Below, piece after piece: positions 1 to 64,000 of a DNA stretch of 64,000 bases (the stretch's first letter is position 1; each line of letters opens with the position of its first letter). The DNA comes from Mycobacteroides abscessus ATCC 19977. GTDB lineage: Bacteria; Actinomycetota; Actinomycetes; Mycobacteriales; Mycobacteriaceae. Under the pieces are notes generated by a model. The model saw only the letters and a program-made list of their open reading frames with translations. It ran no database searches and was not told where the DNA came from. Made by a program: the position numbers and the translations under genes. Location: positions 2,480,001 to 2,544,000 of the forward strand of contig NC_010397.1 of the NCBI RefSeq assembly GCF_000069185.1, written 5' to 3'.

Positions 1-210
1 CGGGACGATGAGCGAGTTGGCGGTGTCGGGACTGATCGGGTCGACCGTGGAGGTCGTCGATGCCGCGGATGGGCCCGATGCTCCCGATGTCGCCGACGGC
101 CCCGACGACGCCGGACCCTTCTGGCCGCCGCCGAACAGCGAACAGCCCGTCAGGACAACCGCCACACATGCCACGATCGCGGCCTTCCGAAATACCGATG
201 CGCTCATCAT
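1..210 (-). CDS. Sensor-type lipoprotein, 3' part outside the window
   Basis: The reading frame starts at tandem ATG codons (210 or 207) and stays open to the window edge, giving about 70 N-terminal residues. AAGGA lies about 8 nt upstream of the start. The N-terminus is a lipoprotein signal: a basic start, a hydrophobic core and a lipobox LTGC, followed by a Ser/Gly/Pro/Ala-rich linker. It starts 11 nt after the stop of the larger lipoprotein at 222-977 and has the same architecture, so the two are probably a tandem paralogous pair in one transcript. The folded domain lies outside the window, so membership of the PknH-like sensor family is inferred from the neighbour. Confidence 0.75.
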   Translation of the reverse strand, partial: MMSASVFRKAAIVACVAVVLTGCSLFGGGQKGPASSGPSATSGASGPSAASTTSTVDPISPDTANSLIVP

Positions 211-221
211 GGCCGGTCCTT

Positions 222-977
222 TCACTGCGGGATCCATGCGGCGATCCGGTCGGTAATAGTCGTCACGCCCGGCACACCATCGCCGTACTGGCACAGGTAC
301 GCCCCGAAGAGCACGTTGTTCTTGTTGCGGAAGTCAAAGAAGCAGCGCCAGGGTGTGCGCTGGAGCGCCTGGAGTTGGGTCCATTTGGCCGTGTTGTCGG
401 AGATCTCCGCGATATTGCTGATGGTCCACTTCTGGTCTTGTTTGGTGATCTCAGCGCCCACGCACGTCTTCGCCGCGGACTTGGGGAACGCATGGACGAA
501 GGCTGTCGCCGCCTCCTCGCGGGTGGGGTAGAGAACCGCTACCTGACTCACGATGTACGCGGTCCGGTCCTTGGTCTCGCGATAGTAATTCCACCGGTAG
601 GTGGTCCATTCCGATCCCAGTTGACTGGCAGTTGGAATGTCCAGCGCCGCGCAGTCGGGCGCGCCACCGATCTGATCGGTCGGCGGCGATGAATCGTTGT
701 TGTCGTACTCCAGCGTGGTGCCGAGAATCTTGCCGACATCAGCACGTGAGCCCAAGATCGATTCGATCTTGTCCGGCGTCACCACCAGCGGTGGCGGGGC
801 GGGCGCCTTGGTGGTGGTGGGGACGGATGGGGGCGCCGAGGTGCCGGCTGTCATCGGCATCTCCGCGGTAGTGGTGGACGGCGCCGCCACCGGCTTGATT
901 CCTTCGCTGGGTTGAGTGCACCCCGCCATCAGCACCGCGGTCGTGACCGCACACCCCAACGTCATTCCATACCGCAT
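222..977 (-). CDS. Sensor-domain lipoprotein (PknH extracellular-domain-like)
   Basis: A 251-residue exported lipoprotein. The ATG at 977 was chosen because AGGAGG sits 6 nt upstream and the protein then begins with a proper signal ending in lipobox LMAGC. After a Thr/Pro/Ala-rich linker (about residues 25-65) comes a globular domain with four Cys, in the contexts PDCAA, KTCVG, WRCFF and YLCQY. This fits the two-disulfide sensor domain of mycobacterial PknH and related lipoproteins. There is no kinase domain or membrane anchor other than the lipid. The ligand is unknown. It is probably co-transcribed with the lipoprotein 11 nt downstream and is divergent from the urease operon. Confidence 0.75.
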   Translation of the reverse strand: MRYGMTLGCAVTTAVLMAGCTQPSEGIKPVAAPSTTTAEMPMTAGTSAPPSVPTTTKAPAPPPLVVTPDKIESILGSRADVGKILGTTLEYDNNDSSPPTDQIGGAPDCAALDIPTASQLGSEWTTYRWNYYRETKDRTAYIVSQVAVLYPTREEAATAFVHAFPKSAAKTCVGAEITKQDQKWTISNIAEISDNTAKWTQLQALQRTPWRCFFDFRNKNNVLFGAYLCQYGDGVPGVTTITDRIAAWIPQ

Positions 978-1125
978 GTGCACCCTCCTGATCGACTCCA
1001 TACACACCGCGAGCTCGGGAAGATTCTTGCATCCACGATCTTGGCCGCGTCGCGAAACCTCATCACCGCCTGTGCGGCGTCTGTGAGAGTGCCGGGCCGC
1101 CCGGATCGTGGCAGGATCGCCCCTT

Positions 1126-1428
1126 ATGCGATTGACCCCGCACGAGCAGGAACGGCTGCTCATCTCCTATGCGGCGGAATTGGCGCGGCGGCGCCGATCC
1201 CGAGGCCTACTGCTCAACCACCCCGAAGCCATCGCGATCATCACCGATCATCTGCTGGAGGGTGCGCGCGATGGCCGTACCGTCGCGGAGCTGATGGTCA
1301 GCGGCCGTGAGGTGCTCGGACGTGACGATGTCATGGACGGCGTGCCCGAGATGATCCCGGATGTTCAGGTGGAGGCCACCTTTCCCGACGGCACCAAACT
1401 CGTCACCGTGCATCACCCGATCGGATGA
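1126..1428 (+). CDS. ureA: Urease gamma subunit UreA
   Basis: 100 residues, the usual length of a separate UreA. The start [12 protein letters not shown] and the segment [14 protein letters not shown] are hallmark gamma-subunit sequence. With UreB and UreC it forms the cytoplasmic nickel enzyme that hydrolyses urea to ammonia and carbamate. This is the first gene of ureABCFGD. Its stop overlaps the ureB start as ATGA, so translation is coupled. The ATG at 1126 is preferred over one 18 nt upstream because it gives the family N-terminus, although the Shine-Dalgarno is weak. Confidence 0.97.
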
Positions 1429-1757
1429 GCCAGATGATTCCCGGCGAATACCTGTTCGCATCCGACGATATCGAGCTCAACGCGGGTGCGATCGTCATCG
1501 AACTCGAGGTCGTGAACACCGGCGACCGCCCGGTCCAGGTGGGCAGTCATGTGCACTTCCCGCAATCCAATCCGGCGCTCGACTTTGACCGCGCGGCCGC
1601 CCACGGTCATCGGCTCCACATTCCGGCGGGCACCGCGGTGCGCTTTGAACCCGGTGTCGCACAACGCGTTGAGCTGGTGCCCTTGCGCGGTCGCCGCGAG
1701 GTGCACGGGCTGACCCTGGACGCACCCGGGCAGCTCGATGGCGGTGATCCGACGTGA
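1425..1757 (+). CDS. ureB: Urease beta subunit UreB
   Basis: Up to 110 residues. The beta subunit has a structural role in the (UreABC)3 assembly. Family sequence is clear: MIPGEYLF near the start, [17 protein letters not shown] in the middle and GTAVRFEPG in the C-terminal half. The ATG at 1425 overlaps the ureA stop by 4 nt. The ATG at 1434 gives the commoner MIPGE start, so the exact start is open. The 3' end overlaps ureC by 4 nt, so the three structural genes are translationally coupled. Confidence 0.97.
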
Positions 1758-3487
1758 CCAGGCTGACGCGGGAGCATTACGCGAAGCTTTACGGCCCGAC
1801 GACAGGCGATCGCATCCGCCTGGCCGATACCGATCTGATCATCGAGATCACCGAAGACCGTTGCGGCGGACCTGGTTTGGCCGGTGAGGAGGCGGTCTTC
1901 GGTGGAGGCAAGGTGTTACGGGAGTCGATGGGGCAGAGCCGCCTCACCCGTGCCGGCGGCGCTCCGGATACCGTTATCACCGGTGCGATCATCATCGACC
2001 ACTGGGGAATCATTAAGGCCGACATCGGTATCCGCGACGGTCGTATCGTCGGTATCGGCAAGGCGGGAAACCCGGACATCATGGACGGGGTGGACCCCGC
2101 CCTGATCGTGGGGCCGTCAACCGAGATCATCGCCGGTAACAACAGGATCGTGACTGCCGGCGGCATCGACTGTCACGTGCACTTCATCTGTCCACAGATC
2201 CTGCCGGAGGCGCTGAGTGGCGGCATCACCACGATGATCGGTGGCGGTACCGGGCCCGCCGAGGGTAGTAAGGCCACTACCGTCACACCGGGAGCTTGGC
2301 ATCTGGGCCGGATGCTACAGGCGCTCGACGGCTGGCCCATGAACATTCTGATGCTCGGCAAGGGGAATACCGTCAATCCAGATGCCATGTGGGAGCAATT
2401 GCGTGGCGGCGCAGCGGGTTTCAAACTGCACGAAGATTGGGGAACCACCCCGGCGGTGATCGACGCCTGCCTGCGGGTAGCGGACGAGGCCGACGTGCAA
2501 GTCGCCTTGCACTCGGACACTCTCAACGAGACCGGATTTGTGGAAGGCACACTGGCGGCGATCGGCGGGCGGGCGATCCACGCGTACCACACCGAGGGGG
2601 CCGGTGGCGGTCACGCGCCCGACATCATCACCGTCGCCAGCCACCCGAATGTCATGCCCAGTTCCACGAACCCGACTCGCCCGCACACGGTGAACACCCT
2701 CGACGAGCATCTCGACATGCTCATGGTTTGCCACCACCTCAACGCCGCAGTCCCGGAGGACCTGGCATTCGCGGAGAGCCGGATCCGGCCGTCCACCATC
2801 GCGGCCGAGGATCTGCTGCACGATATCGGGGCGATCTCGATGATCGGGAGCGACAGCCAGGCCATGGGGCGCATCGGCGAGGTGGTGATGCGAACATGGC
2901 AGACCGCGCATGTGATGAAGAAGCGCCGCGGCGCGCTGCCGGGAGATCCATCCGGGCCCAACGGAAACGACAACAACCGGGTACGCCGGTACGTCGCGAA
3001 ATACACGATCTGCCCGGCGATCACCCACGGCATCGATCACGAGATCGGCTCGGTGGAAGTGGGCAAGCTCGCCGATCTGGTGTTGTGGGAACCGGCGTTT
3101 TTCGGGGTGCGGCCGCATGCGGTCATCAAGGGCGGAGGCATCGTCTGGGCGGCAATGGGCGATGCCAACGCGTCCATTCCCACGCCGCAGCCGGTGTTCC
3201 CGCGCCCGATGTTCAGTGCCATGCATGCCGTCGCGGCGGGGCTGGCGGTGCATTTCGTATCGCCCACGGCCATCGAAGATGACCTGGCGGCCCGACTGGC
3301 GTTGCGGCGCAGACTGGTCCCAACTCGTGATGTTCGCAACCGTGGCAAGGCGGATCTGCCACTCAACGATGCCATGCCCGATATCCGGGTAGACCCCGAT
3401 ACCTTCACCGTGCGTATCGACGGCGAGGTATGGGAAGAGCATCCCGCTGCGGAATTACCTATGGCGCAACGATATTTCCTGTTCTGA
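1754..3487 (+). CDS. ureC: Urease alpha subunit UreC (catalytic)
   Basis: 577 residues; it carries the di-nickel active site. Visible ligands and catalytic positions are HVH (His141, His143), the lysine that is carbamylated (Lys224 in GFKLHEDWG, with His226), His253 in LHSDTLNE, His279 before EGAGGG, the flap His pair at 327-328 in MVCHHLN, and Asp367 in GSDSQAMGR. All key residues are present, so an active enzyme is expected. The GTG start at 1754 overlaps ureB by 4 nt. The TGA overlaps the ureF ATG. Full length with no frame break. Confidence 0.98.
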
Positions 3488-4131
3488 TGGATTCGGCACA
3501 TACAACCGCGCTGCTGCTGTCGCTCGCCGACTCCCGGTTACCCACCGGTTCACACATACATTCCGGTGGGGTAGAGGAAGCCATCGCGCAGGGGCTCGTC
3601 CGGGACTGTGCGACGCTCATGGCATATCTGCGTCGGCGTATCCGCACCCACGGCCTGGTCGCCGGCTCTATCGCGGCCGCCGTCACTACCGGTCGGCTGG
3701 ATCCGGCGCGGGCTGACGCCGAGACGGATGCGCGCACACCGTCCCGGGCAGCCCGGGACGCTTCCCGCGCCCAGGGCCGCGGGCTGCGGCGCCTAGCCGG
3801 AATCGCCTGGCCCCATATCGATTGGAGCCCGCACGGCCGGCATCCTCATCTGGCGGTCGTCTACGGCGTCGTTGGTGCGGCAACGGGGCTGAGCGGGCGT
3901 GATATCGCCCTCGTGGTCGTCTACACCACACTGACCGGGTCGGCTACCGCCGGACAACGGCTGCTGGCGCTGGACCCCGCCGAGGTGGCGGTGGGCACAC
4001 TGGAACTGACGGGCCTGTGCGAGCAGACGGCTACCCTGGCCGCCACCGAGTTGGCCAGTCTGTCCGACCCGCTGCTGGACGTGCTCGCCGAGCAGCACCT
4101 GACACGTGAACGCCCGCTTTTTGTTTCGTAG
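3487..4131 (+). CDS. ureF: Urease accessory protein UreF
   Basis: 214 residues. UreF helps load nickel into apo-urease together with UreD and UreG. The segment SLADSRLPTGSHIHSGG near the N-terminus is typical of UreF. The ATG at 3487 shares a base with the ureC stop (TGATG), so starts further upstream inside ureC were rejected. The Ala/Arg-rich middle is variable in this family. The gene order ureC-ureF-ureG-ureD with no ureE matches the mycobacterial arrangement. Confidence 0.94.
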   Translation: MDSAHTTALLLSLADSRLPTGSHIHSGGVEEAIAQGLVRDCATLMAYLRRRIRTHGLVAGSIAAAVTTGRLDPARADAETDARTPSRAARDASRAQGRGLRRLAGIAWPHIDWSPHGRHPHLAVVYGVVGAATGLSGRDIALVVVYTTLTGSATAGQRLLALDPAEVAVGTLELTGLCEQTATLAATELASLSDPLLDVLAEQHLTRERPLFVS

Positions 4132-4152
4132 TCCTCACAAGATTGGATCGTT

Positions 4153-4845
4153 ATGCCACCGCACTTGATAGACGGCCAGCCCCACCAGCACATCGACCGG
4201 CCGCGACGCGTTCGTCAGCCGGGGGAGCCGCTGCGCATCGGTATCGGTGGGCCGGTGGGGTCGGGCAAAACCGCGCTGGTCGCCGCGCTGTGCCGCACCT
4301 TGCGCGACGAAATCTCCGTCGCGGTCCTAACCAACGACATCTACACGACAGAAGACGCCGACTTCCTGCGCCGCCATGCGGTGCTGCCCGACGAGCGCAT
4401 CACGGCGGTGCAGACCGGCGGCTGTCCGCACACCGCCATCCGCGACGACATCACGGCGAACCTCGACGCGATCGAGGATCTGATCGCCACCAACGAGCCG
4501 CTAGACCTCATCCTCGTCGAATCGGGTGGCGACAATCTCACCGCTACCTTCTCCTCCGGGCTGATCGACGTGCAGATCTTCGTCATCGATGTCGCGGGCG
4601 GCGATAAGGTGCCGCGCAAGGGTGGTCCCGGCGTGACCTTCTCGGATCTACTGGTGATCAACAAGACCGATCTGGCACCGATGGTCGGCGCGGATCTCAC
4701 CGTGATGGCGCGCGATGCCGCGGCCGTGCGCGAGGGCCGGCCGACGGCGATGATCTCGTTGACCGAGGACCCCGCGGCTTCCGAGGTGTTGGCCTGGGTG
4801 CGTGCGCATCTCACCGAGGCGCACCAAACGGACCATGCGCACTGA
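4153..4845 (+). CDS. ureG: Urease accessory GTPase UreG
   Basis: 230 residues, a SIMIBI-class GTPase that delivers nickel during urease maturation. The P-loop GPVGSGKT is at residues 33-40. The nickel-binding Cys-Pro-His motif is in TGGCPH (residues 88-93). NKTDL is the guanine-specificity motif. The N-terminal 25 residues contain several His, which might help bind nickel where UreE is missing; this is inference. A 21-nt gap separates it from ureF, and its last 11 nt overlap ureD. Confidence 0.97.
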
Positions 4846-5482
4846 CGTCCACATCATCGCGGAGAAGGGCCGGCTCCCTCGGCTGCGCTGCACGGGCAGT
4901 CTGCAGGGGCGAATCACCGACACCGATACCGTCCATCTCGTCGGCGTGGCCGCTAGTCCACTGGGGGGTGACGAGATCTCGGTGCGAATCGAGGTCGGTG
5001 AAGGCGCGATGCTGCGCGTGCGGTCGGTGGCGGCAGCTGTGGCGCTGCCCGGCCGCGAAAACCTAAGGTCGTTCGCGACATGGGACTGTGCGGTGGCCGG
5101 GCTGCTGGATCTGGACCCGGCGCCAACCATTGTGGCGGCCAACGCTTCTCACCATTCTCATGTCACCGTTCGGGGATCAGTCGGTGTCGGCCTGCGGCTG
5201 CGGGAGCGGGTGCAGATCGGCAGGGCGGGGGAGTCATCGGGATTCTGGAGCGGCCAACTCGACGCCGACATCGGCGCTACGCCGTTGCTGCGGCATCGCG
5301 TTGAACTCGGTACCGGATCGGTGACCGACGACGAACTGGGCCGGCCCCTGGCGTTGATCAGTGAATTGCGCTATCCAGCAACGGATTCCATTGAACAGCT
5401 CCCGACAGGCGGCACACTGCTGGGTCTGGCCGGAGACGCCACCCTGCTCACCTGGCAGGGGCAGCGTCTACCGCCCGACTGA
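4835..5482 (+). CDS. ureD: Urease accessory protein UreD
   Basis: 215 residues. UreD (UreH) binds apo-urease and recruits UreF and UreG for nickel insertion. The ATG at 4835 overlaps the ureG end and gives [10 protein letters not shown] followed by the beta-rich UreD fold. Landmarks are [22 protein letters not shown] and a late [12 protein letters not shown] segment. The length is close to mycobacterial UreD and shorter than enterobacterial UreD. It is the last gene of the operon and ends 10 nt from the convergent ndh. Confidence 0.92.
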
Positions 5483-5492
5483 CGACATCCGT

Positions 5493-6947
5493 CTAGCTTG
5501 CTGCCTTTTCCTTGTCGGGCTGCGTGGTCGGCTCCTCGTCGCCGTTCTTTTCCGCGACGAGCTCCTCGAGTTGATCCAGACGTGTTCGCGCCCAAGCCTG
5601 CTGCTCGGTGATCGCCATTTGACCGCGCGAGCGGGTAACAAACGCAATCGACCACAGGATCAGGGTCACCAAGCGATTCTTGAAGCCGACGAGATAGACC
5701 AGGTGCAGCGCCAGCCAGCTGAGCCAGGCGATGAATCCGCTGAACTCAATCTTTCCGATCTTGACCACTGCGCTGTACCGCGACACGGTGGCCATCGAGC
5801 CCTTGTCGAAGAACTTGAATGGCGCACGCTCAGCGGGGCTGCGCCCCTTGAGCTCGGCCTTGATCTGTTTGGCGGCGTAGCGTCCGCCCTGGATGGCACC
5901 CTGTGCCACCCCGGGCACGCCGTCGACGGCCATCATGTCGCCGACCACGAACACGTTGGGGTGTCCCGGAATCGATAGATCGGGTCCCACCTTGACGCGT
6001 CCGGCGCGGTCCAGCTCGACGCCGGACTGTTCGGCCAGATTCTTGCCCAGCGGGCTCGCCGATACGCCGGCCGACCACACCTTGCACCAGGATTCGATGC
6101 GTTCGATCGAGCCGTCGGCATGTTTGACGGTCAGCCCGTTACGGTCGACGTCGGTAACCATGGCGCTGAGCTGGATTTCGACGCCCAGCTTCTCCAAACG
6201 CTTGCGCGCCTTGTCACCGAGCTTCGGGCCGAAGGGCGGCAGCACCGCCGGCGCGGCGTCCAGCAGGATGACACGCGCGTCGGTGGGATCGATATGACGG
6301 AAGGTGCCCTTGAGGGTCTCGTTGGCCAGCTCGGCGATCTGTCCGGCCATCTCCACACCGGTCGGGCCGGCCCCGACCACGGTGAAGGTCATCAGCTTGC
6401 GGCGCCGGACCGGGTCGCTGGAACGTTCGGCCTGTTCGAATGCGCCGAGAATGCGCCCGCGCAGTTCCAGGGCATCATCGATGGACTTCATGCCCGGGGC
6501 CCATTCGGCGAAATGGTCGTTTCCGAAGTAGGACTGGCCCGCTCCGGCCGCCACGATCAGGCTGTCATAGGGCGTTGAATAGTCATGCCCGAGCAGCGAG
6601 GAATGTACGACCTGCTTCTCCAGGTCGATGCTCGTCACATCGCCGAGAACGACCTGAGCGTTGTCCTGATCCTTGAGGATCTGCCGGGTGGGGGGAGCGA
6701 TCTCACCCTCGGAGATGATGCCGGTGGCCACTTGATACAGCAGCGGCTGGAACAGGTGATGGGTCGTACGTGCGATCAGTGTCACGTCGGCGTTGGCGCG
6801 TTTGAGTGTCTTGGCAGCGGTCAGGCCGCCGAACCCCGATCCGATGATCACGACTCGGTGTTTCGGCGTCAGCGCGTCCTGGATCTTGGGCTGCGGATTG
6901 GCCGCGACAGGCGCCGCAGCACCAGCGGCGTCTGGTGTCGTGCTCAT
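5493..6947 (-). CDS. ndh: Type II NADH dehydrogenase (NDH-2)
   Basis: 484 residues. A single-subunit, non-proton-pumping FAD enzyme that passes electrons from NADH to menaquinone at the inner face of the membrane. The FAD motif GSGFGG is at residues 36-41, and a second dinucleotide motif VVGAGPTGVEMAG binds NADH. The hydrophobic stretch near the C-terminus (FIAWLSWLALHLVYLVGF) is the usual membrane-association segment. GAGGAG 7 nt before the ATG at 6947 supports this start. The urease-ndh convergence matches the M. tuberculosis order Rv1853-Rv1854c. Confidence 0.95.
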   Translation of the reverse strand: MSTTPDAAGAAAPVAANPQPKIQDALTPKHRVVIIGSGFGGLTAAKTLKRANADVTLIARTTHHLFQPLLYQVATGIISEGEIAPPTRQILKDQDNAQVVLGDVTSIDLEKQVVHSSLLGHDYSTPYDSLIVAAGAGQSYFGNDHFAEWAPGMKSIDDALELRGRILGAFEQAERSSDPVRRRKLMTFTVVGAGPTGVEMAGQIAELANETLKGTFRHIDPTDARVILLDAAPAVLPPFGPKLGDKARKRLEKLGVEIQLSAMVTDVDRNGLTVKHADGSIERIESWCKVWSAGVSASPLGKNLAEQSGVELDRAGRVKVGPDLSIPGHPNVFVVGDMMAVDGVPGVAQGAIQGGRYAAKQIKAELKGRSPAERAPFKFFDKGSMATVSRYSAVVKIGKIEFSGFIAWLSWLALHLVYLVGFKNRLVTLILWSIAFVTRSRGQMAITEQQAWARTRLDQLEELVAEKNGDEEPTTQPDKEKAAS

Positions 6948-7070
6948 CGATCACTCCTCATCGAATAGTGTCTCAACTGCGGTTATGCACCTTGGCTGAC
7001 ACTTTGTCCAACACCCCAACCGTAGTCGGGATTTCCCGGCACGTCGCGTCAGTTAGTTTAGCGAAATATC

Positions 7071-7676
7071 TCACATGACCTCGGGTTGCCAGCCTGGATC
7101 ACGTCCGGACATAGCCAGCATGCGATCGAAACGGGGCGCATCCGGGGCCACTGACACGCGCGGGCCGAACAGGCCTGGTATGCCGCCGTCAGATGCCAGG
7201 TCGGTGATGAACCCGAAAAGGCCAGGATCTGTCCCCTCGGGCAACTCGAACGGCTGACCGGTCGCGACCGCCAAATCCCAACCGTGCAGGACCAATTCGT
7301 CGAGGGCCACCATCGCCACCTGATGGTTGGGCATCACGTTGCCGGCGATCGTCGATGTGCCTTCCCACGACACGGGTCGCTCCCACACTTCGACCAGATC
7401 GGCAAGCCGCCGCGGTAGCGATGTGCGCCACTGCGGATCGAGGTCCTCGGTGAACGACGGTCCCGACGACACGAAGCCCGCCGCGGCAGCTTCCGCCGGG
7501 GCCGCGGCGTACCGGAACGCCAGTGACAGCCCCATCACATGGTTCACCAGCGCACGAACGGTGAGTTCGGTGCACGGTGTGGGGTTGTCCAAGGCGCTGT
7601 CGGAGATGCCGGGCAGCAGGGCTGCGACGGCCGAGGCCGCGGGTCGCAAACTGAACGGTATCTCCACATCACCCAT
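7071..7676 (-). CDS. TIGR03086-type DinB/maleylpyruvate-isomerase-like protein
   Basis: About 201 residues from the ATG at 7676. A TTG at 7718 is also possible, because that reading starts right at the previous stop. The pattern CTELTVRALVNHVMGLSLAF with a later LDELVLHGWDLAVATG is typical of the TIGR03086 mycothiol-dependent metalloenzyme-like family, whose His residues bind metal in a four-helix bundle. The substrate is unknown. It lies between ndh and the oxidoreductase, which are neighbours in M. tuberculosis, so it looks like a lineage-specific insertion or a gene lost there. It probably shares a transcript with 7719-8702. Confidence 0.8.
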   Translation of the reverse strand: MGDVEIPFSLRPAASAVAALLPGISDSALDNPTPCTELTVRALVNHVMGLSLAFRYAAAPAEAAAAGFVSSGPSFTEDLDPQWRTSLPRRLADLVEVWERPVSWEGTSTIAGNVMPNHQVAMVALDELVLHGWDLAVATGQPFELPEGTDPGLFGFITDLASDGGIPGLFGPRVSVAPDAPRFDRMLAMSGRDPGWQPEVM

Positions 7677-7718
7677 CCTGCCCGAAGGCCGGTGAGGTGC
7701 GGGCGATGATGCCGTCAA

Positions 7719-8702
7719 CTAGTTCTTGAACAGCGGGCGAAGAGTGTTACCGATCAGCTCCACCACACCCGGCAGATGCCCGGTGGCGGGCGCGTTCAGG
7801 GTGACGGAGTCGATGCCCTGGTCCAGGACCCGGGTCTGCACCTGCTCGGCGATCTCCTCGGGGTTGCCCACCAGGGTGCGCCCGAGCACCTGAGCCCGGG
7901 CCTCGTCCGGCAGGGTGTCCAGATCGATGCCGTTCTGGCTCAGCTGCGAGGCAGCCAGTTTCCATGCCGTCGCCGAATCGTCATCGATGAAGACGGAGAA
8001 GAAGGCCGACGTTTCCAGCGTCGACGGATCGCGCCCGGCCTCTTCGCAGCGCTGCCGCAGCACCGTCAGCTTGTGTGGAATCTCATCCAGCGAGCTGAGC
8101 AGGTTCAGGTGGTCGGCGTACTTGACCGCTAAACCGAAGGTCTTCTTCTCGCCGCTGCCGCCGATCATGATCGGAATGTTCGGCCGGAGCCGCGGCTCGT
8201 TAAGCGCCGATTCGGTGCGGTAGTACTTGCCCTCGAAGGTGGGACGCTCCCCGCGGAGCATCGGCGGAATGATCTCCAAGGCCTCGGTCAACCGCTCGAA
8301 GCGGTCGGTGAAGGTGCCGAACTCGAATCCGAGCTGCTGATGCTCCAGTTCGAACCATCCGGCACCGATGCCCAGGATCGCGCGCCCGCCGCTGACGACG
8401 TCCAGCGTGGTGACCGCCTTGGCGAGCAGGGCCGGGTTGCGGTACGTGTTGCCGGTGACCAGCGTGGAGAGCTGGATGGTGCTGGTGGCACTCGCGAGAG
8501 CGCCCAGCGCCGTGTACGCCTCGAGCATGGGCTGGTCTGGGGTGCCGATCATGGGCAGCTGATAGAAGTGATCCATCACGAAGACCGTGTCGAAGCCCGA
8601 CGCCTCTGCCTCGCGCACCTGTTTGACAACGGTGGGGAAGAGTTCGGCGACACCGGTGCCGTAGGAGAAGTTGGGAATCTGATATCCGAGCCGAATGGTC
8701 AC
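7719..8702 (-). CDS. LLM-class F420-dependent oxidoreductase (Rv1855c-like)
   Basis: 327 residues with a luciferase-like TIM barrel. Typical segments are TVFVMDHFYQLP, STLVTGNTYRNPALLAK, GRAILGIGAGWFELEH and IPIMIGGSGEKKT, which point to the F420-binding branch of the superfamily. The substrate cannot be read from sequence. By order it is the counterpart of Rv1855c. It follows the SDR on the same strand, but a 24-bp palindrome lies between them, so the two may not share a full transcript. Confidence 0.9.
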   Translation of the reverse strand: MTIRLGYQIPNFSYGTGVAELFPTVVKQVREAEASGFDTVFVMDHFYQLPMIGTPDQPMLEAYTALGALASATSTIQLSTLVTGNTYRNPALLAKAVTTLDVVSGGRAILGIGAGWFELEHQQLGFEFGTFTDRFERLTEALEIIPPMLRGERPTFEGKYYRTESALNEPRLRPNIPIMIGGSGEKKTFGLAVKYADHLNLLSSLDEIPHKLTVLRQRCEEAGRDPSTLETSAFFSVFIDDDSATAWKLAASQLSQNGIDLDTLPDEARAQVLGRTLVGNPEEIAEQVQTRVLDQGIDSVTLNAPATGHLPGVVELIGNTLRPLFKN

Positions 8703-8770
8703 TCGGCCAGCCTACGCCCGATCCGCCGGTGTGGCATTACGGTCTTGCCCTGCAAGGCAATTCGGCATAT

Positions 8771-8794
8771 CAAGCTGGAGTGCACTCCAGCTTG
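8771..8794. repeat. Perfect 24-bp palindrome between SDR and oxidoreductase genes
   Basis: Both halves (CAAGCTGGAGTG and its complement) match exactly. It starts 2 nt after the SDR stop in the direction of transcription. As RNA it could form a 10-bp stem with a TGCA loop. No T-run follows, so it is either a non-canonical terminator/attenuator or a dimeric-protein operator for the oxidoreductase. A weaker dyad, TTGCC-N6-GGCAA, lies at 8745-8760. Confidence 0.7.
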
Positions 8795-8796
8795 AG

Positions 8797-9480
8797 TCAG
8801 CTAACTCCGGCGGGAACCCCGCGGCTGACGTGCAGAGTCTGGCCGGTGATGTGCCGGGCCTGCGGGCTGGCCAGGAACAACGCCAGCCGGGCGATCTCGC
8901 CGGCAACGAGTTCGTGTGCGTCCTCGGTGCTGTCGAGGCCGTCGTAGTTGGCCTCCGCCGACTGTCCGGGGGCGATGGTGTTGATAGTGATGCCGCGGGT
9001 CCCCATCCGCTCGGCCTGCTCCGCGGTCCACGCGGAAAGTGCGGCCTTGGCGGCGGTGGTCGCACCCGACCGGTCGCGGGTGCCGAGGGTGCACAGATTG
9101 ATGATGGCCGCGCCCGAACGGAGGTGATCGCCTATGGCCTGCACGGTCAGCACCGCGGTGAGCACGCTCGACTCGTACCGTGACAGCCAGGCTTCGCCGG
9201 TGTCGGTGAGGGTGCCCAGGTGCGGGCCGGGCTCGCTCCAGACGGGATTAGGGATGTTGACGATGGCATCGAGGTGCTGAGGGAAGAGCTCGACGTTATC
9301 TTCCAAGCTGTCGGGGTCGGCGTTGTCGCACACGATGGCGTCGACCTCAAGCTCCTTGGCGGCGATTTCGAGTTCGTCGGCGTTGGGGCCGGTGATGACG
9401 ACCCGATGGCCGGCGTTGCGGAACTCTGCCGCCACCGCCCGGCCGACCTCGTTAACCGCTCCGGTTACCAGTACGTCCAT
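8797..9480 (-). CDS. SDR-family protein (Rv1856c-like), catalytic Tyr absent
   Basis: 227 residues from the ATG at 9480, which has GGAAGG upstream. The Rossmann nucleotide motif is TGAVNEVG (TGxxxxxG). Later elements IINLCTLGTRDRSG, GITINTIAPG and the C-terminal ITGQTLHVSRG are typical of classical SDRs. The YxxxK motif reads TTAAK: the Lys is present but the Tyr is Thr, and the usual Ser site is also changed. It may therefore bind NAD(P) without normal SDR chemistry. By order it corresponds to Rv1856c. It is divergent from modA. Confidence 0.85.
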   Translation of the reverse strand: MDVLVTGAVNEVGRAVAAEFRNAGHRVVITGPNADELEIAAKELEVDAIVCDNADPDSLEDNVELFPQHLDAIVNIPNPVWSEPGPHLGTLTDTGEAWLSRYESSVLTAVLTVQAIGDHLRSGAAIINLCTLGTRDRSGATTAAKAALSAWTAEQAERMGTRGITINTIAPGQSAEANYDGLDSTEDAHELVAGEIARLALFLASPQARHITGQTLHVSRGVPAGVS

Positions 9481-9681
9481 GGCGGTACCTTCCTCACCTT
9501 CTTGCAAGCCTTACCAATCTGAACCTGAAGCCAGGCCTGATCAGCTTGATCGTGACACAACCCGGACCTCATACCCCGGATTTGGCGGCCGGGTCGCACG
9601 GGTTTGACGCCCAATATTACTGGACGGTAGCAATACCCTTGACCACCGCGTATCGCCTCGGCTGCGGCTAGGGTTGTGGCG

Positions 9682-10503
9682 GTGACCGGCAGCACAAGGA
9701 ATGTCCTGACCAGTAGAGCGTGGAAAGTTCTCGCCGCAACACTTCTCGCGGGTTCGTTGATCGTGTCGGGCTGCGGCACACGAACCGGATCCGGGGGCGG
9801 CTCAGCGAGCCCTTCGACCGGCGCGGGCGACCCCGTCCGGTTACACGTGCTGGCCGCGGCCTCACTGCGCAAGGCGTTCACAGAAATTGGGAGGTCGTTC
9901 GAGTCGACGCACGCGGGCACCACCGTCGAGTTCACCTTCGCAGGCTCCTCCGATTTGGTCACCCAGCTGACGCAAGGCGCTCAGGCCGACGTGCTCGCCA
10001 CCGCGGACTCGGCCAACATGGACAAGGCATGGAAGGCGCACGCCGTCGTCAACCCCGTTGATTTCGCCGCCAACACGCTGACGATCGTGGTGGCGCCGGG
10101 CAACCCGAAGGGCATCGGCGCCTTCGGGGATTTGACGCGTCCGGGCCTCGATGTTGTGGTGTGCGCGCCGCAGGTGCCCTGCGGCGCCGCAACGGCCGGT
10201 GTGTCCAAAGAGACTGGGGTGCATCTGAATCCGGCCAGTGAGGAATCCTCGGTGACCGATGTGCTGAACAAGGTGATTGCGGGCCAGGCGGACGCCGGTC
10301 TGGTGTACGTCACCGATGCGAAGGCGGCGGCCGACAAGGTGGCTACCGTCGAGATCCCCGAGGCACGCTCCATCGTGAACACTTATCCGATTGCGGCAAC
10401 GGCGAATTCACGTCATCCAGAGCGCGCCGCCCAGTTTATCGAAACCGTGACCGGCGATATCGGTCACAAGGTGTTGGCGGCGGCGGGGTTCTCCGCGCCG
10501 TGA
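9682..10503 (+). CDS. modA: Molybdate ABC transporter substrate-binding lipoprotein ModA
   Basis: About 273 residues. It captures molybdate outside the membrane for ModBC. A lipoprotein signal ends at lipobox IVSGC. The mature domain shows the ModA patterns [28 protein letters not shown] and DVLATAD, and a late [11 protein letters not shown]. The GTG at 9682 is preferred because AGGG is then at normal spacing; a GTG at 9676 is possible. The stop overlaps the modB GTG (GTGA). Molybdenum taken up here would feed the Mo-bis-MGD nitrate reductase 3.7 kb downstream. Confidence 0.93.
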
Positions 10504-11300
10504 CCCCGGCCCCCGGTCTGCCGCGCTGGGTCTATGTGCCCGCGGCCATCGGGGCAGCGCTCATCGTGCTGCCGCTGCTGGCGCTGGTGGTGAAGGCCGA
10601 TTGGGGGCAGTTCCCGGCGCTGGTCACCAGCCCGGCATCGCAGGCGGCGCTGTTGCTCAGCGTCAGGACCTGTCTGGCTAGCACGGCGCTGTGTCTGTTG
10701 TTCGGAGTGCCGCTGGCGGTGGTGTTGGCTCGTGGGCCCGGGCGGATGACTCGGCTGCTGCGCCCGATGATCCTGTTGCCACTGGTGTTGCCGCCGGTGG
10801 TCGGCGGCATCGCGCTGCTCTATGCCTTCGGAAAGCTGGGGTTGCTGGGCCACTACCTGGACGCCGCGGGGATTCGCATCGCGTACTCCACGTCTGCCGT
10901 GGTTCTGGCGCAGACCTTTGTCTCGCTGCCGTTCCTGGTCATCAGTTTGCAGGGTGCGCTGACCACGACCGGACAGCGCTATGACGAGGTGGCCGCGAGT
11001 CTGGGTGCCCCACCCACCACCGTGTTGCGCCGCGTCTCGTTGCCCCTGGTGATGCCGGCGCTCGCCTCGGGCACTGTGCTGGCTTTCGCGCGTTCGCTAG
11101 GGGAGTTCGGTGCCACATTGACCTTCGCGGGATCGCGGCAGGGTGTGACGCGCACCCTGCCCCTGGAGATCTATCTGCAACGGGAATCCGATCCGCAGGC
11201 CGCGGTGGCGCTGTCGCTGCTATTGGTGGCGGTGGCGGCGGTTGTCCTTGCCGTTGTCGGTGCACGGACCCGACGCCCGGCGGGTGGCGGTTATGAGTGA
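10500..11300 (+). CDS. modB: Molybdate ABC transporter permease ModB
   Basis: 266 residues, about six membrane helices. The EAA loop that docks on the ATPase is visible as [21 protein letters not shown], followed by [23 protein letters not shown], a strong ModB signature. The GTG start overlaps the modA stop. The end overlaps modC by 8 nt, so modABC is translationally coupled. Confidence 0.95.
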
Positions 11301-12354
11301 GCTGCGATTCGACGCGGGTCACCTCGCCCGTGGGGTACGGGCGAGGTTCACCGTCGCCGCGGGTGAGACATTGGCGATCGTCGGCGCCAATGGGGCGGGC
11401 AAGTCCACCGTGCTGGCGCTCGTTGGCGGGCTGTTGCGACCGGACACCGGGGAGATTCGTCTCGGCGATCATCTGCTGACGAACTGCGCCACCGGCGTAT
11501 TCGTGCCCACCCACCGGCGGCGCACGGCGCTACTGCTCCAGCAGGCATCGCTGTTTCCCCATCTGACGGTGGCGCGCAATGTCGAGTTCGGTATCCGTGG
11601 AGGCGACGTCGCCGGGGTACGGGACCGATGGCTGGAGGCGGTCGGTGCCCGCGATCTCGCCGAGCGCCGCCCGGGTGAGCTGTCCGGGGGACAGGCGCAG
11701 CGGGTGGCCATCGCACGTGCCCTGGCGACCGAACCCGATCTGGTGCTGCTCGACGAGCCATTGGCTGGGCTGGATGCCGAGAGCGCGCCCGCCATCCGGG
11801 CGCTGTTGAGCCAGGTGCTGGGGCGAGATGGACAAAGCGCCCTGATCGTGACGCACGACGTCATGGATGCGGTGGCCGTCGCCGATCGTGTGCTGGTGCT
11901 GGACTCGGGCCGGGTGGCCGAACTCGGGGATACGGCCACGGTGTTGGCGCGCCCCACCAGCGAGTTCGGTGCGCGTTTCGCGGGAGTGAATCTGGTCGAC
12001 GGCATCGCCGGTGCCGACGGGGCACTGCACAGCGGTGATCTCGCCATCCATGGTGTGTGGGCCGGGCCCGGAGAACGGGTACCGCGGGGGCAGCACGCCG
12101 TCGCGGTGTTCACCCCGCGCGATGTCGCGGTGTATCTGTCCCCACCGGGAGGCAGTCCACGCAACGTTATCGCCGTATCGATCACCACTCTGACCGCACA
12201 TGGCGGCAGCGTGGTTGTAACGGCAAGTAGGGGGGCCACGATATTCACGGCGCATATCACCGCAGCCGCCGCGGCGGAACTCAGGCTCGCGCCCGATACG
12301 CCGGCGTACTTTGCCGTGAAGGCACACGAGGTCGTCATTCAGGCGGCGCAATAG
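11293..12354 (+). CDS. modC: Molybdate ABC transporter ATPase ModC
   Basis: 353 residues from the ATG at 11293. Walker A GANGAGKS is at residues 31-38, the ABC signature LSGGQ at 130-134 and Walker B VLLDEP at 151-156, followed by the H-loop VTHDV. After about residue 265 a TOBE/Mop-like domain follows, which in ModC senses oxyanion. The start was chosen from the ATGAGTGA overlap with modB; an in-frame start 51 nt further upstream would lie deep in modB. Confidence 0.93.
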
Positions 12355-12524
12355 CTGGGGACGGGGACTTTGAGAGGAAACCTATGTTTGCTTCTGGTCA
12401 GCCAAACCCCTCCTCACCGCGCCGAATAATCGCGCATGGGCGCAAACCGTGGCTTTCGGCGAATCGGGCGCGCCGATTGCCGGATACGCTTGCACGCGCA
12501 CGACAAACCGGTACGTTCATTGGC

Positions 12525-13559
12525 ATGCAGCAACCACGGGCAACATCGGCGGCGAAGCGGACGCACCGGGCGCGGGTGATAGCGGCGACCATCGCGGTCA
12601 CCTCGCTGTCCGGGGCGGGGGCGTACACCCTCGCTGCCACGCCGGTCGACCAGGCGCCGGCCACGGTGCGCACGGCGAATATCCATCTGGTGACCACCGA
12701 TGCGCCTCCGCCGCCCGCGCCGCCGGCAACGCCCGCTCCGGGGCAGCCGGCGCCGAACCCGGAGACCCCCACCACGGTGACGACGCCTCCGCCCGCACCG
12801 GCACCTGGCCAACCGGCGCCGCCCACCCCACCGCCTGCCCCGGGCGCCCCGGCAGATGGCGGACGGGTCAACAATGACCAAGGCGGATTCAGTTTCGTTG
12901 TGCCCCAAGGTTGGGTGCAGTCGGACGCCCGCAGGTTGACGTACGGGTCGGCACTGCTGACCAATCCCGCCGCACCCAACGGCAGCATCCTGCTGGGACG
13001 GTTGGACCTCAAGCTATTCGCCGGCGCCGAGCCCGACAACCAGAAGGCTGCGCGCAGGCTTGCCTCGGACATGGGCGAGTTCTTCATGCCCTATCCGGGC
13101 AACCGCGTGAACCAGGAAGACCAGAGCTTTGACGTCGCCGGTATGTCCGCGGCTTCGTCGTATTACGAGGTCAAATTCGATGACGCCGCCAAGGAGCCCG
13201 GCCAAATCTGGGCTGCCGCGGTGGGTAAGGGCAAGGACCGCTGGTTCATCGTCTGGCTCGGCACCGCGGCGTCGCCCGTCGACAAGGGCGTGGCGAAGGC
13301 GTTGACCGAGTCGATCCGTCCGTGGACCCCGCCCACTCCGCCGACACCCTCGGCCGCCCCGCCGGCCGACCCCAATCAGCCCGCCCCGCCGCCCGCGGAC
13401 CCGAATCAGCCGCCACCGCCGCCGGCTGATCCGAACCAGCCGCCGGCTCCTCCGGCGCCCACGGCACCGGCGGCTCCCGCAGCCGAGCCCGCAGCGCCAG
13501 GACAGCCCGCACCGCCGACGCCACCCGCGGCACCGCCCGCACCCGGCGTGCCGGTCTAG
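12525..13559 (+). CDS. apa: Alanine/proline-rich secreted protein Apa
   Basis: 344 residues from the ATG at 12525. A basic N-terminus and hydrophobic segment form the signal peptide, then an Ala/Pro-rich arm ([13 protein letters not shown] type). The globular core has [40 protein letters not shown] and ASSYYEVKF. The C-terminal tail contains repeats of PPPADPNQP. This architecture and its place after modC match M. tuberculosis Apa/MPT32 (Rv1860), a mannosylated fibronectin-binding antigen. Glycosylation here is inferred from the Pro/Thr-rich arms. An in-frame ATG at 12384 would add an unlikely Arg-rich leader. Confidence 0.92.
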
Positions 13560-13565
13560 CGCGTA

Positions 13566-13609
13566 CGCACTTCACCGTCGGTTAGCTGTGAAACCGACGG
13601 TGAAGTGCG
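13566..13609. terminator. Strong hairpin after apa
   Basis: Perfect 18-bp inverted repeat (arms 13566-13583 and 13592-13609, 8-nt loop) starting 7 nt after the apa stop. No T-tract follows, as is common for mycobacterial terminators. It can act for the mod-apa transcript and, being symmetrical, on readthrough from the convergent glsB-type gene. Confidence 0.8.
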
Positions 13610-13680
13610 CAATGGCGCGGGTGGTCGACGGGTCAAGCCAGCGAACTGGCGGTAATTCAGGCCCCGCTGTGTCGCCGAAA

Positions 13681-13956
13681 CTAGCTTTTGGTCTTGCCCG
13701 CGATGAACTTGTAGGCGACCAGCAGAATCACCGCGCCCACCAGCGCGCCGAGGAAGGCGTGATTGATCGGCGGGGTGACGGTGAATTTGTGCGGGGCGAA
13801 CACCAGACTGCCCAGGGTCCCGCCGACGTAACCGCCGATGATGCCGAGCAATGCGGTGGCGATCCAGCCGAAGTTTTCTTTGCCGGGCACGATCAGCCGG
13901 GCGATCCAGCCGACGATCAAGCCGAGAATGATCATCCAGATGATGTTCAACACCAT
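13681..13956 (-). CDS. GlsB/YeaQ/YmgE-family small membrane protein
   Basis: 91 residues, three hydrophobic helices. The Gly-rich pattern IIWMIILGLIVGWIARL, then TALLGIIGGYVGGTLGSL, is characteristic of the transglycosylase-associated (GlsB/YeaQ) family, which is often stress-induced but has no defined activity. AAGGAG lies at normal spacing before the ATG at 13956. The corresponding small membrane gene also follows apa in M. tuberculosis (Rv1861). Confidence 0.85.
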   Translation of the reverse strand: MVLNIIWMIILGLIVGWIARLIVPGKENFGWIATALLGIIGGYVGGTLGSLVFAPHKFTVTPPINHAFLGALVGAVILLVAYKFIAGKTKS

Positions 13957-14162
13957 GTCTAGCTCCTTCGAGTATGTGTACTTCAGGAAACGAGCGTCGA
14001 CCCGTTGCTGATGCTAGTGGAATACCGGTGCCGGGGCGCCATTACGACGCGCAGTCGGCCATTGCCATCTCACACCGCTGCGTGGGGTGCGGTGAGGACG
14101 CCGTGACAGTCGGATAACGCTGACGGAAGAATTCGGGAATCTACTTCGCGCACCATGGCGGT

Positions 14163-17100
14163 GTGACTGAAGTTGTCGCGCCGCCAGGCACGCAGCGCGC
14201 CGCATGTTCGTACTGTGGCGTCGGCTGCGGTGTCGTCGTGCGCACCGACGCGCATGCGGCGGGCCCGGTCACTGTCGCCACCGTTGAGGGCGACGTGCTG
14301 CATCCCAGCAACCAGGGGCGCTTGTGCACCAAGGGCGCCACGCACGCGCAACTGATGGCGGCCGACGGGCGGATGACGACGGCGCACCTTCGTTCGATTC
14401 GCGGGCAGCAGCCGATTCCGGCGCCGTTGGCGGCAGCTACCGCGGAAGCGGGCCGGCGACTACGCGAGATCCTTGACAATCATGGCCCCGATGCGATCGC
14501 GCTGTATGTGTCCGGTCAAATGACCCTGGAGGCACAGTATCTCGCCAACAAGCTCGCGAAGGGCTACATCCGCACGACCCATATCGAGTCGAACTCGCGG
14601 CTGTGCATGGCCAGTGCGGGCACCGGATACGCGCAGTCGCTCGGTGCCGACGGTCCGCCGGGGTCGTACTCGGACATCGAGCACAGCGACCTGTTCTTCG
14701 TCATCGGTGCGAACATGGCCGACTGCCACCCGATTCTTTTCCTGCGCATGGCGGACCGGCTCAGCAGCGGCGCACGATTGATCGTGGTGGATCCGCGGCG
14801 CACGGCCACCGCCGACCGTGCCGATCTGTTTTTGCAGATCACTCCGGGTACCGATCTAGCCCTGCTCAACGGGCTTTTGCATCTGTTGGTTGAGAACGGC
14901 GCTGTCGACGCCGAATTCATCGCCCAGCACACCGAGGGCTGGGACGGTATGCCCGAGTTCCTCGCCGGCTATGCGCCCGCCGTCGTCGCGGCGATCACCG
15001 GGCTGGCCGAGGAGGACATCCGCACCGCAGCCCGGTGGATCGGGGAAGCCCGCGAATGGATGACGCTGTGGACGATGGGTCTGAACCAGAGCACCCACGG
15101 CACCTGGAACACCAATGCGATTTGCAACCTACATCTGGCGACCGGCGCTATCTGTCGCCCCGGCAGTGGGCCGTTCTCGTTGACCGGACAGCCAAATGCG
15201 ATGGGCGGCAGGGAAATGGGGTACATGGGTCCGGGTCTTCCTGGCCAGCGGTCCGTTAAATCGCCGGCAGACCGCGACTTTGTCGAGAAACGATGGCAAC
15301 TGCCCCCCGGCTCCATCCGTGCGGAGTTTGGTACCGGCACTGTCGACATGTTTGCCCAGATGGCCGCCGGGAACATCAAAGCGTGCTGGATTATCTGTAC
15401 GAATCCTGTTGCCTCGGTGGCGAATAGGAAGAATGTGGTCGACGGGCTGCGGCGGGCGGAACTGGTGATCGCACAGGACGCGTTCCTGGCTACGGCCACC
15501 AACGAGTACGCCGACATACTTTTGCCTGCCGCGCTGTGGGCCGAATCCGACGGCGTATCCATCAACTCAGAGCGCACCGCCACCCTGACCAACAGGGCCG
15601 TAGAGGCCCCGGGAGATGCCCGGCCCGATTGGCAGCTGATCTGCGACATCGCCACCGCGATGGGCTTCGGCGACGCGTTCGGCTATTCATCGAGCGAAGA
15701 GATCTTCGAGGAGATTCGCGCGTTCTGGAATCCGCGTACCGGCTACGACATGCGCGGCATGAGCTACGCGAGGCTGCGGCAGGGGCCGGTGCAGTGGCCC
15801 TGCCCGCCCGAGAGCGAGGTGGACCGTAACCCCATCCGCTACCTGAACGACGGCATCAGTCAGCACCCGCATGTCGATGAGAACGGGGTCGTACCACGGC
15901 TGGCCTTCCCGACCCCGTCGCGCCGTGCGGTATTCCACGCCCGCGCACATCGCGACCCCGCGGAACTGCCCGGCGAAGGCTATCCCGTGGTTCTCAACAC
16001 CGGACGCCTGCAACACCATTGGCATACGTTGACCAAGACCGGCCGCATCAAGACCCTCGATCGACTGCACCCGTCGCCCTTTGTGGAGATCCACCCACAC
16101 GACGCCACGACGTTGGGAATCTCCGATGGCGACATAGTCGAGATAGCGTCACGCCGCGGCACCGCTGAGTTGCCCGCGCTCGTCAGTGACAGGGTCAAAC
16201 GTGGCAGCTGTTTTGCGCCCTTCCATTGGAATGACGCGCACGGTCCGGGCCTGACGATCAACGCCGTGACCAACGACGCCGTCGATCCGGATTCACTGCA
16301 ACCCGAGTTCAAGGTGAGCGCCGTCGCCTTGCGGCCCACCGGGCGGACCAAGGCCGATTCGATGCCCGAGAAGCAGAAAGAAGCGTTGGGGGACGTCGCG
16401 ATCCTGTGGACGTCGCAGACCGGAAACGCCGAGACCGCGGCCGTGTCGGTGCACCGGCTCCTGCACACGGCGGGAATCTCGGCCACCATCACCGCGATGG
16501 ACGAGTGCGATCCGGCCGACCTGGTTGGTGTCAACACCGCGGTGGTGATCGCCAGCAGTTTCGGCGAGGGCGGGCCACCCGACAACGGCGCACGCTTCTG
16601 GGCTGCCTTGTCGGGCGACACAAAACCCTTGAACCACATGCGTTATGCCGTCTTGGGATTCGGCGACCGCGCATACGCCGACTTCTGCGGGCACGCCAAG
16701 GCGCTCGACGCCAGGCTGCACGAGCTGGGTGCCAGTCCACTGCTGGGCCGAGTGGACGGCGAGGCCACCGATCGCACGCTCGTCGCATCGTGGACCGCGG
16801 ACCTGCTGGACGCGATAGGCGATGGTGCAACCGCGATCGTCGAGACCGTTCGAAAATTGCGTAGTGAGGGTCTGCGGGTGGCCGCGCCGGAACGCTTCAC
16901 GCGCGACGCGCCCATCTTGGCGGCGTTGTCGCACAACGAGCTTCTGTCCGCGCCGAACTCCGGCAAGGAAGTGCGGCGCATAGAATTCGATCTGACCGGT
17001 CACGATGTCTCATATTCGGCGGGCGATGCGCTCGGAATCTATCCGACCAACCGCGAGGAAGACGTCCAACGCTGGCTCACCACAACCGGATTCGATGCTC

Positions 17101-18011
17101 AGCTGCCCGTGACGATCGATGGGGGAGAGCTTCCGTTGGCCACTGCCCTGGCCAATCACTATGACATCTGCCGGGTCACCGAGGATCTGCTGCGTTTCAT
17201 CGCCGAGCGACGCCGCGACAAGCACTCCGCCAAGTTGCTACAGGGGCGCGATACCCAAGCGCGCGAGGTCTGGCTGCGCGGGCGTAACGCGCTGGATGTG
17301 ATCCGTGAATTCCCGATCCGCGCTGCTATTGAGGAGTGGCAGCAGGTACTGATCAGACTCACCCCGCGCCAGTACTCGATATCGTCGAGCCCGCTGGTCA
17401 GTCCGCAGGCCATCTCGCTGACGGTGTCCATAGTCCGATATCAGGGGCCGGACGGCTCGCCGCGCGGTGGTGTGGGATCGACCTTCCTGGCCGATCGTGC
17501 CCAGCACCTGCCTGTCCCGATCTTTCTGCAGCGCTCGCCGCATTTCCGGCCGCCCAGGACGTCCGACACGCCGATGATCATGATCGGCCCGGGAACTGGT
17601 ATTGCCCCGTTCCGCGGGTTCCTGCAGGAACGCCGGGCACTCGGCCACACGGGCGCCAATTGGCTGTTCTTCGGCGATCAGCACCGCACCGAGCATTTCT
17701 ACTACCGCGACGAACTCGACGGCTTTCTGCGCGACGGCTCACTGCGCCGACTCGACCTCGCATTCTCGCGCGACCAGGCCAAACGCATCTACGTCCAGCA
17801 CCGCATGATGGAACAGGGCGCACAGCTGTGGCGGTGGCTCAATGAGGGCGCACATCTTTACGTGTGTGGTGACGCCAGTCGTATGGCCAAAGACGTCGAC
17901 GGCGCGCTGCTCACGATCGCACAGAAGCACGGAAAGCTTTCGGGGGAGCAAGCTCTCGAGTTCCGTAAGGAACTTGTGGCCGAAAAACGGTACGTCCGCG
18001 ACGTGTACTGA
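14163..18011 (+). CDS. Assimilatory nitrate reductase fused to diflavin reductase
   Basis: 1282 residues. The N-terminal part (to about residue 725) is a Mo-bis-MGD oxidoreductase of the NarB/NasA type with a [4Fe-4S] site at Cys15, Cys18, Cys22 and Cys55. A flavodoxin domain starts near residue 745 (WTSQTGNAE). An FAD/NADPH reductase of the CysJ type follows from about residue 905: RQYSISSSP near 1069, GGVGSTFLAD, then GPGTGIAPFRGF near 1140, ending in RYVRDVY. It should therefore pass electrons NADPH-FAD-FMN-FeS-Mo in one chain and reduce nitrate in the cytoplasm. GTG start. ModABC upstream fits its Mo need. No nitrite reductase gene is in the window. Confidence 0.92.
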   Translation: MTEVVAPPGTQRAACSYCGVGCGVVVRTDAHAAGPVTVATVEGDVLHPSNQGRLCTKGATHAQLMAADGRMTTAHLRSIRGQQPIPAPLAAATAEAGRRLREILDNHGPDAIALYVSGQMTLEAQYLANKLAKGYIRTTHIESNSRLCMASAGTGYAQSLGADGPPGSYSDIEHSDLFFVIGANMADCHPILFLRMADRLSSGARLIVVDPRRTATADRADLFLQITPGTDLALLNGLLHLLVENGAVDAEFIAQHTEGWDGMPEFLAGYAPAVVAAITGLAEEDIRTAARWIGEAREWMTLWTMGLNQSTHGTWNTNAICNLHLATGAICRPGSGPFSLTGQPNAMGGREMGYMGPGLPGQRSVKSPADRDFVEKRWQLPPGSIRAEFGTGTVDMFAQMAAGNIKACWIICTNPVASVANRKNVVDGLRRAELVIAQDAFLATATNEYADILLPAALWAESDGVSINSERTATLTNRAVEAPGDARPDWQLICDIATAMGFGDAFGYSSSEEIFEEIRAFWNPRTGYDMRGMSYARLRQGPVQWPCPPESEVDRNPIRYLNDGISQHPHVDENGVVPRLAFPTPSRRAVFHARAHRDPAELPGEGYPVVLNTGRLQHHWHTLTKTGRIKTLDRLHPSPFVEIHPHDATTLGISDGDIVEIASRRGTAELPALVSDRVKRGSCFAPFHWNDAHGPGLTINAVTNDAVDPDSLQPEFKVSAVALRPTGRTKADSMPEKQKEALGDVAILWTSQTGNAETAAVSVHRLLHTAGISATITAMDECDPADLVGVNTAVVIASSFGEGGPPDNGARFWAALSGDTKPLNHMRYAVLGFGDRAYADFCGHAKALDARLHELGASPLLGRVDGEATDRTLVASWTADLLDAIGDGATAIVETVRKLRSEGLRVAAPERFTRDAPILAALSHNELLSAPNSGKEVRRIEFDLTGHDVSYSAGDALGIYPTNREEDVQRWLTTTGFDAQLPVTIDGGELPLATALANHYDICRVTEDLLRFIAERRRDKHSAKLLQGRDTQAREVWLRGRNALDVIREFPIRAAIEEWQQVLIRLTPRQYSISSSPLVSPQAISLTVSIVRYQGPDGSPRGGVGSTFLADRAQHLPVPIFLQRSPHFRPPRTSDTPMIMIGPGTGIAPFRGFLQERRALGHTGANWLFFGDQHRTEHFYYRDELDGFLRDGSLRRLDLAFSRDQAKRIYVQHRMMEQGAQLWRWLNEGAHLYVCGDASRMAKDVDGALLTIAQKHGKLSGEQALEFRKELVAEKRYVRDVY

Positions 18012-18022
18012 CGCACCTCGGC

Positions 18023-18028
18023 TATATT
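18023..18028 (+). promoter_or_regulatory. Probable -10 element for the crcB transcript
   Basis: TATATT lies 6 nt upstream of the first base of the fluoride aptamer, so transcription would start at the aptamer's 5' end. It sits 11 nt after the nitrate reductase stop. No clear -35 was seen, which is usual in mycobacteria. Confidence 0.5.
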
Positions 18029-18033
18029 CGTCA

Positions 18034-18092
18034 GGCGCGATGGATCTCGCCAGGGCTTGTCCCGAACCGCCACTGACGGCTGATAGTTCCTG
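18034..18092 (+). promoter_or_regulatory. Fluoride riboswitch (crcB motif)
   Basis: The leader reads GGCGCGATGGATCTCGCC, then AACCGCC-ACTGAC-GGCTGATAG, then TTCCTG. These are the conserved blocks of the crcB-motif aptamer in the right order: a GGCG/CGCC stem enclosing GATGG, a second small hairpin with GGCTGAT, and a 3' segment able to pair with the GGATCT block. It directly precedes two crcB genes. In known examples fluoride binding turns on expression of fluoride exporters. A GTGTC/GACAC dyad near the start codon may be part of the expression platform. Confidence 0.78.
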
Positions 18093-18112
18093 TGTTGATG
18101 TGTCGTGACACG

Positions 18113-18583
18113 ATGGGACCGAATGTGACAGCTGGATACCGCCAAGAACCTCCGCGCCCTCGGCCATATTTACGTCCTTCCGCACTGTTGTGGGTGTTCC
18201 TCGGCGGTGCGTGTGGGACGGCGCTGCGCTACGGGTTCGAGCAGACGTGGCCGGCCTCTGGTACGTCATGGCCGTGGGGGACCTTCGCGGCCAATGTGTC
18301 GGGGGCGTTCGTTCTCGGCGCCACCCTGGAGACTCTGACGCTGCTGGGGCCGGACGGCGGCTGGCGCTGGCACGCGCGGTTGTTTCTGGGAACGGGTTTC
18401 TGCGGTGCCTTCACCACCTACAGCGCCCTCGCGCTGGAGATCGACACCCTCACCCGCAACGGGTTCGTGGCCATCGGTGTGCTCTACGCGTTGGTGAGCG
18501 TGGCCGCCGGGCTGGTGGCCGCGCTGGGCGGCATTGCCGCCGCAGCCAGGGCTTTGGCGCGTTACGCCGGGGGTTCTGGGTGA
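18113..18583 (+). CDS. crcB: Fluoride channel CrcB/Fluc, subunit 1
   Basis: About 156 residues with four membrane helices. Family marks are GGACGTALRYGFE, PWGTFAANVSGAFVLG with the key Asn, and GTGFCGAFTTYSALALE with the Phe-box/TTYS segment that binds Na+ and lines the fluoride path. The start is uncertain: ATG 18098, ATG 18113 or GTG 18125, all after the riboswitch. Actinobacteria often use paired crcB genes as a heterodimeric channel, and the second gene overlaps this stop. Confidence 0.93.
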   Translation: MGPNVTAGYRQEPPRPRPYLRPSALLWVFLGGACGTALRYGFEQTWPASGTSWPWGTFAANVSGAFVLGATLETLTLLGPDGGWRWHARLFLGTGFCGAFTTYSALALEIDTLTRNGFVAIGVLYALVSVAAGLVAALGGIAAAARALARYAGGSG

Positions 18584-18951
18584 CGATCATGATCGTGATC
18601 CTGGCCGGTGCGCTGGGCGCGGTATTGCGGTTTGTGGTGGACTCGGCCATCAAATATCGGCGGACCCATCGCTTCCCATGGACAACGCTACTCATCAATC
18701 TCACCGGATCGGCGCTCATCGGTCTGTTGGCCGGTCTGGTGATCTTCCACCATGCGGCGCCCGATCTGCTGACCGTGCTGGGCACCGGATTTTGTGGTGG
18801 CTACACCACATTCAGCACCGCCAGCGTCGAAACGGTACGACTCATCGAACGACGGCGATGGACGCCCGCCTTCTACAACACGTTCGGCACGCTGCTGGGC
18901 ACGGTCGGGGCGTGCGCGGCGGGTCTGGCGCTCGGGTGGGTGCTGGCATGA
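18580..18951 (+). CDS. crcB: Fluoride channel CrcB/Fluc, subunit 2
   Basis: 123 residues with four helices. GALGAVLRFVVDS, WTTLLINLTGSALIG and GTGFCGGYTTFSTASVE are the same Fluc landmarks as in subunit 1. The GTG at 18580 overlaps the previous stop as GTGA, so the two subunits are coupled, as expected for an antiparallel heterodimer. Loss of fluoride through this channel protects enolase and pyrophosphatase. Confidence 0.94.
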   Translation: MTIMIVILAGALGAVLRFVVDSAIKYRRTHRFPWTTLLINLTGSALIGLLAGLVIFHHAAPDLLTVLGTGFCGGYTTFSTASVETVRLIERRRWTPAFYNTFGTLLGTVGACAAGLALGWVLA

Positions 18952-18961
18952 GGATGGCACC

Positions 18962-19405
18962 ATGAGTGATTCGCCCACTGTGCATTTGGTGGTCGGATGG
19001 GACCACTACTCGCCAAGTACTGCCGCGTTGCATTTCGCAATAGATATGGCCCGCCGGCTGAATGCGCACGTACACGTTGTGCACATTCAGGATATGGACG
19101 ATGAACCGTTGGACCCCGACTGTGATAGCTGGGAATCTCAGTCACGCACAGCCATTGCCGCCGCCGAAACCTCGGCGCGTGATGAGTTCTCCACCGGAGA
19201 TGTCTCGTGGGAGTACCACCGCGCGCACGGGCCCGCTGCCGTTCAGCTGCTCGGGGTGGCGCAACAGTGCGATGCGTTGATGATCGTCCTGGGGAGCCCT
19301 CGGGGTGGTCCTGCGTCAGCACTCGACACGCTTCTCGGGCAATCGGTGTCCCATCGCCTCATCGGCGCCCGACGAGTGCCGCTGGTGCTGGTGCCGGCGC
19401 TCTGA
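18962..19405 (+). CDS. Universal stress protein, single domain
   Basis: 147 residues with a UspA fold. N-terminal LVVGWDHYSPSTAAL and the C-terminal ATP-binding pattern GSPRGGPASALDTLLGQSVSHRL (G-x2-G-x9-G-S-like) are visible. It follows crcB2 by 10 nt on the same strand, so it is probably expressed in the fluoride-responsive transcript. The specific role is unknown. Confidence 0.85.
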   Translation: MSDSPTVHLVVGWDHYSPSTAALHFAIDMARRLNAHVHVVHIQDMDDEPLDPDCDSWESQSRTAIAAAETSARDEFSTGDVSWEYHRAHGPAAVQLLGVAQQCDALMIVLGSPRGGPASALDTLLGQSVSHRLIGARRVPLVLVPAL

Positions 19406-19436
19406 CCACGCGCCCGGACCTGCTCTGGGCGTACCC

Positions 19437-19853
19437 TCACGTGGTCAGCGGCGGTTCGCCGCGGGAATGGGCCTCTGCGAGCAGCGGTCGCACCACCTCG
19501 GCGAAAGTGTCCTCGCTCGGGTTGACCACGCACACCCATTTGGCGCCGCCGTATTCGGGATGCGGCAAGATCCGGTCGGACTCGGTGTAGTCGACGGCGC
19601 TCGTACGGGCGTTGCCGGGTACCAGCCGATCGAAAGTGTCACTGCTGACGCCGATATTGAGGCGGTATACCGACGGACGTCCCAAATCAGAGTAGGTATC
19701 GAAGACATCGTTGGACATCAGCGTGATCGCCGGTATCTTACGGTCGGCGCCCCGGAAGAAGAACCAATTGCCCTGCACCACCTCGTACTGAAGGTCGGGG
19801 AAGGTGGTGACGATGTATTCGATGACAGCGCCCTCGTCGATGCCCACGATCAT
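19437..19853 (-). CDS. DUF6194-like hypothetical protein
   Basis: 138 residues, soluble, with no signal peptide. The order of segments (an early WFFFRGADRKIPAITLM, central RPSVYRLNIGVSSDTFDRL, late HPEYGGAKWVCVVNPSEDTF) resembles the DUF6194 family seen in actinobacteria. Function unknown. It is divergent from cinA with only 31 nt between starts and convergent with the stress protein. Confidence 0.7.
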   Translation of the reverse strand: MIVGIDEGAVIEYIVTTFPDLQYEVVQGNWFFFRGADRKIPAITLMSNDVFDTYSDLGRPSVYRLNIGVSSDTFDRLVPGNARTSAVDYTESDRILPHPEYGGAKWVCVVNPSEDTFAEVVRPLLAEAHSRGEPPLTT

Positions 19854-19884
19854 GACACCGAACCTACCGGCCTAGGCTGCTGAC

Positions 19885-21147
19885 ATGTTGCGTGCGGGAA
19901 TCGTCGTCACGGGTACCGAGGTCCTCACCGGGCGGGTTGCGGACGCGAACGGACCATGGCTTGCCGAGCACCTGCGAAAGGTGGGGGTCGATGTCGCGCA
20001 CCTCTGCGTGTGTGGGGACCGCAGAGAAGATCTGCTGGCGCAGCTGAAGTTTCTCACCGATCAAGGTGTCGATTTGATCGTCACATCAGGCGGCTTGGGA
20101 CCCACCGCTGACGATATGACGCTGCCGACTGTTGCTGAATTTGCCGGAACCACACTTATTTTCGATGATGTGCTGGAGACGGCCATCATGGACCGGCTCC
20201 GGCCGATGGCCAATCGCTGGGAGAATGTCGATTGGGAGGCGCTGCGAGTCGGCATTGCCAAACAGGCGCTGGTGCCGGCCCGCGGACAGATATTGGACCC
20301 GGTGGGCACTGCTCCGGGTGCGATCATGAGCGCGGGAGACGTGCTTATCGTGGTGCTACCCGGACCACCACACGAACTGCAACGGATGTGGCAAACGGCG
20401 GTCAACGCCGCGCCGTTCCGCGCACTTGTGGGCGACGATGCCGCGGCCATCGAAGAGACGGTGCTGCGGTTGTACGGAATCACCGAGCCGGATATCGCCG
20501 AGACACTGCGCCTCGCCGAGAATGCACTGGGAGGCCTTGCCGCGCTGGAAATCACCACGTGTCTGCGGCGTAGTGAGGTCGAGGTGGTCACCCGGTTCGA
20601 CTCGTCCGCGCGGTCTGTCTGGCAGGGCCTCTACGAGTTCATTCGCGCCAGGCACGGCGTGGCGCTGTTCTCCTCCGATGGTTCGACCGTCGATGAGGTG
20701 GTGGCCGCGCTGCTGCACGGACGGCGGCTTGCTGTGGCGGAGTCATGCACCGCAGGGCTTTTGGGGGCGCGGATAGCGGATGTGCCGGGCTCTTCGGCGT
20801 ACTTCCTCGGCGGTGTCATCAGCTATGCCAATGATGTCAAGGTCGGTCAGCTGTGTGTGGACCCGGATCTGCTCGCCAGCCATGGTGCGGTATCACCGGA
20901 GGTCGCGGAGGCCATGGCCGACGGGGCACTGAAGGCATTGGGTGCCGATATCGCGGTGTCGACCACTGGCGTAGCCGGTCCAGGAGGCGGGTCGCCGGAT
21001 AAACCGGTGGGCACCGTGTGTTTCTGCGCCAAGACCGCGGCGGGCGAGAAGGCGGAACTACGGGTGGTTATCCCGGGAAACCGCAACCAAATTCGCGAGC
21101 GCGCCACTACTGTCGCCCTGCACCTGCTGCGCAGGCTGCTGTCGTAG
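19885..21147 (+). CDS. cinA: CinA-family protein (MoCF domain plus nicotinamide-nucleotide amidase domain)
   Basis: 420 residues. N-terminal domain (about 1-170) has the MoCF fold with GTEVLTGRVADANG and TSGGLGPTADDMT; this half is an ADP-ribose pyrophosphatase in characterised CinA. C-terminal domain (about 260-420) is PncC-like, with AESCTAGLLGARIADVPGSSAYFLGG and STTGVAGPGGG, which deamidates NMN. Full length with both active regions present, so a role in pyridine nucleotide salvage and repair is expected. M. tuberculosis has a full-length homologue. Confidence 0.95.
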   Translation: MLRAGIVVTGTEVLTGRVADANGPWLAEHLRKVGVDVAHLCVCGDRREDLLAQLKFLTDQGVDLIVTSGGLGPTADDMTLPTVAEFAGTTLIFDDVLETAIMDRLRPMANRWENVDWEALRVGIAKQALVPARGQILDPVGTAPGAIMSAGDVLIVVLPGPPHELQRMWQTAVNAAPFRALVGDDAAAIEETVLRLYGITEPDIAETLRLAENALGGLAALEITTCLRRSEVEVVTRFDSSARSVWQGLYEFIRARHGVALFSSDGSTVDEVVAALLHGRRLAVAESCTAGLLGARIADVPGSSAYFLGGVISYANDVKVGQLCVDPDLLASHGAVSPEVAEAMADGALKALGADIAVSTTGVAGPGGGSPDKPVGTVCFCAKTAAGEKAELRVVIPGNRNQIRERATTVALHLLRRLLS

Positions 21148-21149
21148 CA

Positions 21150-21953
21150 CTATTCCCCAAAGGGGGCGGCCTTGACGAGCATGGGGAAGGCCGCGTATCG
21201 GGTGAGCCACGCGGCGCGCCCGTTCGGCACTGCGGCGCTCTCGGCAGCCCACGCCCTGCGCATGTGCCGTTTGAAATCCAGCCGCGGATGTCGGTGCAGT
21301 AGCTCCTGCACCCACTCGGCATCCAGGTCCGACAGCCGCAGGCCGAATACGTCAGTTCCTGCCCCCGCTGAGACGAATCCACCCGGATCTGCGAGGTTGT
21401 CGCTGGCGCCCAGGGTTATATGCGCGGCGATCGCCGCGCCTACCGCCTCGGCACGGTCCGCGGGCGCCCCCTGAGTCATGACGAACCGGGCGGCGCGTTC
21501 GCCACCGACCACGGCGAAACATCGTCCAGGTGTCGGATGTTCCAGCTGCAGATCGTGCAGCAGGCTTGCGACGTACACGAGTTCGTCGTCGACCTGTATG
21601 TCATCCAGCTCGGCCAGTGCTTTGCCGAAGAAATAGGTGCGATACGAGTGCTCGAGCACGTGTGGGGTGACACAGTCGCGGGCTTCCTGCTCGGCCGCGC
21701 GCGCGAGTGTGGAATCGGGTACCACGATCGATCCGAACTCCACTCGGCCCAGCCCCCGCCGCCCGACCCGGGTCTTGACGGCGTCACTGACCATCCCCGG
21801 TAGCGCGCGGATCAGGCGCCCCAACAGCGCCCGCCGCTGAGCGGTCGAGACCGCCCCGCCGGTGCGGGTCGCCCAATGCCAATCCAATTCGACGGTTGCC
21901 ATGACTTCAGTGAAGATGGGCGCTTCGAATCCGACCAGTGGCGTGAATGCCAT
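21150..21953 (-). CDS. HD-domain metal-dependent phosphohydrolase-like protein
   Basis: 267 residues. The metal-binding set is visible as VLEHSYRTYFF (first His), VASLLHDLQLEH (the His-Asp pair) and AAHITLG downstream. This spacing resembles the cyanamide-hydratase/HD branch more than the long nucleotidases. Substrate unknown. GGAG lies before the ATG at 21953. It is divergent from the GlxA-type regulator (29 nt between starts), which may control it. It ends 2 nt from cinA. Confidence 0.8.
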   Translation of the reverse strand: MAFTPLVGFEAPIFTEVMATVELDWHWATRTGGAVSTAQRRALLGRLIRALPGMVSDAVKTRVGRRGLGRVEFGSIVVPDSTLARAAEQEARDCVTPHVLEHSYRTYFFGKALAELDDIQVDDELVYVASLLHDLQLEHPTPGRCFAVVGGERAARFVMTQGAPADRAEAVGAAIAAHITLGASDNLADPGGFVSAGAGTDVFGLRLSDLDAEWVQELLHRHPRLDFKRHMRRAWAAESAAVPNGRAAWLTRYAAFPMLVKAAPFGE

Positions 21954-21982
21954 AGATACTCCGATTCATGCCATAGTGAGGT

Positions 21983-22936
21983 ATGGGCACCAAGACGGTG
22001 GCAGCGCTGGCGCTCGACGGCGTGATCACCTACGACTTGGCGTGCGCCGTGCAGATGTTCCGCAGGGGGCCGGGACGTACCGGCCAGCCCGACGGTTTCG
22101 ATCTGGTGACTTGTGGCCATCGGCCTGGAAGTGTCTGGACGCCAGATGGTTTCCATCTCGATGTGGAACATGGCGTCGACACGCTCGAGGCTGCGGATAT
22201 CGTCGTCGTGCCCGCACGTGCCCCACATGACCACCCGCCTCCGGATGACGTGTTGAACGCGTTGCGGGGCGCGCATCAGCGTGGAGCCGTGGTGCTCAGC
22301 ATCTGTCTGGGTGCGTTTGTCCTGGCTGCCGCAGGCCTGTTGGACGGACGTCCCGCCACGACGCATTGGGAGTACTGCGACGATATGCGCAGGTTGTATC
22401 CGCGGGTCGAGCTGCGGCCCGACGCGTTGTACGTCGATGACGGCGACATCCTGACCTCGGCGGGATTGTCGGCGGGTATGGACCTGTGCCTGCATGTGGT
22501 GCGGCGTGAACTCGGTGCGGCGGCGGCATCCGATTTGGCTCGCTGGAACGTCATGGCGCCACATCGCGATGGCGGCCAGGCTCAGTTCATCCCGCCCGTC
22601 AGGACCGCCCTCGGTGCCGGCGGTCTGGGGCCGACATTGAGCTGGGCGGCCGAGCGTCTCGCCGAGATCGATGATGTGTCGGCACTGGCGAGGCATGCGC
22701 ATCTGAGTCTTCGCACCTTCAACCGCCGATTCGCGGAAGAAGTGGGCACCACGCCCAAGCGGTGGCTCGACGTGCAGCGGGCGACGCGAGCTCGTGAACT
22801 GCTTGAGAATACCGATATGACCGTGGAATCCATTGCCGCGCAATGTGGATTTGGCAGTGTCGCCGCCATGAGGACGCATCTGCGCCGGGTCACGGCGACC
22901 ACACCGAGCGCCTACCGCCGGGCGTTTCGGCGGTAG
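21983..22936 (+). CDS. GlxA-type AraC-family transcriptional regulator
   Basis: 317 residues. The N-terminal half (to about 190) is a DJ-1/PfpI-like sensor domain with VVLSICLGAFVLAAAGLLDGR, where the Cys is the nucleophile-elbow position. The C-terminal 100 residues hold two AraC helix-turn-helices: ARHAHLSLRTFNRRFAEEVGTTPKRW and SIAAQCGFGSVAAMRTHLRR. The ligand is unknown. The divergent HD-protein gene is the natural first target. Confidence 0.9.
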   Translation: MGTKTVAALALDGVITYDLACAVQMFRRGPGRTGQPDGFDLVTCGHRPGSVWTPDGFHLDVEHGVDTLEAADIVVVPARAPHDHPPPDDVLNALRGAHQRGAVVLSICLGAFVLAAAGLLDGRPATTHWEYCDDMRRLYPRVELRPDALYVDDGDILTSAGLSAGMDLCLHVVRRELGAAAASDLARWNVMAPHRDGGQAQFIPPVRTALGAGGLGPTLSWAAERLAEIDDVSALARHAHLSLRTFNRRFAEEVGTTPKRWLDVQRATRARELLENTDMTVESIAAQCGFGSVAAMRTHLRRVTATTPSAYRRAFRR

Positions 22937-22942
22937 GCGCTC
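22906..22942. terminator. Bidirectional hairpin between regulator and pirin genes
   Basis: Perfect 15-bp GC-rich inverted repeat (22906-22920 and 22928-22942) with a 7-nt loop. It covers the stop of the GlxA-type gene and ends 4 nt before the pirin stop, so it can terminate both convergent transcripts. Confidence 0.8.
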
Positions 22943-22946
22943 GCGA

Positions 22947-23927
22947 TCAGCGCGCGACGTGCGGCATCAAGGCGTTGGGCGGAATGGCGCCGAACCGGCC
23001 GGCCTGGTAGTCCTCGACCGCCTGGATCAGCTCGGCCTTGGTGTTCATCACGAACGGGCCGTAGGCCACCACTCGCTCGCGGATCGGCTGTCCGCCGAGC
23101 AGTAGCACCTCCATGGCGGGGCGATTTCCATCCTGGTCCTCGTCGGCCTGCACCGTGATTCGGTCACCGGGGCCCAGCACCGCGAGTTGGCCCTGCTCGA
23201 TGGGATGCCCCAGCGCGCCGACGGTGCCACGTCCGGAGAGCACGTAGACGAGTGCGTTGAACTCCCGATTCCACGGCACATTCAATTGCGCTCCCGGCTG
23301 AATCGTCGCATGCGCCAGGGTAATTGGAGTGTGCGTGCTACCCGGGCCATGATGTGGGCCGATATCTCCGGCGATGATCCGCACCAGTGCTCCGCCATCG
23401 GGCGAGCTGACCAGAGTGGTCTGTGCTCCCTCGATCGCCTGGTATGCCGGTGTCAGGAACTTATCGCGGGCCGGAAGGTTGACCCACAGCTGGATGCCGT
23501 GGAAGGTTCCCCCACTTTCCACCAATTCGGCTGGGGGAGTCTCGATATGAAGGATCCCGGACCCGGCCGTCATCCATTGGGTGGCGCCGTCATGGATGAG
23601 CCCGCCGCCGCCGTGTGAGTCCTGATGGGCGAACCTTCCGTCGATCATGTAGGTGACGGTTTCGAAGCCGCGATGGGGGTGCCAACTCGTCCCGCGCGGT
23701 TCGCCGGGTTCGTATTCGACCTCACCCATCTGATCCATGTGGATGAACGGGTCCAACTCGGAGGACGGCACGCCGGCGAAGGCGCGGACGACGGGGAAGC
23801 CTTCCCCTTCGTATCCGCGGGGTCCCGTGGTGATGGACCGTACCGGACGTTCGGTGTCGGCGGGTTCGGGGACTGGGATGCGCGGCAGGGTCAGGGCCTC
23901 CATCGCCGACACAGTGATAGCTGGCAT
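22947..23927 (-). CDS. Pirin-family bicupin protein
   Basis: 326 residues. The N-terminal cupin has the pirin signature: FIHMDQMG, then GTSWHPHRGFETVTYMIDG with the metal His residues, then DSHGGGGLIHDGATQWMTAGSGILHIE. The C-terminal cupin follows from about residue 180. Pirins are metal-binding and some have quercetinase activity; the role here is unknown. A perfect AAGGAGG lies 6 nt before the ATG at 23927. Confidence 0.92.
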   Translation of the reverse strand: MPAITVSAMEALTLPRIPVPEPADTERPVRSITTGPRGYEGEGFPVVRAFAGVPSSELDPFIHMDQMGEVEYEPGEPRGTSWHPHRGFETVTYMIDGRFAHQDSHGGGGLIHDGATQWMTAGSGILHIETPPAELVESGGTFHGIQLWVNLPARDKFLTPAYQAIEGAQTTLVSSPDGGALVRIIAGDIGPHHGPGSTHTPITLAHATIQPGAQLNVPWNREFNALVYVLSGRGTVGALGHPIEQGQLAVLGPGDRITVQADEDQDGNRPAMEVLLLGGQPIRERVVAYGPFVMNTKAELIQAVEDYQAGRFGAIPPNALMPHVAR

Positions 23928-23994
23928 GCAAACCTCCTTGAGGGCTGTGGTTCTATGCCTGCATTAACCGGACCGCAGTCCGCTTTATTCCGCT

Positions 23995-24591
23995 TCATTC
24001 CGCGTGGGTCGCTAGCGCCGCCAGCGCCGAGGTGGCCGCGGCAGCGACCGTCTCGCCCGCGGCGAACAGCGGTTCGGGATCGCGCAACGCACGGCTCAGC
24101 ACGAATGCGCCCTCCAGGCCGGTGATGAATCCCAGTATGAGCCGGCGGCGGGTACCGGGCGGTAGTCCGGTGTCGGCGATTCGCTCGGTGCCCTGCTCGA
24201 TCCAGTCTGTGAAGACCTCGGCGGTGGCATGCCGTAAATCTTCGTCGGTGCTTGCGACTTCCAGTGCGATCGTCGCAATCGGGCAGGCGTCGGTGTAGTC
24301 CGTGGCGATGAGATTATCGGCGGCCGCGGCGAATGCGGTGCGAATGGTCGCGGCCAGGTCGGGGCCATTCTGATCGAAGACCGCCAGCACCAGGTCCCGA
24401 TACATCGCGCCGGCGGCACGGATTGCCTCGTCAGCCAGCTGTGCCTTACCCCCGGGAAAGAAGTGATAGATCGACCCGAAGGGCGCCCCCGCGCTCTGCG
24501 CGATCTGCTTGAGCCCGGTGCCGGTCATGCCCTGCCTGCGGAAGAGCTCGCAGGTGGCGGCGACTATTCGGTCGCGAGTGTTTGCCGGCAT
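23995..24591 (-). CDS. TetR-family regulator (LmrA/YxaF-like)
   Basis: 198 residues. N-terminal helix-turn-helix: TRDRIVAATCELFRRQG, then TGTGLKQIAQSAGAPFGSIYHFFPGGKAQL. The segment after the HTH and the C-terminal half match the LmrA/YxaF subgroup. It is divergent from a DUF4345 membrane protein, and a 12-bp perfect palindrome lies between them (24655-24666), so it probably represses both. Confidence 0.9.
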   Translation of the reverse strand: MPANTRDRIVAATCELFRRQGMTGTGLKQIAQSAGAPFGSIYHFFPGGKAQLADEAIRAAGAMYRDLVLAVFDQNGPDLAATIRTAFAAAADNLIATDYTDACPIATIALEVASTDEDLRHATAEVFTDWIEQGTERIADTGLPPGTRRRLILGFITGLEGAFVLSRALRDPEPLFAAGETVAAAATSALAALATHAE

Positions 24592-24654
24592 CGCATGTCC
24601 CTCCGGATGTTTGAACAGTCTTGTATCCGCCTACCACGCATTGTACGGTCTCTC

Positions 24655-24666
24655 TAGAACGTTCTA
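24655..24666. promoter_or_regulatory. Probable TetR operator TAGAACGTTCTA
   Basis: Perfect 12-bp palindrome in the 108-nt space between the divergent TetR gene (start 24591) and the DUF4345 gene (start 24700). Position and symmetry fit a TetR dimer site. Confidence 0.65.
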
Positions 24667-24699
24667 TCAATTCCGTCAGGCATCGGGAAGGGCGTAGAG

Positions 24700-25080
24700 A
24701 TGGACAAAGTACTCAAGTATCTGGCCATTCTGACCGGCGTGACGTGTCTGGCCATCGGGCTGTACCACGTCGTCGGGGGTCCTCAGACGGTCTTCGGCGG
24801 GGGCGAGGTCAACGCGAGCACCGACAGCCAGGAGCGGTTCTTCGCTGGCCTCTTCGCCGTCTACGGAGCTGCGTGGATTTGGGTGGCGCGTCTGGTTCCG
24901 ATCCCCGGTATCGCGATCCGACTGCTGGCGGCGGGGCTTTTCGCCGGCGGGCTCGGACGAGGCGTCTCGCTGATCGACAAGGGCCAGCCGCATCCGTTCT
25001 GGATTGCCATGCTGGTGGTCGAAATCGTCATTCCGGCACTGTTTTTCGCCATCGCGGGCGCTGGTGCGAAGGCGCGTTGA
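24700..25080 (+). CDS. DUF4345 small membrane protein
   Basis: 126 residues with four predicted helices. The segments AIGLYHVVGGPQTVFGG, then QERFFAGLFAVYGAAWIWVAR, match the DUF4345 family. No catalytic residues are apparent. Likely regulated by the divergent TetR through the palindrome 34 nt upstream. Confidence 0.8.
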   Translation: MDKVLKYLAILTGVTCLAIGLYHVVGGPQTVFGGGEVNASTDSQERFFAGLFAVYGAAWIWVARLVPIPGIAIRLLAAGLFAGGLGRGVSLIDKGQPHPFWIAMLVVEIVIPALFFAIAGAGAKAR

Positions 25081-25119
25081 CACCGCAAAAACAATATGCG
25101 AGTTCAGATTTCGCAACCG

Positions 25120-25170
25120 CTAGAGTGCGTAGTACGGGCAGCATCGGTGCTCCCCGATAGGGCACTCTAG
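25120..25170 (+). promoter_or_regulatory. Structured 5' leader before an F420-type oxidoreductase
   Basis: Nested dyads. An outer 9-bp perfect stem pairs CTAGAGTGC (25120-25128) with GCACTCTAG (25162-25170). An inner 5-bp stem pairs ATCGG (25143-25147) with CCGAT (25154-25158). The 3' outer arm runs into the AGGAGG of the next gene, so opening and closing of the stem could control ribosome access. It could also be a protein operator. Confidence 0.5.
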
Positions 25171-25179
25171 GAGGAATCT

Positions 25180-26052
25180 ATGCGGTTCACCTTCGCCGAG
25201 GCGATGACCGACCCCTCGTACTACATCCCGTTGGCCCAGGCTGCCGAGGCCGCTGGATATGACGGCATGACCATCGCCGACAGCCTGGCGTATCCCTATG
25301 AGTCGGACGCGAAATATCCGTATACGCCCGACGGGAACCGTGAATTCCTCGAGGGCAAACCGTTTATCGAAGCGCTGACCCTTACCGCGGCCCTTGGTGC
25401 CGTGACCTCGACACTGCGGTTCAACATCTTCGTTCTCAAGCTACCGATCCGCCCTCCTGCGCTGGTGGCCAAGCAGGCCTCTTCCATCGCGGCGTTGACG
25501 GGCAACCGCCTTGGCCTGGGCGTGGGCACCAGCCCCTGGCCCGAGGACTATGAGCTGATGAATGTGCCATTCGCCAAGCGCGGCAAGCGCATGGACGAGT
25601 GCATCGAGATCATCCAGGGACTTACCACCGGCGACTACTTCGAGTTCCACGGCGAGTTCTACGACATTCCCAAGACCAAGATGTGCCCCGCGCCCACAGC
25701 ACCCATCCCGATCCTCGTCGGTGGCCATGCCGATGCGGCGCTGCGGCGCGCGGCCCGGTGCGACGGTTGGATGCACGGCGGCGGCACCGAGGACCTGGAC
25801 GAGCTGTTGGCCACGTTGAACAAGTTCCGCGAAGAGGAAGGGACGGTCGAGAAGCCGTTCGAGGTGCACGTCATCTCCGTCGACGGGTTCACGGTGGACG
25901 GCGTAAAGCGCCTCGAAGATAAGGGTGTCACCGATGTCATCGTCGGCTTCCGCATTCCCTACATCGTCGGACCGGATACCGAGCCGCTGGACACCAAGAT
26001 CCGCAACCTGGAGAGCTTCGCCGAACACGTCATTTCCAAGGTGAATCCCTGA
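25180..26052 (+). CDS. LLM-class F420-dependent oxidoreductase
   Basis: 290 residues with a luciferase-like barrel. Typical segments are MRFTFAEAMTDPSYYIPLAQ, FNIFVLKLPIRPPALVAKQ, GNRLGLGVGTSPWPEDYELM and APIPILVGGHADAALRRAAR. AGGAGG lies 7 nt before the ATG. It appears to be monocistronic, and its leader can fold (25120-25170). The substrate is unknown. It is distinct from the LLM enzymes at 7719 and 53320. Confidence 0.9.
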   Translation: MRFTFAEAMTDPSYYIPLAQAAEAAGYDGMTIADSLAYPYESDAKYPYTPDGNREFLEGKPFIEALTLTAALGAVTSTLRFNIFVLKLPIRPPALVAKQASSIAALTGNRLGLGVGTSPWPEDYELMNVPFAKRGKRMDECIEIIQGLTTGDYFEFHGEFYDIPKTKMCPAPTAPIPILVGGHADAALRRAARCDGWMHGGGTEDLDELLATLNKFREEEGTVEKPFEVHVISVDGFTVDGVKRLEDKGVTDVIVGFRIPYIVGPDTEPLDTKIRNLESFAEHVISKVNP

Positions 26053-26152
26053 CCCTTCTCCTCTTTACATCTACTCGCGAGTGGCAGGGCCTACCCGCTC
26101 CGGTCATCTCCAGGTTTCTGTGGCAGGGTGTGGGCCGCATTGCTGCCCAGCC

Positions 26153-26208
26153 CCCGGGATAACACCCGCCCGGCCCACCCGGGATAACACCCGCCCAGCC
26201 CACCCGGG
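26153..26208. repeat. 25-bp direct tandem repeat upstream of uppP
   Basis: Two copies (26153-26177 and 26178-26202) differing at one base, plus the first six bases of a third (26203-26208). Each begins CCCGGGATAACACCCGCCC. The partial copy runs into the uppP Shine-Dalgarno, so the array lies in the promoter or 5' leader of uppP. Copy number may vary between strains. Confidence 0.85.
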
Positions 26209-26217
26209 AGGAAACCA

Positions 26218-27213
26218 TTGCCCGCGTTGACCTACACCCAGGCCATCGTCATCGGTGCCCTGCAGGGTGTCACCGAGCTGTTTCCCGTGTCCAGCCTCGG
26301 CCATTCGGTACTCGTACCGGCTTGGATCGGTGGTTCGTGGCAGCAGCTCGTGACGCAGGGCGATTCGGATTCCGGCACTCCGTATCTTGCCTTCGTCGTC
26401 GGGTTGCACGTGGCCACCGCGCTAGCGCTGCTGGTCTTCTACTGGCGCGACTGGGTGGGCATCATCGGGGGACTGATCACTTCGGTACGTATCCGAAAGG
26501 TCGAGACCTCCACGCAGCGGCTCGGCTGGCTGATCGTGGTCGCGACGATCCCGGTGGGATTGCTCGGGCTGCTACTTGAGCACTCACTGCGCACCTTGTT
26601 CGCGAAACCCGGCGCGGCTGCCGTGTTCCTCTTTCTCAACGGTCTCCTGTTGGCAGGAGCCGAGGTTTTACGCAGGCAGCAGGTAGTTCGGGCCGGCAAC
26701 GGGCTTGGCGCCGAAGGCGCCAAGCAGATCACCGACTTGGGCTACCCGGACGCGGGCACCATCGGCCTGGCGCAGAGTCTGGCGCTGCTCGCCGGCATCA
26801 GCCGCTCGGGCGTGGCGATGGTCGGTGGATTGCTTCGTGGCCTGGACCACGAGGATTCCGCGAAGTTCGCATTCTTGCTGGCTACCCCGGTGATCCTGGC
26901 CGCGGGAGTGCTGAAGCTACCGACGCTGGCCGGCCCACAGGGCGAGGGCATTCTCGGTCAGGTCCTGGTGGGTTCGTTGGTGGCGGCCATGGCAGCTTAT
27001 CTGGCAGTGCGCTTCCTTACCAAGTACTTTCACACCAGAACGCTCGTTCCCGTTCGCGGTGTACTGCTTGGTGGCCGGCGGGGTGTCGACGGTGCATTTT
27101 CTCTAGCCGGTGGCACCCGGGGTGCGGATCTGCGCGGCCAGCCAGGGCAACGCGTCCGAGAAGGTTCGGCTGGCGAATTGCCAGGTGTGGCCGCTGATCA
27201 TCTGGTGAATTGA
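26218..27213 (+). CDS. uppP: Undecaprenyl-diphosphatase UppP/BacA, 3' end frameshifted
   Basis: Integral membrane enzyme that recycles undecaprenyl pyrophosphate to the monophosphate for cell-wall synthesis. TTG start, with GGAGG 6 nt upstream. Motifs: QGVTELFPVSSLGH (residues 16-29) and GISRSGVAMVGG. The frame is normal to VRFLTKYFHTRTLVP near 27049. There CCCG replaces the CCG expected, and the rest reads as a foreign tail of about 50 residues to 27213, crossing the end of the opposite gene. Dropping one C restores FAVYCLVAGGV and a stop at 27104-27106, giving about 295 residues. The catalytic regions are upstream of the shift. It is either a real indel or a sequencing error. Confidence 0.88.
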   Translation: MPALTYTQAIVIGALQGVTELFPVSSLGHSVLVPAWIGGSWQQLVTQGDSDSGTPYLAFVVGLHVATALALLVFYWRDWVGIIGGLITSVRIRKVETSTQRLGWLIVVATIPVGLLGLLLEHSLRTLFAKPGAAAVFLFLNGLLLAGAEVLRRQQVVRAGNGLGAEGAKQITDLGYPDAGTIGLAQSLALLAGISRSGVAMVGGLLRGLDHEDSAKFAFLLATPVILAAGVLKLPTLAGPQGEGILGQVLVGSLVAAMAAYLAVRFLTKYFHTRTLVPVRGVLLGGRRGVDGAFSLAGGTRGADLRGQPGQRVREGSAGELPGVAADHLVN

Positions 27214-28530
27214 GCAGGAGATCTGTACCCGCTGTGCGGCGGCACAGAGGTCCTGGGCTGCGCCCTCCCGATCATCATCGGTCACATCGTCATGCCCGCC
27301 TATCCCGGTCGGGGTATCGGCGGTGGGCCGCTTGGGCCCGCTGGGCTTCTTGGCGTCGGCAGGCGGTATCGCGTCTTCGAACCATCCGGTGACACCGGTA
27401 TACGGCCCGTGCTTGGCCATGACCGTGCGCGGATCAAACGCGTCCCATTGCGCGGCGTCGCCGCCATAGAGACGATCAATGGTCTGCTGTTTGGTTCCAG
27501 CGGTGGGGCCGTGGTCGCCCGCGATATCGACGAAGGTGGAGAACAGGTCAGGATGCATAACCGTCAGATCCACAGCGCAGGTGCCACCCATCGACCAGCC
27601 CACGACGGCCCAGTTGGCCGGGTCAGGTGAACTGTCGAACTCCGAGACCACGTAGGGCCGCACATCTTCGGTGAGGTGACTGGCGGCGTTTCCGCGTGGG
27701 CCGTTGACGCATTCGGTGTCGTTGTTGAAGCTGCCCGCGACGTCCACGAAGACGAATATCGGTGCCTGCCCGGCATGCGATGCGGCGTAGTCGTCGATCA
27801 TCTTCGTGGCATTGCCGGTACGTACCCAGTCGGCCGGAGTATTGAATTCCCCGGCGATCATCATCACCACCGGCAGCCGGGGCGGGGTTTCGCCGGCAAA
27901 CCAGGCAGGCGGCAGGTAGACGTATTCGCCGCGGTGTTTGAACCCGCTGGCATCGGCGGGGATGTCCACCGGGACCAGCTTGCCGGTTGCCGGAGTCGAA
28001 TTACGCAGGCCCGCAAGGTCGCTCATATCTACCTCGTTGGGCAGTGGCCCCGCTGAGATCGCGCCCCAGGCCGCTTGCACGGTGGGGTAGTAGCCCACCC
28101 AGGTGTTGAGGGCGACCAGTGCTGCGAGCAATGTCAGCGGAATGGCCAGCAGTGATACGCCTCGGCGCCACCACCGCGCACTCCGGAAGCCGACGGCGGC
28201 GACCGCCACCGATGTGGCGAAGACACCGATCCACAACCACAGCCGGAAGGGTGCCGGATCCGAGGCCAACCCCTCGGAGTTCATGTACATCCACGCCGCT
28301 AGGGCGCCCAGGGCACCGAAGGCTACGCTCACGGGCACCCAGAGCAGCCGCCACCGGCGGCTGCGCCACCCGATGACCACCAGCAAGACCACCACCGCCA
28401 GCACCTGAACGGCAATCGGAAACCAGCCGCCGAGGGCTGAAACCCCGTGGCTGTACTGGTGGAAGTCGTTGGCGGGCAGTTGTGGGATAGGAGTCGGCGC
28501 CGGAGGAGGCGTCGGCGTAGTCGGTGGCAC
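27103..28530 (-). CDS. Membrane-anchored esterase-family alpha/beta hydrolase
   Basis: 475 residues. A Pro-rich start, then about four membrane helices (to residue about 150), then an extracytoplasmic alpha/beta hydrolase domain. The nucleophile elbow GWSMGG is near residue 315. The fold resembles the esterase D/mycolyltransferase group, for example LPVVMMIAGEFNTPADW and FVDVAGSFNNDTECVNG. Substrate unknown; a cell-envelope ester is possible. GTG start, divergent from 28570. Its TAG shares a CTAG palindrome with the normal uppP stop. Confidence 0.82.
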   Translation of the reverse strand: MPPTTPTPPPAPTPIPQLPANDFHQYSHGVSALGGWFPIAVQVLAVVVLLVVIGWRSRRWRLLWVPVSVAFGALGALAAWMYMNSEGLASDPAPFRLWLWIGVFATSVAVAAVGFRSARWWRRGVSLLAIPLTLLAALVALNTWVGYYPTVQAAWGAISAGPLPNEVDMSDLAGLRNSTPATGKLVPVDIPADASGFKHRGEYVYLPPAWFAGETPPRLPVVMMIAGEFNTPADWVRTGNATKMIDDYAASHAGQAPIFVFVDVAGSFNNDTECVNGPRGNAASHLTEDVRPYVVSEFDSSPDPANWAVVGWSMGGTCAVDLTVMHPDLFSTFVDIAGDHGPTAGTKQQTIDRLYGGDAAQWDAFDPRTVMAKHGPYTGVTGWFEDAIPPADAKKPSGPKRPTADTPTGIGGHDDVTDDDREGAAQDLCAAAQRVQISCSIHQMISGHTWQFASRTFSDALPWLAAQIRTPGATG

Positions 28531-28569
28531 GCTGACATTGTGCTGACGTTTCCTGGGAGGAAGCTGGAC

Positions 28570-29115
28570 ATGACCCAGAGTTATCTGTCGGATGAGACGA
28601 TCGCGACGATGTCCGCCGACGCGCGCCGAGACTTGATCCAGCGGCTGGAGCGCCCGCTCAGCGAGGTGGCGCCGCCCTATCTGGCCAGGTTTCGCGCCCT
28701 ACGGCTGGGGTTGATGATCGGCGGCTCGATCGCGCTGATCCCGTGGATCACCTATCTTGCGTTCACGCTGCCCGAAAACTATGTGGCACAGCGCTGGACG
28801 GCGACATGGGTGGGCTTCGACATGCTGGTGGTGACCTTCATGATCGCCACCGCGGCGCTGGCTCTACTGAGGCGTCAACTGCTCGTGTTGACCGCGTTCA
28901 CCACCGGAGTGCTGCTGATCTGCGACGCCTGGTTCGACGTGATGACCGCCGGCCCGGCGGAAGTGCGATGGGCGATCCTGACGGCAGTTGCGGCAGAGCT
29001 TCCGGTCGCGGTGGTGATGATTCGGGGCGCTTTGCTGATCACACGTTTGACGATGACGCGTCTTCTGGTGATCGATCCTGGTATGCGGCTCTGGCGGGTA
29101 CCGCTGCTGCCGTGA
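28570..29115 (+). CDS. Hypothetical four-helix membrane protein
   Basis: 181 residues. The ATG at 28570 is preceded by GGGAGGAAG. A soluble N-terminal 50 residues is followed by four hydrophobic segments, including LMIGGSIALIPWITYLAF and TAFTTGVLLICDAWFDVM. No enzyme motif seen and no family recognised with certainty. Divergent from the esterase gene, 39 nt between starts. Confidence 0.72.
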   Translation: MTQSYLSDETIATMSADARRDLIQRLERPLSEVAPPYLARFRALRLGLMIGGSIALIPWITYLAFTLPENYVAQRWTATWVGFDMLVVTFMIATAALALLRRQLLVLTAFTTGVLLICDAWFDVMTAGPAEVRWAILTAVAAELPVAVVMIRGALLITRLTMTRLLVIDPGMRLWRVPLLP

Positions 29116-29119
29116 TGGT

Positions 29120-29683
29120 CTACCAGCAGTGCGCAAATCCGTCGCAGTACTGCGGGAAACGTTCGACGGGTACATCGAGCGGCTTCACGAATTGCAGGCT
29201 GAAGGGCTTCTTCGTCATCCCGGGCTGACCCCCGCACACCGCGCTGTGGATCGTGGTGTGCGTGCCCGCGAGGGTTTCGTCGTTGAAGACGTACTTCTCC
29301 TGGGTGGGGGCATAGCTACCGTCCGGGCAGGTCATTCCCTGGGGGCGGGCATGCAAAAACGTCCACTGGTCATCAACCAGCCTGGCCGGAGTGGAGAAGT
29401 TCTGAAGCCTGTCGCTGTGCTTGACGATGTCCGGTGTCGCGCTGGTGACGGTGAGGGTGCAGCCGTCGGCCTGGATGGTGGGGTCGGTGTAGTCCGATTG
29501 GACACGGGTACCGGAGGCCTGCACGCATACCGCCGATATCGTCCAGGTGACCTCGCCGGCCCCGTCCTCGATCATCCGATACGTGCCATCGGCCGGGGGT
29601 GCCACCGCAGCCGCCGGTCCGGCGAAGCCAACCCCCATCGCGGTCGCGAAGACGGGAGCCATCAGCAGGGAAGTTGTGCGCAC
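29120..29683 (-). CDS. Hypothetical secreted protein
   Basis: 187 residues. A cleavable signal peptide ends near GPAAAVA. The mature protein has an early block GTYRMIEDGAGEVTWTISAVC and about six Cys, ending FPQYCDGFAHCW. Such Cys-containing beta-rich exported proteins are common in mycobacteria and none has a known function that can be applied here. It converges on 28570-29115, leaving only 4 nt. Confidence 0.7.
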   Translation of the reverse strand: MRTTSLLMAPVFATAMGVGFAGPAAAVAPPADGTYRMIEDGAGEVTWTISAVCVQASGTRVQSDYTDPTIQADGCTLTVTSATPDIVKHSDRLQNFSTPARLVDDQWTFLHARPQGMTCPDGSYAPTQEKYVFNDETLAGTHTTIHSAVCGGQPGMTKKPFSLQFVKPLDVPVERFPQYCDGFAHCW

Positions 29684-29726
29684 GGCATCAAGTATCGCAA
29701 TGTGGTCGCCGGCTCAGGGCGCAACC

Positions 29727-30506
29727 TCAGTCATTAGACGCGGCGTTCAATAGGGCCACAACGAGATCGGCGACGGCGGTCATACCGTCCTCGTTGGGGT
29801 GCAGCGGCGCCGGACGCCAGGGCCAGGGGATGGCGGGCCGCGTCGTCCAGGGCCGCGCCGACCACGCGTGATGATCCGCGCTGGCCGTGGACGCGTGAAC
29901 GATTTCGCAGCCAGCGGCCTGCGCGGCCTCCGCGGTGGCCGCCGCCAGTGCCGCGGCGATGCGATGCCCCGTGGTGCTCTGCTGCAGGGTGTACGGAGGG
30001 GCGGGCTGGCCCTCGGGTGGCAACAACGAGAGGTAGTCGACGAAGATCACCCGGGCCCGCGGGGACCGGTCCCGCACCTGCTCACCCACCGCGCGCAGTG
30101 ACTTCCCGATGACGGCGCACGCTTCCTTGCGCTTGTTCGGGTCCAGCAGCGCGTCCAGCGCACGACCGACGACGGGCAGGGCGTGCAGGATGCGCGGTAG
30201 CGAGGCGGCAACCAGAAACGGTACGTACCCGACGTCGTTGCCGCCGACGGTCACCGTGACCAGCTCCTCGGTGCCATCGAGCGCGTCGATCTGAGGGGGG
30301 TCGTTGTTGTGCGAGTCGGTCAGGATATGTGCCGTGGTCGCCCCGGAATAGGTGACGTCGACGAGCTGGTAGCCCTGACGCTCGGCGATCTGATGCGGGT
30401 AATTGCGCGCCGACCGCCCTGCCAGGCGTGGTGATCCCTGCGCGCGGGGCATGATCCCTGGCCCCGCCGCCATCGAACTTCCCAATGCCACATAGCGTCC
30501 CGCCAT
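29727..30506 (-). CDS. SGNH/GDSL-type hydrolase
   Basis: 259 residues. Block I is ALGSSMAAGPG with the likely nucleophile Ser10 or Ser11. Block III is VTVGGNDVGYVPF (GGND at 88-91). The C-terminal block V is LHPNEDGM with the catalytic His. No signal peptide. It is probably an esterase or lipase of unknown substrate. It begins 9 nt after the HAD gene on the same strand, so the two are likely co-transcribed. Confidence 0.85.
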   Translation of the reverse strand: MAGRYVALGSSMAAGPGIMPRAQGSPRLAGRSARNYPHQIAERQGYQLVDVTYSGATTAHILTDSHNNDPPQIDALDGTEELVTVTVGGNDVGYVPFLVAASLPRILHALPVVGRALDALLDPNKRKEACAVIGKSLRAVGEQVRDRSPRARVIFVDYLSLLPPEGQPAPPYTLQQSTTGHRIAAALAAATAEAAQAAGCEIVHASTASADHHAWSARPWTTRPAIPWPWRPAPLHPNEDGMTAVADLVVALLNAASND

Positions 30507-30515
30507 ATGCCAACC

Positions 30516-31289
30516 TTATGGTCGAGCCAGCCCGGCAAGCCGGCGCAGCGATGGCCTCATTCCCCGTGGGCGCGGATCCTCCAGCCGTAAGACGGGCCAA
30601 CCCTGCTCGGCAGCCATCACCGCCAGCCTGCCGCGCGGATTGACGGGGCGAGGTTCGCCGACAAGGGCCATCAGGTCTATGTCCTCCTCGCCATCGGCGT
30701 AGAAATAACTGCGCTGCAGGTCAACGCCGTTGGTTTCACAAAAACTTCGTACCACAGAGGCCTTGTTGCGTCCCCACACGATGGGCTTGCGGATGTCGCC
30801 GGTGAGCAGTCCGCGATTGTCGACATCGAAGTGGTTGCACAGCACATGGGTTATCCCGAGGTGACGTGCCACCGGCTCTGCGTGGATGGTCAGCGCCGAG
30901 GAGCTCAATACCACGGTGTGGCCCTGATTCTGATGTGCGCTGACCCGCTCGCGCATCTGCGGATAGATCATTGCGGCGTTGTGCTGGTGGAAGATTCGTT
31001 CACCCACCGCTTCGAGTTCCGCCAGCGAGTCGCCGCGCAGGTATCCGGCGGCCCGCACCACCAAACGCTCGAACTCCATGCGGCCCAGCTTGTACCGGAA
31101 AGTGGCCTCCAGTACGCCGAGTACCTCGCCTACGCTGGCCTGGCGCCGGCGCATCCGGTCACGAGCATGTGCCGTGGGTGTGAAGCCGGCCACGAGCGTG
31201 CCGTCCAGGTCGAAGAACGCTCCAACCTCTGATCCCACGGGGCTCAGTGCTATGTCGGCCACCGGATGAGGCGTCGAGTTGGCCGTCAT
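30516..31289 (-). CDS. HAD-IB family phosphatase (SerB-like)
   Basis: 257 residues. Motif I is FFDLDGTLV (Asp27 and Asp29), motif II is TVVLSSSALTIHAEPVARHLG, and motif IV is YFYADGEEDIDLMALVG. The cap helices after motif I match HAD-IB proteins related to phosphoserine phosphatase, which in actinobacteria often act on sugar or lipid phosphates. Upstream of the SGNH hydrolase and divergent from the FAD oxidoreductase. Confidence 0.88.
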   Translation of the reverse strand: MTANSTPHPVADIALSPVGSEVGAFFDLDGTLVAGFTPTAHARDRMRRRQASVGEVLGVLEATFRYKLGRMEFERLVVRAAGYLRGDSLAELEAVGERIFHQHNAAMIYPQMRERVSAHQNQGHTVVLSSSALTIHAEPVARHLGITHVLCNHFDVDNRGLLTGDIRKPIVWGRNKASVVRSFCETNGVDLQRSYFYADGEEDIDLMALVGEPRPVNPRGRLAVMAAEQGWPVLRLEDPRPRGMRPSLRRLAGLARP

Positions 31290-31346
31290 TCCGTCAATCT
31301 ACCGTTGCACGGCACACTCACCGGCTGCAGGCGACAAGATGAGGCC

Positions 31347-32846
31347 ATGGACCCGCAATCGCGTCCCGCGTTGATGACCAGGCGCACGGTGCTGTCCGCC
31401 GGAGCGATGTTGGCACTCGGCTCGACTTCGCTCATCGGATGCTCGCCGGTTCTTCCCAACGAAATACCGGCTGGTGTCCGGTGGGAAGACCTGCGCCGCA
31501 GCCTATCCGGAGCCTTGGTGGTGCGTGGTGACGCCGCCATGGACGAGTCCGGCCGGGCCTTCAATCCTCTCTTCGATGTGAATCATCCCGGTGCGGTGGC
31601 CTTCTGCGCGTCCGATCAGGATGTGGCACGGTGTGTGGAGTTCGCAACGAGCGCCCGTCTTCCGATAGCGGCGCGTGGTGGTGGGCACAGCTACGCCGCG
31701 TACTGCATTCCTAACGATGGGCTGGTGGTCGATCTCGCGCGCATGGCGGCGGTGTCGGTTACCGGAACGCGGGCGGTGGTCGGAGCGGGAGCCCGGCTTA
31801 TCGATGTCTATGCGGGTATTGCAGGGGCGGGCCGCATGCTGGCCGGCGGTTCCTGCCCGACCGTCGGTATCGCCGGACTGACCCTGGGTGGCGGGGTGGG
31901 GGTTCTCACCCGCAGGTTCGGCCTTACCTGTGACCAGCTGATCTCGGCCCGGGTGGTAACCGCCGACGGCAAGATCCGGGTGGTATCCGCGGACACCGAG
32001 TCCGACCTGTTCTGGGCGATACGCGGGGTAGGCGGCGGAAACTTTTGTATCGCAACGGAGCTGGCGTTCGAAACGGCCGCATCCACCGACCTGACGGTGT
32101 TCACCCTCGACTACGCGGCGGGGGAGATGGCCCCCATCGTGCATCGATGGCTCACCTTCATGGCCGGGGCGCCGGACGAACTGTGGACAACTTTGCATGC
32201 GATCGGTGGCGCCATCCCACAATGCCGGATCGTGGGATGTGTTGCACAGGGCGTCAATTCGCAGGACGTGATCGAGAGCCTGCGCGGCGGGATCGGCGTA
32301 CGCGCCGCCGACTCTTTCATTGCCGAGATGACCTTCCTCGACGCGATGAAATTCATGGGCGGATGTACCACGCTGACCGTGGCCCAGTGTCACCCATCAT
32401 GGACCGGCCCGGGATCGGGGCAGCTCAAGCGTGAGGCCTTCGTGGCGTCCTCGAGGATGGTTCCGCATCCCGATGTCGATACCGCCCGCATCGAGACGCT
32501 CCTGGCGGGCAAGCCCGGGCTCACGTTTATTTTCGACAGCCTGGGCGGGGCGGTGCGCCGAATTTCCCCGGATGCCACAGCTTTTCCTCATCGACAGGCC
32601 GCCGCCTGTATTCAGATATACCACGGCGTCGGTGCGGACCCCGCGGTGGCACACGAGCGCGTAAGCCAGGCACGGGACGGGCTCGGGGACATTTGTGGTC
32701 CTGCTGCGTATGTGAACTACATCGACCCCGGTATGCCTGATTGGGCGACCGCGTACTACGGAGACAATCTGCCGCGTTTACGGGGAATCGCTGCTGCCTA
32801 CGATCCGAAAGGGATTTTCCGGTTTGCGCAGGCGGTTCGGCCGTAA
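31347..32846 (+). CDS. Tat-exported FAD-linked oxidase (berberine-bridge family)
   Basis: 499 residues. The N-terminus has twin Arg (TRRTVLSAG) followed by lipobox SLIGC (Cys32), so it should be a folded, Tat-exported lipoprotein. FAD-binding PCMH domain: RGGGHSYAAYC with His114, and GGSCPTVGIAGLTLGGGVG with Cys170, the two positions that bind FAD covalently in bicovalent enzymes. The C-terminal BBE motif is YVNYIDPGMPDWATAYYGDNLPRL. It probably oxidises a carbohydrate or alcohol outside the membrane. The ATG at 31347 is closely preceded by GAGG; ATG 31374 is an alternative start. Confidence 0.9.
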   Translation: MDPQSRPALMTRRTVLSAGAMLALGSTSLIGCSPVLPNEIPAGVRWEDLRRSLSGALVVRGDAAMDESGRAFNPLFDVNHPGAVAFCASDQDVARCVEFATSARLPIAARGGGHSYAAYCIPNDGLVVDLARMAAVSVTGTRAVVGAGARLIDVYAGIAGAGRMLAGGSCPTVGIAGLTLGGGVGVLTRRFGLTCDQLISARVVTADGKIRVVSADTESDLFWAIRGVGGGNFCIATELAFETAASTDLTVFTLDYAAGEMAPIVHRWLTFMAGAPDELWTTLHAIGGAIPQCRIVGCVAQGVNSQDVIESLRGGIGVRAADSFIAEMTFLDAMKFMGGCTTLTVAQCHPSWTGPGSGQLKREAFVASSRMVPHPDVDTARIETLLAGKPGLTFIFDSLGGAVRRISPDATAFPHRQAAACIQIYHGVGADPAVAHERVSQARDGLGDICGPAAYVNYIDPGMPDWATAYYGDNLPRLRGIAAAYDPKGIFRFAQAVRP

Positions 32847-32942
32847 CTGCGTCCGATCGCAGCGGTCAAAGTCCGGCGCCGGGGAGTCGGGTTCTCGAAC
32901 AACTACCGTCCTACCTCGTGCTCAAGGGCCTTGACAGGCCGA

Positions 32943-33404
32943 CTATGCGCCCGACTCTGCCAGCGCGGCGAGTCTGTCGACCGACGCTTGCAGCCGCTCC
33001 GATGTGGTGTTGCGCGCCCGGACCAGCCTCTTCTCATCGGTGAGATTCGTCCAGTCGTAGGTGTGTGTCACCTGGGTACGGTCGTCGTCAAGCGGCCGCA
33101 GCTCCCACCGCCAGAGATGGCCGGGTGGTCGCTTACCCACTTCGGACGGCAACCATGCGATCCGGCGTGCCTCCTCGAATTCGACGATGTGGTTTTCGCG
33201 ATCGGCGCCGGTGGTCAGGGTCATCACGAACACATCTCCCACCGCGTGCGCTCGTTGCCCGGCAGCAGCTTCGGCGAGGTTCTCGTTGCCGTCCCACTCA
33301 CGCTGCCGCGCCGGGTCGGCTATGAGCTCGAAAATCGCCGCCGCCGATGCCTGCACCTCGCGGCTGGCCGAGACCACTCGAACGTCATCAGTCATGGGTT
33401 CCAT
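32943..33404 (-). CDS. SRPBCC-family (START/polyketide-cyclase fold) protein
   Basis: 153 residues (150 from ATG 33395). Pattern EVQASAAAIFELIADPARQREWDGNE, then HLWRWELRPLDDDRTQVTHTYDW, is the SRPBCC ligand-binding fold. Ligand unknown. It starts 19 nt after the TetR gene on the same strand, so it may be part of that regulator's transcript. Confidence 0.85.
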   Translation of the reverse strand: MEPMTDDVRVVSASREVQASAAAIFELIADPARQREWDGNENLAEAAAGQRAHAVGDVFVMTLTTGADRENHIVEFEEARRIAWLPSEVGKRPPGHLWRWELRPLDDDRTQVTHTYDWTNLTDEKRLVRARNTTSERLQASVDRLAALAESGA

Positions 33405-33423
33405 CCAACCAGAGTGTGCGTGC

Positions 33424-34011
33424 CTAGCCGATCAATTGACGAGTCAGCCTGCGCGCTAGCGTGATGGGGACAACGGATTTGTCGATCTTTGAGCCGGTCA
33501 GCGCACCGTCGTAGAGCAACTGCACCTGCCGGGCGATGCTGTCCGGGCGTGCCAGCCCCGCCTCGCGCAACAGCGCGGCCACCGTTGCGCGGAACCACTC
33601 ACGATGGGTGCGCACCGGCTCCAGTTGCAGTCCCGGGAATTCGGTAGCGGCATTGGCATACAGACAGCCGCGGAAGTTCCGGGACTCAGCGGCAGTGGCG
33701 GCGAGGTCGAAGAACGTCAGGACCTTCGCGATGGGGTCCCGCTGAGCCGCCACCGCCGCATTCCACCGGTTGCGATCACGCTGATCCAATTCCTCGAGAT
33801 AGGCAACGACGAGTGCGTCCTTGGATCCGAAGCTGCTGTACAGACTCGCCTTGGCAACCCCCGCCTCGCGCAGTATCTGGTCTATCCCCACTGACCGAAT
33901 GCCCTGCGTTGCAAAGAGATCTGTGGCGGTTTGTAGAAGCCGATCGGCGGGGCCGAGCACACGGGCAGTCCGCGCGGAGTCTGCGGCCGTCGGCACGGTG
34001 GCTGAGCTCAT
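33424..34011 (-). CDS. TetR-family regulator of the DUF4242/ABC operon (predicted)
   Basis: 195 residues from the ATG at 34011; an upstream TTG/GTG reading would cross the operator. HTH: DRLLQTATDLFATQGIRSVGIDQILREAGVAKASLYSSFGSKDALV. The C-terminal core resembles regulators of small xenobiotics. A perfect 16-bp palindrome (34042-34057) lies 30 nt upstream, between this gene and the divergent operon at 34115, so repression of both directions with relief by a small ligand is likely. Confidence 0.9.
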   Translation of the reverse strand: MSSATVPTAADSARTARVLGPADRLLQTATDLFATQGIRSVGIDQILREAGVAKASLYSSFGSKDALVVAYLEELDQRDRNRWNAAVAAQRDPIAKVLTFFDLAATAAESRNFRGCLYANAATEFPGLQLEPVRTHREWFRATVAALLREAGLARPDSIARQVQLLYDGALTGSKIDKSVVPITLARRLTRQLIG

Positions 34012-34041
34012 GGCAGCAGGGTAACTCACCGCACGGTGATA

Positions 34042-34057
34042 GACAGACCGGTCTGTC
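34042..34057. promoter_or_regulatory. Probable TetR operator GACAGACCGGTCTGTC
   Basis: Perfect 16-bp palindrome in the space between the divergent TetR gene (34011) and the DUF4242-flavoenzyme-ABC operon (34115). Size, symmetry and site fit a TetR dimer operator overlapping both promoters. Confidence 0.78.
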
Positions 34058-34114
34058 CATGCAACTGTCACGTTGTCGCACATGAAGTCGTCCACCGAAG
34101 TTAGGAAGAGTGAC

Positions 34115-34645
34115 GTGACACTGCACCTCTATGAGATCTCCGTTGCCCCTGTCGATACGCCGGACGTCACCCAGCTCCTGAAGGAAATTGACGCACGTGT
34201 TCATCGAGACGGTGGCGAGCTGATCGAAGCGCAGGTGACAAGCGAGGCCCGCCGGATTTTCGTCATCGCTGAATTCGACGGCGAGATAGCGCCGTGGGAT
34301 TCGGATCCGGTTGGGGCCGAGCAGGTCTCGGGGCCGCACGCGGTGCGTCTGGTGGGCGCTGACCTCGACCAGCTGAAGTCTGCCCGCCCGGCGGCAGGGT
34401 ACTTGGTGGAATGGGATCTGCCCGCAGATCTCGATATGGAAACCTATCTGGCGCGTAAGAAGGCCAAGGCTCCCAAGTACGCCGACGTTCCAGAGGTGAG
34501 TTTTCTGCGTACGTATGTACGCGAGGACATGGATAAGTGCCTGTGCTTTTACGATGCTCCGGACGAAGAAGCGGTACTTCGCGCGCGGAAAGCCGTCGAC
34601 ACTCCCGTCGACAGACTGCACGGGCTCGGAGAAATCTCGCTGTGA
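34115..34645 (+). CDS. Tandem DUF4242-like protein
   Basis: 176 residues from the GTG at 34115, chosen because AGGAAG lies 6 nt upstream; TTG 34073 and ATG 34082 lack this. The C-terminal half (GYLVEWDLPADLDMETYLA to CFYDAPDEEAVLRARKA) matches the ferredoxin-like DUF4242 fold, some members of which bind nickel. The N-terminal half (LHLYEISVAPVDTPDVTQLL) looks like a diverged second copy. First gene of a five-gene operon; the stop overlaps the next start as GTGA. Function unknown. Confidence 0.75.
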   Translation: MTLHLYEISVAPVDTPDVTQLLKEIDARVHRDGGELIEAQVTSEARRIFVIAEFDGEIAPWDSDPVGAEQVSGPHAVRLVGADLDQLKSARPAAGYLVEWDLPADLDMETYLARKKAKAPKYADVPEVSFLRTYVREDMDKCLCFYDAPDEEAVLRARKAVDTPVDRLHGLGEISL

Positions 34646-35691
34646 CGGCAGCCATGGCCAGGGAAATCGACGACGAGTTGGAACGTGTCGTCGATGAGGT
34701 GGCCCGCCGCGCAGCCGCTCTCGACGCCGATCAGACCGACGTGCGGGTGGACATCGCGGCGCTGGGCGCACAGGGACTGTTTCATGCCGGTGGTGTCGGA
34801 ACGGACCTCGCGCCAATGGTGCGCACCATCGAACGCGTCGCTACCGGCAGCCTGGCCGTGGGCTTCTCGGCGTGGGCACATCGTATGGCCATTGAGTACG
34901 TGAGCCTTGCCGCGGCAGATTTTCGTGCGGAACACCTGGCAGAGTTGACCGGTGGGCACCGTCCCGGTGTGACCGCCATGGCGGCCGGCCTCAAACAGGC
35001 GGCGGGCCTGGGAGAGGTCCCGCTGCGTGCCACTAACCAGGGCGACGGGCTGTCCATCTCCGGCCCGATCCGGTGGGCCTCCAACGTGTTCCCGGATGCG
35101 CTGATGGTGGTGCCCGCCTGCGGGGCGGATGGCACCACCTATGTGGTGGCCATCGAAGTCTGTGCGAATGGAGTACGCATCCAGCGGCCCCCTGACCTGA
35201 TGGCGCTGACGGCCACGGCATCGACGTCGCTGCACTTGGACGACGTTCGTGTGCCCATGGAGCATGTGATCAGTACCGATCTGCAGGGGTTCGTGCGCCG
35301 AATCCGCCCGGCCTTTCTTCTGCTCCAGACCGCCTTTTGTTCCGGCGTCAGCGTGGCTGCTCTGGAGGGCGCGCGCGCCGCGCATGGCATCATCGCCGCA
35401 CAATTCAGCACCGAACTCGACGACATCACGCGGCGGAGTCACGCGTTGCGCGAACGCCTTTACACATTTGCGGCGGTGCCTTCGGCTCCGGATATCGCGG
35501 ATCTGCTGCGATTGCGGCTCGACGCCGCAGGGCTGGCCGGTGCGGCGTCACGGCTTGAGGTCACCCTGTCCGGCGGCGCCGGCTACGCATTGGGTACCCC
35601 GGCCAATCGGCGGTTCCGGGAGGCCGCCTTTCTCCCCATCCAATCACCTTCGGAAGGACAGTTGCGGTGGGAACTGAAGCAGTACGAATAG
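34642..35691 (+). CDS. Acyl-CoA-dehydrogenase-family flavoprotein (SfnB/DszC-like context)
   Basis: 349 residues from GTG 34642; ATG 34654 is possible. The layout is that of the ACAD superfamily: an N-terminal helical domain, a beta domain (GLSISGPIRWASNVFPDALMV, ending STSLHLDDVRVPMEHVI) and a C-terminal four-helix domain. The usual catalytic Glu region is not obvious. Together with a sulfonate-type ABC transporter this suggests an FMNH2-dependent monooxygenase of the SfnB/DszC kind rather than beta-oxidation; that is inference. It overlaps the next gene by 25 nt. Confidence 0.82.
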   Translation: MTAAMAREIDDELERVVDEVARRAAALDADQTDVRVDIAALGAQGLFHAGGVGTDLAPMVRTIERVATGSLAVGFSAWAHRMAIEYVSLAAADFRAEHLAELTGGHRPGVTAMAAGLKQAAGLGEVPLRATNQGDGLSISGPIRWASNVFPDALMVVPACGADGTTYVVAIEVCANGVRIQRPPDLMALTATASTSLHLDDVRVPMEHVISTDLQGFVRRIRPAFLLLQTAFCSGVSVAALEGARAAHGIIAAQFSTELDDITRRSHALRERLYTFAAVPSAPDIADLLRLRLDAAGLAGAASRLEVTLSGGAGYALGTPANRRFREAAFLPIQSPSEGQLRWELKQYE

Positions 35692-36395
35692 AAAAAGGCA
35701 CCAAGCATTTCGGGTCCTCGACGGCATTCCGTGAGGTTGACGTCCGGGTGGCCACGGGTGAGTTCCTGGCCATCTTGGGTCCCAGCGGAAGCGGAAAATC
35801 TACCTTGTTGCGGGTGCTGGCGGGATTGGAGGAGCTGAGCGCCGGGGCCGTGGTCTGGGCATCGGACGAAGGGCGGCCGCGAACCGGCGTCGTTTTCCAG
35901 GATGCTCTGCTGATGCCATGGCTGACCGTTGCGGAGAATATCGCGTTTGCCAAGCGGTTCGGGGCGCACCGCAGCGGCTTTGACGACGCTTATGTGGACA
36001 ACCTGGTCCGCCACTTTGGGCTCCAACAGCTCTCGGTGCGCTACCCGGACCAATTATCCGGTGGACAGGCCCAGCGTGTGGCGATCTTGCGTGCCGCGGC
36101 GACTCGTCCAGGTCTGTTGTTACTCGATGAGCCCTTCAGCGCGCTGGATCCCGTGACACGGGCGGACCTGCAGGCTTGGCTGCAGAATCTGGCCGATGAA
36201 TTGGCCGTGACAGTTGTCCTGGTGACCCACGATGTGGACGAGGCCTTGAACCTTGCGCACAGGGTGATACTCCTGGGAGATGACGGACGGATCCGTCAGG
36301 AGTGGGTGCTCGGAGATGAGGGAGCGGGGGACCGCGCTCAGATACGCGGGCAGATCCTTGCCCAGTATCAACCGATTGAGGCCGCAGCGCAGTGA
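35667..36395 (+). CDS. ABC transporter ATPase, nitrate/sulfonate/taurine type
   Basis: 242 residues. Walker A GPSGSGKS is near residues 38-45, Q-loop GVVFQDALLMPWLTV, signature LSGGQAQR, Walker B LLLLDEPFSALD, and H-loop VTHDVDEA. The Q-loop with LLMPWLTVAEN is typical of SsuB/TauB/NrtC. GTG start with GGAAGGA upstream, inside the end of the previous gene. Coupled to the binding protein by a 4-nt overlap. Confidence 0.92.
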   Translation: MGTEAVRIEKGTKHFGSSTAFREVDVRVATGEFLAILGPSGSGKSTLLRVLAGLEELSAGAVVWASDEGRPRTGVVFQDALLMPWLTVAENIAFAKRFGAHRSGFDDAYVDNLVRHFGLQQLSVRYPDQLSGGQAQRVAILRAAATRPGLLLLDEPFSALDPVTRADLQAWLQNLADELAVTVVLVTHDVDEALNLAHRVILLGDDGRIRQEWVLGDEGAGDRAQIRGQILAQYQPIEAAAQ

Positions 36396-37561
36396 ACGGC
36401 CGTGCCCCGCGTCGTGCTGTGCTGACCGGTGCCGCCGGCATTGCTGCCACGGCAGGTCTCTTCGGTGCTACTGGGCTGGTTCGCGCCGCGATGTTCGACG
36501 GTACCAACTCCACTGGTCAACTGCGGATCGGATATCTGCCGATCACCGACGCGGCGCCACTGCTGTATGCGCATTCGGCTGGGCTCTATCCGGCAGGCGC
36601 GGTCAGCGCCGCCAAACCGGTGCTATTCCGCAGTTGGGCGGCTTTGGCAGAGGCCTTCATGGCGCGGCAGATCGACGTCGTACACCTGCTGATGCCCATG
36701 GCCATTCAGCTGCGCCAGGTGCTGGGTCATGGCGTCCGGGTACTCGGCTGGAATCACACCAACGGATCGGCACTGACCGTGGCACCGGACATCGAACACC
36801 TCGAAGATCTCGCGGGCACCGCCGTGGCCATTCCGTTCTGGTGGTCGATCCACAACATCGTGCTGCAAGAGCTCTTACGCGCACACGGGTTGCGGCCGGT
36901 GATCCGGGGTACCGCGTCCCGCGTTCGCCGCACGGTTGAGCTGGTGGTGATGAGTCCGTCCGATATGGTTCCGGCGCTGGCGAATCGCTCCATCGGCGGG
37001 TACGTCGTGGCCGATCCCTTCAACGCCATCGCGCAGATCAAGAAGATCGGGCGGATTCACACCTTTCTGGGCGACGTATGGCGTGACCATGCGTGCTGCG
37101 CACTCGTTACGCGCGAGGACGTGATCGAACGTAGGGCCGACGCCGTGCAGGGTGTTACCGACGCGGTGGTCGCGGCCCAGCTGCGGGTCGACACCGACAG
37201 AAAATCGGCGGCCACAACACTCGGCGGCGGTAAGTACCTGCCACAATCCGTGCTGGCCGTGCAGACGGCGTTGACCTATCCGAATCCGCCGTATCCGTTG
37301 AAGCATCCGGATTGGTATCCGCAACGACTGGGGTACCAGCCGTTTCCGTACCGGAGCTTCACCCAGCGATTGGTTGAGTCGATGCACGATACCGTCGTCG
37401 ACGGCGACCGCGCATTCCTCGACAGGCTGGATCCGGCACGCGTGCATGACGATCTCGTCGACGACACCTTCGTGCGCAGGGCGATTGCCGCGCATGGGGG
37501 ACCGGAAGCCTTTGGTATTACGCCGCAATTCGCCCGAATAGAACAGGTGCAGGTCTTGTGA
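36392..37561 (+). CDS. ABC transporter substrate-binding protein, SsuA/NrtA-like
   Basis: 389 residues. Tat-like signal RRAVLTGAAGIAATAGLFG. The mature start LRIGYLPITDAAPLLYAHSAGLY is a hallmark of SsuA/TauA/NrtA proteins. LEDLAGTAVAIPFWWSIHNIVLQELL forms the ligand cleft. Tat export suggests a cofactor or fast folding. Substrate not readable, but the family binds sulfonates, nitrate or pyrimidine precursors. GTG start overlapping the ATPase stop. Confidence 0.88.
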   Translation: MNGRAPRRAVLTGAAGIAATAGLFGATGLVRAAMFDGTNSTGQLRIGYLPITDAAPLLYAHSAGLYPAGAVSAAKPVLFRSWAALAEAFMARQIDVVHLLMPMAIQLRQVLGHGVRVLGWNHTNGSALTVAPDIEHLEDLAGTAVAIPFWWSIHNIVLQELLRAHGLRPVIRGTASRVRRTVELVVMSPSDMVPALANRSIGGYVVADPFNAIAQIKKIGRIHTFLGDVWRDHACCALVTREDVIERRADAVQGVTDAVVAAQLRVDTDRKSAATTLGGGKYLPQSVLAVQTALTYPNPPYPLKHPDWYPQRLGYQPFPYRSFTQRLVESMHDTVVDGDRAFLDRLDPARVHDDLVDDTFVRRAIAAHGGPEAFGITPQFARIEQVQVL

Positions 37562-38382
37562 GCATCATCGAACGTGCACCCAGGGCTGTCCCTGTTGGTA
37601 CGGTTGCGGCGCAAAAAGCTTTGTTGTTGAGCCGTATTTGGCCGCCGGCCCTGGCCATCGCGGCGACCGTCGCAGTGTGGTGGTTGGCCAGCTCGGTGCT
37701 CAGCCAGCCGTATTCCCTATTGCGGCAGACCGCTCCGGACAAGGCATTCCGAGCCGCGATGGATCTGTTGAATCGCGGGGTATTGCTGCAGGACGCCGGA
37801 ATCAGTCTGTGGCGATTATTGATTGGGCTATGCCTGGCGGCCGTGATCGGCGTCCCGGCGGGACTGCTGCTCGGCGTCAGTACCACCGCCGAGCGCGCGG
37901 CACGTCCGGTGATTCAGTTTCTGCGGATGATCTCACCGCTTTCCTGGACTCCGATCGCGGTAGCGGTCTTCGGGATCGGTAATCAACCGGTCGTTTTTCT
38001 GATCGCCACAGCGGCGGTATGGCCCATTCTCCTCAACACCACGGCGGGCGTGCACAGCATCGAGCCCGGCTATCTGCATGTGGCGCGGTCGTTTCACGCC
38101 ACCAGGTCCGAGGTGCTCACGGCGGTGATACTGCCGGCAATCCGTGGTCACATCCAGACCGGTATACGGGTAGCGCTGGGCGTCGCCTGGGTTGTCCTCG
38201 TGCCTGCTGAAATGCTCGGTGTGCGATCAGGTTTGGGCTACCAGGTGCTCAATGCCCGAGATCAGCTTGCTTACGATCAAGTCGTGGCCGTCATCTTGGT
38301 GATCGGGATACTCGGATACGCCCTCGACATGGCGGCCAAACGGCTGTTGGCGTCGAGGTTTCGCGTACCGAGTGCCGGGTAG
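37558..38382 (+). CDS. ABC transporter permease, SsuC-like
   Basis: 274 residues with about six helices. The EAA loop HVARSFHATRSEVLTAVILPAIRGHI is present. LRMISPLSWTPIAVAVFGIGNQPVVFLI matches SsuC/TauC. GTG start overlapping the previous stop. Last gene of the DUF4242-ACAD-ABC operon. Confidence 0.92.
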   Translation: MSIIERAPRAVPVGTVAAQKALLLSRIWPPALAIAATVAVWWLASSVLSQPYSLLRQTAPDKAFRAAMDLLNRGVLLQDAGISLWRLLIGLCLAAVIGVPAGLLLGVSTTAERAARPVIQFLRMISPLSWTPIAVAVFGIGNQPVVFLIATAAVWPILLNTTAGVHSIEPGYLHVARSFHATRSEVLTAVILPAIRGHIQTGIRVALGVAWVVLVPAEMLGVRSGLGYQVLNARDQLAYDQVVAVILVIGILGYALDMAAKRLLASRFRVPSAG

Positions 38383-38423
38383 GCTCACACAAGTCGCCTT
38401 ACCTGATACCGGAGGTGGTTCAG

Positions 38424-38675
38424 ATGAACGTGCTTGCCCGCCGATTGATAATCGCCGGGGCCGGAGTGCTGTTGCCGCTAGCCGCGATGTCCGGCCTTCC
38501 ACCCGTGATCGGCTCCGCGGACCCGATCGTGCCCAACTGTCCGGGCGGATGGTGGGATCCGGCCGCCAACACCTGTCGACCGCCCGTGTCATCGACTCCG
38601 TTGAACTGTGAGAATGGCTGGTGGTGGGATCCGGTGGGCAACGTGTGCCGCCCACCGATGATCCCTCCCCAGTAG
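38424..38675 (+). CDS. Small secreted protein with two Trp/Cys repeats
   Basis: 83 residues. ATG 38424 has GGAGG 8 nt upstream; GTG 38415 overlaps that site and is rejected. A signal peptide (to about residue 33, ending GSA) precedes a 50-residue mature chain made of two copies of a motif: NCPGGWWDPAANTCRPP and NCENGWWWDPVGNVCRPP. Each copy has two Cys, so each could close one disulfide. Probably an exported surface mini-protein. Function unknown. Confidence 0.75.
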   Translation: MNVLARRLIIAGAGVLLPLAAMSGLPPVIGSADPIVPNCPGGWWDPAANTCRPPVSSTPLNCENGWWWDPVGNVCRPPMIPPQ

Positions 38676-38682
38676 GTAGAGC

Positions 38683-39333
38683 TCAGGCCGCCAGCGCCGT
38701 GGCAGTGGCGGCGAACATGGTGGCCTTGATGGCGCTGAGAGTGCCGCTGTCCTTGCCTGTCAGGGGCTTCATCAGATCTATTGCGGTGCTGAGTACTTCG
38801 TGTTCGGCAGCGCAGCTGTCCGCCAAGCCGGCTGCGACGGCGGCCGCGCCGCCATAGCGGTGCCCGGTTGTCATGGCCGTGACCGCCGTCTGCGGACCGA
38901 CCTTCGCCTGGATGAGGCTGGCCATCCCCGGCGTGAACGGGATGTGGATATCGACCTCGGGGAAGCACAGGAACCCGCGGTCGGAGCGCATCACCCGGTA
39001 GTCGTGGGCGACGGCGAGCATCGCTCCGGCGCCGAAAGCATGGCCGTTGATCGCGGCCACTGTCGGCAATCCGAAGGTGAGGACGCGTCTGAACAGGGCG
39101 TGCACGCGCCCGACGTACCAGTCGGTGCGATCGCCGTGGGACATAAGCCAATCCAGGTCCAACCCGTTCGAGTAAAACTTTCCGGTGCCCACGGTCACCA
39201 GGGCCTGTGCCTGGGTCAGCACGTCATCGAGCAGACCGTCGACGGTCTCCAGCCAATCGGGGGAGAAGCGATTCTCGTCGGCGCCCAGATTCAGTACCGC
39301 AATGGTGTCCTGAAGTTCTAGTGTGGGGGTCAT
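38683..39333 (-). CDS. Enoyl-CoA hydratase/isomerase family protein
   Basis: 216 residues, shorter than typical 250-270. Crotonase elements: VTVGTGKFYSNGLDLDWLM, PTVAAINGHAFGAGAMLAVAHDYRVM and FCFPEVDIHIPFTPGM-like substrate loop. Glu residues expected for hydration are not at the usual places, so isomerase or other activity is possible. AGGAAAGGAAG precedes ATG 39333. It follows its TetR by 26 nt on the same strand. Confidence 0.85.
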   Translation of the reverse strand: MTPTLELQDTIAVLNLGADENRFSPDWLETVDGLLDDVLTQAQALVTVGTGKFYSNGLDLDWLMSHGDRTDWYVGRVHALFRRVLTFGLPTVAAINGHAFGAGAMLAVAHDYRVMRSDRGFLCFPEVDIHIPFTPGMASLIQAKVGPQTAVTAMTTGHRYGGAAAVAAGLADSCAAEHEVLSTAIDLMKPLTGKDSGTLSAIKATMFAATATALAA

Positions 39334-39359
39334 TGCATGCTTCCTTTCCTGTTGATGCC

Positions 39360-39989
39360 TTACGTTTTCGGGTTCGCCGGGGGTGGATTCAGCGCGAGAA
39401 CGGCGCGTACCGCGGCCTCCAGCCGAGAGCGTGTTGCCGTGTCGGGCGGGCGGCGTCCGCGCAGCAGCAGACCGGTTGGTAGGCCCACGATGCAGTCCTC
39501 GATGACCTGCACCGCGCGGCCGTCACGACGGCCCCACAGGGCCATGGACAGGCGGATGAAAAGTCGGACAAGCAGCGCGTCGACCGCGGCCATGTCGCGG
39601 GCGACCTCTTCGGGTATACCCGAGCCGAGCACGTCCTCGCGCCGCACGCTGAGTACCAACCGGGAGGATTCGGGGAAGCGCTCGGCGAAGGCAGCCGGGG
39701 TGTCGGCGGCCGCGACGACGGCGTTCACTGCCGCGGTGCGGGTTTCGCTCTCGGCCAGGGCCCCGTCGACGGCGTCCCGCTGCATGTCGAGAAACCGCTG
39801 TGCTGCGCGCAGCCATGCGTGCCCGACCATCCCGCCGCGAGATCCGAAGGCGTGGTAAATGGCGCCGTTGGAGATCCCGGTCGCCTGGGACACCGCACGC
39901 ACTGTCACTGCCGCCGGACCATCTTGTACCGCGATGCGTTCGGTGGCATCGAGCAGGTCCTCGACGGAGTGGATGCGTGGGCGCGGCAC
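39360..39989 (-). CDS. TetR-family regulator upstream of the hydratase
   Basis: 209 residues from GTG 39989. A GTG at 40010 is also in frame but lies within a dyad. HTH: SVEDLLDATERIAVQDGPAAVTVRAVSQATGISNGAIYHAFGSRGGM. It is co-directional with the enoyl-CoA hydratase, suggesting control of a small fatty-acid-related operon. The AGAGCA-N2-TGCTCT dyad just upstream is the likely operator. Confidence 0.88.
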   Translation of the reverse strand: MPRPRIHSVEDLLDATERIAVQDGPAAVTVRAVSQATGISNGAIYHAFGSRGGMVGHAWLRAAQRFLDMQRDAVDGALAESETRTAAVNAVVAAADTPAAFAERFPESSRLVLSVRREDVLGSGIPEEVARDMAAVDALLVRLFIRLSMALWGRRDGRAVQVIEDCIVGLPTGLLLRGRRPPDTATRSRLEAAVRAVLALNPPPANPKT

Positions 39990-40003
39990 GTACCCACGAT
40001 AAC

Positions 40004-40017
40004 AGAGCACTTGCTCT
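40004..40017. promoter_or_regulatory. Inverted repeat AGAGCA-N2-TGCTCT, probable TetR operator
   Basis: Perfect 6-bp half sites with a 2-nt spacer, 15 nt upstream of the TetR start at 39989. This fits autoregulation of the tetR-hydratase transcript. Confidence 0.6.
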
Positions 40018-40054
40018 ATTAAGGATCGTTCCCGTCCGGATCATCGGAAATCGC

Positions 40055-40094
40055 TACTACCACTTGTAGTAAATGCGTACTACCCTTCGTAGTA
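40055..40094. promoter_or_regulatory. Two tandem TACTAC-N5-GTAGTA dyads (BlaI/MecI-like operators)
   Basis: Two perfect dyads: 40055-40071 and 40078-40094, spaced 23 nt centre to centre, ending 30 nt before the cytochrome b start. The half site TACTAC/GTAGTA is the type recognised by BlaI/MecI-family winged-helix repressors, including the mycobacterial BlaI. They most likely control the cytochrome b gene. No blaI gene is in the window. Confidence 0.8.
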
Positions 40095-40124
40095 GGCACA
40101 AAGTCTCTTCCCTAGGGAGCAGCC

Positions 40125-41702
40125 ATGGGTCAAGCAACGAAGCTTGCCGGTGCGGTCGATTCGCGCTACCGCGCGTCAGCCGGTCTGCGCAGACAGTTGA
40201 ACAAGGTCTTTCCCACGCATTGGTCATTCCTGCTGGGGGAGATCGCCGTCTACAGCTTTGTGGTGCTCCTTCTTTCCGGTATCTACCTGGCGTTGTTCTT
40301 TGATCCGTCCATGTCCGAGATCGCCTACAACGGCGTGTACCAGCCATTGCGCGGCACTGAGATGTCCACGGCCTACGCAAGCGCACTGGATCTGAGTTTC
40401 GAGGTGCGTGGTGGTCTGTTCGTGCGTCAGATCCATCATTGGGCGGCGCTGATGTTCGCGGCGTCGATTGTGGTGCACCTGGCCCGCGTCTTCTTCACCG
40501 GCGCCTTCCGGCGCCCCCGTGAGGCCAATTGGGTCATCGGATCGGTGCTGTTGATACTCGCCATGGCAGAGGGGTTCACCGGGTACTCACTACCCGATGA
40601 TCTGTTGTCCGGGACCGGGCTTCGCGTGGTTACCCAGGGCATGATGTCGCTACCCATTGTCGGTACCTGGATGCACTGGGGGCTGTTCGGCGGCGATTTT
40701 CCCGGGCACAGCGTTCTACCAAGACTTTACGTTCTGCACGTGCTGCTCGTTCCCGCGATCATGATCGCGCTGATCAGTGCGCATCTTGTCCTTGTGTGGT
40801 ACCAGAAACACACTCAGTTCCCGGGACCGCGCCGCACCGAGTCCAATGTCGTTGGCGTGCGGATCGTTCCGGTGTTCGCACTGAAATCCGGTGCGCTCTT
40901 CGCGGTAGTAGTCGCCATCCTGGCACTCATGGGCGGTCTGCTGCAGATCAACCCGGTCTGGAATCTTGGTCCCTACAAGCCATCTCAGGTGGCGGCCGGG
41001 TCGCCGCCGGACATTTATCTCATGTGGACCGATGGGCTGTTGCGGCTGGTCCCCAACTGGGAACTGTATGTCTTCGGCCACACCGTCCCGGCGGTGCTGT
41101 GGGGCGTGCTGGGCATCTTGGCTGCCTTTATGGTCATTGTCGCGTGGCCCTGGCTGGAGCAGCACTTCACCGGTGATGATGCCGCCCACAACCTGCTGCA
41201 GCGCCCACGTGATGCGCCGGTGCGTACAGCCATTGGGGCAGCGGCCTTTTCGCTGTACTTCTTACTCACACTGTCGTGTATGAACGACATCATCGCGCTG
41301 AAGTTCCACATCTCGCTGAACGCGACGACGTGGATCGGTCGTATCGGCATGGTCATCTTGCCGGCGGTGGTGTACTACATCGCCTATCGCTGGGCCATCG
41401 GCCTGCAGCGCAGCGATCGCGCGGTGCTGGAGCACGGCATCGAGACCGGCATCATCAAGCGCCTGCCGCACGGTGAGTACATCGAGATCCACCAGCCGCT
41501 GGCCGGAGTCGATGAGCACGGCCATGCGATTCCGCTGGAGTACCAGGGGGCACCGGTGCCTCAGCGCATGAACAAGCTCGGGTCCGCCGGAGCACCGGGC
41601 ACCGGCTCGTTCCTGTTCGCCGACCCCGCCGACGAACAACACGCACTGGCCGAAGCCGAACACGAGGCCATGTGCGCGCAGCTTGCCGCGCTGCGGCAGT
41701 GA
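40125..41702 (+). CDS. Orphan cytochrome b (QcrB paralogue)
   Basis: 525 residues, eight or nine membrane helices. Haem ligands sit in the usual places: [11 protein letters not shown] and VVHLARVFF in one helix, then [10 protein letters not shown] and [19 protein letters not shown] in the other. The Qo-site segment reads [16 protein letters not shown], as in actinobacterial QcrB. No qcrC, qcrA or ctaE gene is nearby, so this is a second cytochrome b that either substitutes in the bc1-aa3 supercomplex or works alone. The ATG has GGGAG upstream. Two BlaI-like dyads lie in the promoter. Confidence 0.93.
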
Positions 41703-41741
41703 TCCGACAGAAGTGGCGGCTCGATCTTCTAAGCTACCGGC

Positions 41742-42143
41742 ATGCAGTACCGTCGAGTGGTGTCGCTGCGTTTGCGTGTGGTGGGTGCTGCGCTTCTCGC
41801 GCTGGCACTCATTGGTTGCACTGAACCCTCGCCCGCGCGCGCCACCATCAGCCAGTGCAATCTTTCCGAACTGCCCGCGGAGGCCTCAGGGACCGTGGAT
41901 CTCATCCATGCCGGCGGCCCCTTTCCCTACCCGCGCAACGACGGCGTCGTGTTCCAGAACCGCGAGCGGGTGCTGCCATCGGAGCCTCGCGGCTACTACC
42001 ACGAGTACACAGTCCGCACTCCGGGGGCAAAAACACGGGGCACGCGGCGCATCATCACCGGCGGCAACCCGCTGAACGATCCGCCGCACGTGTATTACAC
42101 GGGCGACCACTACCAGTCATTCTGTGAGGTTGAAGGCACATGA
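41742..42143 (+). CDS. Guanyl-specific ribonuclease (RNase Sa/barnase superfamily), lipoprotein
   Basis: 133 residues. The signal ends in lipobox LIGC (Cys26), so it may be membrane-anchored outside the cell. The catalytic domain closely follows Streptomyces RNase Sa: GPFPYPRNDGVVFQNRE, YYHEYTV with Glu88, TRRIITG with Arg103, and GDHYQSF with His123. All three catalytic residues are present. Its stop overlaps the start of a barstar-like gene (ATGA), so toxin and inhibitor are translationally coupled. Confidence 0.9.
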   Translation: MQYRRVVSLRLRVVGAALLALALIGCTEPSPARATISQCNLSELPAEASGTVDLIHAGGPFPYPRNDGVVFQNRERVLPSEPRGYYHEYTVRTPGAKTRGTRRIITGGNPLNDPPHVYYTGDHYQSFCEVEGT

Positions 42144-42442
42144 AGACCTACGTCGTCGATGGCTCTCGTGTCCGCACCCGGGCTGACTTCTTCACCGAAC
42201 TCGGCCGCGCGGTGAACGGGCCGGGTGGCTATTTCGGCAGCAACCTCGATGCCCTCGTCGATTGTCTACGCGGTGGATTTGGCACTCCGGAGGACGAGCC
42301 GTTCCGCTTTGTCGTGCAGGACGCCACGCGCATCAAATCGGCCGTGGGTAAGAAGGACTGGGACGCCATCGAAGAAATCTTCGACGAGGCCGGGGTGCCG
42401 CTGACAACACGGACCGCGACCGGTGACCGCGAACGGTCCTAG
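42140..42442 (+). CDS. Barstar-family ribonuclease inhibitor
   Basis: 100 residues. Pattern YVVDGSRVRTRADFFTELGRAV, then YFGSNLDALVDCLRGGFG, is the barstar fold; the acidic residues of the LDAL-D helix plug the RNase active site in barstar. It is cytoplasmic, with no signal. The 4-nt overlap with the RNase gene strongly supports an enzyme/inhibitor pair that protects the producer before export. Confidence 0.88.
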   Translation: MKTYVVDGSRVRTRADFFTELGRAVNGPGGYFGSNLDALVDCLRGGFGTPEDEPFRFVVQDATRIKSAVGKKDWDAIEEIFDEAGVPLTTRTATGDRERS

Positions 42443-42448
42443 GTAGTG

Positions 42449-42479
42449 CGATGGCCGGCCCCGAAGGAGCCGGCCATCG
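42449..42479. terminator. Hairpin between barstar and katG
   Basis: Perfect 11-bp inverted repeat CGATGGCCGGC/GCCGGCCATCG with a 9-nt loop, between two convergent stops (42442 and 42494). It probably terminates both transcripts. Confidence 0.78.
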
Positions 42480-42493
42480 ACGCAGTGCAAAGG

Positions 42494-44746
<2,253 letters not shown>

Positions 44747-45205
44747 TCACGTGTGTGATCCCGAAATTCGTGGTGCCGCTTCCGTGGAAGCGCAATCGGG
44801 GCACAGACCCCAGTAGATGACCTCGGCCTCTTCGAGGATGAAGCCGTTGTAGTCCGACGGTGTCAAGCATGGCGCGGCGCCTACGGCGCAGTCGACGTCG
44901 GCGATAGCGCCGCAGGAGCGGCATACGACGTGGTGATGGTTGTCGCCGACCCGCGATTCATAGCGTGCGACGGAGCCGGAAGGCTGAATTTTGCGTATCA
45001 GGCCCGCCGAGGTCAGCGCAGCCAACACGTCGTAAACGGCTTGGCGGGACACCTCGGGCAGCCCGGTCCTGACGACACCGAAAACAGTTTCGGTATCGGC
45101 ATGCGGGTTCGCTTCCACGGCTTCCAGCACGGCGACCCGGGGCCGGGTCACGCGCAGATCGGCCGTGCGCAGCAGCGCCGCGTACTCATCCGATGTGAAG
45201 GCCAT
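44747..45205 (-). CDS. furA: Fur-family redox/iron regulator FurA
   Basis: 152 residues. N-terminal winged helix (VTRPRVAVLEAVEANPHADTETVF, then SRQAVYDVLAALTSAGLI). Metal-binding region DNHHHVVCRSCGAIADVDC and a C-terminal CPDC pair. Represses itself and katG; peroxide or metal loss relieves this in mycobacteria. katG starts 36 nt after its stop. Confidence 0.94.
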   Translation of the reverse strand: MAFTSDEYAALLRTADLRVTRPRVAVLEAVEANPHADTETVFGVVRTGLPEVSRQAVYDVLAALTSAGLIRKIQPSGSVARYESRVGDNHHHVVCRSCGAIADVDCAVGAAPCLTPSDYNGFILEEAEVIYWGLCPDCASTEAAPRISGSHT

Positions 45206-45240
45206 GAGGCCAGTATGCCCAATTATCTGGAATCAATCCA
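45206..45240 (-). promoter_or_regulatory. furA promoter and AT-rich FurA-type region
   Basis: Directly upstream of the ATG is an AT-rich stretch (45221-45239), unusual in this GC-rich DNA, followed by a CATACT -10-like hexamer (complement of 45212-45217) only 6 nt from the ATG. Transcription would begin at or next to the start codon, so a leaderless mRNA is likely. Mycobacterial FurA is known to bind an AT-rich site at this place. Confidence 0.45.
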
Positions 45241-45353
45241 GGAAATGCGAAAAACAGACGGCGGGATTCCGAAAGGGTCCTGACCAGCGTCACATCACCG
45301 GTAGAGGTGATCGATGGTGGTGGATAGCGCGTGCTCTTACCCCGGATCGCAGA

Positions 45354-45785
45354 TCATCTCGCTGAGATCGTTTCGATGACGCCGCCGAGCAATCTGCGCA
45401 GCTGGACGCGATCTCTTTCTGTCATGTTGGCCAGGATTTCCTCATCGTCCTCGCGCAGCGTCGCGTCGGCGCGCTCGAAGAGCTTGCGCCCTTTCGCGGT
45501 CAACTCGGTGGTCAGCACCCTGGCGTCGGCCTGCCTGCGGGATCGATGGACCAGGCCTGCCTCTTCGAGGGAGCGCTGAACCAGGCTCACCGCTTGCGGC
45601 GTGATCCGAAGCTCAGCGGCAATCTCCACGTTGGATATCCCCGGCTGCGCGGACAGCACAGCCAAACACTCCATCTGCGGAACTGTCACACCGAAGTCGC
45701 GCACGATCACAGAGGCCCGCGACCACAGCAGCCGGTACATCTGAGACACCAGGATGCCCATCGGAGATTCCTCGTATGTGCTCAT
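45354..45785 (-). CDS. MarR-family transcriptional regulator
   Basis: 143 residues. Winged helix: FGVTVPQMECLAVLSAQPGISNVEIAAELRITPQAVSLVQRSLEEAGLVHRS, followed by the wing RRQADARVLTTELTAKGRKLF. No Cys residue suggests a ligand sensor rather than an OhrR-type peroxide sensor. No divergent partner is obvious; its targets are unknown. Confidence 0.9.
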   Translation of the reverse strand: MSTYEESPMGILVSQMYRLLWSRASVIVRDFGVTVPQMECLAVLSAQPGISNVEIAAELRITPQAVSLVQRSLEEAGLVHRSRRQADARVLTTELTAKGRKLFERADATLREDDEEILANMTERDRVQLRRLLGGVIETISAR

Positions 45786-45931
45786 ACCGCGCTAACAGTA
45801 GCGGACTTCGCCTGTGTTGCATCGCCCTAAGTAGCGCGAACGGATGGCGTGTCGCTCGCGAACTGTCGCCAATTCGTCAGCGCATCAAGCACATTGATCA
45901 ATGCTCTTGACGGGTGTGTGATCCCGAGAGC

Positions 45932-46597
45932 TCAGGGGGCATCGACTCCCGGGGCCCGCACCACCATGGGGACCGCGGGGAAGTAGGCGGCCATCACCGA
46001 ACGAGACTTGCGCAAAGCAGCTGTGCCGTAACCCTTCTTTCGATGGTCGGGGTGAACCCAGATTCGGACATTCACCTCGCCGTCGACCAGCTCGCCGAAG
46101 ACGATGCCGACCTTGCTGGGACCTTCCACTGCGACGAACCAGGCGGCCTCCTCGTCGTCGATCCGCGCCAGTGCTGCTTGCAGCTCATCTTCCAGCACGC
46201 CTGCGGGCGCGCCGGATCCGTCACCGGCCTGGCCGACTTCTTCGGTACGCACCGCGAAGATGTCGGCATCGCTGCTGCCGGAGAAGGGGCGCAGTTCCAG
46301 GGTGTCTCCCGAGCTTGCGGGGCGTTCCATGAGAGTGAAGGTGAGTTGGCTGTTAAGGTCCTCGAGCTCCGCGGCGTTCTTGCGGCGCTCATCCTTGGTC
46401 AGCTTGTCGAACGACATGCCCATGACCGCCTCGCCGCCCAAATGGGAGGTGCCAAGCAGAGTGGCGATCGCATCGATGGCACTCTTTCGGTCGTCGGCTT
46501 CCACAATCAGATCAAGCACTTCGTGGCGCCGTTCGAAGGCGCTCGTGAGTGCGTCGGCAATCTCGCGGCGGGTAGCAAGGCGGTCGTGGTCGGTCAT
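45932..46597 (-). CDS. GNAT acetyltransferase with GyrA-hinge-like N-terminal domain
   Basis: 221 residues. C-terminal half is a GNAT domain: AAWFVAVEG, FGELVDGEVNVRIWVHPDHRKKGYG with the acetyl-CoA loop RKKGYG. The N-terminal 85 residues (RHEVLDLIVEADDRKSAIDAI, then VMGMSFDKLTKDERRKNAAELEDLN) resemble the helical hinge/coiled-coil of DNA gyrase subunit A, where the consensus ends LRRLTGLERxKIExEYxEL. Such a fusion could target acetylation to a partner or mediate dimerisation; role unknown. Confidence 0.75.
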   Translation of the reverse strand: MTDHDRLATRREIADALTSAFERRHEVLDLIVEADDRKSAIDAIATLLGTSHLGGEAVMGMSFDKLTKDERRKNAAELEDLNSQLTFTLMERPASSGDTLELRPFSGSSDADIFAVRTEEVGQAGDGSGAPAGVLEDELQAALARIDDEEAAWFVAVEGPSKVGIVFGELVDGEVNVRIWVHPDHRKKGYGTAALRKSRSVMAAYFPAVPMVVRAPGVDAP

Positions 46598-46842
46598 GGC
46601 GCCAGCCTACGACCGGTCGGCCGGCGGCGCTCAAGAAACGTTGAGCACAAAGGTTGACTTCGGCGCGCACCGGCACTCAGTGTCACCGTTCGGTCACGGT
46701 ACGACAACTCATTGGCCATGTCGCAGAACCCAATTGGGATCTTCGGGCGGTCGGCGGTACAAAGGATCTTGGTGGTCATCGCCGGTCGGAGGGAACCACC
46801 CGGGAGTCACAGAATTCACGACCGGAGAGAAGCGACAATCGA

Positions 46843-47397
46843 ATGAAAAGCACCTACGCCGTCCTGCTCGGCATCGCCCTCCTGCTCGTCACCCCGGGGC
46901 TGGCCTCTGCCGACGTCCCCAGGAGTCCCGTCGACAGGCAACAGGCCATCAACGCGGTCATCGCCCGGGGTCTGTCCCAACGTGGTGTGCCCTTCACCTA
47001 TGGCGGCGGCAACACCGATGGCCCGACCACCAGCACAGACACCGCACCGGCGGCGCCGGAGGCGAACACGAGTCTGCTCGGGCTGATCCCGGCTCCGGTT
47101 GCCGCGCCCACGCCGAAGGTTCCCGGATTCGATGCGTCGGGACTCATGGTCTATTCCTATGCCGCCGCCGGCATCAAGCTGCCGCGCCGGTCCGGCGACC
47201 AGTACAACGTTGGCCGGAAAATCCTTCCCGCACAGGCTCTTCCAGGTGATCTCATCTTCTACGGGCCCAATGGAAGTCAGAGCGTGACCATGTTCCTGGG
47301 GAACAACCTCATGCTGGAGGCGTCCGAACCCGCGGTGCAGGTATCGCAGGTTCGTTTCAACGACATGGCCCCGTACCTGGTGCGCGTGATCGAGTGA
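46843..47397 (+). CDS. RipD-like NlpC/P60 protein with inactive catalytic site
   Basis: 184 residues from ATG 46843 with GGAGAGAAG upstream. Signal peptide to about residue 24. The NlpC/P60 domain has RGVPFTYGGGNTDG, FDASGLMVYSYAAAGIKLPR, LPGDLIFYGPNGSQSVTMFLGN. The catalytic Cys is Ala98 (DASG instead of DCSG), and the catalytic His position is Ser147. M. tuberculosis RipD carries the same type of Cys and His losses and binds peptidoglycan without cutting it. No long C-terminal tail is present. Probably a wall-binding, non-hydrolytic protein. Confidence 0.88.
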   Translation: MKSTYAVLLGIALLLVTPGLASADVPRSPVDRQQAINAVIARGLSQRGVPFTYGGGNTDGPTTSTDTAPAAPEANTSLLGLIPAPVAAPTPKVPGFDASGLMVYSYAAAGIKLPRRSGDQYNVGRKILPAQALPGDLIFYGPNGSQSVTMFLGNNLMLEASEPAVQVSQVRFNDMAPYLVRVIE

Positions 47398-47425
47398 GCA
47401 TCCGCGTCACGAGCTTTCCGTGCGA

Positions 47426-47902
47426 TCAGCGTTCGTGCAGAAGCTCGTCGATCCGCTGCAGCACCGTGGGCCATCCGACAAGACACAGCTGCCTGAACCG
47501 CATCTGATCCTGATCATCGGGCTTGAAACCGGCCGCGTCGACCAATAGCAGCGTCCCGCCCGGATCTGGATTCAACGTCCATCGAGAGTCGATGGTGATC
47601 GAACCGTCGCGCGTGGTCAGCCGGTATGCCAACAACTCGTCGGCGACAACCCTGGTGAAACTACCGTCGATCTCTCCGACGAATCCGCTGCCCATGAACG
47701 GGAAGACGCTGAACGAAAAGGCAACTCCGGTCTCGTATCTCGTTGTTTCAAAGTCCTTGATCCACTGCCCGAACAATTGCGGTGAGATAAGTATCGTCCA
47801 CACTTCGTGGGCCGGATACGAGTAGTGGTACTCGAATGTGACAGTCGTGAGGTCCCCAACCTGCTCAGCCACCCAAACATACCTTTCGTGCACACTGCTC
47901 AT
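47426..47902 (-). CDS. SRPBCC-family protein
   Basis: 158 residues from ATG 47902. A GTG at 47872 has a better ribosome site (GAAAGG, 9 nt) and would trim 10 residues. Fold pattern: TFEYHYSYPAHEVWTILISPQLFGQWIKDFE and SRWTLNPDPGGTLLLVD. Ligand unknown. Convergent with the RipD-like gene. Confidence 0.8.
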   Translation of the reverse strand: MSSVHERYVWVAEQVGDLTTVTFEYHYSYPAHEVWTILISPQLFGQWIKDFETTRYETGVAFSFSVFPFMGSGFVGEIDGSFTRVVADELLAYRLTTRDGSITIDSRWTLNPDPGGTLLLVDAAGFKPDDQDQMRFRQLCLVGWPTVLQRIDELLHER

Positions 47903-47982
47903 CGACGGAGTGGACGCAAACAACCTAATCCCATCGCCGCGCCCGCGCGTGATCTTGATCGTGCTGATGGCATTATCGGCAT

Positions 47983-48690
47983 GTGAGTGCGGTGGAACAG
48001 TCAGTTTTCGGCCCCTTTTTCACCGTTGAGGCACATGCCGCCGATGAGACACCGGCTCCGCCCTGGCGTTCCGTGTCGGGACTGGTCGACGGGTCACCTT
48101 CGCTGGGAGACCGGATCAGTGCTGTCCGAAGCAGTCTCGCCGCTCGCATCGCGAAGACCGCCGCCGAGGTTGATCTCCGGGTAGCGGCTTCGGTCACCCA
48201 TCTCGGCCTGATCGCCCGCATCCTTGCCCCGACGATCGCCGCCGCAACATGTGGCGTGCGCATCTCACAGGAGCTAGACGACCTCTGGTGGCAGGACCGA
48301 TTGGGCGGCCCGTTTCCGCTATCCGTGCTCAAGACGGAATCGGATCACCGAGAAGCGGAGTGTAGTGCGGTCCCCGGGGCCGCCGTCGAATCGATCACCC
48401 AGTGCGTAGTTGGTGAAACAGGGGTGAGCGACCGCGTCCTGTGGGGAAACGTCGGTTCGGCCGCCAATAGCGCGGCCCGGCTGATTGCCGCGTCACGGCC
48501 TGCCCTGACCGGTGCCGCCCGCGACATCGCGGACACCTATCTTCGTGATCCTCGCGTCGAGGGTGGTGTGTTGCGCGCCGGTCCAGACTTTCGGCGACGC
48601 AGCTGCTGCCTCATCTACCGACTCGCCGAGGATCGCACTGCGGTATGCGGCGACTGTGTTTTAGAGACGAGGGCGGGTGCGACGGGCTAG
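47983..48690 (+). CDS. FhuF-like [2Fe-2S] ferric-siderophore reductase-family protein
   Basis: 235 residues. C-terminal SCCLIYRLAEDRTAVCGDC places Cys208, Cys209, Cys222 and Cys225 in the C-C-x12-C-x2-C pattern of FhuF-type iron-sulfur proteins, which release iron from siderophores in the cytoplasm. The rest is helical and diverged. GTG start. Its last 4 nt overlap the end of the convergent monooxygenase gene. No clear IdeR box was seen upstream. Confidence 0.82.
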   Translation: MSAVEQSVFGPFFTVEAHAADETPAPPWRSVSGLVDGSPSLGDRISAVRSSLAARIAKTAAEVDLRVAASVTHLGLIARILAPTIAAATCGVRISQELDDLWWQDRLGGPFPLSVLKTESDHREAECSAVPGAAVESITQCVVGETGVSDRVLWGNVGSAANSAARLIAASRPALTGAARDIADTYLRDPRVEGGVLRAGPDFRRRSCCLIYRLAEDRTAVCGDCVLETRAGATG

Positions 48691-50168
48691 GCCAACTGAT
48701 AGGCCTCCAGCGGGAAGGACTCCTGCTCCTTGTACGCGCTGGCCGTTGAGGTTGGGCGCAGAAGCGCGGCTTCGCCGTGCTGATTGAAGTAGTAGCTCCT
48801 GGACGTCTGGCAGCTGCCCAGGTAGAACACCGAGTTGTCCAGGTTGCGGGTCATACGGTCCAGGAATTCGGTATTGGCCTCGTCGGTCACCTCGAAGACT
48901 TCCGTACCGGTCCGTGCCATCTCTGCGAATAGCCGCTTGATATGCCGCATCTGCGACTCGATGGTGTCGAAGTACGACAAGCCGCTGTACGAGTAGGGCC
49001 CATTGAGCGTCAGAAGATTCGGGAACTTGGGCACCGCAATGCCTTCGAAGGCCTGGAATCTGTTGTCGCGCCAAAATTTTCCGAGGTTGTAGTCTTCGCG
49101 TCCGATAACTTCGAAAGCAGGGAAGGTTGATTCCCACAGATTGAAGCCGGTGGCCAGCACCAGGGTGTCGATCACCGTCTTGCGGCCGTCGGCGGTCACG
49201 ATGCCGTCGGCCTCGATGCGCGCGATCGACGCCGTCTCGAGGCTGACATTCTTCTTGGTGAACGCGCGGAAATACGTGTTCGAGAAGGTGGGCCGTTTGC
49301 AGCCGAAGTCGTAATCGGGAGTCAGCTTGCGGCGTAGCTCCCGATCGCGTACCTGTGCGAACAGATGCGCCTTGGCAAGTAACGAAGCCCCATGGTTGGC
49401 CTGCCGGAACTGGCGGAAATGTAATACGCCGCCAACCATGATCACTTCAAGGATTGCCGAACCCACTGTGCGAGCGATCTTCTGGGTCCGTGGCACCTTT
49501 GCGAAGAGTTTTTTGACGACGCCAGGGACCTTCGCGTCGGCCTTGGGCACCACCCAGATCGGGGTGCGCTGATACACCGTGAGGTGTTGTGCGTCCTTGG
49601 CCAACTCGGGGATGAGTTGAACGGCGGTGGCGCCAGTACCGATCAGGCCGATCCTGTGGCCCGCGGCCCGATAGGAGTTGTCCCACTTGGTGGTGTGGAT
49701 GACCTTGCCCGCGAAGGATTCGATGCCCTCGATATCGGGCATCTTCGGCTGGGAAAGGTATCCGGTGGCGGTGAGCAGGTACTTGCCGGTGACGGTGTCG
49801 CCGGATTCGGTAGCGACAACCCAGTGCTGATGTTCCTCATCCCACCGGGCGCCGGACACCGGAGTGTTGAACCGCATGTACTTGCGCAGGTCATGTTTGT
49901 CGGCCACGTGACTGGCGTACTGCTTCAATTCGGAGCCCGGTGCGAACAGGCGCGACCAGTACGGATTGGGCTCGAATGAGTATGAGTACGTCGCCGACGG
50001 GATGTCGACTGCCAGACCGGGATAGTGGTTGACGTGCCACGTGCCGCCGAGGTCATCCTCGCGGTCCAAGATCGCGAGATTTGTCAGACCCAGCTCCTTG
50101 AGCTGAATTGCCGCGCCCATTCCACCGAAACCGGCCCCGACGATGACGGCATCAAACTGCGTTGTCAT
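48687..50168 (-). CDS. Flavin-containing (Baeyer-Villiger-type) monooxygenase
   Basis: 493 residues. FAD motif GAGFGGMG (residues 11-18), NADPH motif IGLIGTGATAVQLIPEL, and between them the BVMO fingerprint FAGKVIHTTKWDN (FxGxxxHTxxW). It is in the group that includes the mycobacterial EthA and MymA enzymes, which oxidise ketones or thioamides. The specific substrate is unknown. No partner genes nearby. Confidence 0.92.
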   Translation of the reverse strand: MTTQFDAVIVGAGFGGMGAAIQLKELGLTNLAILDREDDLGGTWHVNHYPGLAVDIPSATYSYSFEPNPYWSRLFAPGSELKQYASHVADKHDLRKYMRFNTPVSGARWDEEHQHWVVATESGDTVTGKYLLTATGYLSQPKMPDIEGIESFAGKVIHTTKWDNSYRAAGHRIGLIGTGATAVQLIPELAKDAQHLTVYQRTPIWVVPKADAKVPGVVKKLFAKVPRTQKIARTVGSAILEVIMVGGVLHFRQFRQANHGASLLAKAHLFAQVRDRELRRKLTPDYDFGCKRPTFSNTYFRAFTKKNVSLETASIARIEADGIVTADGRKTVIDTLVLATGFNLWESTFPAFEVIGREDYNLGKFWRDNRFQAFEGIAVPKFPNLLTLNGPYSYSGLSYFDTIESQMRHIKRLFAEMARTGTEVFEVTDEANTEFLDRMTRNLDNSVFYLGSCQTSRSYYFNQHGEAALLRPTSTASAYKEQESFPLEAYQLA

Positions 50169-50210
50169 GTCCCAATGCTAGCCGCGCTCCCTGGTAAATG
50201 GTCGGCCCGT

Positions 50211-50633
50211 CTAGATACCTGTTACCTCGGTCCCCAATCGGGTGAGCACTTCCTCATTCGCCGAAGTGAGGAGGGGTGCTAGCCGTCGGCCGACGGCTGG
50301 GTTCTCGAACTCCTGATTCCAGCCGACGGTGGTACCGCCGTCCGAAGTCGATTCCAACGTGACCGTCAGGAGGTATCGCGGCCCGGAAACGTGATGCAAG
50401 ACGATCTTGCTGTTGGGCGCCACCTCGAGCACCGAAATCTGGTTCTTGTAGTCCCTGCCGTCCGGTCCGTGCATGACGAACGTCCATATCCGGCCGGGTT
50501 CCAGCGCGAACGATTGGAAGGTACTGGTGAAGCCGTTCGGACCCCACCACCGGACGAGGCGGGCCTCGTCCGCAAACGCCGCGAAGATGCTGGACGGGGA
50601 CGCCGCGATCTCTCGTGACGCGTGCAATCTCAT
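50211..50633 (-). CDS. AHSA1-type SRPBCC protein
   Basis: 140 residues. EIAASPSSIFAAFADEARLVRWWGPNGFT is the AHSA1 N-terminal helix-grip segment; GGTTVGWNQEFENP lies in the late strands. The third SRPBCC protein in the window. Ligand unknown. Confidence 0.85.
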   Translation of the reverse strand: MRLHASREIAASPSSIFAAFADEARLVRWWGPNGFTSTFQSFALEPGRIWTFVMHGPDGRDYKNQISVLEVAPNSKIVLHHVSGPRYLLTVTLESTSDGGTTVGWNQEFENPAVGRRLAPLLTSANEEVLTRLGTEVTGI

Positions 50634-50669
50634 GGCCGGAACGGTACTGCCCTAATGGAATTTTGTGTG

Positions 50670-51326
50670 TCAGGCCAGGAGCAGGGGGAGCCGCTCGTGA
50701 AGCGGCCCCAGGGCCTCTGCCTCGTACGCGCTTGCGGCACGCCGTCCGGTGCCGACCAGGAGTGCGTCCGTGTCAGGGATCTGGGCCGGGAATTCGAATC
50801 CGCCGATCCGCTCCATCAATCCGCGCGCGTAGCCGAGGCCTTCTGTCGGCGGCGTCGCAAGCTCGGGCAGGTGCGCGATCAGGTCGAGATGATGCAGGGT
50901 CCATTCCAGGACGTAGGCGTCGAGGTAGTCAGCCGTGGTGAGGACCTGCCCCTTGGTGGCGATCGGCTGCTTGCCGTCGGCGAGCGCGGCGGCGCGTCCC
51001 GCTGCGGCCCCGACGTCGTCCAGATGAAAGGACAGCAGACTGGGGTCCCGGTAGGCCGCGGCGAGCCGCACGATCAGCGCGTCGAGTGGATCCCGCCCGG
51101 TAGGGGGCGAATCGAGAAGCTTCCAGTAGGTCACCGCATCATGCGTCGGTGCCTGGTCGCTCGGGGTTGCCAGCGTGATCAGCACATCCTGGGCATCGAT
51201 GATCAAATGGCACACCAGGTCGCGTACGAGCCAGCCGGCGCAGCCGGAGGGCTGTGCAAACGCCTGAATCGGCAGGTCCGCAACCGCCGCACGCAGCGTG
51301 GCCCAGCTGTGGGTGAACAGGTTCAC
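50670..51326 (-). CDS. Maleylpyruvate-isomerase N-domain (DinB-like) protein
   Basis: 218 residues. CAGWLVRDLVCHLIIDAQDVLI is the metal-binding helix of the mycothiol-dependent maleylpyruvate isomerase N-terminal/TIGR03083 group; YVLEWTLHHLDLIAHL is the second His helix. GTG start at 51326. Substrate unknown. Related in fold to 7071-7676. Confidence 0.8.
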   Translation of the reverse strand: MNLFTHSWATLRAAVADLPIQAFAQPSGCAGWLVRDLVCHLIIDAQDVLITLATPSDQAPTHDAVTYWKLLDSPPTGRDPLDALIVRLAAAYRDPSLLSFHLDDVGAAAGRAAALADGKQPIATKGQVLTTADYLDAYVLEWTLHHLDLIAHLPELATPPTEGLGYARGLMERIGGFEFPAQIPDTDALLVGTGRRAASAYEAEALGPLHERLPLLLA

Positions 51327-51425
51327 CGCCGCAAGCTAGCACTGCGGTCGTCAAGTGGCACGGAACTGCCGGGGCGCCGCATCCGACCTCTACTCTCAGA
51401 GGCGTACGAATTTGGGAGGCATGGA

Positions 51426-51908
51426 GTGAAGACGCAACGCCACGACGTTGGGCTTGAGGACACGCTGCGCGCCATCGAGCGCGGTGTGCTCGAAGACGTC
51501 TGGATGAGCCGTCCACGCCGCTGGAGCGTGCTCCTGGCGTCCCTCCTTCTGGGTGTGGCGGCGGTGAGCCGCTGGTCAAACCTCGGCGCGCACGCAAGTC
51601 CGTCGTTGCATGTCGACGCGGTGGTGCCGGGGACGTCGATCATGTTTCTGGCCGCATGTATGTTCTCGCTCATCGCGCTGCGGCGGCGGCGCTTCCGCTG
51701 GTGCTGCGGCGCGGCCTACACCGCGGCGCTGAGCACGGTGACCAGCCTGGCCGCGCTGTGGTGGCATCAGACCGCTGTCGGTTCCGATCCGTTGGTGTGG
51801 ACGCTGCTTGCTGCATTTGCCTCTGTCACGTTGACGGTTACCTGGCTCGCGACCATCCTCACCCCGCTAGAGGATTCGCAGCCCGACATGCGTGCCGACC
51901 GCTTCTGA
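51426..51908 (+). CDS. Hypothetical small membrane protein
   Basis: 160 residues from GTG 51426, with GGGAGG 6 nt upstream. N-terminal acidic stretch VGLEDTLRAIERGVLED followed by four hydrophobic helices (SVLLASLLLGVAAVSRW to LVWTLLAAFASVTLTVTWLA). A much longer in-frame reading from 50622 is rejected because it runs over the opposite gene. No family identified. Confidence 0.72.
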   Translation: MKTQRHDVGLEDTLRAIERGVLEDVWMSRPRRWSVLLASLLLGVAAVSRWSNLGAHASPSLHVDAVVPGTSIMFLAACMFSLIALRRRRFRWCCGAAYTAALSTVTSLAALWWHQTAVGSDPLVWTLLAAFASVTLTVTWLATILTPLEDSQPDMRADRF

Positions 51909-51985
51909 CTGTGACGCTTCGGTGCTGAAATCCTGCCGAGTGCAAAGGTTCCGGTCGACCACCCGCTGATACACCGTGGTGTCGC

Positions 51986-53323
51986 GTGACTACCACCAGT
52001 GCGGTACCTGCTGTCCATGCGGGCGGTCCGGCTGACGGGGACGCGCCCGCGGCGCGCACGGTCGCGCTGAGTTGCATGGTCGGCACCACGATCGAGTGGT
52101 ACGACTTCTATCTCTACGCGACGGCCGCGGCGTTGGTTCTCAAGCCGCTGTTCTTCCCGAGCGTCTCGCCGACGGCAGGCACGCTGGCCTCGTTTGCCAC
52201 CTATGCGGCCGGCTTCGGCGCGCGCCCGGTGGGAGCCGTGATCGCCGGGCACTTGGGGGACAGGGTGGGGCGCAAGGCCGTCCTTGTCGGTGCGTTGCTG
52301 CTCATGGGGGTGGCGACCGCGGTGATCGGTGCACTGCCCACCTACTCCGAGGCGGGTGTGCTGGCGCCTGCGGCGCTGGCGACGCTTCGGGTCCTGCAGG
52401 GGCTTGCCGCCGGGGCCGAGTGGGGCGGGGCCGCTCTGCTGGCGGTTGAACATGCCCCGGTGGGGCGGCGAGGTCTATTCGGTAGCTTCACGCAATTGGG
52501 GTCACCCGCGGGAATGCTCTTGGCCACCGGAGTGTTCGGGCTCACCCGAGCCCTGACCGGGCCGGAGGCATTTCTAGCCTTCGGCTGGCGGATCCCCTTT
52601 CTGAGCAGCATCGTCCTGGTGGTCGTTGGTTTGGCCATCCGGTTACGGTTGAGGGACTCGGTGGTGTTCCGGAAGGTACTGGAACGCGGGGAGGCGGCCC
52701 GGCTTCCGGTGGTGGAAGTGCTACGCACTCAATCTCGTAATGTGCTGCTTACCACGGGCTTACGCCTATCTCAGATCGCTCTGTTCGTGCTCCTGACGAC
52801 GTTCTCGCTGACCTACCTGCAAGGTTCTTTCGGCGGGGACAGCCAGATCGGGTTGACTGCCGTCCTGATCTCCTCGGCGTTGGGGATCTTGAGCACTCCG
52901 GTGTGGTCTGCGCTCTCGGACAGGGTGGGGCGCCGGCCTCTCTATCTGTTCGGATCGGCCGCTGGCCCACTGGCCCTGGGGCTCTTTTTTCTGGCCGCGG
53001 GCAGTGGCTCGAAGGTGCTGGTGGTGCTGTCAATTGTGTTCGGTATCAACGTTGTTCATGATGCCATGTACGGTCCACAGGCGGCCTGGTTCGCCGAGCT
53101 CTTCGATACCAGGGTGCGATACAGCGGCGCCTCGCTGGGTTATCAGATCGGCGCGGTACTGTCCGGTGGATTCGCTCCGTTGATCGCCGCGGCGCTGCTG
53201 GCGGCGAATCATGGCGATCCGCGGCTCATCGTGTGCTACTACCTGGCGCTATCGGTGCTCACCTTCGGCGCGGCATGTGTGGCACGCGAAACTTACCGGG
53301 ACCAGATAGGAGATTCCCTGTGA
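51986..53323 (+). CDS. MFS transporter, metabolite:H+ symporter (MHS) type
   Basis: 445 residues, 12 helices. SCMVGTTIEWYDFYLYATAAAL in helix 1 and GHLGDRVGRKAVLVGALLLMG in the loop 2-3 motif are marks of the MHS family (KgtP, ProP, ShiA). These import organic acids or zwitterions. GTG start. The stop overlaps the monooxygenase start (GTGA), so it probably imports that enzyme's substrate. Confidence 0.9.
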   Translation: MTTTSAVPAVHAGGPADGDAPAARTVALSCMVGTTIEWYDFYLYATAAALVLKPLFFPSVSPTAGTLASFATYAAGFGARPVGAVIAGHLGDRVGRKAVLVGALLLMGVATAVIGALPTYSEAGVLAPAALATLRVLQGLAAGAEWGGAALLAVEHAPVGRRGLFGSFTQLGSPAGMLLATGVFGLTRALTGPEAFLAFGWRIPFLSSIVLVVVGLAIRLRLRDSVVFRKVLERGEAARLPVVEVLRTQSRNVLLTTGLRLSQIALFVLLTTFSLTYLQGSFGGDSQIGLTAVLISSALGILSTPVWSALSDRVGRRPLYLFGSAAGPLALGLFFLAAGSGSKVLVVLSIVFGINVVHDAMYGPQAAWFAELFDTRVRYSGASLGYQIGAVLSGGFAPLIAAALLAANHGDPRLIVCYYLALSVLTFGAACVARETYRDQIGDSL

Positions 53324-54690
53324 GCAGGATCTATCTGAATGCCTTCGACATGGCATGTGTCGGGCATCAGTCGCCCGGCCTGTGGCGTCATCCGGATGAT
53401 CAGGGGCATCGCTACAAAAGCCTGGGCTACTGGACCGATCTCGCCAAGACCCTGGAGGCGGGCGGTTTCGACCTGCTGTTTCTTGCCGACGTGCTGGGTG
53501 CGTATGACGTCTACGGCGGTTCGCGAGACGCCGCAGTGGCCGACGCCGCCCAATTTCCGGTCAATGATCCGACCTTGGCGGTCTCGGCGATGGCCGCGGT
53601 CACCGAAACCCTCGGGTTCGGACTCACCCTGTCGCTCACTTACGAGCAGCCGTATGCGTTGGCGCGCCGTCTCACCACACTGGACCACCTCACCGAAGGG
53701 CGAGTGGCCTGGAATATCGTGACATCTTATTTGGACAGTGCGGCAAGGAATTTGGGGCTGGATGCGCAGATTCCACATGATCAGCGTTATGACATCGCCG
53801 AAGAGTACCTACAGGTCTGCTACAAGCTGTGGGAAGGCTCATGGGAGTCGGGCGCCGTGGTGCGAGACCGTGGGCGAGGGGTCTTCACCGATCCCGCGAA
53901 GGTTCACGACATAGAACACCATGGCCAGTACTTCACCGTTCCGGGACCATTTCTGTGCGAGCCGTCGGCACAGCGCACCCCGCTGCTCTTCCAGGCTGGT
54001 GCCTCGGCGCGCGGAGTTCGGTTTGCGGCCGCGCATGCGGAGGCTGTGTTCGTGTCGGGCCCCACACCCGATGTGGTGCGTGCACCGGTACGAGCGCTGC
54101 GAGCAGAAGCAGCCCGGTTGGGCCGTGACCCCCGGTCCGTCAAGGTGTTCACGATGGTGACGCCGATAGTCGCGGAATCTCACGACGCGGCGGTTGCCAA
54201 GCTGCTCGAGTATCGCCGATTCGTCAGCGCCGCTGGGGCATTGGCGCTGTTCGGCGGCTGGACGGGTGTTGATCTGGCTCGATTGGACCCGGACGAACCG
54301 TTGCGGCATGTCGAGACCGAGGCCAATCGTTCGGCACTGGCCTCATTCACCAACGATCCGAAACGGACCTGGACCACGCGGGAGCTGGCGCAGGAAATAG
54401 GGATAGGCGGGCGCGGGCCGGTTTTGGTCGGTACCGGGTCCAGCATCGCGGACGAACTGGAGCGTTGGTCCGACGAGGCCGATATCGACGGGTTCAATGT
54501 CGCGTATGTGACGACACCCGGGACCTTCGCCGATTTCGCACGCTTGGTGATACCGGAGCTACGCCGGCGTGGCCGGGTACCGCACCAGCGCGAAAGATGC
54601 ACTCTGCGTGAGCAACTCGGTGGGTCTGGCCCATATTTGGCCGACACCCATCCGGGCACCGGCTACCGCCGGGCGCCGCTACCCGGCTGA
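53320..54690 (+). CDS. NtaA/SnaA/DszA-family flavin-dependent monooxygenase
   Basis: 456 residues. The start GTG 53320 gives MSRIYLNAFDMACVGHQSPGLWRHP, a hallmark N-terminus. SLGYWTDLAKTLEAGGFDLLFLADVLG and GRVAWNIVTSYLDSAARNLG complete the NtaA/DszA pattern. Uses FMNH2 from a separate reductase to cleave C-N or C-S bonds in compounds such as nitrilotriacetate or sulfones. Coupled to the MFS importer. Confidence 0.93.
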   Translation: MSRIYLNAFDMACVGHQSPGLWRHPDDQGHRYKSLGYWTDLAKTLEAGGFDLLFLADVLGAYDVYGGSRDAAVADAAQFPVNDPTLAVSAMAAVTETLGFGLTLSLTYEQPYALARRLTTLDHLTEGRVAWNIVTSYLDSAARNLGLDAQIPHDQRYDIAEEYLQVCYKLWEGSWESGAVVRDRGRGVFTDPAKVHDIEHHGQYFTVPGPFLCEPSAQRTPLLFQAGASARGVRFAAAHAEAVFVSGPTPDVVRAPVRALRAEAARLGRDPRSVKVFTMVTPIVAESHDAAVAKLLEYRRFVSAAGALALFGGWTGVDLARLDPDEPLRHVETEANRSALASFTNDPKRTWTTRELAQEIGIGGRGPVLVGTGSSIADELERWSDEADIDGFNVAYVTTPGTFADFARLVIPELRRRGRVPHQRERCTLREQLGGSGPYLADTHPGTGYRRAPLPG

Positions 54691-54969
54691 CAGACTGGAA
54701 TGATCGCCGAATCGCTCACTGAGGGCCACCAATAGTTGGTCCAGGACGGCCAGTTCCGCGCGTTTGGCGCCAACTAGCCGGTGCAGTCGCGCGAGGTTGG
54801 ATGGCTTGCCGCTCTGCTTTCGCCTTTCCAGCGCGGCGAGATGCTCATCCAATTCTCGTTGGGCCACCGAATGCAGCTCGCCAAGAATGTCCTGGTAATA
54901 CTGCGCTTGCCGCAGATCGGCGCTTCGACCGGGCACAATTGGATCGACGGCCTTGACCAGGCTGCTCAC
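54679..54969 (-). CDS. Small helical hypothetical protein
   Basis: 96 residues, GTG start at 54969 with GGTGGA upstream. Almost entirely charged helix (LGELHSVAQRELDEHLAALERR, RLVGAKRAELAVLDQLLVAL), compatible with a coiled coil. No Cys or signal. The stop overlaps the monooxygenase end by 12 nt in the opposite direction. Coding pattern is plausible but no family was recognised. Confidence 0.55.
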   Translation of the reverse strand: MSSLVKAVDPIVPGRSADLRQAQYYQDILGELHSVAQRELDEHLAALERRKQSGKPSNLARLHRLVGAKRAELAVLDQLLVALSERFGDHSSLSAG

Positions 54970-55136
54970 CGTCCACCGCCCATATCGCGCCCTCCGGCTG
55001 TCGCATTCATGGGCATACGTTAGGCCCGCCCAATTTCCCAGACGCTGCCCCTAATTCACGGGGACATCTCAATTTGTTCACACCGCACTGGCTGCCAGAT
55101 GTGAGAAGCGGGCCGGGCTATCGGGATTATCGCTAG

Positions 55137-55973
55137 TCAGGCACAGTCCGGCAGTGAGGTAACCATGTGCTCCCAGGCTCGGTGCAGCCGGGCCGTGATC
55201 GGCCCGGTCTGGGTGATGGAGGTGACGCATCGATGGCTGTGGTCGTACAGCTCCACGGAGGATGTCACACCCTGTGTGCCATGAGCCTGCGTCACCCAGC
55301 TTTCTGCGACGAAGACGGGGTCCACAGCGTACCGCGACGCGCCGAAGATAACCGCGAGGTGGGCGCCGGCCTGTTCGGCCATGGCCGCGTGGCCGCGATG
55401 CAACTGCACACAGCCGCCGCCTGGCACTGCGATGGTGAAAGGCATATCCACATCCACCAGATGAGCCAACAGATAGGGCACCACCCCGGAGTCGATCTTG
55501 CGGGCGCCGGTAAAGGGGAGCACCCGGTACCGCGCCGGCGTGAGCGCGTCGAGATGGATGAGCTGATCGCTGTCACGCCAGCTGATGTCCGGCCAATCGG
55601 TGACGGGGAAGGACTCCGGTGCGGGCGCCGGTGCGAGCTCGAGTGCGCCGACCGTCAGATGATTCGACAGCGGCGTGAGATAGGCGCGGTGCGTGCCGGT
55701 TTCGCCGACCATTGTCAGAGCACGGGGCGCCACGAATGCGTCGCGGACAAGCGCTGGGTTGAGCCGGAGCGCGATGTATTCGTCATCGCAGCTGAGTGCC
55801 TCACCGGGAAACGCGGGCTCGAGGTATTCGCCCGTGTGGCTCAATAAGGCGGCATCGTTCGCGGTGACGGCGACCACCGTGCCGAGCGCGGGAAGTGCTT
55901 CGGCAATGGCTTTGGGCCCCGCGACGATCCGTCGGGCAGGGCAGTGTTCGCAGCGTCGGCCGTCAGTACACAT
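55137..55973 (-). CDS. HemS/ChuX-like haem-utilisation protein (predicted)
   Basis: 278 residues. The N-terminus RCEHCPARR has a CxxC pair. ALPALGTVVAVTANDAALLSHTGEY resembles the first HemS/ChuX block. CVQLHRG and WVTQAHGTQGVTSSVELYDHSHRC resemble the HemS block where characterised proteins read W-x4-PT-DGxVTSLElfD. The chain is about the size of one-and-a-half HemS units and sequence similarity is partial, so the call is tentative. Its ATG overlaps the diflavin reductase stop by 11 nt, so the reductase could supply electrons for haem reduction or cleavage. Confidence 0.62.
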   Translation of the reverse strand: MCTDGRRCEHCPARRIVAGPKAIAEALPALGTVVAVTANDAALLSHTGEYLEPAFPGEALSCDDEYIALRLNPALVRDAFVAPRALTMVGETGTHRAYLTPLSNHLTVGALELAPAPAPESFPVTDWPDISWRDSDQLIHLDALTPARYRVLPFTGARKIDSGVVPYLLAHLVDVDMPFTIAVPGGGCVQLHRGHAAMAEQAGAHLAVIFGASRYAVDPVFVAESWVTQAHGTQGVTSSVELYDHSHRCVTSITQTGPITARLHRAWEHMVTSLPDCA

Positions 55974-57705
55974 CGCGGACGTACCGCTTTTCCCGCTTGA
56001 GGGTATTCACATATTCGGAGGCCTCATCGTCGCTGAATCCGCCGTGCTCGCCGACGATCTCGTGCAGCGCCTTGTCCACGTCCTTGGCCATGCGTGTCGC
56101 GTCACCGCAGACGTAGAAGTGGCCGCCGTCCTGCAGCCATGCGAACAGATCGCTGCCATGCTCGCGCATTCGGTTCTGCACATAGACCTTCTCGGCTTGA
56201 TCGCGGGAGAAGGCGAGATCGAGGCGATCCAGGAGGCCAGAAGAGTGCCAGGTGTCGATCTCGTTCTCGTAGATGTAGTCATGTGCCCGGTGCTGGTCGC
56301 CGAAGAACAGCCAGTTGTTGCCCCTCGCTCCCCGCTGCTCGCGTTCCTGCAGGAATGCGCGGAATGGGGCCACACCCGTGCCGGGGCCCACCATGATCAT
56401 CGGGGCTTCGTCGTCGCTGGGCACTCGGAATGATTTGTTGGGTTGCAGGAAGATCCGTGCGTTACTGCCGCGGTCTGCCAAGAACGTCGAGCACACGCCG
56501 CCGCGCTCACGGCCCAGGCTCTGATACCGGACGCTGGCCACGGTCAGGTGGATCCTATCCGGGTGAGCCAGCGCGCTCGATGAGATCGAGTAGGCGCGAT
56601 GCTGTAGGGGCTTGAGCAGTCCCATGAACTCTTCGAGGCTCAAAGCGTCGCCGCCGATACGCAGGATGTCGAGAATGTCCTTGCCATATAGCCAGGTATC
56701 CAGTACCTCTTTGACCCCGCCGCGCAGCGCGTGCGAGAACTCCTCGCTTTCGGCACGGCTTTCCACCTCGCTCAACAGGTCTCGCGACGGAGTACTGATC
56801 TCGTACCGATGGCGTAGCAGTTCTCCGAGCGGCTCCCCATCGACGAGTGTGCCGGTCGAGACCCGGAAGTGATCGGCGATCGCCTCGACCAGCGCCGGGT
56901 CGTTCTCCGGAATCACCGCGAGTGCGTCGCCCGCTTCGTAGGTGATCCCGCTGTCGGCGAGTGCGAACTCGTAGTGGCGAATCTCCTTGTCAGAGCCTGC
57001 CCGTGAGAGCAGTCGGTTGACCGGGACCTCGGCGGGGAACGGGTTCTTGCGGGTCCACCCGGAACGCGCGACGGTGCTCGGAGGGGGAGTGCCCGGACTG
57101 CCGCTGGCGCCGGCCAGAGTGACCAGGCTTGCCACTGCGCCCTGAACCCACTCCGCGGCCTGGGCCTCGTAATCGACGTCGCAGTCGGTGCGCCCGACCA
57201 CGCGGCTCGCGCCCAGTTGCTCAAGACGGGTATCGATCAGCTTGCCGGCCTGGCAGAACCCGTCGTAGCTGGTGTCACCCAGGGCCAGCACGCCGTAGGA
57301 CACTCCCTCGAGTCGTGGAGCGACCGCCGAAGACAGTGCATCCCAGAATAATTCGGCATTGTCGGGCATCTCGCCCTCGCCGTAGGTGGAGGTGATGATC
57401 AGGACGTATCGCAGGCCCGCGAACTCGTCGAGGGCGATTTCGTCGAGGCCGCTGACGGTCACGTCGAAACCTTGTGCTTTGGCGGCCGCCGCGGCGTCGC
57501 CCGCCACGATTTCCGCGTTGCCCGTCTGGGTGCCGTACAGGATGCGCAGTGGTGGCCGGGGAGCAGCCAGATCCGCGGTGGCCGCCGGCGGTTGCGCCGC
57601 CAGGTTCATGGCGAGGCGGGAGTGCAACCCGGCGAGGAAGCCCGAAAGCCATGCTCTCTGGTCCTCGTTGAAGGGTGCGTCTTCGGGAATGTAGGCGATC
57701 TTCAT
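55963..57705 (-). CDS. CysJ-like NADPH diflavin reductase
   Basis: 580 residues from ATG 57705. The N-terminus MKIAYIPEDAPFNEDQRAWLSGFLAG is shared by reductases linked to sulfite or nitrate reduction. FMN domain from about 70 (YGTQTGNAEIVAGDAAAA). FAD site RAYSISSSAL and GGVCSTFLADRG. NADPH site MVGPGTGVAPFRAFLQE. C-terminus KRYVRDVY identical to that of the nitrate reductase fusion. It starts 7 nt after glutamate synthase and overlaps the HemS-like gene. No sulfite reductase haemoprotein is nearby, so its acceptor is uncertain. Confidence 0.9.
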   Translation of the reverse strand: MKIAYIPEDAPFNEDQRAWLSGFLAGLHSRLAMNLAAQPPAATADLAAPRPPLRILYGTQTGNAEIVAGDAAAAAKAQGFDVTVSGLDEIALDEFAGLRYVLIITSTYGEGEMPDNAELFWDALSSAVAPRLEGVSYGVLALGDTSYDGFCQAGKLIDTRLEQLGASRVVGRTDCDVDYEAQAAEWVQGAVASLVTLAGASGSPGTPPPSTVARSGWTRKNPFPAEVPVNRLLSRAGSDKEIRHYEFALADSGITYEAGDALAVIPENDPALVEAIADHFRVSTGTLVDGEPLGELLRHRYEISTPSRDLLSEVESRAESEEFSHALRGGVKEVLDTWLYGKDILDILRIGGDALSLEEFMGLLKPLQHRAYSISSSALAHPDRIHLTVASVRYQSLGRERGGVCSTFLADRGSNARIFLQPNKSFRVPSDDEAPMIMVGPGTGVAPFRAFLQEREQRGARGNNWLFFGDQHRAHDYIYENEIDTWHSSGLLDRLDLAFSRDQAEKVYVQNRMREHGSDLFAWLQDGGHFYVCGDATRMAKDVDKALHEIVGEHGGFSDDEASEYVNTLKREKRYVRDVY

Positions 57706-57712
57706 GGCTTCT

Positions 57713-60700
57713 TCACGTGGTCTGGAGGGACGGTCCGGAGAGGGCAACGGCAGGCAGTGCGCGATGCGCGAACAGCTCTTCGAAAGAGGGCAGCCGGCCG
57801 ATCTTGTCAATGTTTTTTGCGCTCTGGTGCAGGATCCAGCCGTAGGTGCCCGGGCTGTCCATCGATAGGACGTTGCGCTGGCTCAGTGCGTCCTTGTAAT
57901 CGGTGAGCCGCTTGTCCGCGATGAGGACCGCAAGGTCCTCGTCGCTGTATCCGTCAATCGCCTCACGTGCGTATTTCTGCAGCTTCTGGATCAAGAAGAA
58001 GTCCTCGGTGAGGACAAGGTTGCGCACCGCCTTGCCGATCCGCGGGTCGGTCACGTCCGTGACGTTGGGCATCCGGGACAGGGCGAGCTGCTGCGCCATA
58101 TTGAGCACCGTGTAGGTGTTGAGCAGCGCGTACATGCCCTCAGTGTCGGTATCTCCGTACGCCGGAACCGTGCCGCCGACGACGTCGCGCCGGTCACGGT
58201 AGGACAGCTTGAATTTGTGCACCTGGTATCCCGCCAGGGCGGCGGTGAGTTCGTCCAGTAGTTCCTTGCGTGTTTTGCCCTGCAGGATGGCGTCAGAGTC
58301 TTGATACTGCAGCAGTGCCCGCGACATGGTGTACACCATGTGATCTCTAGCGGACTGCCAATCATCAAGCAGTGCTTGTCCTTTGGTGGATCCAGTGGCT
58401 GCGACATGCCACTGCAGCAGGATGTGCGCGGCGGCCTCATGGAACGGCGCGTCGGTGATGGGCAGCACCAACACCGAATCATGGCTGACCTTGGATGGCA
58501 GCTGGCCGTGGGGGTCGTACTGATAGAGGAAGCCGCCACTCATGCCGTTGGCCACTCCCTTGCCAAAGTCACCGATGTTGAGCACGGCACCGTTGGTCAT
58601 GTACTCGCACAGGAATTCGCCGGTGCCCTCGACCACGGCTGTCGCGCCAGAGTTCCGGACCGCGAAGCGGTCCCCGGCCTGGCCCTGGACGAACAGCCGC
58701 CCGCCAGAGGCGCCGAAGAGCGCGAAGTTGCCGATGAGGACGTTGCCCCCGGGCTCACTGGAACCGCCACCGGGTGAGCGCACCGTGATGGTGCCGCCGC
58801 ACGCGCTCTTGCCCACCCCGTCGTTGCAGGTGCCCGTGTGCGTGAGCACCATCCCGTCGTTGCAGAAGACGCCGTAGCTCTGGCCCGCCGAGCCCGTGGT
58901 GGTGATGGCGATGCTCTCGGGCAGTAAGTAGCGGCGGCCACGCTCGTCGGTGGCCACCGCGGGCCCCTCGATGTTCTGGTAGTTGAGCGATCGTTCGATA
59001 TCGATCGCCAATTGCCCGCCCACGCTCTTGTTCTGATTGGTCAGAGTCACCGGCTTCAGCACCGCGCCGCGCGCGTCGAACTGCGCGGCGAACGCATCGT
59101 CCACCGAGTAGTCCTTCTCCATGTACACAGGATTTTCGACGACGAATTCCTCTGCGACAGCGAGCATGCGGCGCAGGTCGAGGGTGCCGATGCTGGACGG
59201 GTGGTCAAGGAGATGCAGCAGGTCGCTGCGGCCACGTGCCTCGCGCAATGTGCGCATTCCCAGTGCCGCCAGAATCTCCCGCACTTCGTGCGCGATGTTC
59301 AGCAGGTACTGGGCCAGCGCGCGCGGGTCCCCCTCGAACACCTCGGCGTTGGTTGTCAGCCCCGCCGGGCACTTGATGTTGCAGTTCTTAGCCATCACGC
59401 ACTTGAGCATCATCAGTGCGGTGGTCCCGAACTCGAAACTGTCCGCTCCCAGCAGCGCCGACTTGACCACGTCGCTGGCCGTCTGGTGCGCGCCGGAGCA
59501 ACGCAACACCACCTTCTGTCGTATTCCATTGGCGCAGAGCGCTTGATGCACTTCGGCGACACCGATTTCGGCCGACCGGCCCGCATACTTGAGGCTCGTA
59601 ACGGCCGCCGCGCCCGTGCCGCCGGTATTGCCGGCCACGTTGATGACATCGGCGCCTGCCTTGGCGACACCTACCGCAATGGTTCCGATGCCCTCCGAGG
59701 ACACCAATTTGACGATCACCCGGACTCGGGCCGCCTTGCAATCGTGGATCAGTTGGGCGAGGTCCTCGATCGAGTATGTGTCGTGGTGGGGCGGGGGCGA
59801 GACGAGCTCGACACCCGGTGTTCCACCACGGGCGGCCGCGATTTGGACGGTCACCTTCGGAGCCGGAAGCTGGCCGCCTTCACCGGGTTTAGCGCCCTGG
59901 CCGATCTTGATCTCGAGTTCCTGGAGCATAGGGTCGGCAAGGTAGCCGGCCCACACCCCGAAACGGCCGGAGGCGAACTGCTTGATGCGGGAGCCGCGGA
60001 TAGTGCCGTATCGGCTGATGTGCTCACCGCCCTCACCGCAGTTGGAGAGGCCGCCAACCAGATTGGTTCCATGCGCCACGGCCTCGTGTGCCGGGGCCAC
60101 CAGGGCGCCGTGGCTCATGGCTCCCGATGTCAGTGTCGGCGTGATCTCGCTGGCCGGTTGCACCGAGGACAGCGGGATCGATTCCGGCGCTGTCCTGATC
60201 TGCGCCAGGTAGTCCGCTGCCTGGCCGGTCGCGGTGATCCTGAGCTCATCGCCCACGATCTCGTGGTGGGTGATTTCTCGCCCGAATCGGGTGCGCAGCG
60301 ATGACGCGAGGGCCGCCAGCCGTTCGGGGGAGTGTGCGAGCCGCAGCACGAAAACGTCATCCGTCTGCTGGCACGACAGCCCGCGCACCTGGAAGTCGTT
60401 ATTGCCGAGCCGTGCGAATTGTCCCATCTCTCTGCGGAATTCGTCGGCGGTACGCACAAAGTTCACGTCTGCGGGTAGCGCCAGCACATCGCGCAGCGCG
60501 GCGGGGCGCCTGGTGCGCTCCGAATTCATCGCCCGCACGAAATTCCGGTACCCGGGGGTGATGTCGAAGCTGTCGATCGCGCGCGTGGGCAGCTCATCGA
60601 AGCTGTTGTTGCGGTAGGCCTCGTCGTCGAGTCCGAAAGCGCCCTCGAGCTGATGCAGAGGCAGTAGGCGCAAGTATGTCGGGTCGGCCATGTCGGGGTT

Positions 60701-63139
60701 CTCGGGTCTGGCCTCGTCCCCAAAGGAGATGGATTCCTCGGTCATATCCACGAATCCGCGCACTGCCGTGGTGCCGTACGAGTGACCGGCGCCTTCGGCA
60801 CGCTCCTTGAAGAGCCCGAGTAAAGGGACATCCTTTTCGCCTGTCACGGCCAGTGCCCGTGCATGCCAGTCGGCGACGGCCGCGGCCAGGGTGGAGAAAC
60901 CGACACCGGCCACCGGTGACACCACATTGGGGAAATACTTGCGCAATACCGGGTCCGAGGTGTCCAGGTAGTTGGGTTCGAAGAACTCCCCGCCGATGTA
61001 GCTCTCGACGGTGCACAGCCCGACCCGGCCCATCGTCTTCATCAGGGATTTCTCAGCTGCCTTGGCGAAGTGCTTGAAGGCGTTGACCGCGTCGTCTACG
61101 TCGGGACCGTACTTCTCCTCGGCCCGCATCTGCACCGCGAGTGGATATACCGCGGAGGCCCCGAAGCCCAATACCGCGGCCACATGGTGCGAGGAACACA
61201 GCTGGCCGCTCTCGGCGATCAGGGAGACGCGTAATCGCAGGCCTTCCTCGATGAGGCGCTGGTTGATCGCCGAGATGACGATGATGAGGGGCATGGCCGC
61301 GCGTTCACTGGAGACGTGGCGGTCGGAAATCACTGCGATGCCACCGGTCTCGCGTGCAAACTCCTCGACCGCGTCACACAGGTCGTCAATCGCCCGCACG
61401 ATTCTTTCGGCGTTGGACACCGCATCGGTGAGGTCTACGCGGTAGCGCATCCCGAAGCGCCGGACGGGGGTGCGCCCCTGTTCGCGGATTTTGAGCATGT
61501 CGAGATGCGTGAGGATGGGGGAGGGCACCACGATCTGCGGTGCGGGCTGCGCGCCGCTGTTGGGTTTGGCGCCGAGCGCCACGCGCAGCGTCATGCCGTC
61601 GGCCTCGCGGATGCTGTCCAGCGGCGGATTGGTCACCTGAGCGAATCGCTGCGAGAAGTACTTGGCAACGCCGCCTTCCTGATTCGACAGCGCGTTGATG
61701 GCCGCGCCGTACCCCATGGCAGAGATCTTCTCCTGGCCGGTAGCCAACATCGGATCCATCAGGAACTTGAAGCTCTCCTGGTTGAGCGAGTAGGCCACAT
61801 AGCGCTGGTGGCGGTCGAGGTCACCGTCGTACCGCGCGGGGGAACCCTGGCCAGCGGGCGGCACGTGCGGCAGGTCGGCGATATTGACTCGGGCCTGCGC
61901 CAACATCGCCGGATAATCATGCCGCGCGGCAAGCATTTCCAGGGCCTCGACGGTGTTGTACGAACGGCCCTCGGAATGGTCGTAGTAACGCATTCCGCCG
62001 GCCTCGATGCGGCCGCGCTCAAGCACCGAATCCGGTTCGAAGTAGATCTGTCCGGCCTCGGACATCACGCCCAGGTATTCGGCGGTCTCGACGGTGCGCA
62101 GTGGTCTGAGCCCCAGCCGGTCCAGTCGTGCGCCGATGATGTTGCCGTCACCGAAGATCAGTGCGGCCGGGCCGTCGTTCTTCTCCTCGTAGAGGCTGAA
62201 ATATTCGAGCATGGCCGTCACCCGCGGGGATAGCGTGGTGTCGTTCTCCCAGGCGGGCGGCATCATCGCGACGACGGCAGTGACCAGGTCCAGGTCATCC
62301 TCCAGCACCCGGCTCTGCAGGGTCTGATCGAGCCTGCAGCTATCCGATTGTCCGACTGGGCGGATGATCGCCCGATTACGGGCCCGGGCAATCGCGTTTT
62401 CGGACAACCGGTTTTTCTTGTCGGTGTTGAGTTCGCCGTTGTGTGCCATGAGTCGGAAAGGCTGGGCCATGGTGGCATTCGGTGCGGTGTTCGTCGAGAA
62501 CCGGGTATGGAAGAACATCGAATGCACTTCCATCCGAGGATCGGATAGGTCGCTGAAGTAGGGCACCACTTCATTTGAGTTGAGACGTCCTTTGAGGACC
62601 TGGGTGCGTGTGCTCAGCGAAAGCGGGTAGAGCCCAAGAAGTTCCGGGCGGGTATACGCGACGGACTCGATCGCCATGAGCGCCTCATGAGTCTTGCGTT
62701 CAGAATCGGAGCGAAACACCCACTGCCGGATCGGCAGCTGATACTTGATGGCCGCCGGACGGATCGCGTCGTTGTTCACCGGCACATCGCGGCTGAGCAG
62801 GATCGTGAATCCCTGTGCGCGTAGCGCCTGCTCGATGACTTGCTCGGCCTCAGCGTGTGATGCCGGGTCGTTGGGCAGGAAGAAGTTGCCCACACCGAAT
62901 TGCCCGTGACGGAGGTCAGAGACCCCCGTCAGCTCGGAGAAGAAGCGCAGCGAGAGATCGAGGTTGACGCCGGCGCCGTCTCCGACGCCTTCAGAGGACA
63001 TTCCCCCGCGATGAGGTACGGCGCAGAGCGCTTCGTGGAGCTTGCGGACGACGTCATGAGTCTGGACGCCATCCTTGCGGGTCAGGAATCCGACGCCGCA
63101 GCTACTTTTCTCCTGCTCTTGGTCATACAGCCCGTTCAG
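57713..63139 (-). CDS. Large glutamate synthase (GltB-type), CTG start
   Basis: 1808 residues. The class II amidotransferase needs an N-terminal Cys. The frame contains SSCGVGF, but the first ATG (63001) lies 32 codons past that Cys. No ATG, GTG or TTG occurs between the in-frame TAA at 63281-63283 and the Cys. CTG at 63139 has GAGGAG 6 nt upstream and gives LNGLYDQEQEKSSCGVGF with Cys14, a normal short propeptide. Later: HRGGMSSEGVGDGAG, FMN domain GGLSNCGEGGEHISRYG, and Fe-S motif KCVMAKNCNIKCP (C-x5-C-x3-C; canonical is C-x5-C-x4-C). About 280 residues longer than usual GltB at the C-terminus. No gltD nearby; the coupled diflavin reductase may supply electrons. Confidence 0.93.
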   Translation of the reverse strand: MNGLYDQEQEKSSCGVGFLTRKDGVQTHDVVRKLHEALCAVPHRGGMSSEGVGDGAGVNLDLSLRFFSELTGVSDLRHGQFGVGNFFLPNDPASHAEAEQVIEQALRAQGFTILLSRDVPVNNDAIRPAAIKYQLPIRQWVFRSDSERKTHEALMAIESVAYTRPELLGLYPLSLSTRTQVLKGRLNSNEVVPYFSDLSDPRMEVHSMFFHTRFSTNTAPNATMAQPFRLMAHNGELNTDKKNRLSENAIARARNRAIIRPVGQSDSCRLDQTLQSRVLEDDLDLVTAVVAMMPPAWENDTTLSPRVTAMLEYFSLYEEKNDGPAALIFGDGNIIGARLDRLGLRPLRTVETAEYLGVMSEAGQIYFEPDSVLERGRIEAGGMRYYDHSEGRSYNTVEALEMLAARHDYPAMLAQARVNIADLPHVPPAGQGSPARYDGDLDRHQRYVAYSLNQESFKFLMDPMLATGQEKISAMGYGAAINALSNQEGGVAKYFSQRFAQVTNPPLDSIREADGMTLRVALGAKPNSGAQPAPQIVVPSPILTHLDMLKIREQGRTPVRRFGMRYRVDLTDAVSNAERIVRAIDDLCDAVEEFARETGGIAVISDRHVSSERAAMPLIIVISAINQRLIEEGLRLRVSLIAESGQLCSSHHVAAVLGFGASAVYPLAVQMRAEEKYGPDVDDAVNAFKHFAKAAEKSLMKTMGRVGLCTVESYIGGEFFEPNYLDTSDPVLRKYFPNVVSPVAGVGFSTLAAAVADWHARALAVTGEKDVPLLGLFKERAEGAGHSYGTTAVRGFVDMTEESISFGDEARPENPDMADPTYLRLLPLHQLEGAFGLDDEAYRNNSFDELPTRAIDSFDITPGYRNFVRAMNSERTRRPAALRDVLALPADVNFVRTADEFRREMGQFARLGNNDFQVRGLSCQQTDDVFVLRLAHSPERLAALASSLRTRFGREITHHEIVGDELRITATGQAADYLAQIRTAPESIPLSSVQPASEITPTLTSGAMSHGALVAPAHEAVAHGTNLVGGLSNCGEGGEHISRYGTIRGSRIKQFASGRFGVWAGYLADPMLQELEIKIGQGAKPGEGGQLPAPKVTVQIAAARGGTPGVELVSPPPHHDTYSIEDLAQLIHDCKAARVRVIVKLVSSEGIGTIAVGVAKAGADVINVAGNTGGTGAAAVTSLKYAGRSAEIGVAEVHQALCANGIRQKVVLRCSGAHQTASDVVKSALLGADSFEFGTTALMMLKCVMAKNCNIKCPAGLTTNAEVFEGDPRALAQYLLNIAHEVREILAALGMRTLREARGRSDLLHLLDHPSSIGTLDLRRMLAVAEEFVVENPVYMEKDYSVDDAFAAQFDARGAVLKPVTLTNQNKSVGGQLAIDIERSLNYQNIEGPAVATDERGRRYLLPESIAITTTGSAGQSYGVFCNDGMVLTHTGTCNDGVGKSACGGTITVRSPGGGSSEPGGNVLIGNFALFGASGGRLFVQGQAGDRFAVRNSGATAVVEGTGEFLCEYMTNGAVLNIGDFGKGVANGMSGGFLYQYDPHGQLPSKVSHDSVLVLPITDAPFHEAAAHILLQWHVAATGSTKGQALLDDWQSARDHMVYTMSRALLQYQDSDAILQGKTRKELLDELTAALAGYQVHKFKLSYRDRRDVVGGTVPAYGDTDTEGMYALLNTYTVLNMAQQLALSRMPNVTDVTDPRIGKAVRNLVLTEDFFLIQKLQKYAREAIDGYSDEDLAVLIADKRLTDYKDALSQRNVLSMDSPGTYGWILHQSAKNIDKIGRLPSFEELFAHRALPAVALSGPSLQTT

Positions 63140-63280
63140 ACGATTCTCCTCACCCAGCGCCGCGCACGGCGTATCCAGCGTGTGACGTTGGGTTTCTCGT
63201 CCGTTGAGCGAACCCGCCCTGACCAGCTTTCGGCGTGGTCTCGACCCGGCAGGCGCCGGTAACCCGGTCTCCGGGGCCAG

Positions 63281-63300
63281 TTAAACCAAGCCTAGCCTAA
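63281..63300 (-). promoter_or_regulatory. IdeR-like iron box upstream of the glutamate synthase operon
   Basis: On the minus strand TTAGGCTAGGCTTGGTTTAA matches about 13 of 19 positions of the mycobacterial IdeR consensus, with a nearly perfect first half (TTAGG-TAGGCT). It lies 142-161 nt before the CTG start, a reasonable place for a promoter operator. If real, the GltB-diflavin-HemS-like operon responds to iron. Confidence 0.55.
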
Positions 63301-63424
63301 GTCTATGAGGGCTGATAGTCGGCGGGATGTATGTCACACCGAGCATCGGCCACAGCAAGCATGCCTACGCGTCGATGGATCGGCTGCTCACACCATTATG
63401 GGGCAGCGGCCAGGAAATCGCCGG

Positions 63425-63757
63425 TCAGTAGTTATTACAGGAGTTGGCAACCTGATTGATCAGCACCGTGTACTCCTGCACCGCCGGCATGCCGCGCACC
63501 TCATTGACCATCTGCTGACGCTTAGGCTTCGGTGAAGCGACGAATTGCTGCAGCCAGGCACCGGCGATCGGGTTGGCGTTGACCTGCTGCGCCGCCGCGG
63601 GCGACTGTTCGTTCAGCGCTGCCATGATCTGCGGGTACGTGCAGGTGGTGTTCACGATCGCGGTCACATCCGGGTCGGCGGATGCGATTCCGCCACCGGC
63701 GACCAGTGACAACGCCACCGCGCCAGAACCAACAACCAACTTCGCCGTCAGGGCCAT
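63425..63757 (-). CDS. Hemophore-family secreted protein
   Basis: 110 residues. Signal peptide ends GGGIASA before DPDVTAIVN. The mature helical protein has Cys in TTCTYPQIMAALNEQSP and a C-terminal VANSCNNY, so one disulfide. These features match the mycobacterial hemophore-related family (Rv0203 type), which binds haem outside the cell. GGAAGG precedes the ATG. It lies upstream of the GltB operon on the same strand, with 285 nt between. In that gap I see the IdeR-like box and nothing else. Confidence 0.85.
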   Translation of the reverse strand: MALTAKLVVGSGAVALSLVAGGGIASADPDVTAIVNTTCTYPQIMAALNEQSPAAAQQVNANPIAGAWLQQFVASPKPKRQQMVNEVRGMPAVQEYTVLINQVANSCNNY

Positions 63758-63915
63758 TCTCGTCTACCTTCCGCCAGGTCCCCCGACGTCCATATCGACG
63801 ATCGGCGAGATTCCGTTACGTACAACGCTAGCAGGAGCGCCAGAGTCCTTAGACTTGCTATCTACTGGGCCTTGGGTCCCAAATGGGAGCTCTGCCAACA
63901 CGAATGCCCCTGGTA

Positions 63916-64000
63916 ATGAGTGAAACAACACAGGTTGGTATGGCCGAAAGTCACCAACAGTGGGGATTTTGGCCCGTGGGAGCGATGAGCGGCGATCAAT
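63916..64000 (+). CDS. Possible start of a plus-strand gene, cut by the window
   Basis: ATG 63916 and in-frame ATG 63940 open a frame to the window end (28 codons, with QQWGFWPVGAM). No strong ribosome site was found. Too short for a family call. The 158 nt between the hemophore start and this site show no other feature. Confidence 0.3.
   Translation, partial: MSETTQVGMAESHQQWGFWPVGAMSGDQ

Follow-up and report, generated by a model that had tools for sequence, protein, structure and literature searches.

A probable CTG start codon, recurrent among orthologues, in a glutamate-synthase-like gene of Mycobacteroides abscessus

Introduction

The initiation of bacterial translation is not confined to ATG, GTG and TTG: the infC gene of Escherichia coli starts at ATT, a near-cognate start codon, and is autoregulated through IF3. 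Among the enzymes considered here, propeptide removal is known for the GltB-type Ntn amidotransferases, in which the ligands of the 3Fe-4S cluster are spaced C-x5-C-x4-C, and GltD carries two 4Fe-4S clusters.

For CTG in mycobacteria, the start-codon selection of Shell et al. (2015) in M. smegmatis, performed with a consensus Shine-Dalgarno (SD) sequence, gives 20.5% for ATG, 22.2% for GTG, 28.7% for TTG, 9.8% for ATT, 0.2% for ATC and 0.03% for CTG; CTG is not enriched among leadered starts and falls below even ATC (PMC4633059). Ribo-RET in M. tuberculosis enriches ATG, GTG and TTG and not CTG (PMC9094748). N-terminal peptides support one CTG start in M. smegmatis, in another gene (PMC9597629). 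In E. coli, cryo-EM placed CUG in-frame, paired with a variant initiator tRNA and with a weak first base pair (PMC11497404). Within triplets of close relatives, a study of start switches counts AUG to CUG in 2 of 61,358 cases, GUG to CUG in 1 of 5,080 and UUG to CUG in 1 of 2,468 (PMC5622118), and a survey of prokaryotic start-codon evolution had too few CUG genes for part of its analysis. A literature search that covered the main texts of mostly non-subscription journals found no paper on the start of the gene described here and no N-terminal peptide or initiating-ribosome data for it.

Materials and methods

Orthologous loci were drawn from a scan of genome contigs (best 80 loci), from genus genomes and from family genomes, with a match threshold of E 1e-100 or better for the latter two. 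Thirty of the 396 genus genomes matched and all 30 loci were used, whilst 71 of the 401 family genomes matched and 30 were used, four loci being shared. Together with 19 of the best 80 loci from the contig scan, this gave 75 loci for comparison, which collapsed to 59 distinct loci; the other 61 of the best 80, at 75% identity or less and mostly from rhizobia and rhodococci, were left out. Counts of the start column cover the 37 distinct loci with at least 82% identity to the window protein. The remaining 22 (L147-L168, at most 76% identity) were excluded from the column for their different N-terminus, and have TTG or GTG mostly at codons -17 to -19. A further DNA search for relatives matched 6 of 119 and yielded no new locus with the gene, four matches being the known gene and two being short matches elsewhere. 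Codons are numbered relative to the catalytic Cys.

Results

The window, the whole 64,000-nucleotide stretch of M. abscessus ATCC 19977 DNA that was analysed, carries a glutamate-synthase-like gene on its minus strand with the following features.

57713..63139, minus strand: glutamate-synthase-like large subunit, 1808 aa counted from the CTG (Pfam; PDB relatives)
62999..63001, minus strand: first canonical ATG, a start at which deletes the Cys (sequence; used by database proteins such as P0007)
63098..63100, minus strand: TGC, the catalytic N-terminal Cys of SSCGVGF (sequence; alignment to CGIG of 7mfm_G)
63128..63130, minus strand: CTG of codon -10, rival start and the ordinary Leu of the propeptide motif GLYD (orthologue column)
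63137..63139, minus strand: CTG at codon -13 from the catalytic Cys, proposed as the start of translation (sequence and orthologue column)
63146..63151, minus strand: Shine-Dalgarno GAGGAG, ending 6 nt 5' of CTG 63139 (sequence; orthologue leaders; duplex energies)
63281..63283, minus strand: in-frame TAA, upstream bound of the frame (sequence)

Sixty codons separate TAA 63283-63281 from TGC 63100-63098 in frame. ATG, GTG and TTG are all absent from these 60 codons, and their translation contains no Ile, hence no ATT, ATC or ATA. The preliminary description had reported the lack of canonical starts, the SSCGVGF motif encoded 5' of ATG 63001 and lost from any start there, and GAGGAG placed 6 nt before CTG 63139; each was borne out on the minus strand, and all of its coordinates that were checked were correct. 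A mini-ORF, GTG AGG AGA ATC GTC TGA, has a stop that overlaps CTG 63139 and is, by eye, broken in L127 and L129.

Four Pfam domains, all above their cut-offs and in the order GATase_2 (14-409), Glu_syn_central, Glu_synthase and GXGXG, identify the product as a glutamate-synthase-like large subunit. The product narrowly misses NF008730, the large-subunit equivalog of NCBIfam, with 1032.6 bits where the cut-off is 1047, and is thus a divergent relative. In alignment, SSCGVGF falls on CGIG at the N-terminus of 7mfm_G, a large chain of glutamate synthase. In the 121 proteins compared (120 matches listed and the window's own), HNGE, SDS and an Fe-S site of C-x5-C-x3-C are universal, HRGG occurs in 116, and CGVGF or CGVGL stands near the N-terminus in 112; the nine exceptions among the matches listed comprise eight entries that begin downstream and P0025, which reads CGVGV. 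The GltB-type spacing C-x5-C-x4-C is absent from the window protein; seven other genomes have it in their GltB loci (L013-L019).

Across the 37 orthologous loci, codon -13 is CTG in 15, TTG in 13, GTG in 7, ATG in 1 and CGC in 1. It is thus NTG in 36 of 37, its first base taking all four letters over the column whilst TG is constant. With the first base free and TG fixed, the column resembles a start codon, and since the orthologues have NTG in 36 of 37 loci, a chance occurrence of CTG at this position is unlikely. The single CGC locus (L138) has an ATG six codons upstream of codon -13. Aligning orthologues for a canonical start at this codon had been suggested earlier as a check; its outcome is positive, and the column supports the original assignment of the start to CTG 63139. 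All 10 Mycobacteroides-type copies seen have CTG, as do five other loci. A sequencing or assembly error at CTG 63139 was considered and ruled out, as CTG occurs in 15 distinct loci of separate genomes.

Nine of these 15 loci (L113, L115, L116, L117, L118, L120, L121, L145 and L035), with the window among them, have no ATG, GTG or TTG from the last in-frame stop to the Cys. The tightest case is L145, from another genus, where the stop lies at codon -18 and the only near-cognates left are CTG at -13 and CTG at -10. The other six have a further in-frame ATG, GTG or TTG before the Cys: TTG at -10 in L114; ATG at -43 in L119; ATG at -27 and TTG at -18 in L124; GTG at -25 and TTG at -18 in L127 and L128; and GTG at both -25 and -18 in L129.

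An AGGAG lies within 18 nt 5' of codon -13 in 31 of the 36 NTG leaders, counted by eye, and is missing from L130, L131, L136, L137 and L144. Mean SD duplex energies are -9.8 kcal/mol for CTG loci (n=15), -9.7 for TTG (n=13), -12.0 for GTG (n=7) and -12.7 for ATG (n=1). These energies give no sign of a stronger SD that compensates for a weak CTG codon, those of the CTG loci being no stronger than the others.

Public annotation is divided over this N-terminus. The ten nearest database proteins (P0002-P0011) comprise three that begin at codon -13 (P0003, P0008 and P0009, NCBI proteins of relatives judged from the protein records alone), four that begin at codon -10 and read MYDQ (P0002, P0004, P0005 and P0006), and three that begin downstream and lack the Cys. 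The CTG start is therefore probably implicit in public annotation already. The earlier prediction that standard callers would begin at 63001 and delete the Cys is too strong and only partly right.

The four MYDQ entries, together with TTG at codon -10 in L114, L126 and L142, favour a start three codons later, at CTG 63130. However, codon -10 is CTG in 25 loci, CTT in 5, CTC in 4 and TTG in 3, encoding Leu in 37 of 37 with its third base free, and 9 of the 37 loci have CTC or CTT there (CTC in L115, a Mycobacteroides-type copy), neither of which is a table 11 start. CTG 63130 thus behaves, on this alignment, like an ordinary Leu codon. The SD spacing from codon -10 would be 15 nt. The preceding codon, -11, is moreover an invariant Gly (37 of 37), part of a GLY motif present also in the genome's other GltB (L001) and in 7mfm_G; as this is a family motif, translation must start before codon -11, i.e. 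at or before codon -12. A start at CTG 63130 is accordingly judged highly improbable.

A start at ATG 63001 would leave the protein without its Cys, as an ammonia-dependent or amidotransferase-dead enzyme. It is the earliest canonical codon of the frame, and P0007 and comparable database entries begin there. Against this, the 10 Mycobacteroides-type copies give a dN/dS of 0.05 over the 45 codons that run from just after CTG 63139 to just before ATG 63001, with third positions variable at 30 of the 45, a pattern by which this stretch is under protein-level purifying selection. The near-N-terminal CGVGF or CGVGL of 112 of the 121 proteins, and the other amidotransferase motifs intact among the matches listed, also argue against it, and a start at ATG 63001 would be even less probable than one at codon -10.

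Initiation could alternatively take place further upstream, at a non-NTG codon or in an upstream frame that joins the gene by frameshift or readthrough, leaving CTG 63139 internal. In Mycobacteroides-type copies, 43 to 66 codons 5' of the Cys are free of stops, in-frame ATG, GTG or TTG codons lie upstream in L119, L124, L127, L128 and L129, and some database entries of relatives (P0016, P0018 and P0022) have upstream starts. However, the 81 columns of leader 5' of the CTG vary at only 6 in nine Mycobacteroides-type copies, and these lack codon periodicity (3, 1 and 2 variable columns by codon position). L114 was omitted from this count for a one-base indel, with which the figure becomes 48 of 81. 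The TTG or GTG at codon -18 in L124, L127, L128 and L129 directly abuts or overlaps the SD, and L145, like several GTG, TTG and ATG loci (L130, L131, L132, L038 and L139-L141), has a stop within codons -16 to -18. The low dN/dS and the lack of periodicity further upstream together indicate that the Cys region is translated and that the region 5' of the CTG shows no sign of translation; an upstream start is consequently given hardly any weight.

In a tree of 41 proteins, in which 11 of the 38 inner branches are drawn open, CTG at codon -13 requires at least four changes (gains or losses, by parsimony), two of them forced by well-supported branches. Because prokaryotes very rarely switch a start to CUG, its repeated appearance in one gene is unusual. 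Within the same gene, 36 of the 76 Leu CTG codons have a changed first base in one or more of nine copies and 40 do not, 12 codons remaining CTG in all nine. Selection keeping CTG over TTG at the start is not supported by these counts, about half of the gene's Leu CTG codons having retained C by chance; on this measure, retention of CTG within the Mycobacteroides-type copies is no better than chance.

The leader contains two further features.

63196..63208, minus strand: conserved leader motif CTCAACGGACGAG, 3' of the IdeR-like box and 5' of the SD (leader comparison)
63282..63300, minus strand: IdeR/DtxR-like box TTAGGCTAGGCTTGGTTTA (13/19 to the IdeR consensus)

The motif is found in 35 of the 37 leaders by a relaxed pattern drawn up after viewing those leaders, and is missing from L143 and L146; its four exact matches elsewhere in the genome all lie within long open frames. 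Scored against that consensus, the IdeR-like box is a candidate site that reaches 13/19 in the window and 12 to 16/19 across the 37 leaders, with a best match of at least 13/19 in 31 of 37 leaders versus 7 of 740 shuffles. On this basis the operon is probably iron-controlled. Searches of the leader gave no known RNA family above its cut-off, seven folds had energies like those of shuffles (z from -1.12 to 0.95), RNAalifold on the leaders returned three pairs only, and a scan for sigma-70 promoters and terminators found nothing. In 25 distinct sequences, pairing of the motif flanks exceeds base shuffles (5/500) but not swapped partners (538/2000). The motif and its flanks may form an RNA hairpin or an inverted-repeat DNA operator.

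A hemophore-related gene lies upstream of the glutamate-synthase-like gene, and a sub-threshold THF riboswitch match (E 0.83) falls within this neighbour. Two genes follow in the operon.

55963..57705, minus strand: CysJ-type diflavin reductase, second gene of the operon (domain matches and relatives)
55137..55973, minus strand: HemS/ChuX-type haem protein, third gene (Pfam and relatives)

The reductase gene is directly 3' of the glutamate-synthase-like gene in all 16 relatives examined. A near full-length match to the HemS/ChuX-type gene lies downstream in nine of the 16, with identity as low as 28% in one case; short matches occur in two others, and five have none. The enzyme may be a glutamate synthase for iron limitation, one that would draw its electrons not from GltD but from a flavoprotein free of Fe-S clusters.

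Discussion

The glutamate-synthase-like gene is very probably translated from CTG 63139. In the proposed mechanism, the GAGGAG SD, at a normal spacing of 6 nt upstream, would place the ribosome on this codon, and initiator tRNA would pair with CUG chiefly by its second and third bases, from which it would follow that the protein begins fMet-Asn-Gly-Leu-Tyr-Asp. The propeptide ahead of Cys1 would then comprise 13 residues, including the initiator Met, and would presumably be removed to expose the N-terminal catalytic Cys. Decoding of the CTG as Met, removal of the propeptide and a low efficiency of initiation are each inferred. With CTG at 0.03% in the M. smegmatis selection, a conserved CTG start is unexpected (PMC4633059). 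On the comparisons made here, it would be a conserved, recurrent start of a kind already known, and surprising given the reporter data.

The CTG might be kept as a weak start which, acting with the conserved leader, fixes or adjusts the amount of an iron-controlled enzyme. Its recurrence (at least four changes, two forced by strong branches) in spite of the rarity of CUG switches (PMC5622118) speaks for such a role, as do the unusual conservation of the leader and the candidate IdeR-like box ahead of it. Against it, the retention of C is unremarkable beside the 40 of 76 Leu CTG codons that kept their first base, the leader folds have stabilities close to those of shuffles, and the motif flanks pair no better than swapped partners do. 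This role is considered unlikely. A more elaborate form is somewhat more doubtful still: the CTG would be deliberately weak and, with the conserved leader (the CTCAACG-ACGAG motif and the pre-SD region), iron or haem status would control translation of an iron-sparing glutamate synthase, a factor or a leader rearrangement licensing CUG. On this reading, a codon that fails as a start in a plain mycobacterial reporter would be licensed here.

Translation from CTG 63139 would preserve the active-site Cys of the enzyme. Through start-codon rules, a single enzyme still appears in databases with three different N-termini, and the active site is missing from one of these versions. With CTG in the start column of 15 of 37 loci, nine of which have no canonical start before the Cys, the gene offers a natural test of CUG initiation in mycobacteria and is suited to asking what makes such initiation work.

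Comparison with known systems

The window protein resembles the GltB chains of PDB entries 7mfm, 6s6s and 1ea0 in its four Pfam domains and its HNGE and SDS motifs, and in an N-terminal Cys, here within CGVGF, that follows a short propeptide with GLY. It is, however, about 290 residues longer than the chains of 7mfm and 6s6s (1515-1520 aa), and departs from GltB systems in its Fe-S spacing, x3 rather than x4, in its CysJ-type diflavin reductase neighbour and in its probable CTG start. As in infC and other bacterial near-cognate starts, a codon other than ATG, GTG or TTG is combined with an SD and would be decoded by initiator tRNA; autoregulation via IF3 is a feature of infC, regulation at the CTG of the window gene being a hypothesis. 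Among mycobacteria, a parallel is the polyprenyl synthetase of M. smegmatis (WP_011729667.1), which starts at CTG and was likewise missed by annotation (PMC9597629). For that gene the evidence consists of N-terminal peptides from one species, whereas for the window gene it is conservation across species.

Operon organization and putative iron control

The GltB-like gene, with its proposed CTG start at 63139, opens a conserved operon that is preceded by a box resembling those of the IdeR/DtxR regulators, the features being arranged as follows.

63282-63300, minus strand: IdeR/DtxR-like box in front of the operon
55137-63139, minus strand: conserved operon encoding the GltB-like protein, a CysJ-type diflavin reductase and a HemS/ChuX-like protein
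57716-63139, minus strand: gene containing the Fe-S ligand motif CVMAKNCNIKCPAG
51986-54690, plus strand (opposite to the operon and beyond it): MFS symporter and NtaA/DmoA-type FMN monooxygenase

The diflavin reductase gene directly follows the GltB-like gene in all 16 of the relatives fetched. In two relatives, L183 and L190, there is another match to a diflavin reductase further downstream, more distant than the first. When scored against an IdeR box consensus, the box matches at least 13 of 19 positions in 31 of the 37 orthologous leaders, which points to a putative control of a glutamate synthase by iron. The operon possibly specifies a GltD-free, iron-sparing glutamate synthase.

Conservation of the leader

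Across nine Mycobacteroides-type copies, only six of 81 columns vary in the leader upstream of the CTG codon (63140-63260, minus strand), and synonymous sites of the GltB-like gene are much less conserved. This leader harbours a motif, CTCAACG(N)ACGAG, which was recovered in 35 of the 37 leaders by a relaxed pattern devised after the leaders had been inspected. Four further exact matches occur in the M. abscessus genome, all within long open frames. The motif may represent either an RNA hairpin or a DNA operator.

A single near orthologue (L138) lacks an NTG codon at the start column, carrying CGC there and an ATG six codons upstream, a predicted shifted start. In another genome (G056; L012 and L142) the GltB-like gene lies in two frames, broken near residue 370, which is a frameshift or an assembly error.

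Spacing of the Fe-S ligands

The Fe-S ligands are spaced as C-x5-C-x3-C in all 121 proteins compared (the 120 matches listed and the window's own). In contrast, the GltB loci of seven other genomes have a ligand spacing that is one residue longer.
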